Source: a virus. From it: DNA of 27,546 nt. The stretch spans positions 1 through 27,546 of IMG/VR virus record IMGVR_UViG_3300042691_017909. One strand, 5' to 3'. Of the stretch, positions 1-27,546 are shown in pieces. The first letter of the stretch is position 1, and every line of letters starts with the position of its first letter. The position numbers and the translations under genes are program-made. The notes beneath the pieces are model-generated. The model was not told the origin of the DNA. It saw only the letters and a program-made list of their open reading frames with translations, and did no database searches.

Positions 1-94
1 TATATATTTATACAGATTGAGACGCCGAATGACAACTATATAACTCATCGAGCCAATCCTAATCAGTATCAAGTATCAGTTAATCACTAAACAT

Positions 95-457
95 ATGAGA
101 ACTTTTGGAGAACCAACTTATAATAGTGACTTAGATCAATGGGAAAGTAATATTGTAAATATTCCAGAAAGAGATGAGGATTATCACGAACAATATGAGG
201 ATGATGCTCAATATGAAGCAGTAGCTTCTAAATTCTCTGAAAAGTTACAAGACAAAGCAATTCCATTTCCTTGGCTTGTAAATCAATTTTATAGCTATCT
301 TTACGATAATAAAGATATAACTATACATCCTAATAGAATATATCCTCAATTAAGTACAATAATTAGAACTTTAACTTGGCAAGATTTAATTGATATGATG
401 ATTATTACAGAAACAGATGCTTTTAAACACTTTGACAATATAAATTTAATTAAATAG
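95..457 (+). CDS. Hypothetical early protein, 120 aa
   Basis: I do not recognise this protein. It is acidic in its N-terminal half, with many Asp, Glu and Tyr residues over about residues 10-45, and mixed hydrophobic in its C-terminal half; there is no signal peptide or membrane segment. The ATG follows the sequence aaacat, the A/T-rich start context used throughout this window, and there is no Shine-Dalgarno sequence. It ends in TAG one base before the next start, so it is very probably co-translated or co-transcribed with the ERF recombinase gene. Position directly upstream of a recombinase suggests a role in early replication or recombination, but that is inference only. Confidence 0.75.
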   Translation: MRTFGEPTYNSDLDQWESNIVNIPERDEDYHEQYEDDAQYEAVASKFSEKLQDKAIPFPWLVNQFYSYLYDNKDITIHPNRIYPQLSTIIRTLTWQDLIDMMIITETDAFKHFDNINLIK

Positions 458-458
458 T

Positions 459-1046
459 ATGAAAATATATTCACAATTAGCAAAGTTCCAGCAATCAGTT
501 GGAACTATAAACAAAGATAGCACTGGACATAATTATAACTATGCTAGCTTAGATAACATTGTAGCAATTATAACTCCTTTCTTAAAAGAAAATAATTTAG
601 GATTTACACATACTTTTGAAGGCACAGATATTATTTGTACTTTATTTAATACTGAAGGTGAAACTATAACTTCTAGGGCTACATTGCCTCAAGAGATGAT
701 GAGAGGTATGAATGCTTCTCAATCAGTTGGAGCTAGTATTACTTACTTTAGAAGATATACATTATCTGCAATATTAGGGCTTGTGACAGATGAAGATACC
801 GATGGAGTAGTCAATACACCTAAAGTTAAACAAAACAGCTCACAGGGGCAAAATTCAAGCGATGACAAGCCTTGGCTCAATGTTAAGTCAGAGCAATTTG
901 CTAAAGTCTTAGAACAAATAGAAAATTACAGTGCAGATGATCTTATTAAATTAGCTCGTAAAAAGTACAAAGTGTCCAAAGATACAGAACAAGCTATCCG
1001 AGATAGTTATACAATAGATGGATTAGAAAAAATAATAGTAGATTAA
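459..1046 (+). CDS. erf: ERF-family single-strand annealing recombinase
   Basis: This 195-aa protein matches the ERF family of phage single-strand annealing proteins, which coat ssDNA and pair complementary strands for phage recombination and circularisation. Visible hallmarks are the N-terminal YNYASLDNIV segment (about residues 26-35), a central beta-rich part with GETITS, and the conserved block SQSVGASITYFRRYTLSAILGL followed by the acidic DEDTDG (about residues 87-116). A Ser/Gln/Asn-rich linker then leads to a small C-terminal helical domain (about 137-195). It lies 1 bp after the upstream gene and 5 bp before a protein with an SSB-like tail, which fits a recombination module. Family assignment is by remembered motif, not by a search. 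Confidence 0.87.
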   Translation: MKIYSQLAKFQQSVGTINKDSTGHNYNYASLDNIVAIITPFLKENNLGFTHTFEGTDIICTLFNTEGETITSRATLPQEMMRGMNASQSVGASITYFRRYTLSAILGLVTDEDTDGVVNTPKVKQNSSQGQNSSDDKPWLNVKSEQFAKVLEQIENYSADDLIKLARKKYKVSKDTEQAIRDSYTIDGLEKIIVD

Positions 1047-1051
1047 ATTAT

Positions 1052-1312
1052 ATGACAGAAAAAATATTTATAGGAAAAGTAGAAGTTAAAGAAACTCAAT
1101 TTGGAGAGATAATTAAGATAGGTTTTTCTCCAGAAGATAGAGAAAAGATGAAAAAATATGTTAATAGTATGGGCTGGATCAACATCTCTATTCTAGGTAG
1201 CAAGAAAGGTGGTAAATATGCTGTGGTAGATGTATATAATGCACCTAAACCAATAACCCCTGCACCTGTTAAGGAAGATGATGATCTAGACCTTAGTGTA
1301 ATTCCTTTTTAA
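1052..1312 (+). CDS. Small protein with SSB-like acidic C-terminal tip
   Basis: This 86-aa protein has a small mixed alpha/beta body (residues 1-65), a Pro-rich linker (PKPITPAPVK) and the C-terminus EDDDLDLSVIPF. Bacterial and phage SSBs end in an acidic stretch and Ile-Pro-Phe that recruits replication and repair proteins; the same architecture is plain here. The body is shorter than a normal OB-fold SSB (about 100-110 residues), so it may be a minimal ssDNA-binding protein or a different protein that has acquired the SSB tip. It sits 5 bp after erf and 1 bp before an HTH gene. The tip is seen in the sequence; ssDNA binding is inferred from tip and context. Confidence 0.7.
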   Translation: MTEKIFIGKVEVKETQFGEIIKIGFSPEDREKMKKYVNSMGWINISILGSKKGGKYAVVDVYNAPKPITPAPVKEDDDLDLSVIPF

Positions 1313-1313
1313 T

Positions 1314-1496
1314 ATGAAAGAAGTAGATATAATACTTAAAAAAAAGATTAGACATATAAACATCCCAGAGACTGTAAATCGCCGAGATAAGATTATCCTA
1401 GAAGCATACAGCAGGGGAGCTAACATTAATCTTTTAGCACTAGAATTTAGACTTACTAGACAAAGAATATATCAGATTATTAAATCAACAAAATAA
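1314..1496 (+). CDS. Small helix-turn-helix protein, 60 aa
   Basis: A basic N-terminus (MKEVDIILKKKIRH) is followed by a compact helical domain, about residues 19-58. The segment ILEAYSRGANINLLALEFRL followed by TRQRIYQIIKS looks like a helix-turn-helix of the sigma-70 region 4 or phage HTH type, in which the second helix (TRQRIYQII) would read DNA. At 60 residues it is little more than the DNA-binding domain, so it is likely a transcriptional regulator of the early operon or a small replication factor. It starts 1 bp after the SSB-tip gene and its stop abuts the next start (TAATATG). No further function can be read. Confidence 0.72.
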   Translation: MKEVDIILKKKIRHINIPETVNRRDKIILEAYSRGANINLLALEFRLTRQRIYQIIKSTK

Positions 1497-1497
1497 T

Positions 1498-1629
1498 ATG
1501 AAACTAGCATTATCAATAGTAGGTGAATATATAAATACAATTATTAGGATCATAGGATTTATAGTTTGTTTACCAATAATAATTATAGGACTTATAATTG
1601 TATTAGTATTAGCTTGGTTTAAGATATAA
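1498..1629 (+). CDS. Small membrane protein, 43 aa
   Basis: This short ORF starts with ATG directly after the preceding TAA and encodes a protein that is nearly all hydrophobic: a short amphipathic N-terminus (MKLALSIVGEYINTIIR) then a long membrane span (about residues 18-40, rich in Ile, Val and Leu) and the C-terminus LAWFKI. The same LAWFKI ending closes the next, unrelated larger protein, and at DNA level the gene's 3' end lies inside a 31-bp direct repeat (see the repeat entries). It could be a small phage membrane protein such as a superinfection exclusion factor, but nothing specific supports that. Confidence 0.6.
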   Translation: MKLALSIVGEYINTIIRIIGFIVCLPIIIIGLIIVLVLAWFKI

Positions 1630-1637
1630 ATATGGAA
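1607..1637 (+). repeat. 31-bp direct repeat, copy 1
   Basis: This copy covers the last codons and stop of the 43-aa membrane protein and the ATGGAA start of the next gene. It matches 2335-2365 at 30 of 31 positions (TAA here, TAG there). The two copies exactly bracket the 241-aa gene. Confidence 0.85.
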
Positions 1638-2357
1638 AATATACAAAATATTCAAATTTGTGAAACATTAAAAAATTATGATATTTATACATTAAGTCCT
1701 AAAAATTATGTAGGAAATGAAACAATATATGTATTATTATATGTTTATGAATTAGGCATATCTAATTATAGATTAGAAGCTGCAATATTAGAACCTGGTA
1801 AAACATATAGTCTTTACAATTTAGATAAAAAAGATAAATTGTTTACAGGTTGGAGTACATATAGTGATAAATATGATTTAATATCAACTCCAATTGTAGA
1901 TATTACATTTAAAAAAGATAGATGGAAAAATGGAAGTATTATAGAATATGATATAAATGAATTTCGAATTTGGGATGATAAAACAAGAGATTGGATTAAA
2001 TTTAATAAAAAACATTTAAATAAATATATAGAAGAAGCATTAACAGTATATTCTAGAAAATTTTTTTATATTGGGTTAAATCAAGAAACTATTAACATAC
2101 ATTTAGATGATTTTACTACAATGGAAGAAAAGCGTATTAAAAATTTTATCAATCAATATAATTTTAAAACTTATAAATTAGATACAAAAGTTTGTAATCT
2201 TAATGAAACTGATTTTACTGTACCTAAATTAACTATTTGGAATGTAATTCATAAAATTTTAAAAAAATTATATTCATTAGGATTTGTAAGTTGGTTAGGA
2301 ATAATTTTAATAGTAGCATATATAATTGCACAAATATTAGCTTGGTTTAAGATATAG
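1632..2357 (+). CDS. Hypothetical protein with C-terminal membrane anchor, 241 aa
   Basis: I do not recognise this protein. Residues 1-205 are a soluble, Tyr/Asn/Lys-rich region with beta-like segments and no Cys or His metal motif. One clear transmembrane helix, about residues 217-237 (VSWLGIILIVAYIIAQILAW), ends the chain with AWFKI. The large part could face either side; with few positive charges outside, topology cannot be called. Its codon use is even more AT-biased than that of the neighbouring erf gene. A 31-bp direct repeat spans its start and its end, and its last residues copy those of the preceding small membrane protein, suggesting insertion by short-repeat recombination or a segmental duplication. 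It may be a moron, for example a membrane-associated exclusion or defence protein, but that is unproven. Confidence 0.75.
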   Translation: MENIQNIQICETLKNYDIYTLSPKNYVGNETIYVLLYVYELGISNYRLEAAILEPGKTYSLYNLDKKDKLFTGWSTYSDKYDLISTPIVDITFKKDRWKNGSIIEYDINEFRIWDDKTRDWIKFNKKHLNKYIEEALTVYSRKFFYIGLNQETINIHLDDFTTMEEKRIKNFINQYNFKTYKLDTKVCNLNETDFTVPKLTIWNVIHKILKKLYSLGFVSWLGIILIVAYIIAQILAWFKI

Positions 2358-2365
2358 ATATGGAA
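2335..2365 (+). repeat. 31-bp direct repeat, copy 2
   Basis: This is the second copy of the repeat at 1607-1637. It again covers codons for LAWFKI, a stop and an ATGGAA start. Here the new start opens only an 11-codon peptide (2360-2395, ending TAA), which looks like the remnant of whatever gene originally followed. Confidence 0.85.
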
Positions 2366-2452
2366 CACACAACATCAGCAGACTTACCTCCATAAGGTCG
2401 ATAGGTATAACTGCAATCTCAAGTACATAATAATTAATTAATTATCACTTAT

Positions 2453-2830
2453 ATGGCAAAAAATAAAGCAAAATCAGAAAACTTATTAAACTCAATGGCT
2501 AGATTAGATTATCTTTTACAAGAAGGATATACTAGAAGACAATTATCAGATATGTTAGATATTCAATATGGGACTCTAGGTAAAATTATTAAAGGATTTT
2601 CAAAAGATATTAAAGATGAAAATCATAATAAGATTAGAAAGTTTCATTCAGATTATATTATACATAGAAGCAATGAGAATTATTTTGATGATGAGCCAGT
2701 TATAGATAGTAAAGATGCAGAAGAGGGAGCTAAAGAAGTTGCAATATGGCTTACAATAACAGCAGTTATAGTTTTATTATCACTTGTAGGACTATCATTT
2801 GTTGTAAAATATATTGTAGACTTATTCTAA
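2453..2830 (+). CDS. HTH protein with C-terminal membrane anchor, 125 aa
   Basis: The N-terminal 55 residues form a helix-turn-helix-like domain: RLDYLLQEGYTRRQLSDMLD followed by IQYGTLGKIIKGF, the pattern of a Cro/resolvase-type HTH with a recognition helix around YGTLGKIIKG. A charged linker (about residues 60-92) leads to a strong membrane helix (about 97-122, VAIWLTITAVIVLLSLVGLS and onward). A DNA-binding domain tethered to the membrane by a C-terminal helix is unusual for a phage regulator; it would place the bound DNA at the cell membrane. A hairpin terminator follows 13 bp downstream, so this gene ends the first early transcript. The HTH call is by pattern only. Confidence 0.72.
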   Translation: MAKNKAKSENLLNSMARLDYLLQEGYTRRQLSDMLDIQYGTLGKIIKGFSKDIKDENHNKIRKFHSDYIIHRSNENYFDDEPVIDSKDAEEGAKEVAIWLTITAVIVLLSLVGLSFVVKYIVDLF

Positions 2831-2842
2831 TATATACTATTA

Positions 2843-2870
2843 AAAGGAGGGATATACAAGCCCTCTTTTT
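2843..2870 (+). terminator. Intrinsic terminator after the HTH-membrane gene
   Basis: The sequence reads AAAAGGAGGG, a nine-base loop region, then CCCTCTTTTT: a GGAGGG/CCCTC(T) stem followed by a run of five T on the plus strand. It separates the first early operon from the promoter at 2892-2926. Confidence 0.8.
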
Positions 2871-2891
2871 AAGTTATTCACAATTTATTAT

Positions 2892-2926
2892 TTGACAAAA
2901 TGTAAAGTATATGATAGTATTATAAT
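2892..2926 (+). promoter_or_regulatory. Sigma-70-type promoter
   Basis: A perfect -35 box TTGACA (2892-2897) is followed by a 17-bp spacer and TAGTAT (2915-2920), immediately followed by TATAAT (2921-2926). It lies just downstream of a terminator and about 90 nt upstream of the 41-aa membrane-protein gene. It is expected to drive the second plus-strand operon, which includes the tRNA-like RNA and the transglycosylase. Confidence 0.75.
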
Positions 2927-2930
2927 ACAA

Positions 2931-3016
2931 GGTTAGGAGATACAGCGAGCCGTATATATAGAAACGAGCCGACATCATCAAATAACCTCAATAATATCAA
3001 GTAATACACTAAAAAT
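2931..3016 (+). promoter_or_regulatory. Untranslated leader with a CGAGCC motif
   Basis: The leader between the promoter and the 41-aa gene contains GCGAGCCG and ACGAGCCGAC, then ATCATCAAATAACCTCA and ATATCAAGTAATACACTAAA just before ATATG. The leader of the first gene (about 48-94) has the same order: CGAGCC, then ATCCTAATCAG, then TATCAAGTA and AATCACTAAA before ATATG. A weaker version (CTCAAGTA, ATCACTTATATG) precedes the gene at 2453. It may be a shared regulatory or translational leader. Confidence 0.45.
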
Positions 3017-3142
3017 ATGATAAACTGGTTATTTACTCCATTCAATGATGACAAAGATCGTCCAATACACGTTATATGTACAATAATTATGTTTCCTTTC
3101 TTAGTATGGTTTTGTTGGATGTTATTATGGGTATTTGCTTAA
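3017..3142 (+). CDS. Small membrane protein, 41 aa
   Basis: This is the first gene after the 2892 promoter. It starts with ATG in the usual aaaaATATG context. A short polar N-terminus (MINWLFTPFNDDKDRP) is followed by a single strongly hydrophobic helix, about residues 18-41, rich in Phe, Trp, Ile and Leu, running to the C-terminus. The positively charged Arg before the helix and the lack of a signal cleavage site suggest a membrane-anchored peptide. No family is recognised. It is followed 4 bp later by the next ATG. Confidence 0.55.
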   Translation: MINWLFTPFNDDKDRPIHVICTIIMFPFLVWFCWMLLWVFA

Positions 3143-3146
3143 ACAT

Positions 3147-3317
3147 ATGGATATATATGAACAAATCCAAAAAATACAAAATAAAGTGTTCACAGAAGTA
3201 GACCAATACTTCAAAGACAATATGTTCAAAACCAGAATATTAGATGATTTACTAGACAAATGTGCTAAGATGACAGATGAACTTACAGAGAAGTATATTA
3301 ACTTATATATTAAATAG
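3147..3317 (+). CDS. Small helical protein, 56 aa
   Basis: The chosen start is the ATG in the context aaacatATG, rather than an in-frame TTG four codons upstream that overlaps the previous stop. The protein is charged and helical (heptad-like Ile/Leu spacing in YEQIQKIQNKVFTEVDQYF and ILDDLLDKCAKMTDELTEKY) with no hydrophobic span, which suggests a small coiled-coil or helical-bundle protein. It has no recognised family. It is followed by about 70 nt without a credible gene and then the tRNA-like RNA. Confidence 0.6.
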   Translation: MDIYEQIQKIQNKVFTEVDQYFKDNMFKTRILDDLLDKCAKMTDELTEKYINLYIK

Positions 3318-3375
3318 TATGACAGAGCTTGCGAAGTCTACGAAGTAGAATATAATAAGTACAGTACATTAAAAT

Positions 3376-3508
3376 ATAGAGTTCTCAATGGAGGAGTGGC
3401 GGAATAGGTAGACGCTAAATATGATAAAGTATCATCATATAATAAAACCCAGATACAGGTTATTAACTACAAGGTGTAAATCCTTGTCTCCTCTACTGAG
3501 AACTTTAT
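3376..3508 (+). ncRNA. Type-II-tRNA-like RNA with extended acceptor helix
   Basis: The core at 3390-3495 has tRNA features: GGAGGAG pairs with CTCCTCT (G-U at the end), followed by TG, and a D-arm GCGGAATAGGTAGACGC that is essentially that of bacterial tRNA-Leu. A T-arm-like hairpin CAAGG-TGTAAAT-CCTTG sits directly before the 3' acceptor strand. Between them are a 7-bp hairpin (ATATGAT/ATCATAT, 8-nt loop) in the anticodon position and a long hairpin (TAATAA-AACC/GGTTATTA) in the variable-arm position. No loop shows a normal U33-anticodon layout and no CCA is encoded. The flanks continue the acceptor helix: 3376-3387 pairs with 3497-3508 (AGTTCTCA/TGAGAACT perfect), giving about 20 of 21 pairs in total. 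It may be a tRNA-like regulatory RNA or a decayed tRNA-Leu. Confidence 0.6.
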
Positions 3509-3563
3509 ATAACACTGATTATGACTGTTGCTCCTATATGGAGATTATAATTAACTTAAACAT

Positions 3564-4115
3564 ATTAGACGATTATCTAATAGACCTTTATCTAAAAAGA
3601 CTATCAATAGATTTAAGTGGAATTTACTGATAGCACTATACTGCGGACTATTTTTATTTTGGATATTAAAATATTCTGAAGCAATAGCTCAACCTAGACA
3701 ACCTGAATTACAAGACTTTGCCAAATTAGAGAAATTAGAGACTATATCTGTACCAAAGCCTATACAATCTACTCCTAAACCTAAAACACCTGCGAGAGAG
3801 GCAAAAAATGACCAAAGCAATATAAAAGAACAAGTAAGAAGTATAGCAAATCAACACGGTTGGGGAGAAGGTGAACAATGGGAAGCTTTACAGTGGATAA
3901 TTCAAAAAGAAAGTAGTTGGAACCCTACTGCACAAAATCCTAAAAGTACTGCATTTGGGTTATTTCAATGGTTAGATGGAACAAGAAAATCTTATAATTG
4001 TCCAAAAACTGCTGATGTAGCAATTCAAACTGAATGTGGTATAAAATATATTAAAGCAAGATATAAAACACCTGTAGAAGCTAAAAAATTTCATCAAGCT
4101 AAAGGATGGTATTAA
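3564..4115 (+). CDS. Secreted lytic-transglycosylase-like protein, proposed ATT start
   Basis: An open frame of 183 codons has no ATG, GTG or TTG before its signal peptide. The best start is ATT at 3564, which sits in the context cttaaacatATT, matching the cttaaacatATG of the gene at 3147. The N-terminus is a textbook export signal: basic segment (KKTINRFKWN), hydrophobic core (LLIALYCGLFLFWIL) and an AIA-Q cleavage site. A Pro/Lys linker (VPKPIQSTPKPKTP) leads to a lysozyme-like domain (about residues 94-183) with WIIQKESSWNPTAQNPKSTA and FGLFQW, typical of SLT/Apf/Rpf-like murein hydrolases; Glu of KESSW is the likely catalytic residue. It would cut peptidoglycan for lysis or wall remodelling. 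A short overlapping ORF (ATG 3538, ends 3630) lies in another frame. Confidence 0.78.
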   Translation: MRRLSNRPLSKKTINRFKWNLLIALYCGLFLFWILKYSEAIAQPRQPELQDFAKLEKLETISVPKPIQSTPKPKTPAREAKNDQSNIKEQVRSIANQHGWGEGEQWEALQWIIQKESSWNPTAQNPKSTAFGLFQWLDGTRKSYNCPKTADVAIQTECGIKYIKARYKTPVEAKKFHQAKGWY

Positions 4116-4127
4116 ATAATTAAACTT

Positions 4128-4250
4128 ATGATAAAACTTAAAGCACTTATTAAAATGATACCAATTACAATAGGATCTATAATTATGTTTGTAGTAGGTG
4201 TAATTAGCTATTATAGTCTATATTTATTGCATAAAATTAAAAACTTATAA
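4128..4250 (+). CDS. Small membrane protein, 40 aa
   Basis: A 40-residue ORF starts 12 bp after the transglycosylase gene. The N-terminus is basic (MIKLKALIKM), followed by one hydrophobic helix of about 24 residues (IPITIGSIIMFVVGVISYYS and onward) and a basic C-terminus (HKIKNL). Single-span phage peptides next to a murein hydrolase can act as pinholin-like or spanin-like partners, but that is a position-based guess. The ORF ends just before the bidirectional terminator and is the last gene of the plus-strand operon. Confidence 0.55.
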   Translation: MIKLKALIKMIPITIGSIIMFVVGVISYYSLYLLHKIKNL

Positions 4251-4262
4251 CACTAGAAAGAA

Positions 4263-4288
4263 AAGAGGGAGTTAAACACTCCCTTTTT
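4263..4288. terminator. Bidirectional intrinsic terminator between convergent operons
   Basis: The stem GGGAGT/ACTCCC with a five-base loop is preceded by AAAAGA and followed by TTTTT. On the plus strand it ends the early operon; read on the minus strand it carries a TCTTTT tail and ends the 4292-4784 genes. It lies exactly between convergent genes. Confidence 0.85.
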
Positions 4289-4291
4289 GGT

Positions 4292-4555
4292 TTATTGTTG
4301 CATAGGAAGTTCTGGAATGTACTCAGGGTCAGATTTAGAAATAGGACGAACATTGAATAAAGTGTAATTCATCAAGGCATATCCTTTGACTACATAAGTG
4401 TCAGTACAATCCAAATCAGCACAATGATACTCTTCATAAGGGTCAATCCTGCGGATAAAGGTTTCAAATCTTACATACCTTAATTGACCTTCGTAGATAA
4501 TGTTAGCCCTATAAACATAGAGCTGACGAACTGGTTTTGGAAGTAAGCTGGTCAT
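4292..4555 (-). CDS. Hypothetical protein, 87 aa
   Basis: I do not recognise this protein. The ATG at 4555 was chosen because it lies 4 bp after the stop of the upstream zinc-ribbon gene; a longer frame to 4615 would overlap that gene heavily. The protein is beta-rich with many Tyr, Arg and Phe residues (QLYVYRANIIYEG, YVRFETFIRRIDPYEEYH) and contains two Cys (CADLDC) that could bind a metal or form a disulfide. Pairing with the zinc-ribbon gene and shared base composition, less AT-rich than the early operon, suggest the two are one accessory unit. Confidence 0.6.
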   Translation of the reverse strand: MTSLLPKPVRQLYVYRANIIYEGQLRYVRFETFIRRIDPYEEYHCADLDCTDTYVVKGYALMNYTLFNVRPISKSDPEYIPELPMQQ

Positions 4556-4559
4556 TGGA

Positions 4560-4784
4560 TTAAACCTCAGAGTTGATGAGTGGAAAACTAGCTCTATTTG
4601 CCCAAGTATCTCCACCTTCTACATCCCTCATAGGATTGATACAAGTATTATCTCCATAAGGTCTGCACACAAGAGAGGCTAAATCAACAGGATCTCCTCT
4701 TTTACCAGTGCCTCCCCAATAAAGTAATTTGTTAAAGAAACAAGCACCACACTTAGGACAAATGTCAGAGACATTAGTGTTCAT
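4560..4784 (-). CDS. Small zinc-ribbon-like protein, 74 aa
   Basis: The ATG at 4784 is preferred over an in-frame TTG five codons upstream. The N-terminal third has CPKCGACF, a zinc knuckle, and further Cys residues follow at about residues 40 and 48 (VCRP, NTCI), so a four-Cys zinc site is plausible. The C-terminal half is polar with Gly, Asp and Asn turns (RDVEGGDTWANRASF). No enzyme motif is seen. Transcription probably begins at the TAGACA/TATTAT promoter at 4812-4840, divergent from the HNH gene. The family is unknown; DNA or protein binding is only a possibility. Confidence 0.6.
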   Translation of the reverse strand: MNTNVSDICPKCGACFFNKLLYWGGTGKRGDPVDLASLVCRPYGDNTCINPMRDVEGGDTWANRASFPLINSEV

Positions 4785-4811
4785 AGGAGCAAGGTACAAG
4801 TGGACACTTTT

Positions 4812-4840
4812 ATAATAATATGTAATAATAAATTTGTCTA
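4812..4840 (-). promoter_or_regulatory. Candidate promoter for the 4292-4784 genes
   Basis: On the minus strand TAGACA (4835-4840) and TATTAT (4812-4817) are 17 bp apart, about 30 nt upstream of the zinc-ribbon gene. The region is very AT-rich, so chance matches are possible. Confidence 0.4.
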
Positions 4841-4854
4841 TATACTAGTTTATT

Positions 4855-5124
4855 ATGGCTTCTGTAAAGTCTGCTGTTCGTTGGGCTTGTAAAGAAGACT
4901 ATAATTATACTTGTCAATTTTGTTATCAGGTTTTACATCCTAATCAGCTTCAAATTCATCATATTTTAAGGCGTAGAGATGGTGGCAATAACCATTATAC
5001 CAACCTTATCCCTTTATGTGGTCCAGAGGCAAATAATTGCCATTGTATAGTCCATAGATACAATTACACTCACAATTCTAAAGGAGAACGAATTATGTTT
5101 CTTATCCACAGAGTCATCATTTGA
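4855..5124 (+). CDS. HNH endonuclease, 89 aa
   Basis: This is a compact HNH nuclease. CQFC (residues 20-23) starts a zinc-binding pair completed by later Cys residues (about 55 and 62-64). The HNH core is LQIHHILRRRDGGNNHYTNL followed by IPLC, with the conserved His-His pair, the central Asn (TNL) and the C-terminal His. It has no extra DNA-binding domain. It is the only plus-strand gene between minus-strand genes, has its own terminator, and therefore looks like an inserted mobile gene. Its TGA stop lies within the loop of that terminator. The function is DNA nicking or cutting, probably a free-standing homing-type nuclease. Confidence 0.85.
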   Translation: MASVKSAVRWACKEDYNYTCQFCYQVLHPNQLQIHHILRRRDGGNNHYTNLIPLCGPEANNCHCIVHRYNYTHNSKGERIMFLIHRVII

Positions 5125-5137
5125 TTGACTCTTTTTT
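5110..5137 (+). terminator. Intrinsic terminator of the HNH gene
   Basis: AGAGTCA and TGACTCT pair (7 bp, nine-base loop) and are followed by TTTTTT. The last codons and TGA stop of the HNH gene lie inside the hairpin. Confidence 0.75.
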
Positions 5138-5327
5138 CTTTATAAAACAAAAACCTACAACCGTTCAAGTGTAGGTAATTGTCCAATGCCTTGCCTGCTC
5201 AGTTAGAAGAACCATACGGAGCCTTACAGTCAACAAGGAACTTATATGTGTAGCCTTAAGCTCTAGGTATACACCAGTTAGACATCAGTCTAAAGATTTG
5301 ATACTTAATAGCTATTTATAGATTATA
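5138..5327 (-). other. Structured non-coding region ending in a terminator
   Basis: No gene is seen here. On the minus strand, downstream of the 5328 gene, are several hairpin-capable segments: AGACTGATGTCT (about 5284-5295), a GTGTA/TACAC arm enclosing AGCTTAAGGCT (about 5247-5274), and CCTTGTTGACTGTAAGG (about 5221-5237). It ends in a strong terminator, ACCTACA/TGTAGGT (5153-5176) followed on the minus strand by TTTTTGTTTT. This could be an ordinary 3' UTR or a small RNA. Confidence 0.45.
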
Positions 5328-5825
5328 TCATATACTTTCTAAATCATCTATCGTTTTACTGGTGTCGGGAATTTGTTCAGTTTTACTATAATCTCTAGGA
5401 GCTAATCTTGTATATATAAACATTCTAATCATTTCATAATCTTTAGTTTTCCAACTATCTTGCTCATAAATCTTAGCCATAATCTCATCTAATTTGGCTT
5501 CAAACTCTTTTTTCTTATCTACTTTTTTCTCGACGGCGGGAATATGGTCATCTCTAACTCCTTTCCAATAATTATGTAGATTTATATTGCCACCATTTAA
5601 GCTATAATCATACCATTCAAATACAGTGTCTTTATCTATACCTTTATCTACAACTTCCTTTATAGTGCTAAAATTGAACCAATAATCAGACATACAGATA
5701 ATACCTCCAACATCATTAGATACCCAATCATTTATATCATAAACTGTACTATCATCCCACATTAAATCACAGAATTGTTCACAATATTGATGAACTGCTT
5801 GTTCGTATAATTCTTTTGTAGTCAT
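5328..5825 (-). CDS. Hypothetical acidic protein, 165 aa
   Basis: I do not recognise this protein. It is acidic and rich in aromatic residues, with repeated Asp/Tyr/Trp patches (LMWDDSTVYDINDWVSNDVG, FEWYDYSLNGGNINLHNYWK). Residues about 98-120 form a highly charged helical stretch (EKKVDKKKEFEAKLDEIMAK). There is no signal peptide, membrane segment or metal motif. The start ATG is in the standard aaatATG context, 2 bp after the stop of the upstream 66-aa gene, so it belongs to the endolysin operon. Small acidic proteins in such places may be inhibitors or anti-defence factors, but nothing here proves that. Confidence 0.7.
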   Translation of the reverse strand: MTTKELYEQAVHQYCEQFCDLMWDDSTVYDINDWVSNDVGGIICMSDYWFNFSTIKEVVDKGIDKDTVFEWYDYSLNGGNINLHNYWKGVRDDHIPAVEKKVDKKKEFEAKLDEIMAKIYEQDSWKTKDYEMIRMFIYTRLAPRDYSKTEQIPDTSKTIDDLESI

Positions 5826-5827
5826 AT

Positions 5828-6028
5828 TTATTTAGAATTAAAATCTGGTTTGAAAAACTTATTTATATTGTATCTAATTATTGCTAATTCTTCTTCCTCT
5901 AACTTATTCATAGCTTTTATTTCAGACATTAGATAATTTACACTTTGGTCAAAAGCTCCTAATACAGATGCTTTTAGTAAAACTTCTTTATGCTTTTTTT
6001 CATCATTTAAAAACTCTTTTAAGTCCAT
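5828..6028 (-). CDS. Hypothetical helical protein, 66 aa
   Basis: This small, charged, mainly helical protein (KEFLNDEKKHKEVLLKASVL, LMSEIKAMNKLEEEELAIIR) has no membrane segment, signal or metal-binding motif. It sits between the endolysin gene and the 165-aa gene with 2-bp gaps on both sides, and its start is in the same aaatATG context as both. No family is recognised. Confidence 0.65.
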   Translation of the reverse strand: MDLKEFLNDEKKHKEVLLKASVLGAFDQSVNYLMSEIKAMNKLEEEELAIIRYNINKFFKPDFNSK

Positions 6029-6030
6029 AT

Positions 6031-6762
6031 TTATTTACCTTGCTCCTTAAGCCAGTTTTGATAATCTCTTTCCACAGCTATCTTAAAAGCCTCTTTTGAC
6101 TTCTTGTTAGCCCACCATTTAACAAAGTCTCTAAATCCTCCTTTAGCATTCCATCCAAAGTTTCCATCTATAAACTTATACTTATGAGATAAGAATAAAT
6201 CTGGATATACTAATAGTATTTCATAGTTCTCACATAATCTAGTCTCATACTCTTTCCCTTGAAAGTTATAATCTTTTGCTAATTCTATTTCATCGGTTGT
6301 TGGTTCTTGTGGCATAGTAGTTGAATATTTAAGTATTAATGGATCAATGAATTTACTGAACTGATTTATATTAGTTGGTACACCCTCAAATACATCCATG
6401 TGGCAATGAGGTGCAGTGCTAGTTCCTGTATTTCCTGTATAACCTATAATTTGCCCTCTAGAGACTCTTCCATTGCTTTCCCTGACAAATCTACTCAAGT
6501 GCATATATCTTACGGATAAGCCCCTATTTGTGACTAATGTGACCATATTCCCAGCGTGTACTCCAGTAGATGACTTAGTTGTACCATCAGCAATAGCATA
6601 TATAGGTTTCCCAGTAGGTATGATATAATCTACTCCTAAATGTCTTTTTCCCGCCAAACTCCCAAAGTTTGAAGGATATCTTGTTCCGTGTTTAAACCCT
6701 ATTTTGTGCTGGTCTAACAATGGGGGATGATAAACATAATCTTTCCAATTTTGTAATGTCAT
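6031..6762 (-). CDS. M23-family peptidase endolysin, 243 aa
   Basis: Residues about 20-130 are an M23/LytM zinc endopeptidase domain that cuts peptide cross-links in peptidoglycan. The metal ligands are visible: H41-x3-D45 in HLGVD, the catalytic-region H88 in YMHLS, and H119-x-H121 in PHCHMD. The glycine-rich strand GQIIGYTGNTGTSTAPH before the last motif is typical. The C-terminal 110 residues (after TTDEIELAKD) are helical and Trp/Lys-rich (FVKWWANKKSKEAF), presumably a wall-binding or accessory domain. There is no signal peptide, so release would depend on the holin (8827-9015). It lies 2 bp upstream of the 66-aa gene. The peptidase implies that the host has peptide-cross-linked murein. 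Confidence 0.88.
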   Translation of the reverse strand: MTLQNWKDYVYHPPLLDQHKIGFKHGTRYPSNFGSLAGKRHLGVDYIIPTGKPIYAIADGTTKSSTGVHAGNMVTLVTNRGLSVRYMHLSRFVRESNGRVSRGQIIGYTGNTGTSTAPHCHMDVFEGVPTNINQFSKFIDPLILKYSTTMPQEPTTDEIELAKDYNFQGKEYETRLCENYEILLVYPDLFLSHKYKFIDGNFGWNAKGGFRDFVKWWANKKSKEAFKIAVERDYQNWLKEQGK

Positions 6763-6770
6763 AAATTTAT

Positions 6771-7262
6771 TTAGTTAATAATATTTAGTCTAGCATATTC
6801 TCCATATAATTCTAGAGCTTTTTCATTATATGCTTTTGCTGCATCAATTTCTTTTTTATAATCTCCTAAATTTATTGTTTTATTGTTATAAGTTATTCTT
6901 GCTCTCCAAGTTATTGTTGTGGTTTTTACTCCTGTAAATACTCTTTTAGCAACTCCTTTATATTTTGATAATGCATTTTTTTGAGGAGGTTTATTCCAGC
7001 AATTTTGTTGATGAGAACATATTCTTAAATTAGATTTTCTATTATCTAATTTATTTCCATTTATATGGTCTATGCTTTTATTTTTTGGAGCATTTAATAT
7101 AAATCTATGCATTAAATATTCTTCATTTTTTTTATTAAATTTTCTAACATATCCACAACTATCTGCATACCATCTAAATTGATTTAAGTATTCAAAATCT
7201 TTATCATCTACTATTGCAAATGTATTTGGATATTTTGTGGTACTAATATCTATTTTCTTCAT
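6771..7262 (-). CDS. HNH homing endonuclease with AP2 DNA-binding domain, 163 aa
   Basis: The ATG at 7262 (context aaatATG) is preferred over a GTG 11 codons upstream, because that one lies inside the terminator stem of the leader. The N-terminal half is a phage HNH_3-type nuclease: MHRFIL, then SIDHINGNKLDNRKSNLRIC with DH and N-x8-N catalytic residues, then SHQQNCWN. The C-terminal half (about residues 95-163) is an AP2 domain: SKYKGVAKR, WRARITYNNKTINLGDYKKE and AAKAYNEKALELYG. HNH-AP2 proteins are typical free-standing homing endonucleases of phages. It has its own promoter and attenuator-like leader (7263-7388), so it is an independent unit within the lysis region. Confidence 0.9.
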   Translation of the reverse strand: MKKIDISTTKYPNTFAIVDDKDFEYLNQFRWYADSCGYVRKFNKKNEEYLMHRFILNAPKNKSIDHINGNKLDNRKSNLRICSHQQNCWNKPPQKNALSKYKGVAKRVFTGVKTTTITWRARITYNNKTINLGDYKKEIDAAKAYNEKALELYGEYARLNIIN

Positions 7263-7355
7263 ATTTATAAAATAAAAACTCGGGCGTCCTACCACAGAGA
7301 ACCCGAGCTATTATTGGTAGGAACTTCACACTTGCGTGTTTATTCTCTGTGGTAT
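7263..7355 (-). promoter_or_regulatory. Attenuator-like leader upstream of the HNH-AP2 gene
   Basis: On the minus strand, CTCGGG (7302-7307) and CCCGAG (7279-7284) form a stem followed by TTTTTATTTT, an intrinsic terminator placed just before the HNH-AP2 start. Its 17-nt loop contains TTCTCTGTGGTA, perfectly complementary (12 bp) to TACCACAGAGAA at the extreme 5' end of the leader (about 7342-7353). TCCTACC in between is complementary to GGTAGGA of the same loop, and ACACGCAAGTGT forms a small hairpin. These mutually exclusive or pseudoknotted pairings are the layout of a transcription attenuator or riboswitch. I do not recognise a known class. Confidence 0.6.
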
Positions 7356-7359
7356 TTAT

Positions 7360-7388
7360 ATTATAACATAAATACATATATATAGCAA
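7360..7388 (-). promoter_or_regulatory. Sigma-70-type promoter for the HNH-AP2 gene
   Basis: On the minus strand TTGCTA (7383-7388) and TATAAT (7360-7365) are separated by 17 bp. The predicted start of transcription falls at the first base or so of the 12-nt leader strand that can pair with the terminator loop, which supports the pairing being functional. Confidence 0.65.
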
Positions 7389-7391
7389 TAA

Positions 7392-7733
7392 TTATGTTTC
7401 TATATGCTTATATTGATCTTGATACTTATGTATAAAGAGTTTTCTTTTAATCTTATAATCTGAGGTTTTCATTCCTTTTACATCTTCCACTATTATAACA
7501 CCATTCTCTAAATACATAAAGTCAGCTATATACTCTATCTTTCTTTCTATCTTACCTGTATGTAAGTTTACAAACCCTTCCTGAAGCGTAAATCTAGGCT
7601 GTAGAGACAAGTGTTTTATCTGACCAGCTCTTTCTAGTAGTTTTAACTCTTGATACCTCTTAGCTTCAGCTTTTGAGTCAAAAGTAATTCCATCTATTTG
7701 TGTCTTTTTAGCTTTGTATTTGGAGTAGAACAT
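7392..7733 (-). CDS. DUF1064-type nuclease-like protein, 113 aa
   Basis: This matches the DUF1064 family of small phage proteins, which have a restriction-endonuclease-like, RecU-like fold. The family pattern is clear: KYKAKKTQIDGITFDSKAEA near the N-terminus, KRYQELKLLERAGQIKHLSL, QPRFTLQEG, then the catalytic-looking IEYIADFMYLENG and VVEDVKG segment with Asp, Glu-Asp and Lys residues. Such proteins are thought to process recombination or replication DNA. Length is usual for the family. It follows the 134-aa gene by 2 bp and its stop is near the HNH-AP2 promoter. The start is in an aaaaATG context. Confidence 0.8.
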   Translation of the reverse strand: MFYSKYKAKKTQIDGITFDSKAEAKRYQELKLLERAGQIKHLSLQPRFTLQEGFVNLHTGKIERKIEYIADFMYLENGVIIVEDVKGMKTSDYKIKRKLFIHKYQDQYKHIET

Positions 7734-7735
7734 TT

Positions 7736-8140
7736 TTATTTTTTATTTTTAATATAATTATTTACTAATATTTCTAATATTTTAGGTTTAATCCAAGATC
7801 CAACATCATACTCATAGACACTATAATCATATATATTATCTGCTAACTCTTTATAATCTTTAGAAATTGTATTATATAATTTGTCTATATATGCTTTTGT
7901 TTTTTCTTGCAATTTAATAAAAGCATTTTCAACTAGTTTAACTTTAACTTTTTCTATTTCTTGCAAAATTAGATTTTGATTTTTTGTTTTTAATATTTTT
8001 ATATCTACCAATAAATTTGGATTAGAAATATAACTAACTTCAGTATTCCATTCATTATCAACATAAGAACTTATATAACAATATTCTTTATTATGTTTAT
8101 ATGTAATCTTAAAATTTTTATATATTTCTGAGTGTTTCAT
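7736..8140 (-). CDS. Hypothetical protein, 134 aa
   Basis: The frame is open to 8263, but the upstream part reads through tRNA-Trp, so the ATG at 8140 is taken as the start. The protein is Lys/Ile/Tyr-rich, with a beta-like N-terminal part (ITYKHNKEYCYISSYVDNEW) and a long helical C-terminal part (NLILQEIEKVKVKLVENAF, KLQEKTKAYIDKLYNTISKD). There is no membrane segment or motif that I recognise. It is co-transcribed with the tRNA upstream and the DUF1064 gene downstream. Confidence 0.68.
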   Translation of the reverse strand: MKHSEIYKNFKITYKHNKEYCYISSYVDNEWNTEVSYISNPNLLVDIKILKTKNQNLILQEIEKVKVKLVENAFIKLQEKTKAYIDKLYNTISKDYKELADNIYDYSVYEYDVGSWIKPKILEILVNNYIKNKK

Positions 8141-8162
8141 ACTTGATTGATTAGTTATTATT

Positions 8163-8237
8163 TGGCAAAGACGGTAGGAATTGAACCTACAACAACGGTT
8201 TTGGAGACCATCGTTATACCATTTAACTACATCCTTT
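8163..8237 (-). tRNA. tRNA-Trp (CCA anticodon)
   Basis: On the minus strand a tRNA can be drawn with the anticodon loop CTCCAAA (anticodon CCA, Trp) on an ATGGT/ACCGT stem, a T-arm GTAGG-TTCAATT-CCTAC, a D-region GTAGTTAAATGGTATAAC and an encoded 3' GCCA. The acceptor stem AAAGGAT/CGTCTTT has four or five good pairs (one G-U) but two mismatches next to the T-arm, so function is likely but not certain. It is 75 nt including CCA. It lies between structured leader RNA and the 134-aa gene. Confidence 0.82.
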
Positions 8238-8346
8238 GAAAATTTCCCCTTACAGATATACACCCAAGATTGCCTAGTTGTAGTCTATAAGGGGCGTTTT
8301 ACGGGAGCGACCCAACCATACACTTACAGCTGATATATGTATGGAC
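8238..8346 (-). ncRNA. Structured RNA upstream of tRNA-Trp
   Basis: There is no ORF here. On the minus strand three consecutive helices can be drawn: CCATACA/TGTATGG (about 8316-8344), GGGTCGCTCCC (about 8303-8313) and CCCCTTA/TAAGGGG (8246-8294), the last enclosing about 35 nt. A TATAAT at 8349-8354 lies a few bases upstream, so the RNA would start at about 8343 and run into tRNA-Trp. It could be a tRNA leader or an independent small RNA. Confidence 0.4.
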
Positions 8347-8371
8347 ATATTATAACCATATCATATAAAAC

Positions 8372-8404
8372 AAAAAAGTACAAGGCGTATGAATTCTTGT
8401 ACTT
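8372..8404 (-). terminator. Intrinsic terminator after the holin/XhlA-like genes
   Basis: On the minus strand AAGTACAAG and CTTGTACTT form a 9-bp stem followed by TTTTTTGTTTT. It ends the long structural and lysis transcript; a separate -10-like TATAAT follows at 8349-8354. The rest of 8405-8468 shows nothing else. Confidence 0.8.
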
Positions 8405-8468
8405 AATTGTATGAGTGGTGTAGAATATCGTCCACTTAAAAGAGCATATACATTTGTGGATAATTTGA

Positions 8469-8822
8469 TTATATCACATTAAAAAATCTAAGCAATATGT
8501 CTATAGAGATTGCAGCAATCATCCCCCATAACAACTTAGTAAAATTATCAAAACTTCTTTTCATCATATCCACCTGTGTTGTCAATGTATAGATTGTACC
8601 TTCATTGTCTTTATTCCCAAATAGTTTATCATCTAATCCTTCTAAAGTTCTTTGAATAGTCTCAATCATACCTCTTAATAGTGCTATATCATTGTAATGC
8701 CCTCTAACTTGTAAAGCTATATCTCTTAAAACTCTAACTACAATATTAACCTTTTCCTCAGTGTTATGCTGAGTAGGATTGTCTATCATTGCATCTAGCT
8801 TTTCGATATGCTCTAGTTTCAT
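8469..8822 (-). CDS. XhlA-like coiled-coil membrane protein, 117 aa
   Basis: Residues 1-90 are helical with coiled-coil character (KLEHIEKLDAMID, LLRGMIETIQRTLEGLDDKL, TLTTQVDMMKRSFDNF). The C-terminus is one membrane helix, about residues 94-114 (LLWGMIAAISIDILLRFFNV). This architecture is that of phage haemolysin XhlA-type proteins, which sit beside holins and help lysis. It starts 4 bp after the holin stop, and a strong terminator follows downstream, so it is the last protein gene of the structural transcript. The assignment rests on architecture and position. Confidence 0.7.
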   Translation of the reverse strand: MKLEHIEKLDAMIDNPTQHNTEEKVNIVVRVLRDIALQVRGHYNDIALLRGMIETIQRTLEGLDDKLFGNKDNEGTIYTLTTQVDMMKRSFDNFTKLLWGMIAAISIDILLRFFNVI

Positions 8823-8826
8823 ACAT

Positions 8827-9015
8827 CTACTCTATAAAATCCTTAGCTGTAATTCGCCCATAAACTGCCACTACAGAGGTGATTAGTGTGATAATAGCTG
8901 TATCATCTACTCCACCACCTAATAGGGCTGTATTAGTTATTTCTAAAGCTGATATAACTAAAGTGATTATACTAGCTATTATTGTTTTTGATTGGTACCA
9001 TTTCTTGTTATTCAT
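8827..9015 (-). CDS. Holin-like protein, 62 aa
   Basis: The protein has the common phage holin pattern: MNNKKWYQSKTIIASIITLV (basic, with W-x-QSKTI), a second hydrophobic stretch after a short Gly-rich turn (ALLGGGVDD), TAIITLITSVVAVYGRITAK and a charged C-terminus. Two membrane segments are expected. It would form lesions that let the M23 endolysin reach the wall. The ATG at 9015 is preferred; a GTG at 9045 in the same frame, inside the end of the tail-fibre gene, would add ten polar residues and could be a second start. Confidence 0.78.
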   Translation of the reverse strand: MNNKKWYQSKTIIASIITLVISALEITNTALLGGGVDDTAIITLITSVVAVYGRITAKDFIE

Positions 9016-9025
9016 AGTGTTGTTG

Positions 9026-10378
9026 TTAGATATAATATTGTCCACTTATTGCAAAACTTCCATTTGAATAAGTATTATTAGAAGCAGCATAAAAAGTAAA
9101 TTTATTACCATTATCTAAATAAGCTCCCCCACCAAATAAATTAGAAAGAAATCCTCCTGTGTATAAATAAACAGTATTATAAGTTTGGAATGTTTGAGGA
9201 AGAACCCCTGACTTATAATTAAATGGCAATGTATATTCAGCTATTGGTCTATCCATTGAGCCAACTACTAATGTAGCCTTAAAATCCATATTTACAATTT
9301 CTGTATTTGTAAGCATATATTTAGCCCTGTTTATAGTATTAGATGTTGGATTTACACTACCAAATTGATAAGAAATTTGAGGAGTATAATCTAACCACCT
9401 CGTCTCATAAATAGGCTCTTGTATAAGATTAGCATTGGTAAATGTAGGTACAGTCCAAGTATGTCCAGCTCCAGCTGATAGGGTAGCAGCAAATCTTCCT
9501 ATGTTGACATAATTATCTCCAGAGGCTGCATTTGTTATAGTAGATATTCTGGCATATTTCTCATTTGTAGTTGTAGTGTTAAAGTCTGAATATAATCTTG
9601 CATAAGGTATTCTTGCAAATCCTAAAGTTATACCATCGGTAGCATTGTATCCAATATATGCAAAATAGTCTATTTCTCTAGTAGCTAACTCAGCACTTCC
9701 AGCATTAAACCAATTAGTTCCAGCATTAGCAGAAATAGATAGTGAGGATGTTATCCACCTTAAAGTGTTCCCAATCCAAATTCCGACAGGATTAGTTGCA
9801 GAAGGAGCTACCAAAGAAGTTGGACTTGTACTTATAGCCAAAGTTAAATTGTTAGAAGCTACAGTTGCTCTTATATATCCATTTATAAGCCCTTGATTTC
9901 TAGCTCCAGTTGGCATTACAAATACACTTCGCCTTCTATCTGTAATATTAGCGTTGGTGATAGAAGTTACACCAGCTCCAACGGCTACCTCTGCTAATTT
10001 ATAATGAGAAGCAGGAGTTGCAGGTACAGCAGGAGACCCTGAAGGTGTTCCAGCTACAGCTACAATACTAGCTACACCAGTAGAAGCATCTACTTTTAGA
10101 CAGATTATATCTATTCTTCCTTGTACTCCAGAAGCTCCAATAGTTACAGTTTCACTAGCATCTGAATAAAATTCATACATTACATTGGCATTGCTACCTG
10201 ATCCATAGAAATATCCAGTTCCAGTAGCTACAGCAACGCTCATACCAGGAGTACCTGATTGAGTGACTTTCATCCCATCAAAAGCTACTCCTTCGTTTAC
10301 AATGAAATTCTTATTAGTACGAGATAAATCTTCTGCTGAAGTTGTATATGTATCTCTGTAACTTACATCTATTGCCAT
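9026..10378 (-). CDS. Distal tail / receptor-binding-type protein, 450 aa
   Basis: The N-terminal 160 residues resemble the baseplate-attachment part of many siphovirus fibre or upper-baseplate proteins: a start of MAIDVSYRDTYTTSAEDL, repeated Gly/Ala/Val/Thr beta segments (VAVATGTGYFYGSG, GRIDIICLKVDASTG, SHYKLAEVAVGAGVTSITNA) and NITDRRR. The remainder is beta-rich with Asn/Thr/Ser/Tyr repeats and no enzyme motif, suitable for receptor binding. One copy of the 15-bp motif lies 30 nt before its start. It is the most distal tail gene before the lysis genes. The exact role, fibre or baseplate, is not resolved. Confidence 0.78.
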   Translation of the reverse strand: MAIDVSYRDTYTTSAEDLSRTNKNFIVNEGVAFDGMKVTQSGTPGMSVAVATGTGYFYGSGSNANVMYEFYSDASETVTIGASGVQGRIDIICLKVDASTGVASIVAVAGTPSGSPAVPATPASHYKLAEVAVGAGVTSITNANITDRRRSVFVMPTGARNQGLINGYIRATVASNNLTLAISTSPTSLVAPSATNPVGIWIGNTLRWITSSLSISANAGTNWFNAGSAELATREIDYFAYIGYNATDGITLGFARIPYARLYSDFNTTTTNEKYARISTITNAASGDNYVNIGRFAATLSAGAGHTWTVPTFTNANLIQEPIYETRWLDYTPQISYQFGSVNPTSNTINRAKYMLTNTEIVNMDFKATLVVGSMDRPIAEYTLPFNYKSGVLPQTFQTYNTVYLYTGGFLSNLFGGGAYLDNGNKFTFYAASNNTYSNGSFAISGQYYI

Positions 10379-10408
10379 ATATCTATATTATTACTTAATA
10401 GATATAGT

Positions 10409-10423
10409 TTACCATCTGTTGCC
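10409..10423 (-). repeat. 15-bp motif GGCAACAGATGGTAA, copy 1
   Basis: This exact copy on the minus strand begins with the G of the TAG stop of the 149-aa gene and ends 30 nt before the distal tail gene. It is followed by an A/T-only tail (ACTATATCTATTAAGTAAT). Confidence 0.9.
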
Positions 10424-10872
10424 TACCAGGTTGTCAAAGCTACTCTTCTCCAAGTGTTGGTTGCTGTACATACATAAAGATGACTAGCATTCCATTTAAT
10501 AGTCCCTTTTGTGCCTGTAGATGTTGGAGTAGCTGGGATATTTACATCATGTGCATCTAATCTTAAATCTAATTCATTACTTAATCTAAACCAACCTAAG
10601 GCAGCAGAAGCACTATTAAAATAATCTAAATAAAATCCATTAGTATTAAAATTGATATCTACATTTTGGTCACCAGTGGTGTAATTAATACTATTATATG
10701 ACATCCCTACTTCCTGATATACTCCTAATATATCTTGAAAAACTGCAACATTCCCATTGCTAGCAGCAGCATTTATAATTACTGATTTTTGTTGTCTTTC
10801 TAAATCACTTATTCTTTGCTGTAAGTCTTTTATTCTTTGAATTAAATCTTGTTCTTGTATGCTTGTACTCAT
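10423..10872 (-). CDS. Minor tail/fibre protein with N-terminal coiled coil, 149 aa
   Basis: The N-terminus has heptad-like spacing (DLIQRIKDLQQRISDLERQQ), a trimerising coiled-coil candidate. The C-terminal part has GTIKWNASHLYVCTATNTWRRVAL, the short 'knob' sequence found at the C-terminus of many phage and prophage fibre or appendage proteins. The middle is beta-like with Asn and Tyr residues. It lies between the Tal-like hub and the large distal protein, 5 bp after the hub, consistent with a small fibre or neck-appendage subunit. No chaperone or enzyme motif is visible. Confidence 0.7.
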   Translation of the reverse strand: MSTSIQEQDLIQRIKDLQQRISDLERQQKSVIINAAASNGNVAVFQDILGVYQEVGMSYNSINYTTGDQNVDINFNTNGFYLDYFNSASAALGWFRLSNELDLRLDAHDVNIPATPTSTGTKGTIKWNASHLYVCTATNTWRRVALTTW

Positions 10873-10877
10873 ATATT

Positions 10878-11918
10878 TTATATTATAGGTGATATTGTTA
10901 ACTTTATACTTTCTTCTCCTGCATCTGAAACTCTGACATCTATGCCATATATTCTCATTGTAGTGTTTATATCTACATAGCCATATTTTATTCTAATTGG
11001 CACTATATCCCCCACATCGTACTTACCAAAATCATTATAGGCATTATTAAGAGTTATATCATAAATTGGCTGTTCTGTTTTACTAATTCTAATATATTCA
11101 TCTGCTTTTTGATCTAATGTAGTTTGTTGAGATATGGATTTTTCTTGTTTTCTTGCTTCTAATAATCCAATTGCATTAATTGAACTTGTATCTGTTTCTG
11201 TAGATTTAAGTTTTGCATCTCCTAATCCTTCACCTTCTACTATTAAACTATTAAATATATCTGAAACAGTTTTTTTTCGGCTCCAAGATTGTATATTATT
11301 TTTTAATCCCTCTCCATATTCTAATCTAAAATCTGTAATTGTAGATCCTCGTTTTGCATATACATTAAATACACCCAAAGTGTTTATTTTTATACTAGGC
11401 GTTATAAGAAAGTCAAAACCATTGATCACTTCAGTCAATTGGATAATCTTTTCACCTATCAACTCATCATAATAAGCTCTATCTCTATTTTGAGTGGTTT
11501 CTATTGTACCTTGTGTAATTCCTAAATTACCACCTGTTAATCCTTGTGTGGTGTTTATTAACCCCCAAGCTATAGTCCCTGCATCTGTAGCGGTATATGT
11601 ATTAGAAGTGTATCTTTTTTCACTTAATATATGGAATATCTCTGTGCATTGTATAGTCACATCCCCATCATCACTAACTCCTTCGTTTACTTCCCAGACT
11701 ACACCTGCCCATATTAAGGCATTTTCTCTATATATAAGCAGTCTTGTGACACCAAGGTATATATCAAATCGTTGTAGCCTTTCAACTGTAATAGGTAAAG
11801 TAAAACTAGCCTTACCTGCTCGGTTAAGCTGATAAGAATATTGTCTATTCATCACCTCTGGGAAGATTTCTTTCTGCCCAGTTCTATAATCCCATAAAAT
11901 ATATTTATATTCCGACAT
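10878..11918 (-). CDS. Tal/gp37-like baseplate hub protein, 346 aa
   Basis: This resembles the siphovirus baseplate hub or tail-associated protein family (ReqiPepy6 gp37-like, Tal N-terminal). The N-terminus has YKYILWDYRTGQKEIFPEV and LNRAGKASFTLPI, followed by LLIYRENALIWAGVVWEVNE, a characteristic hub strand pattern. The rest is mixed beta with an Arg/Lys-rich helix region (ISQQTTLDQKADEYIRIS) and YDVGDIVPIRIKYGYVD near the end. No lysozyme or peptidase domain is fused. Its start overlaps the Dit stop by 14 nt, indicating tight coupling, and it precedes the fibre genes as expected for gene order Dit, Tal, fibres. Confidence 0.78.
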   Translation of the reverse strand: MSEYKYILWDYRTGQKEIFPEVMNRQYSYQLNRAGKASFTLPITVERLQRFDIYLGVTRLLIYRENALIWAGVVWEVNEGVSDDGDVTIQCTEIFHILSEKRYTSNTYTATDAGTIAWGLINTTQGLTGGNLGITQGTIETTQNRDRAYYDELIGEKIIQLTEVINGFDFLITPSIKINTLGVFNVYAKRGSTITDFRLEYGEGLKNNIQSWSRKKTVSDIFNSLIVEGEGLGDAKLKSTETDTSSINAIGLLEARKQEKSISQQTTLDQKADEYIRISKTEQPIYDITLNNAYNDFGKYDVGDIVPIRIKYGYVDINTTMRIYGIDVRVSDAGEESIKLTISPII

Positions 11919-12738
11919 AAGTGTTATACCAAGTTATTATTGCCTTAGTGTCTGAGGTAGCTCCACTATCTACATATAATGCAAGATTGTTATTCCCAGG
12001 AGCTAAAGTTATAAAGTTGGAGTCAGATGTCACATATTGATAGATAGATACACCTTGCTGTGTAACTGTTTGTGTAGATCCAAATACTTCTATAATTTGT
12101 CCAGCTGTTAAAGTCAATCCATCTACTTTAAAACTATCCCCAGTGGTCTGGTTTAAGATTAAGAAACCTTCACCAGGGCCTACAATTTGTATATTTACTG
12201 TAGCATATCCATTTCCTGAGTTGGTTAATGTACCTGCACCTGATACAGTTCCTAATAAGATAGGTAATGTCCAAGGCAAAACTGCCCCTGAGGCAACTCC
12301 TGTCTGTGCAAGGGTAGTAGAGTTTAAGTTTCCACTTGTAATCGTTCCAGAAGGCACATATATTGAAAAACCTATTGTCTGATAAGCTCCAGTCCTCTCA
12401 CCTTCATTAACTCCAGTTCTAAGATATCCCTCAAAAGTATAAACTTGACTATCTTCAGTGGTATAAGTAAATACAACTGATTGATTAGTGTTTGGATAGA
12501 TAGCTTTCAATAAAGCCTGTCTCTTGTCATAGAAGTCATCTATATCTGTACCTCTGACTGCTATATCTATGCTTATAACCTTACTATGAGTGTAATTGGA
12601 TACAAACCCTGCTGTATTGCTTTGAGGTATGTTATATGAGGCAAATTCAAGCCCACTAATTAGAAGCCCCTCTATACTGGCTAAATGATATTGACCTCCT
12701 ATTGTAGCTGTAATTCCATTAAATGCTAAAGTTTCCAT
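11905..12738 (-). CDS. Distal tail protein (Dit), 277 aa
   Basis: The length and beta-rich composition fit siphovirus Dit proteins, which form the hexameric hub at the tail tip. The N-terminal domain has the usual order: GITATIGGQYHLASIEG, then KVISIDIAVRGTDIDDFYDK and RQALLKAIYPNTNQSVVFTY, then EGYLRTG. The C-terminal half is a Gly/Thr/Asn-rich galectin-like beta domain (VNIQIVGPGEGFLILNQ, LYVDSGATSDTKAIITWYN). It lies 1 bp after the tape measure stop and overlaps the Tal-like gene. Confidence 0.8.
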   Translation of the reverse strand: METLAFNGITATIGGQYHLASIEGLLISGLEFASYNIPQSNTAGFVSNYTHSKVISIDIAVRGTDIDDFYDKRQALLKAIYPNTNQSVVFTYTTEDSQVYTFEGYLRTGVNEGERTGAYQTIGFSIYVPSGTITSGNLNSTTLAQTGVASGAVLPWTLPILLGTVSGAGTLTNSGNGYATVNIQIVGPGEGFLILNQTTGDSFKVDGLTLTAGQIIEVFGSTQTVTQQGVSIYQYVTSDSNFITLAPGNNNLALYVDSGATSDTKAIITWYNTYVGI

Positions 12739-12739
12739 A

Positions 12740-14362
12740 TTATGATAATCTTAATTTTTGTGCTAAGTATGAAGCACCAGCTTCCCAATCTGAACCATTA
12801 TTTATATTTATATTTTCAATTGTAATTCCATTGCCTCCAGATAACATTTGTTTAGTTTGCCAATTAGGATAAATATCTGTCCCCTTTGGTAAATTAACTA
12901 ATTCAGGACCTCTCTCACCTACAATAGACAATCCCCCAGCAAAGTTTCTAGTTCCATCTGCGTTTTTTGGGATTGCCCCTTTAAAAAAGTTTCCTAATCC
13001 AGGTATATTTCCTAATCCTTTCATTTTATCCAAAATATCTGTTAAAGCTTTTGGCATTCTAATATTGCTTAAAGCATTGATCAATCCAAATACTGAATTT
13101 TTTACATCATTAAATCTATCTGAAATCCATCTTAATATATTTCCTAAAAATGTACCTTCAGCAGTTAATGTATCCCAATTTTTTACTAAAGCATACCCTA
13201 ATCCAGCTAAAACAGATAACCCAGTTATAATCCATCCTATTGGACCTGTAATAAATGCTAATGCTACTTTAAATCCTGTAGTAGCAACTGTAGCTACAGT
13301 TATTGCAGCGGTGTATAACCATACAGCTGTTCTTACAATTGTAAGTTGAGTTACAAAAGCTATTAAAACTCCAATCAATATATCTAATCCTATTTTGTTA
13401 TTATTATACCAATTAGTTAAAGCTTCAAATGATTGCCTTAAAGTTTCTATGGTAGTTATAACATAAGTTCTAATATCTGTTCCTACTTTAACCCAATCTA
13501 TAGATGCTAATCTTTCATTAAGATAATTAACTCCTTGCTGAACAAGAGATAATAAACTACCTTCTACAATAGTTCCATCTTCAGCAAGCCCTACTAGTCC
13601 AGCAGCCATATTGCTTATATTGTCCATCAAGGTTGAGAATGTACCGTTTAAAGTCTGCGCACCTCTATCCATTCCTTTATAGAATAATCCACCTTCTGAA
13701 GTAGCTGTTTTAAAAGCATCGGCTACCATCTCTGTAGTTATCTTTCCTTCTTCCATCTCTTTTTTAAGAGTTTTCATAGACTTTCCAGTCTTTTCAGATA
13801 TGATTTGTAATGGGTTAAATCCTTGGTTGATCATTTGTAGCAAATCCTGCCCCATTAATCTTCCTGTAGATTGTACCTGAGAGAATGCAAGTGTTAATCC
13901 AGCTAACTTTTCTTTATTCCCTAAAGATATATCCCCAAGCATTTTAAGATTTTTCTGGCTATCTTCTACAGATATTCCAAAAGATAACATTGTCTGAGTA
14001 GCTTTAGCTAAATCTCTAGTTTCAAATGGAGTAGTAGCACCCATCTTTTTAAGATCCATAAATACTTTTCTACCCTTTTCTGCACTTCCTGTAAGTGTTT
14101 CAAAACTAGTAGATAAGGATTGCAGTTCTCCAGCTGTTTTTACTCCAAAAGTTGCAAACCCAACCCCAGCTACTCCTATTATTTTACTAGCATTAAGAGC
14201 CGCAGTCCCTATCCCAGCAAATATTGCTCCTATTCTTTTTCCAGCATTATTAAGTCCACCAGTAAACCCATCTATTTTACCTTGTGCCTGTTGTAAACCT
14301 TTATTAAGACCTGAGAAGTCTCCATCAAATTGTGCTACTACTGCTCCTGCTGATAATGCCAT
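12740..14362 (-). CDS. Tape measure protein, 540 aa
   Basis: This is the tail length ruler. The N-terminal part has the tape-measure pattern GVKTAGELQSLSTSFETLTG, then MKKMGATTPFETRDLAKATQ-like residues (conserved TPF and LGN/LGD region MLGDISLGNKEKLAGL) and LMGQDLLQMINQGFNPLQ. The middle contains long hydrophobic helices (about residues 325-395, FVTQLTIVRTAVWLYTAAIT, GWIITGLSVLAGLGYALV), a common feature tied to membrane entry. The C-terminus carries a typical GGLSIVGERGPELVNLPKGT segment. With 540 residues and about 0.15 nm per residue, a tail near 80 nm is expected. A motif copy lies 26 nt before the start. Confidence 0.92.
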   Translation of the reverse strand: MALSAGAVVAQFDGDFSGLNKGLQQAQGKIDGFTGGLNNAGKRIGAIFAGIGTAALNASKIIGVAGVGFATFGVKTAGELQSLSTSFETLTGSAEKGRKVFMDLKKMGATTPFETRDLAKATQTMLSFGISVEDSQKNLKMLGDISLGNKEKLAGLTLAFSQVQSTGRLMGQDLLQMINQGFNPLQIISEKTGKSMKTLKKEMEEGKITTEMVADAFKTATSEGGLFYKGMDRGAQTLNGTFSTLMDNISNMAAGLVGLAEDGTIVEGSLLSLVQQGVNYLNERLASIDWVKVGTDIRTYVITTIETLRQSFEALTNWYNNNKIGLDILIGVLIAFVTQLTIVRTAVWLYTAAITVATVATTGFKVALAFITGPIGWIITGLSVLAGLGYALVKNWDTLTAEGTFLGNILRWISDRFNDVKNSVFGLINALSNIRMPKALTDILDKMKGLGNIPGLGNFFKGAIPKNADGTRNFAGGLSIVGERGPELVNLPKGTDIYPNWQTKQMLSGGNGITIENININNGSDWEAGASYLAQKLRLS

Positions 14363-14388
14363 ATATATGTTAATTTATTACTTATATC

Positions 14389-14403
14389 TTACCATCTGTT
14401 GCC
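14389..14403 (-). repeat. 15-bp motif GGCAACAGATGGTAA, copy 2
   Basis: This exact copy begins at the last base of the TAG stop of the tail chaperone frame and ends 26 nt before the tape measure start. It is followed by GATATAAGTAATAAA. Confidence 0.9.
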
Positions 14404-15052
14404 TATCTACTCCCTAGCAGTCCCTTTAATCTATTTAAATTCTTCTCTATATCTTGCGGTTTTGCCTGTTTATTTTCTAGCTTCATCTTAATCTTTTTAA
14501 ACTCATTAGGTAACTTTCTAGCTTCACTTGCTTTTATATGTGGATTAGTTGCAATAGCTAATAATATCTCATATTTAGAAATTTCATCTACCGCTTTAAT
14601 CTTTTGTCTTTTCTGAGTTTGTTTATAAAAAAACAATGCCTCTGGGATAGTCAATTGCATTGTCTCTTGTTTTGAATACGAATAGTTATGAGCCATAAAC
14701 TCATAAGTAAAAGTCATCAAGCTAGGAGGATATTTATCTATTTCTGGCTCTGAAACTTTTGGCTGATCTTGGTAAATAAACCCAATAGTTCTTGTACTCC
14801 ATTAGCTTCTAAAATGTCATCTATTAACTTAGTCAATTCTACAAGACTCATTTCTTTGATTTGCTCTTCTGTGTAAGTTTTTCCACTTAAAGTAACTAAT
14901 ACTGGGATAGCCTTTTCAAGATTGCTTAATGTAACTCTCATAGTTGATTCTGCTACATTTTGTGGATCTATTTGTGAGGCTAACTCAAGAATTGGTTGTA
15001 ATTCCTGAGTTAATTCTAATACTTGTGATATTGTTAATGCTTTAATTGCCAT
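14403..15052 (-). CDS. Tail assembly chaperone G-T fusion by -1 frameshift
   Basis: The upstream chaperone frame (15052-14738) and the downstream frame (to 14403) overlap in the -1 relation, and the downstream frame stays open back past a canonical slippery heptamer GGGTTTA (minus strand, 14783-14777) read as TTG GGT TTA. Slipping to GGG TTT continues into IYQDQPKVSEPEIDKYPPS and then the ATG-led T region MTFTYEFMAHNYSYSKQETM, giving a fusion of about 216 residues. Such G/GT products coat the tape measure protein and are conserved just upstream of it in siphoviruses. A separate start at 14717 (ATG) for the T part is also possible. The site and frames are seen; use of the shift is inferred. 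Confidence 0.75.
14738..15052 (-). CDS. Tail assembly chaperone (G-like), 104 aa
   Basis: This small, mainly helical acidic protein (ISQVLELTQELQPILELASQ, LSNLEKAIPVLVTLSGKTYT, MSLVELTKLIDDILEANGV) lies between the major tail protein and the tape measure, the fixed position of gpG-type chaperones. The unshifted product ends KISQKFQSQK at a TAG. The gene contains the frameshift site near codon 90. It starts 8 bp after the major tail protein stop, in an aattATG context. Confidence 0.8.
   Translation of the reverse strand: MAIKALTISQVLELTQELQPILELASQIDPQNVAESTMRVTLSNLEKAIPVLVTLSGKTYTEEQIKEMSLVELTKLIDDILEANGVQELLGLFTKISQKFQSQK
14777..14783 (-). promoter_or_regulatory. Slippery site GGGTTTA for -1 frameshift
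   Basis: The heptamer has the X XXY YYZ form (G GGT TTA) in the zero frame of the G chaperone and lies 37 nt before its stop, the usual arrangement for phage G/GT frameshifting. Confidence 0.7.
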
Positions 15053-15060
15053 AATTTAGA

Positions 15061-15558
15061 TTAAGCAGGTGTTCCTATATATCCTAGTATACCATCTGTA
15101 TTTGTGGCGTCAATAAGAGCCATAAATTCTACTTCTATTTGGCTTCTGTCATTTGAGAATGATACTTCAATTGTTTCAGATGATACAACTGCTTTGTGTA
15201 AAGTTATATCTGACCCAGTATTGCTTCCTTTAATAATTGGGTGAATAACTAATTTCTTAGCCAATGCTCTAGTTGAAGCTCCTACTACTTCTCCAATCTT
15301 TAATTTTCCTCCAGCTGTATCTGCTGTTTGTACTATGTTTTGTAATACTGAGAAGCTATATTCTGACATAGGAACGGTAACTTTTAATTGTCGTCCTACC
15401 TCAATCATATCATAAGGGGTTTCTACTCCATAAGTATCAGATGATTGCATAACTCTCTGAGTTATAACCTCTAATCTTACTTCTCCTTCAGTCTCACCTA
15501 AAGATGTTCCTCCCCAAGTGACTGTAGCGTATCCAACATTGATGTCTTGTAATGCCAT
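15061..15558 (-). CDS. Major tail protein, 165 aa
   Basis: The protein is short and beta-rich with no membrane segment. The N-terminus INVGYATVTWGGTSLGETEG, the middle VGRQLKVTVPMSEYSFSVLQ and the end DRSQIEVEFMALIDATNTDG fit the tail-tube fold found in siphovirus major tail proteins, in which strands stack into hexameric rings. Position between the tail terminator and the tail chaperones supports this. A copy of the 15-bp motif lies 28 nt before the start, which would suit independent strong expression of a tube subunit needed in high number. Confidence 0.85.
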   Translation of the reverse strand: MALQDINVGYATVTWGGTSLGETEGEVRLEVITQRVMQSSDTYGVETPYDMIEVGRQLKVTVPMSEYSFSVLQNIVQTADTAGGKLKIGEVVGASTRALAKKLVIHPIIKGSNTGSDITLHKAVVSSETIEVSFSNDRSQIEVEFMALIDATNTDGILGYIGTPA

Positions 15559-15586
15559 ATTCGTATAAATTAATTATATTCTTATC

Positions 15587-15601
15587 TTACCATCTGTTGC
15601 C
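15587..15601 (-). repeat. 15-bp motif GGCAACAGATGGTAA, copy 3
   Basis: This exact copy overlaps the TAG stop of the tail terminator gene by one base and ends 28 nt before the major tail protein start. It is followed by GATAAGAATATAATTAAT. Confidence 0.9.
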
Positions 15602-15978
15602 TAATTTTTTATCTCAAGCACATAATTACCTGTAAACACTGCTCTACCTGTCTCATCCTCCCCTATATCTGTAGGTTCTTGCAAGGCAAATACAGTATAT
15701 ATTTCAGTGCTTCCCATTGTAATTTTATACAATTGATGTAGTAGATCATATATTTGATAAGCTAACTGCTGTGCTGTTTCGTAATTAGTATTTCTAACCA
15801 AAACTTGTATAGTAGGTTTGATCACATCAAGATATGTAGTAGGCTCTACACCTCCTGATTGAAATATACCAACACAATTATCTACATTGGCAGGTAAAGT
15901 TCCTATGAATAAGTTAGTCCCAGCTGTTAAACTTGTATTGCTATCTATATATGTAGTTATATCTGTAAGTAGTGTCAT
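15601..15978 (-). CDS. Tail terminator / Minor_capsid_3-like protein, 125 aa
   Basis: The pattern LLTDITTYIDSNTSLTAGTN, FIGTLPANVDNCVGIFQSGG, KPTIQVLVRNTNYETAQQLA and YQIYDLLHQL fits the phage minor capsid protein 3 family, which acts as the tail terminator ring that caps the tail and joins it to the head. The stop and start of neighbours overlap (its ATG overlaps the TGA of the upstream gene by ATGA), showing a tight head-tail joining operon with the adaptor, closure and gp10-like genes. Confidence 0.8.
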   Translation of the reverse strand: MTLLTDITTYIDSNTSLTAGTNLFIGTLPANVDNCVGIFQSGGVEPTTYLDVIKPTIQVLVRNTNYETAQQLAYQIYDLLHQLYKITMGSTEIYTVFALQEPTDIGEDETGRAVFTGNYVLEIKN

Positions 15979-16355
15979 AGTTTTTTCTTTAATTCACTTG
16001 CTAATACTTCTTTTGCTACTTTATTCCAAGTGCTAATATTTTCTTTTAATGGATTTTCTAAATATTTACTTTTTCTACCATTGCTCCAATTCCTGACTAC
16101 TCTTGTCCCATCTCTTCTCATTCCTTCGTGTTGATACATTGCATACTTTGTATCATATCCTGTAAGCCAATACTGACCTTCTCGTCTAAAGAAACCTGAT
16201 TGAGATAATCTTCCACTAGCAAAAGGTACTACATATCTAGATAATCTAAGTAATTCCCCAGCACATATTCTTCCCCATTCATCTATAGGATTTATAGTCT
16301 GAAGTTTTTTTAAATTACTAGATAAAGTATTTTTTTTAATTCTAACACTAGACAT
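15975..16355 (-). CDS. HK97 gp10-like / Minor_capsid_2-like protein, 126 aa
   Basis: This basic protein carries the gp10-like pattern: ICAGELLRLSRYVVPFASGR followed by LSQSGFF, then a Tyr/Asp strand (YWLTGYDTKYAMYQHEGM) near the middle and a Lys-rich C-terminal helix (VAKEVLASELKKKL). Proteins of this type are tail completion or head-tail joining factors. It overlaps the head closure gene by 8 bp and the tail terminator gene by 4 bp, the usual order for these three genes. Confidence 0.78.
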   Translation of the reverse strand: MSSVRIKKNTLSSNLKKLQTINPIDEWGRICAGELLRLSRYVVPFASGRLSQSGFFRREGQYWLTGYDTKYAMYQHEGMRRDGTRVVRNWSNGRKSKYLENPLKENISTWNKVAKEVLASELKKKL

Positions 16356-16665
16356 ACTTTTGGCATAATAGCTTCTTATGATGGACTTCTCCTAATCTTT
16401 CTTTAAATAATTGTACTTCTATAACTCTAAAAGTAAATCCATCTGCTGTAATTGTATCATCTACTGCTACTACCACATCTGGATATACCCATACCTCTAC
16501 ATCATAGTCTAAAGGTTTGGCTTGCAATCCTCTATCTTCTCTGTTTACATATACAACTCTAGCATCTATTGTAGAAGCTGTAGTAGTTGACTTTCCATAT
16601 TTGTCATAGGCAGTCCTTTTATTTAATTGTATCCCCTGATTTAAATATCTGGATAAATGGATCAT
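16348..16665 (-). CDS. Head closure / Minor_capsid_1-like protein, 105 aa
   Basis: A small beta-rich protein has the pattern QLNKRTAYDKYGKSTTTAST, DARVVYVNREDRGLQ, DVEVWVYPDVVVAVDDTITA and FRVIEVQLFKE, like the phage minor capsid protein 1 / head-closure (head-tail stopper) family, which seals DNA in the filled head. It begins 2 bp after the connector gene and overlaps the gp10-like gene. Length is usual for the family. The family name is from recall. Confidence 0.75.
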   Translation of the reverse strand: MIHLSRYLNQGIQLNKRTAYDKYGKSTTTASTIDARVVYVNREDRGLQAKPLDYDVEVWVYPDVVVAVDDTITADGFTFRVIEVQLFKERLGEVHHKKLLCQKYV

Positions 16666-16667
16666 AT

Positions 16668-17393
16668 CTAGTATGTTATATAACCTGTAGTGTCAATTAA
16701 TCCTGCTAAGGCTTGACTTGCTACTGGTGAAAATGGCAATCCTCCTATTAAAGCAAATCTTACACTATCCATTCCATATGTTTCAGATAAATCTCCTATT
16801 CTATATGAACTTACACCTGTAATTATGTTCATAATGTCTTCATCTCGGTATAATGATAAGAAATAAGCTTGTTCCATTTGAGCGTGTTTAATCTTCTTAT
16901 CTACTGGAGCTATAAATGCTACTTGACTGGTTGTATCTAATGGAGTAGTCCAAGCTAATACTGTTGCTGTTCCTGTTGAACTAGTCCAATCTGTAATAGC
17001 TCTTATCTGTCCTCTTCCTGTTCCTTCTCTAACTACAACTGCTCCCCCATTCAAAACATCATCTCCTAAATATTGTTGGTTAGCTAATTGTAAAATTGAT
17101 ACTGTAGTACTAGTTGCACTACTTACATTGCCATAGTATATCTTATCTATATTAACTCTTGGAAAGGCTAAATTTTGCTCTCTACGATAGTCTTTATCTG
17201 TATCATATACTTCATATCCCTTATATCTTAAATCATTCATCTGTAAAGCGGCTTGTTTTAAGAAGTTTTCTTTTTGAGCAGTTGAACCATTCCAAGAGGC
17301 ATAATTCTTTTTACTAGCAAGATAAGCATCTGCTTCAGCTACAGTTACATAGGAGTCTTGATCTGGATGAGATAATATTGTGTTTAATGCCAT
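16668..17393 (-). CDS. Head-tail connector / DnaT-like adaptor protein, 241 aa
   Basis: The N-terminus DSYVTVAEADAYLASKKNYA, followed by helices with WNGSTAQKENFLKQAALQMN and a later LAFPR, is the typical start of phage DnaT-like/gp6-type adaptor proteins that sit under the portal. The middle (about residues 90-165) is a Thr/Ser/Ala beta insert (GGAVVVREGTGRGQIRAITD, TATVLAWTTPLD) that is not part of the short adaptor and may be a decorating domain. The last part (KHAQMEQAYFLSLYRDEDI) is helical. A copy of the 15-bp motif precedes it by 26 nt. Confidence 0.78.
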   Translation of the reverse strand: MALNTILSHPDQDSYVTVAEADAYLASKKNYASWNGSTAQKENFLKQAALQMNDLRYKGYEVYDTDKDYRREQNLAFPRVNIDKIYYGNVSSATSTTVSILQLANQQYLGDDVLNGGAVVVREGTGRGQIRAITDWTSSTGTATVLAWTTPLDTTSQVAFIAPVDKKIKHAQMEQAYFLSLYRDEDIMNIITGVSSYRIGDLSETYGMDSVRFALIGGLPFSPVASQALAGLIDTTGYITY

Positions 17394-17411
17394 AATCTTA
17401 TAGTTTTATTA

Positions 17412-18392
17412 CTATAAGTTTACCATCTGTTGCCTTATCTCATTATATGATTTCCTTAAACTAAACTGACTAGCATACTCTGACCGCTCCTTATCTAATC
17501 CCCTTCTAAATTGACCTCTTTCCATTTTCCAATCATTGAAAGCCTGTCTCATCTGCTTCCTTAATGACTTAATTCTAGGCTCATACCATAATCCTAAATC
17601 GTGCTGGTCATAATCCTGCCTATAATATACAGCTTTACTCATATCACAGCCTATCTCATAGCAATATCTCTCATCAAAGTATTCAGCTATTCCGTGTGCA
17701 TTAGGAATTATGACTGGTGAGCCTACATTCATAGCTTCAAGTGGTGTCATTCCAAAACCTTCTCCTCTAGATGGGAATACAAAGCAATCGTGACTAGCTA
17801 ATAAGTCTACTAACTGCTCTGGAGTGTAATCTTCTATAATAGACTCTATATTTAAGTTCATATAGGGATAATTATTGCCTCCAATCCCCTTAACTGTTAA
17901 TTTCACCCATTCATCTTGATGAAACTCTTGGGTAAAAGCATCTACTACAATATCAAAGCCTTTTCTAAAGTCAAAAGCATTATAGTGAAGAAATCTAAAC
18001 ACTCTATTTTCTGGTCTTGGTCTGTAAGTATATAAATCTGTATCTATTCCGTGTGGAATAACTATACTATCTATTCCAAATTGATTATAGAATATATCTC
18101 TTGCAAACTTGCTTGGAGTTATAAGTAAATCTAATTGTTTGATATAATCCTCCCAATCAGGTGGACATTTTGTCGATTCAAACATAAAATAACCTATTTT
18201 TTTTTTACATCCATCTAACATTGGCACTTGTGGTGGTTGATAATATAAGAAACCTACATCTTGCCCTTTATTTTTGGTCTCTAAGACTATTTCTTTATCT
18301 TCTTGGCTAATTCTATACCAAGTGTTAGCTACATTGCCAAAACCTCCTATTTTAGTCTTAAGTGGGGGAGTAGCATAGTATATTGATTTCAT
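17412..18392 (-). CDS. GT4-family glycosyltransferase, 326 aa
   Basis: This is a GT-B fold glycosyltransferase. The N-terminal acceptor domain starts MKSIYYATPPLKTKIGGFGN; the C-terminal donor domain has FRKGFDIVVDAF (about residues 142-153) and the E-x7-E motif in SRGEGFGMTPLEAMNVGSP (E211 and E219) that binds the nucleotide-sugar. It sits between the major capsid and adaptor genes, an unusual place, with a terminator and a promoter just upstream, so it is an inserted cassette. Its last codons (RQQMVNL) are made of the 15-bp motif, which overlaps the gene end. A ten-A run encodes KKK at 63-65. Likely targets are capsid or cell-surface glycans. Confidence 0.87.
   Translation of the reverse strand: MKSIYYATPPLKTKIGGFGNVANTWYRISQEDKEIVLETKNKGQDVGFLYYQPPQVPMLDGCKKKIGYFMFESTKCPPDWEDYIKQLDLLITPSKFARDIFYNQFGIDSIVIPHGIDTDLYTYRPRPENRVFRFLHYNAFDFRKGFDIVVDAFTQEFHQDEWVKLTVKGIGGNNYPYMNLNIESIIEDYTPEQLVDLLASHDCFVFPSRGEGFGMTPLEAMNVGSPVIIPNAHGIAEYFDERYCYEIGCDMSKAVYYRQDYDQHDLGLWYEPRIKSLRKQMRQAFNDWKMERGQFRRGLDKERSEYASQFSLRKSYNEIRQQMVNL
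17420..17434 (-). repeat. 15-bp motif GGCAACAGATGGTAA, copy 4
   Basis: This exact copy lies inside the 3' end of the glycosyltransferase gene, where it is translated in a frame giving RQQMV, and ends 26 nt before the adaptor start. It is followed by ACTTATAGTAATAAA. Confidence 0.9.
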
Positions 18393-18419
18393 AGTTTTGT
18401 ACTTGATAATTACATTTTA

Positions 18420-18448
18420 ATTATAAACTAAAAAGAGCTATATTTCAA
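18420..18448 (-). promoter_or_regulatory. Candidate promoter of the glycosyltransferase
   Basis: On the minus strand TTGAAA (18443-18448) and TATAAT (18420-18425) are 17 bp apart. The -35 box lies inside the loop and stem of the terminator that ends the capsid transcript, and the -10 box lies about 28 nt before the glycosyltransferase ATG. Confidence 0.6.
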
Positions 18449-18454
18449 GCTCTT
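18433..18454 (-). terminator. Intrinsic terminator after the major capsid gene
   Basis: On the minus strand AAGAGCT and AGCTCTT form a 7-bp stem with an eight-base loop, followed by TTTAG (with the stem's own TT). It can attenuate the transcript between the major capsid protein and the glycosyltransferase. Confidence 0.7.
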
Positions 18455-18480
18455 AATAGTAGGTGAGTAGTATAAAAGAA

Positions 18481-19383
18481 TTAGACTTCTTTTAGAGCTA
18501 CTGCTAATCCTTGTCTCATTATAGATACACCATAAAGGATTTCAGCTCTTGCAAACATTCCTCCTTGTGCAGCATCATATCCCATAGTCAATCTTAGAGA
18601 TAATCCTGTTTCTGGATCATTGTATACTCCTTGTTTTACTCCAAGTCCATCTCCATCAACTGGAAGTGGTCTTACAGCTAATCCAAAAGCATCTCTGTGG
18701 AAAGCCATATTGTATTTTCTTACTGGGCTTCCTCCTGATTGGATTAATTGGGTCTCAAAGATACTCATTCCAGCTACTTGTGGTAAGTTAGCAGTTTCAG
18801 CTACATTTCCACCAAAGTTTAATACTTTGTTGATATCATCATCTTTCAATAAGTCAGCATATTTGCTAGCAGATACAGCATAGATGAAAGGTCCTTCAAC
18901 TGGAGCTTTGTTTCCAACTAAAGTTTCTCTTAATGATACAATATCATCATAGTGTGCAGTTGTTTCATCTTTAGTATTGCTTAAAGATAATCCAAGAGTA
19001 GCAATAGAAACATCTACATCTTTCAAAACTGAATGGATAGCTTCATTGATATATCCTTGTAATACATCTGGACGAGCTAGGCTTCTTCCTAAGTCTGTAA
19101 TAAGAACAGTCTTGTGCTTGTGTTGATTAAGAGTAATTGTAATATCACTGTCAGCAGGTCCTGTGTAAGCATAAGCAGATCCATCTACTTTAGTATCAGC
19201 AGTTCCTAAGTCTCCTAAGAAACCAACTTTTACAGCTTCTCCAAAAGCTCTAACATCGTTTGAGAAATCTACATTTACGAATCGTGAAATTCCTCTTCTT
19301 TCTTTTAAGGTCTCCATAGCGGTTGCAGCAGCAACTGTAGGGATGAATGAGTCAAGTAATGACTTTGTTATTTCATTGGCCAT
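18481..19383 (-). CDS. Major capsid protein, 300 aa
   Basis: The length, position after the scaffold and composition fit a HK97-fold major capsid protein of the P22 coat-like type. It has an N-terminal helix (EITKSLLDSFIPTVAAATAM), a long beta region (GDLGTADTKVDGSAYAYTGP, DSDITITLNQHKHKTVLITD), a helical spine segment (YINEAIHSVLKDVDVSIATL), a P-domain-like part with YAVSASKYADLLKDDDINKV, and a C-terminal LRLTMGYDAAQGGMFARAEI strand. There is no protease or zinc motif. The gene starts 14 bp after the scaffold stop in an aatATG context and is followed by a terminator. Confidence 0.85.
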   Translation of the reverse strand: MANEITKSLLDSFIPTVAAATAMETLKERRGISRFVNVDFSNDVRAFGEAVKVGFLGDLGTADTKVDGSAYAYTGPADSDITITLNQHKHKTVLITDLGRSLARPDVLQGYINEAIHSVLKDVDVSIATLGLSLSNTKDETTAHYDDIVSLRETLVGNKAPVEGPFIYAVSASKYADLLKDDDINKVLNFGGNVAETANLPQVAGMSIFETQLIQSGGSPVRKYNMAFHRDAFGLAVRPLPVDGDGLGVKQGVYNDPETGLSLRLTMGYDAAQGGMFARAEILYGVSIMRQGLAVALKEV

Positions 19384-19397
19384 ATTGGTAATTTAAT

Positions 19398-19991
19398 TTA
19401 TTGTCCTATTAATATTCGTCCTTCTTTCTTAGCTTCAGTTATAGCTTGTATATTCTTAGCCACAAAATCTGAATCCTTCAATTGTGATTCCTTAAATATA
19501 ACACCAGTTGAGCTTGAGGAGTTTCCTCCATTAGCATTCCCAGCATTGCTAGTTGTCTCAGCTTTGAAAAGATAAGGCATTTCGGTCTTGATACGAGAAA
19601 GTTCTGATGTAAGTCCTGTGATGTTAACCTCACCTGTTTCATCAGTCACATTATCAGTGTCTATAAACTTCATAACTGCTTTTAAGTCGTGAGGATTATA
19701 CTTTACTGCTTCCTGTATTAGAGATTTTTCAAGATTGCTTTGTCTATATCTGTTTTGTATATCTTTAAGCTCCTGTTCTCTGGCCTCTGCAAGTTGTTTC
19801 CAGTTGCCTTGTTCCTCAGCAATTTTGGTTTCGAATTCTGCTAGCTTAGCTGCAGTTTCTTTGTATTTCTTATTAACCTCGTCAAACCTTGATTTTGGAA
19901 TTTGGATTTCTTGTTTTGTCTCTTCTACTTTGGTTTCAGTAGTTGTATCTTGAGTGGTTTCGCTCTCCAGCGGTGTTGTATCCTCTGCCAT
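19398..19991 (-). CDS. Scaffolding protein, 197 aa
   Basis: An acidic, Thr/Glu-rich disordered N-terminus (EDTTPLESETTQDTTTETKV) is followed by a long coiled coil (about residues 34-90, NKKYKETAAKLAEFETKIAE and EAREQELKDIQNRYRQS), then a short domain and a Gly/Asn/Ser linker (NAGNANGGNSSSSTG). This is the usual layout of phage capsid scaffolds, which fold the procapsid and then leave. It lies immediately upstream of the major capsid gene. A copy of the 15-bp motif precedes it by 56 nt, the longest such distance, with a less AT-rich leader (about 19995-20047) in between. Confidence 0.8.
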   Translation of the reverse strand: MAEDTTPLESETTQDTTTETKVEETKQEIQIPKSRFDEVNKKYKETAAKLAEFETKIAEEQGNWKQLAEAREQELKDIQNRYRQSNLEKSLIQEAVKYNPHDLKAVMKFIDTDNVTDETGEVNITGLTSELSRIKTEMPYLFKAETTSNAGNANGGNSSSSTGVIFKESQLKDSDFVAKNIQAITEAKKEGRILIGQ

Positions 19992-20047
19992 ATTTATGCA
20001 AATTATGTTGATAACATCCGTATCGTGGATGATCCGTTAAGGCTATA

Positions 20048-20062
20048 TTACCATCTGTTGCC
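20048..20062 (-). repeat. 15-bp motif GGCAACAGATGGTAA, copy 5
   Basis: This exact copy overlaps the last base of the TAG stop of the MuF-type gene and lies 56 nt before the scaffold start. Unlike the others it is followed by TATAGCCTTAACGGATCATC, which is more GC-rich and partly palindromic (GGATGATCC-like on the plus strand, 20026-20034). Confidence 0.88.
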
Positions 20063-21495
20063 TATTTTTCTATATAATCGGATAGTACATCTAGACTTTC
20101 TTTTAATCTCTCGTCTTTAGTCCTTTTTTTGACTTCTTGGATAGTTTTTACATCTTTATCTTTTATAGCTTTGTTAACTATATTGTAATCTTCTATACCA
20201 ATCTTAGTTGTAAACTGTTCATAGGCTTTAAGAATAGATTTAACATCTTTTTCTTGAACTGTAGGCATTGATCTTTTTAATAAGTCTTTATCTAATCTTT
20301 CTAAAAATTGTTTTTTATATGGTTCTATTTTTTTATCTTGAGACAATGAAATAATTGCAGCTATTCTATTAGATAATTTATAATCTTCTTTAAGTTCAGC
20401 TGAATCATAATCTGCTAATAATCCTAATCCTTGATATCTTTGATTTGCTTTTATAACTTCACCTATTGTAGCTACTCCAGCATCTGTTATTTGTGTAGCA
20501 TTTTGTCCTTTTTTAATTAATTCTAATGCTTTAGCTTCTCCTTTTGAAATATATTGCTTAGCTTCTTTTGTAACTATTGCTTCAGAGTCTTTAATTGGTC
20601 TTTCTTTTACCCAGTTCTGAGCATCTACTAATTCTTTAGGCTGATATGATTGTGTTTTAACATCCCATACTTTACTTACCTCTGCTAATCCTTCAGTATA
20701 AGGTGAAATTGAGTGTCTACAATTAGCGTGCTGTAATCCATTAGCTCTAGCTTCAGCTAAGGTAGTATATCCTTTAGTTCTACCTGTTAGAGATAACACT
20801 TCATTTTCATAAGGTCGGCATAATGCACATTCTCCAAAATGGTCTGATACTTGTACTAGATCATATCCCTCTTGAATTATAGTGTTGCTAGTCCCCTGCC
20901 ATTGAGCATCTGTTAATATGCTACGAGCTAAAGTAGAGGCATAAGTGTCAATCCCCTGTCTTCTACCTGCTACAGATACGACTGCAGTAGCCTCAGCTTG
21001 TTTTAATACATTTGCTACTCCTTTTGCTATAGTATTCTGGTCAGCTCCTGTGACTAATCCTTTTCCAATCTCTACTTTTATCTTTTCTTGTTCAGCAAAG
21101 GTTAAAGCTCTAGTACCACTATCTTGTATTCCTTGAGATATCTTGCTGGTATAGGTATAAGTTTGAGATATAAGAGCTTCTAAGGCTTCCTGATGTTTAG
21201 CTACAAAAGATTGGTCAAAACTATACACTTGCCCACCTTTGATTGAAGCATTAACAGCATTGCTCATCCCTTCATAATATAAAGAGGGGATAGTTATGTT
21301 TGCCCAAGCCTCTAGTTGTAGATTATATTTATCTGCAATATTCTTGATTGCTTTAGATTTAGCAGAGACTGTACCTTTGTCTAATCTATCTGCATAAGTA
21401 GCAAGGTCAAAATAAGCCTCTTTTACAATGGCTTCTACTAATTTAACTTGTATGTCTGATTGGACTATCCCTTCAGGACTAATCTTCTGTTTCAT
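20062..21495 (-). CDS. MuF-type minor capsid protein (Phage_min_cap2-like), 477 aa
   Basis: The protein carries the minor capsid protein 2 pattern: helical N-terminal half (VKLVEAIVKEAYFDLATYAD, LEALISQTYTYTSKISQGIQ), then the core VSDHFGECALCRPYENEVLS and a later HANCRHSISPY, whose Cys and His residues (C-x2-C and C-x-H) are typical for this family. The C-terminal 190 residues are helical and Lys-rich with no recognised toxin motif. The start overlaps the end of the portal gene by 17 bp, as is common for portal and MuF genes. It probably enters the procapsid with the portal. Confidence 0.8.
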   Translation of the reverse strand: MKQKISPEGIVQSDIQVKLVEAIVKEAYFDLATYADRLDKGTVSAKSKAIKNIADKYNLQLEAWANITIPSLYYEGMSNAVNASIKGGQVYSFDQSFVAKHQEALEALISQTYTYTSKISQGIQDSGTRALTFAEQEKIKVEIGKGLVTGADQNTIAKGVANVLKQAEATAVVSVAGRRQGIDTYASTLARSILTDAQWQGTSNTIIQEGYDLVQVSDHFGECALCRPYENEVLSLTGRTKGYTTLAEARANGLQHANCRHSISPYTEGLAEVSKVWDVKTQSYQPKELVDAQNWVKERPIKDSEAIVTKEAKQYISKGEAKALELIKKGQNATQITDAGVATIGEVIKANQRYQGLGLLADYDSAELKEDYKLSNRIAAIISLSQDKKIEPYKKQFLERLDKDLLKRSMPTVQEKDVKSILKAYEQFTTKIGIEDYNIVNKAIKDKDVKTIQEVKKRTKDERLKESLDVLSDYIEK

Positions 21496-22924
21496 CGTCG
21501 TCGTCTTCCTCGTCGTCGTTGTTATTTGTCATCATTCTATTTTCCATTGAAAATGGATTAGCTTTATTCTTAGCATCTAATTCCTCTTGTATTCTAGCTA
21601 GTTTATTTTGAGCTTCATTGCTGGTTATTCCATCTATATTAGAAATTGCATCCTCTTTAGTAGTTAATTCATAATCTAATTTAGCTTGTTCAGCTTGTAG
21701 GATTTCTAATTCATCCATAATAATTCCATCTTGCCAGTAGATTACAGGGACTTCAGTCTCAGCTGGTCGCATTCCATCACTAGTCAATTGATTATTCCTT
21801 GCAAATTCAATAGCTGACTCTATAAGTGCTTTAAGTCCATTATCCCAGTACATCTGTTTGCGGTGTTTCAAAGATAAAGTTCTAAGCAGTTTATATTTCA
21901 AAGCTCTACCTGACTCTGCTACTCCATATTTGGTAAGTCCAAACAAAGTAGGAGACATCTGTGAGCTAATCCATAACTGCTCTAATAATACATCTATTTG
22001 AGCAAAGGATGACTCTAATTTACTATCCCAAACAATATATTCTGGCTTGTCTGCCTCACCTGTCATTGGGTGGCTAGGTAATTCTATCATTCCTAATTGT
22101 TGTCTTGATACATTTCCATTGCTATCTAATACACCTTTAGGCACTGCTAAGATTGGATCACCGTGTTTGTCTAATATATGTTCATTTCTAGATAATCTGT
22201 TGTTAATAGCAAAGAATAAGTCCATTAAATCCTCATAATCACTAATCCCCCAGAATTTTCCACTCATTCCCCAGTTCTTTACATGATGAATAAGGCTAAA
22301 TCCTTCTCCTAAGTTTGTTTTTACTATAGGTTCTATACCTAACATATCCATAGAGCTATATTCTCCTCCTATAACACCATCTTTGAAATCATATACTTGT
22401 GTTTCTATTTCTCCTACTCTATAAGTCTCTACTACAAGATATTGTCTATCTGCAATTACCTGCACATAAGCTAATATATGCTCTTTAACTGGAGCTTTGA
22501 CATTATTGTCATTATATACTGGGAAATATACATCTGGTTTGACTGTATCTATTCTAATTTGTCCGTCTACAGCTAATATTCTAAGTACTGAGTCACCTTT
22601 ATAGCTTGAAACTAAAGCCTCCTCATATAAAGTAGTCCACATACTATTCTCATACCATAACTTATCTACAAAGTCTTGATTGGTATCGCTTTCTAATACA
22701 ATCTTTGGTTGTTCCTCAAATAAAAGGTCGGCTGAGATAGTGCTGATAATTCTAGGATAGGGAAGTACCACATATCTGACAAGAGACATATCTCCTGCAA
22801 ATTGACTAGCATATTGTTCTAATCTTTTACTAAATGCTACTCTATGATTTCCTTGAAATAACTTCTCATAGGTATCATATTTGGCTAATCTGTCTATGTC
22901 TTTTTGAGGAGGATATTGCTTCAT
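21479..22924 (-). CDS. Portal protein, 481 aa
   Basis: This fits the SPP1 gp6-like portal family. Characteristic parts are the N-terminal MKQYPPQKDIDRLAKYDTYE with YVVLPYPRIISTISADLLF, a middle region with AYVQVIADRQYLVVETYRVG, SDYEDLMDLFFAINNRLSRN and a helical stem ALKYKLLRTLSLKHRKQMYW. It ends in an Asn/Asp/Glu repeat tail (NNNDDEEDDDDETED) that overlaps the MuF gene start. Twelve copies form the DNA entry ring. It follows large terminase in standard order, with a motif copy 34 nt before the start. Confidence 0.87.
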   Translation of the reverse strand: MKQYPPQKDIDRLAKYDTYEKLFQGNHRVAFSKRLEQYASQFAGDMSLVRYVVLPYPRIISTISADLLFEEQPKIVLESDTNQDFVDKLWYENSMWTTLYEEALVSSYKGDSVLRILAVDGQIRIDTVKPDVYFPVYNDNNVKAPVKEHILAYVQVIADRQYLVVETYRVGEIETQVYDFKDGVIGGEYSSMDMLGIEPIVKTNLGEGFSLIHHVKNWGMSGKFWGISDYEDLMDLFFAINNRLSRNEHILDKHGDPILAVPKGVLDSNGNVSRQQLGMIELPSHPMTGEADKPEYIVWDSKLESSFAQIDVLLEQLWISSQMSPTLFGLTKYGVAESGRALKYKLLRTLSLKHRKQMYWDNGLKALIESAIEFARNNQLTSDGMRPAETEVPVIYWQDGIIMDELEILQAEQAKLDYELTTKEDAISNIDGITSNEAQNKLARIQEELDAKNKANPFSMENRMMTNNNDDEEDDDDETED

Positions 22925-22927
22925 ATA

Positions 22928-24100
22928 TTAAAATCCAAATGGTTTATTATTATATATCTTACCATCTGTTGCCTTTTCAAGTTCCATATAGTCTATACAA
23001 TATCTCATTGCATCCATAATGTGGTCTTTTACTTTAATTGGCATATCCATTGTTTGGTTATCTTTATTCTTTTGCCATCTATAGAATTGTAATTCCTTAA
23101 TCATATTGATTGAAGTATTAGTTATATATATTTCTTTAGTTTTTACTGCATTTATACCTCTTATAACTGAGCCTTTATTCTTATAAGCTGGTTTAATATT
23201 ATATCCTGCCATATAGATATCATTTATCTTACCAGGGTCTTCACTATCTCCAACTATAACTGCATCTCTGGGTATGTTTAACTCTTGTAATTTCCTTATA
23301 ATCTCATCTGAGTTTAATCCTGATTGATATAATAACTCTTGCACATATAGCACATTATCTTTTTCTTTTACTTCTACAATAGCAGTCTGATTATTAAATC
23401 CCCAATCAGCTCCATAATATCTTCTATCATAGTTTTCTGGTAAAGCCTCACATCTTTGCCAATGGGTATAGATTAAGTCTTCTGATATTCCTCTTTCTCC
23501 TAGTCCGAACACTCTCCAGAAGTTTGGATCTAATACTTTATACCTTTCTATCTCATCTATCACTTCCTGTGGTAGGAATGGATTATCTTTATAAGTAGAT
23601 TTTATAACTTGGCAATCTTCTCTAGTCATTACATCATCATAAATCCAGTGGAATGAGTCTGAGGGGTTGAAGTCTAATGTAATCTCCCCTGTTGTTCTCA
23701 TAGCCAACTGTCTCCAATCTTCTACAGATAATTCATTGGCCTCATTAAGCCACAAATAGTCTCTCTTAGCTCCTCTTTTCTTTTGAGGGTTATCCATACC
23801 TAGAAACTCTACTAAGTTGCCATTAAGGTTATATGTCTTCAATGTTTTGTTATGGTTCTTGCTATCATATAAATTCCAGTTAATAAGTATTTCAAAGAAG
23901 TCTCTAGCTACAGTTAGATCTAAGGCTGGGGATGTCTTTCTTACAATAGATAAAATCTTACCTTTTTCTTTTAATAGTTTAAGGATATATTTCTGAGCTA
24001 TAGAATAAGTCTTGGAACTTCTAGAGCTTCCTTGATTGACTATAATTCTTTTATTAGCCTCCCAGTTCTTTTGGAATACTACTGTGGCTTGTATTTTCAT
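22928..24100 (-). CDS. terL: Terminase large subunit (PBSX-type), 390 aa
   Basis: This is the DNA packaging motor. The ATPase half has Walker A GSSRSSKT (residues 24-31), Walker B YLWLNE (115-120) and coupling-type STYKDNPFLP (168-177). The nuclease half has YYGADWGFNNQTAIVEV (Asp232), IVGDSEDPGK (Asp285) and VKDHIMDAMRY (Asp361), the three acidic residues of the RNase-H-like fold. The last 14 codons are partly made of the 15-bp motif, here translated as ATDGK. The gene ends 4 bp before the portal ATG. Confidence 0.93.
   Translation of the reverse strand: MKIQATVVFQKNWEANKRIIVNQGSSRSSKTYSIAQKYILKLLKEKGKILSIVRKTSPALDLTVARDFFEILINWNLYDSKNHNKTLKTYNLNGNLVEFLGMDNPQKKRGAKRDYLWLNEANELSVEDWRQLAMRTTGEITLDFNPSDSFHWIYDDVMTREDCQVIKSTYKDNPFLPQEVIDEIERYKVLDPNFWRVFGLGERGISEDLIYTHWQRCEALPENYDRRYYGADWGFNNQTAIVEVKEKDNVLYVQELLYQSGLNSDEIIRKLQELNIPRDAVIVGDSEDPGKINDIYMAGYNIKPAYKNKGSVIRGINAVKTKEIYITNTSINMIKELQFYRWQKNKDNQTMDMPIKVKDHIMDAMRYCIDYMELEKATDGKIYNNKPFGF
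22959..22973 (-). repeat. 15-bp motif GGCAACAGATGGTAA, copy 6
   Basis: This exact copy lies inside the terL coding sequence near the 3' end (translated as ATDGK, a frame different from that used in the glycosyltransferase) and 34 nt before the portal start. It is followed by GATATATAATAATAAA. Confidence 0.9.
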
Positions 24101-24125
24101 ACTTTGTAGACTTTACTTCGTGTCG

Positions 24126-24422
24126 TCATTGTCTTGTATTACAGATAGGGCAGACCTGAACTTCTAAACTTAATATTATATTGCACTTCCTACACTGTTT
24201 CTTTTTACCGCTTGAGAGTAGAAAGTTCTTGTGAACAGATAGGGTAGAGTCAGTAGCTTCTTCATAGATCCAAACTCCCTTAAGTAGCTTTCTTTTATCC
24301 CATTTGGAAATAGTAGCTCGGTTTACTTTTATGCTTCTAGCAAAATCAAACTGTGACTCAAAAGATATAACTTCTTTAGTCTCGGCATTGATGACCTTAA
24401 TCGGTTTCTTGTTGTGCCTCAT
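24126..24422 (-). CDS. NUMOD1-like / zinc-ribbon protein, 98 aa
   Basis: The N-terminal 55 residues match a NUMOD1-type DNA-binding repeat, found in homing endonucleases: KPIKVINAETKEVISFESQF followed by ARSIKVNRATISKWDKRKLL and GVWIYEE. The C-terminus is a small four-Cys zinc ribbon (CRKC and CPIC, about residues 77-95). No HNH or GIY-YIG nuclease domain is present, so this is either a DNA-binding remnant of a homing endonuclease or a stand-alone DNA-binding protein. It overlaps the end of terS by 26 bp and lies 25 bp before terL. An effect on packaging is possible but unproven. Confidence 0.72.
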   Translation of the reverse strand: MRHNKKPIKVINAETKEVISFESQFDFARSIKVNRATISKWDKRKLLKGVWIYEEATDSTLSVHKNFLLSSGKKKQCRKCNIILSLEVQVCPICNTRQ

Positions 24423-24789
24423 CTTTGTTAGTTAATATTTCTATTTCAAATTTATTATCTATCTTTTCATTCTTGCTAGTTATATCTGTGTATGTCTGAT
24501 TTAATTTCCTATGCTCATCTTCTCTAGATGTCAATCTATACAGTGCTATCTGAAGTGTCGGATTATCTGACTCATACCATTTATTTCTTAACCCTGATTT
24601 TATGTTTACAGTGTTGTCTTCAATGATGTCTTTTAATTCGTTAAGTTCGTTAGAGTCTGGAGGGAAATATTCATAGAAAGTTGGTTTGGAGCAAGGTAAG
24701 AAACTTACAATCTCTTCAATAAAAATTAAATTATTTTTTAGAGCAGCTTCCTTTGCTTGTTCAAATAACTTTTCTTTATTATATTTCAT
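24397..24789 (-). CDS. terS: Terminase small subunit, 130 aa
   Basis: The N-terminal domain is helix-turn-helix-like (KLFEQAKEAALKNNLIFIEE, IVSFLPCSKPTFYEYFPPDS), followed by a helical oligomerisation region (ELNELKDIIEDNTVNIKSGL) and SDNPTLQIALYRLTSREDEH, a pattern seen in small terminases of several low-GC phages, notably with the CSKPTFYE segment. It would recognise the packaging site and load terL. It is preceded by a strong promoter (24811-24839) and its stop lies inside the NUMOD1 gene. Family by recall. Confidence 0.8.
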   Translation of the reverse strand: MKYNKEKLFEQAKEAALKNNLIFIEEIVSFLPCSKPTFYEYFPPDSNELNELKDIIEDNTVNIKSGLRNKWYESDNPTLQIALYRLTSREDEHRKLNQTYTDITSKNEKIDNKFEIEILTNKDEAQQETD

Positions 24790-24810
24790 TGTGATTTGTT
24801 AATTATTATC

Positions 24811-24839
24811 AATATATCAATTAGTATATAGTTTGTCAA
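24811..24839 (-). promoter_or_regulatory. Promoter of the packaging operon
   Basis: On the minus strand TTGACA (24834-24839) and TATATT (24811-24816) are 17 bp apart, about 22 nt before terS. A second TTGACA lies about 30 bp upstream, with a near-palindrome TACGACGTCATA (about 24851-24862) between the two, which may be an operator. Confidence 0.7.
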
Positions 24840-24879
24840 ATAGCTTTGCTATGACGTCGTAAGACTTTGTCAATAATGA

Positions 24880-25284
24880 TTATATTTCTGGCTGAAAAAA
24901 TTGCTTACATAAAATTTCAAATTGTCTATGGTGAGTTTGGCAAAGTGTCATCAAATTATTATATTTATGTTGTCCACCATATCTCAAAGGTTTTATATGA
25001 TGTACTTCTAAATTTTTATCTGTGCCACATTTTTCACATACTGGATTTTCTTCTAAATGGTATCCTCTTATTTTAGTTTTATATCCTTCTTTACTATAAA
25101 ACTTTTTATATTTTTTTACTTCATCAACATTCTTATCTCTATAATTTTTATTATATTCTCTAATATAATCTTTTTTTCTTTGCCTATATAACATTTTCAA
25201 ATGCAACTTTGAACATTTAGCACTACAATAACTTGTTTGTTTTCCAATTAATTGAGTTTTACATCTTTTACAATTCATATACAT
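24880..25284 (-). CDS. Zinc-ribbon HNH endonuclease, 134 aa
   Basis: The N-terminus is a zinc ribbon (MNCKRCKTQL with CSAKCS at about residues 20-24). After a basic linker (RQRKKDYIREYNKNYRDKN), the C-terminal part is an HNH core: NPVCEKCGTDKNLEVHHIKP, LRYGGQHKYNNLMTLCQTHH, with paired Cys, HH, Asn and the last His. Just upstream of terS is the usual place for the HNH gene that assists packaging in HK97-like phages, so it may be part of the packaging machine rather than a homing enzyme. ATG at 25278 is an alternative start. It has its own -10-like TATAAT at 25304-25309. Confidence 0.85.
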   Translation of the reverse strand: MYMNCKRCKTQLIGKQTSYCSAKCSKLHLKMLYRQRKKDYIREYNKNYRDKNVDEVKKYKKFYSKEGYKTKIRGYHLEENPVCEKCGTDKNLEVHHIKPLRYGGQHKYNNLMTLCQTHHRQFEILCKQFFQPEI

Positions 25285-25303
25285 ATTTTAATAATATATA
25301 TAC

Positions 25304-25342
25304 ATTATAACACTCCCCTTTCTTTTTGTATAGGGGGGAGTG
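25304..25342 (-). terminator. Hairpin terminator overlapping the HNH promoter
   Basis: On the minus strand CACTCCCC (25335-25342) and GGGGAGTG (25311-25318) form a strong 8-bp stem, followed by TTATAAT. The T-run is short, so it may be a weak terminator; the TATAAT immediately after can serve as the -10 box of the HNH gene with TATACA 17 bp upstream. Confidence 0.5.
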
Positions 25343-25347
25343 GTTTA

Positions 25348-26244
25348 TTATTTAAAATTTTGAATTATTTTTATTAAATCTTGTTTATATTTTTTAAAAT
25401 TCCAACCTTCTAATTCACATATCATTTTATCTAAATTTAAATCTGCAGTTATTTTATTTTTCATTTGCAATCTTGCTTTAGCATTTAAAGCAAATGGGTC
25501 AATTTTTTCTTTTACTGGTTCAATAAAAACATATTGATTTACAGACAAATTATAATCATTTTTTTTAATTTCCTCTAAAGTAACAACTTGTTCTTTTTTT
25601 AATTCTTCATCTATAAAAGTTATATCAGTTGTAGTTTTATTTTTTTTAAATATAATTAAAACTGTTGCAATTTTTGTATCTACAAATGTATTAGCTGGAA
25701 TTAAAATAATTTTATCAATCCAGTTTTTGTTTACAATATATTTTCTAATTTTTGCTTCTCTATTTCCTCTATATAAAATACCAGGAAAATTTAAAACTGA
25801 AGCAATTCCTGTATCTGACAAATAATGTAATATATGTAAAATAAAAGCATAATCTGCTTTACCTTCTGTTGGAATAGTTGGGGCTTCAATAAATCTTTTA
25901 TCTAATGTTGGTTGCCATTTTATTGAAAAAGGATAATTAGCTACAATGCAATTAAATTTTTTATTTATAAAAGCTGGGTTGGTTAAAGTGTCTCCTGCTA
26001 CACCTGTAAAATTTTTTAAAGATTGATTGGCTTTTTCTAATTCTAACCCATCTAATTCTTGTCCATATTTTGGAATATTTTCATCAAAAACTTTTAATAA
26101 GTTACCTTGTCCACAGGTGGGGTCATATACTTCTGTAATAGGTATATCTATATATTCTTTTAATTTTAAAGCTAAAATTTCTGGAGTATAAAATATACCT
26201 TTATTTTTAAATTCTTGTTTTATATTTTGTAAATTTTTTTCCAT
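25348..26244 (-). CDS. HsdM-like N6-adenine DNA methyltransferase, 298 aa
   Basis: This is a SAM-dependent DNA adenine methylase of the type I HsdM kind. SAM-binding motif I is DPTCGQGNLLKVF (about residues 41-53) and catalytic motif IV is ANYPF (about 102-106), where most family members have NPPF. The segments GKADYAFILHILHYLSDTG and ASVLNFPGILYRGNREAKI and KIILIPANTFVDTKIATVLI follow, as in HsdM. No specificity or restriction subunit gene is next to it, so it probably acts alone, for example to protect phage DNA from host restriction. It starts immediately after the stop of the upstream gene. Confidence 0.85.
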   Translation of the reverse strand: MEKNLQNIKQEFKNKGIFYTPEILALKLKEYIDIPITEVYDPTCGQGNLLKVFDENIPKYGQELDGLELEKANQSLKNFTGVAGDTLTNPAFINKKFNCIVANYPFSIKWQPTLDKRFIEAPTIPTEGKADYAFILHILHYLSDTGIASVLNFPGILYRGNREAKIRKYIVNKNWIDKIILIPANTFVDTKIATVLIIFKKNKTTTDITFIDEELKKEQVVTLEEIKKNDYNLSVNQYVFIEPVKEKIDPFALNAKARLQMKNKITADLNLDKMICELEGWNFKKYKQDLIKIIQNFK

Positions 26245-26778
26245 TTACTTACCTAAAATTATTGTTCCTTGCCCATTTTTATCTATAAATTTAAGACTAT
26301 AATTTTTATAATCTAATCTATCATATCCATAGTATGAAAAGTTTGTATCGTGAAATATTATATACTGATGTTGATTAAGATTTATTAATTCTTGAACCAC
26401 CTCACCTCTAAAATGAAATCCAAAATCTACAAAGATTACATTAGCTTTATGCTTTTTAATTTCCGCCATATAGTTTGCAATTTCTTTATTAAATTCTGGT
26501 CTATAACTTCCTTCTGTTTTTATCAAAATATCATCCTTTAAAGTTGTAGTCTCTTCTGGTTGCAATTCTATGTAGCTGTGATTTTCTATCTGTGTATATG
26601 GGTATGTGTATCTGGATAATTCTATTGAGATAACTTTCTTAAAATTTTCCAGCAAATAATATGTACCTTGTCCCCAGCCTAACTCGACTATAGTCATCTT
26701 ATCTTTGTTTGGGATCCGGTCGACTGTTAATTGCCAGTCTGTAAACTCATTGATTGTAGTTTCTTTTTTCTGCGACAT
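26245..26778 (-). CDS. Class I SAM-methyltransferase-like protein, 177 aa
   Basis: The protein has the Rossmann-like pattern of a small SAM-methyltransferase: TIVELGWGQGTYYLLENFKK (motif I), VISIELS, a middle region with ILIKTEGSYRPEF, then ANVIFVDFGFHFRGEVVQEL and YIIFHDTNF, similar to methyltransferases of the FkbM or Methyltransf_24 group. The usual GxGxG is GWGQG here. Such enzymes often modify sugars or small molecules. It overlaps the GT2-like gene by 32 bp, so methylation of a glycan made by that enzyme is a reasonable guess. Weak family certainty. Confidence 0.65.
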   Translation of the reverse strand: MSQKKETTINEFTDWQLTVDRIPNKDKMTIVELGWGQGTYYLLENFKKVISIELSRYTYPYTQIENHSYIELQPEETTTLKDDILIKTEGSYRPEFNKEIANYMAEIKKHKANVIFVDFGFHFRGEVVQELINLNQHQYIIFHDTNFSYYGYDRLDYKNYSLKFIDKNGQGTIILGK

Positions 26779-27247
26779 AATATATATCTTTAGTTATTTT
26801 TACCTTAGGGTATTTCTCAAGTAACTGTTCTAAGAACCTCCAGTCCTCCCCCTCCCCGTCATTATCAAACTTGGGGAGGTCTTCCCATTTGATCCGACTC
26901 ATATTGAGAGCAAAGTTTATCCCTACATTTCCAAATCTTAATTTATCAGTTTCATTTGGGATAATTGCCTCACCTTGCTTCATTCTTAAAACTACAATAT
27001 CATAATCATTGTCTAATTGTTCACTCCACAAATCTTTATAATAATCATCATCATCTAAAAATGTAATCCAATCTGCATTGAGTGCTTTAGCTATTTGTAT
27101 TCCTTTATTTCTATTCTCTCCCGCAGTACCTCCAATTACTGGGATACAAGACACCTCATTGCCAAAATCTATAGCCTCAGATATTACACTCTCAAAAGCT
27201 CTTTCAAGTGTATCCCTCCCTATTGTAGGTATAATTGTAACTATCAT
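26747..27247 (-). CDS. GT2-like glycosyltransferase, 166 aa
   Basis: A short GT-A fold protein starts with VTIIPTIGRDTLERAFESVI, then GENRNKGIQIAKALNADWIT and FLDDDDYY (about residues 64-70), the metal-binding Asp-rich motif after the nucleotide-sugar site. The segment EGEDWRFLEQLL (about 132-143) resembles the catalytic ED of GT2 enzymes. It is shorter than full GT2 enzymes but has the key parts. Its ATG overlaps the TGA of the upstream small gene (ATGA), and its end overlaps the methyltransferase gene, so the three are translated together. The substrate is unknown. Confidence 0.75.
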   Translation of the reverse strand: MIVTIIPTIGRDTLERAFESVISEAIDFGNEVSCIPVIGGTAGENRNKGIQIAKALNADWITFLDDDDYYKDLWSEQLDNDYDIVVLRMKQGEAIIPNETDKLRFGNVGINFALNMSRIKWEDLPKFDNDGEGEDWRFLEQLLEKYPKVKITKDIYYVAEKRNYNQ

Positions 27248-27387
27248 TTCTTTTTTGAAGCTTTTTTTGCTCCTTTAGCAATATTATATGCAATTGCATT
27301 AGCTTGAGCTGGTGATTTACCTGCTTTTATTTCAGTTGCTATATTTTTCTGTATACTTTTTTTACTGTATCCTTTAATTAATGGCAT
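27244..27387 (-). CDS. Small basic phage protein, 47 aa
   Basis: The sequence MPLIKGYSKKSIQKNIATEI with KAGKSPAQANAIAYNIAKGA and a Lys-rich end is a widespread small phage protein type, usually beginning MPLxKGKS and carrying KAGKPxxQAxAIAY. Its function is not known; it is found near structural or replication genes and may bind DNA or other proteins through its basic surface. It begins in an aactATG context and ends in TGA overlapping the next ATG. Confidence 0.78.
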   Translation of the reverse strand: MPLIKGYSKKSIQKNIATEIKAGKSPAQANAIAYNIAKGAKKASKKK

Positions 27388-27408
27388 AGTTGTAATTTTA
27401 ATTATTAT

Positions 27409-27546
27409 TTACCACTGTGGGTATTTAAGTATTTCTCCCCAGTTATCCCCATACTTCTCTTTTAGTCTATCATTCATTTCTATATTTGCATAATGACTAT
27501 ATTCTCCATGGTCTGCCTGTGATTTATGCCCATAGTGGTGTATTAC
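27409..27546 (-). CDS. Partial protein, C-terminal 45 residues
   Basis: The gene runs off the right edge of the window. The visible part is polar and rich in His, Tyr, Asp and Glu (VIHHYGHKSQADHGEYSHYA, EMNDRLKEKYGDNWGEILKY), ending PQW and TAA. It precedes the 47-aa gene by 21 bp. The family is not identifiable from this fragment. Confidence 0.55.
   Translation of the reverse strand, partial: VIHHYGHKSQADHGEYSHYANIEMNDRLKEKYGDNWGEILKYPQW

Follow-up and report, generated by a model that had tools for sequence, protein, structure and literature searches.

On the minus strand of the 27,546-nt window (the whole stretch of phage DNA that was analysed), positions 7388-7263 hold a promoter-like element and a leader, upstream of a gene for an HNH nuclease. 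The features referred to below are the following.

7733-7392, minus strand: DUF1064 gene, upstream of the leader
6763..7391, minus strand: inserted cassette (promoter, leader and HNH gene), as judged from the empty site in relatives
7360..7388, minus strand: promoter-like element TTGCTA-17-TATAAT with TG before the -10, recognised from the sequence (-35-like TTGCTA, 7388-7383; 17-nt spacer; -10-like TATAAT, 7365-7360); its core, ATGTTATAATATAA, recurs in relatives
7343..7354, minus strand: segment A (DNA TACCACAGAGAA, RNA UACCACAGAGAA), at or about 1 nt from the expected RNA 5' end and complementary to the hairpin loop
7328..7339, minus strand: small hairpin ACAC-GCAA-GUGU with a GNRA-type loop, from folding
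7316..7322, minus strand: segment C, UCCUACC (TCCTACC in DNA), which complements loop GGUAGGA and shares the GGUA of the target of A
7279..7307, minus strand: terminator-like hairpin CUCGGG-17-nt loop-CCCGAG (CTCGGG, 7307-7302; loop TTCTCTGTGGTAGGACG, 7301-7285; CCCGAG, 7284-7279); the loop includes UUCUCUGUGGUA (7301-7290) and GGUAGGA (7293-7287)
7269..7278, minus strand: U-tract UUUUUAUUUU (DNA TTTTTATTTT), from the sequence
6771..7262, minus strand: HNH_3 homing-endonuclease-like gene, 163 aa, without a Shine-Dalgarno sequence, from Pfam and phrog
6762-6031, minus strand: M23 peptidase gene, downstream of the HNH gene

The leader thus reads TACCACAGAGAA, the small GCAA hairpin, TTCCTACC and CTCGGG-TTCTCTGTGGTAGGACG-CCCGAG-TTTTTATTTT, and is followed by the HNH ATG, which lies at 7262, 16 nt past the hairpin stem.

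The nuclease domain was assigned using Pfam (HNH_3, E 7e-9) and phrog_99 (E 4e-36). An earlier reading made from the sequence only had named the product HNH-AP2; the Pfam assignment agrees with the HNH part, and the AP2 part comes from inspection only. Two further small HNH genes are found in the window, at 4855-5124 (plus strand) and 24880-25284 (minus strand). In the related phages L085, L088 and L089, just 2 nt separate the DUF1064 stop from the M23 start (TAA TT ATG). This represents the empty site, and in the window this junction is occupied by approximately 630 bp containing the promoter-like element, the leader and the HNH gene. The leader and the HNH gene therefore form one inserted cassette, presumably a homing one, and the leader most likely arrived together with the endonuclease gene. 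As only 8 nt separate the HNH stop from the M23 start, expression of the M23 gene probably depends on read-through. Other sequences follow DUF1064 at the same junction in L086 (1481 onward) and L087 (4340 onward), and the junction looks like an insertion hot spot.

A Shine-Dalgarno-like motif is missing from 34 of the 36 genes in the window. The best terminase match in the phylum of a Prevotellaceae genome (E 8e-76, 38%) was much stronger than the best in the phylum of a Lachnospiraceae genome (E 4.5e-42, 31%). Together, the scarcity of Shine-Dalgarno motifs and the terminase matches indicate that the host is probably a member of the Bacteroidota. Bacteroidota mRNAs are without Shine-Dalgarno sites, and structure close to the start adjusts how they are translated (PMC6847099).

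The promoter-like element previously proposed is present, and matches the sigma-70-type hexamers at 10 of 12 positions with a spacing inside 16-18 nt, though this consensus is of the E. coli type and may not be that of the host. On its own, such a match is not above chance, with 30 promoter-like matches observed in the region and 30.8 expected. Between the genes of the window, the TTG...TATAAT spacing is more frequent than expected (3 versus 0.39), and the core ATGTTANANTATAA is also found directly upstream of the DUF1064 gene in three related phages (L087, L088 and L089). The primary sigma factor of Bacteroidota, the probable host group, favours TTTG/TAnnTTTG, not TATAAT (PMC6847099), and the reading as an E. 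coli-type promoter is therefore uncertain. If the element is a promoter, as its sequence suggests, a start at the usual 6-7 nt from the -10 hexamer would place the first base of the RNA at about 7353, one base into segment A. The promoter-like core that precedes DUF1064 in L087 (3971-3987) is palindromic, ATGTTATA-A-TATAACAT, and may function as a phage operator in addition to a -10 box. A further element, TTGAAA-17-TATAAT, lies between the major capsid gene and a glycosyltransferase gene (18393-18480, minus strand); here too, the consensus of the probable host differs.

Segment A and the hairpin loop are complementary over 12 nt, without a mismatch. This is the sole 12-bp inverted repeat with a spacer of 60 nt or less in the 27.5 kb window. 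Shuffled windows contain a mean of 0.45 12-bp inverted repeats, or 0.025 when at least 5 G/C are required, and none of 2000 shuffles of the leader contained one. The perfect pairing of the first 12 nt with the loop, which had been claimed from inspection, is thus borne out, and it exceeds chance. Across 1.36 Mb of fetched DNA, which was mainly from phages, a terminator-like hairpin with its loop matched upstream was found with 12 nt of complementarity here and at most 10 nt elsewhere. The second segment said to compete for the loop, TCCTACC, is also where it was reported (7322-7316) and complements GGUAGGA. The leader as a whole folds better than its own shuffles (z -3.5). In addition, TACCACA, early in the HNH coding region (7242-7236 area, minus strand), repeats part of segment A and could pair with the leader loop too, a match of 7 nt that arises by chance in about 5.5% of cases.

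The hairpin has the GC-rich stem and immediate U-tract of an intrinsic terminator (CUCGGG/CCCGAG, UUUUUAUUUU), and transcription would be expected to terminate at the U-tract. However, a loop of 17 nt is unusual for an efficient terminator. The standard scan used, which requires a short loop of 3-8 nt, returned 0 terminators because the loop is far outside the usual range.

Energies computed for the leader are model-dependent, and place the possible folds close together. The minimum-energy fold contains the terminator hairpin (-25.1 kcal/mol), and this was the case for most of the transcript lengths tried. Forcing the helix between the 5' end and the loop gives -24.0 kcal/mol for an RNA beginning at 7354 and -22.5 kcal/mol for one beginning at 7353. 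A rough estimate for an H-type pseudoknot holding both helices is -25.2 kcal/mol, as good as either nested fold, though its geometry is borderline as 5 nt must cross a helix of 11-12 bp. All three states fall within about 3 kcal/mol, and the model suggests that the leader is close to balanced between them. The equilibrium probability of the 5'-end:loop helix in the nested model went from 2% to 55% when the RNA was lengthened by one base on the 5' side and about 60 on the 3' side. When the RNA is grown base by base, the 5'-end:loop helix is complete from about 63-66 nt, before the terminator arm, which exists only at about 76 nt. This helix remains optimal until about 80 nt, after which the terminator wins. 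Refolding directly from one nested fold to the other would have to cross a barrier estimated at 18.6 kcal/mol, which is probably too high to do so while transcription proceeds.

The sequence-only reading had described an on/off switch built on mutually exclusive pairings. The two folds of near-equal energy are confirmed, and in nested models the A:loop fold and the terminator do exclude each other. However, segment A pairs with the loop and with neither strand of the stem, and the pseudoknot with both helices is estimated to be equally stable. Hence, strict exclusivity is not established, and the two helices may coexist.

The leader is known from one phage only. A blastn search against 50,697 phage records found no homologue, just short AT-rich or partial matches, and searches for the loop and stem patterns in viral contigs and for the loop pattern in genome contigs were likewise negative for a leader homologue. 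Both the leader and this HNH gene are absent from the 11 nearest phage records. Viral contigs and genomes yielded relatives of the HNH protein (best, 49% identity). The leader was absent from the upstream regions of 17 viral relatives, which were read; for the 11 genome loci with HNH relatives, the only check was that genome contigs did not contain the loop pattern. A lone example does not allow a covariation test, which keeps confidence limited. An inverted repeat matched in L084 was rejected, as it is a CACAGAG-type repeat in a GC-rich phage, without such a terminator hairpin and with no HNH gene evident nearby. Another 29 loop matches, and L214 and L215, are without the leader architecture and were counted as chance.

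Regulation of a free-standing homing endonuclease had been thought unusual. This does not hold, because homing endonucleases of T4-type phages are known to be regulated by their own promoters, 5' hairpins, terminators inside the gene and autorepression, and the internal terminator of T4 mobE gives approximately 30% termination (PMC2988022). As is the case for I-TevI, segB, mobE (T4 and Aeh1) and seg43(25) of phage 25, the endonuclease gene here is part of a phage operon, and several of the T4-type genes have a promoter of their own, with strong hairpins close to the 5' end or internal terminators also occurring in the set (PMC2988022). However, the T4-type hairpins mostly hide a Shine-Dalgarno site (PMC2988022), and there is none here. 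Here, the hairpin is instead followed by a U-tract, and its loop can pair with the 5' end of the RNA. No sequence relation to the T4-type regulated genes was found or expected. What sets the leader apart from T4-type control is that the 5' end of the RNA pairs with a terminator loop, and it is at most a new variant of an established kind.

Attenuators and terminator-type riboswitches consist of a promoter-proximal leader with alternative pairings and a U-tract before the gene, and the leader shares these three properties, but no ligand, peptide or protein is known for it. The antiterminator of a classical attenuator pairs with a strand of the terminator stem, whereas here the 5' segment takes the loop only, so that an H-type pseudoknot can hold both helices. 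The H-type pseudoknot riboswitches (preQ1, SAM-II and fluoride) also pair a hairpin loop with a distant segment, as the leader does. However, it has no covariance-model similarity to them, and its helix of 11-12 bp is longer.

The reading we prefer, though we hold it tentatively and put it slightly below an even chance, is that the leader is a cassette-borne attenuator that limits expression of the HNH gene, namely a leaky terminator capable of forming a pseudoknot. A transcript from the cassette promoter would start with segment A, which would pair with the hairpin loop as the loop emerges. Once the 3' arm and the U-tract emerge, the terminator hairpin would either displace A or join it in a pseudoknot. 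Part of the transcripts would stop ahead of the HNH gene and the remainder would read through into it and the downstream genes. As termination would be only partial, endonuclease expression would be low and the downstream M23 gene would not be fully cut off. Counting against an attenuator are the single instance of the leader, the HNH relatives that manage without one, the long hairpin loop, the promoter preference of the probable host, and the model-dependent energies and borderline pseudoknot geometry. No trigger or ligand is part of the mechanism, and ligand sensing by the leader is unsupported. A more specific version, where the very first bases of the transcript invade the terminator loop and the resulting pseudoknot sets read-through into the endonuclease gene, making the cassette carry a self-contained RNA switch, we regard as unlikely. 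We know of no description of attenuation via a 5' end and a terminator loop for homing endonucleases. If the attenuator works as proposed, a selfish endonuclease gene would bring its own expression limiter into the operon of a phage without Shine-Dalgarno signals. The limiter would work where a ribosome-binding site cannot be hidden as in T4, with the downstream genes still expressed, and would be a compact, testable case of control of a terminator via its loop instead of its stem.

Several other readings account for parts of these data. The region could be a separate small RNA gene, with a promoter, a pseudoknot RNA of about 80 nt with its 5' end inside the terminator loop, and an intrinsic terminator. 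The RNA would act in trans or merely be stable, and the HNH gene would be expressed by read-through from upstream. The expected start is the first paired base and the end is the U-tract, such that the same architecture would protect both ends, and the estimate for the pseudoknot equals the stability of either nested fold. There is also an 11-nt complement of the loop in the phage's own terminase mRNA, but this match is weak and falls on the codons of an NPFLPQE stretch. As the RNA would have no relatives, ends just 16 nt from the HNH ATG and was inserted together with the HNH gene, we give this reading a low probability. The terminase large-subunit gene match is TCCTACCACAG (23577-23567, minus strand), and about 2.6% of permuted loops do equally well on that strand. 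A plain insulating or leaky cassette terminator, in which the 12-bp pairing merely adds stability to the hairpin or survives as a remnant with no regulatory role, would agree with the terminators and hairpins documented near homing-endonuclease starts (PMC2988022) and with the terminator being the minimum-energy fold at most transcript lengths tried. This is also rather unlikely, given that a perfect 12-nt match to the loop is very improbable by chance and, unless the cassette was inserted recently, would not persist unused.

The inverted repeat could instead represent paired half-sites of a DNA operator, bound just past the promoter by the endonuclease or by a phage repressor that would repress it. 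I-TevI does repress its own promoter (PMC2988022), the first arm overlaps the expected +1 to +12, and the arms are 53 bp apart centre to centre, or about 5 helical turns. However, a DNA site is not required to have its second arm exactly in the loop of a hairpin with a U-tract, and no similar site was recognised at the insertion site, making an operator quite improbable. A ligand-sensing riboswitch of an undescribed class is by far the least probable of these readings. The order of a 5' hairpin domain, alternative pairings and U-tract is aptamer-like, but the HNH gene gives no metabolic link to a ligand, and no homologues define a conserved aptamer. At the Rfam gathering threshold, only a tRNA was found in the window and nothing matched the leader; below the threshold, matches were at the level of chance (E 1.5 or worse). 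The riboswitch-like character proposed for the leader is therefore not upheld, and the accompanying statement that no riboswitch class is recognisable agrees with the strict and permissive searches. Rfam likewise gave no support for a group I intron remnant or an IscB-type guide RNA, and the nuclease belongs to the HNH_3 type. A T-box (tRNA-sensing) leader was considered because TTCCTACC also occurs in the T-arm of the phage tRNA-Trp, but there was no T-box match and UGGU of the loop does not fit the GCCA end of tRNA-Trp.

A different non-coding segment, just upstream of the tRNA-Trp gene (8237-8352, minus strand), also folds well (z -3.5) and has no Rfam match. It is kept upstream of the tRNA in the relatives L085 and L086, and is possibly a structured leader or an uncharacterised RNA.
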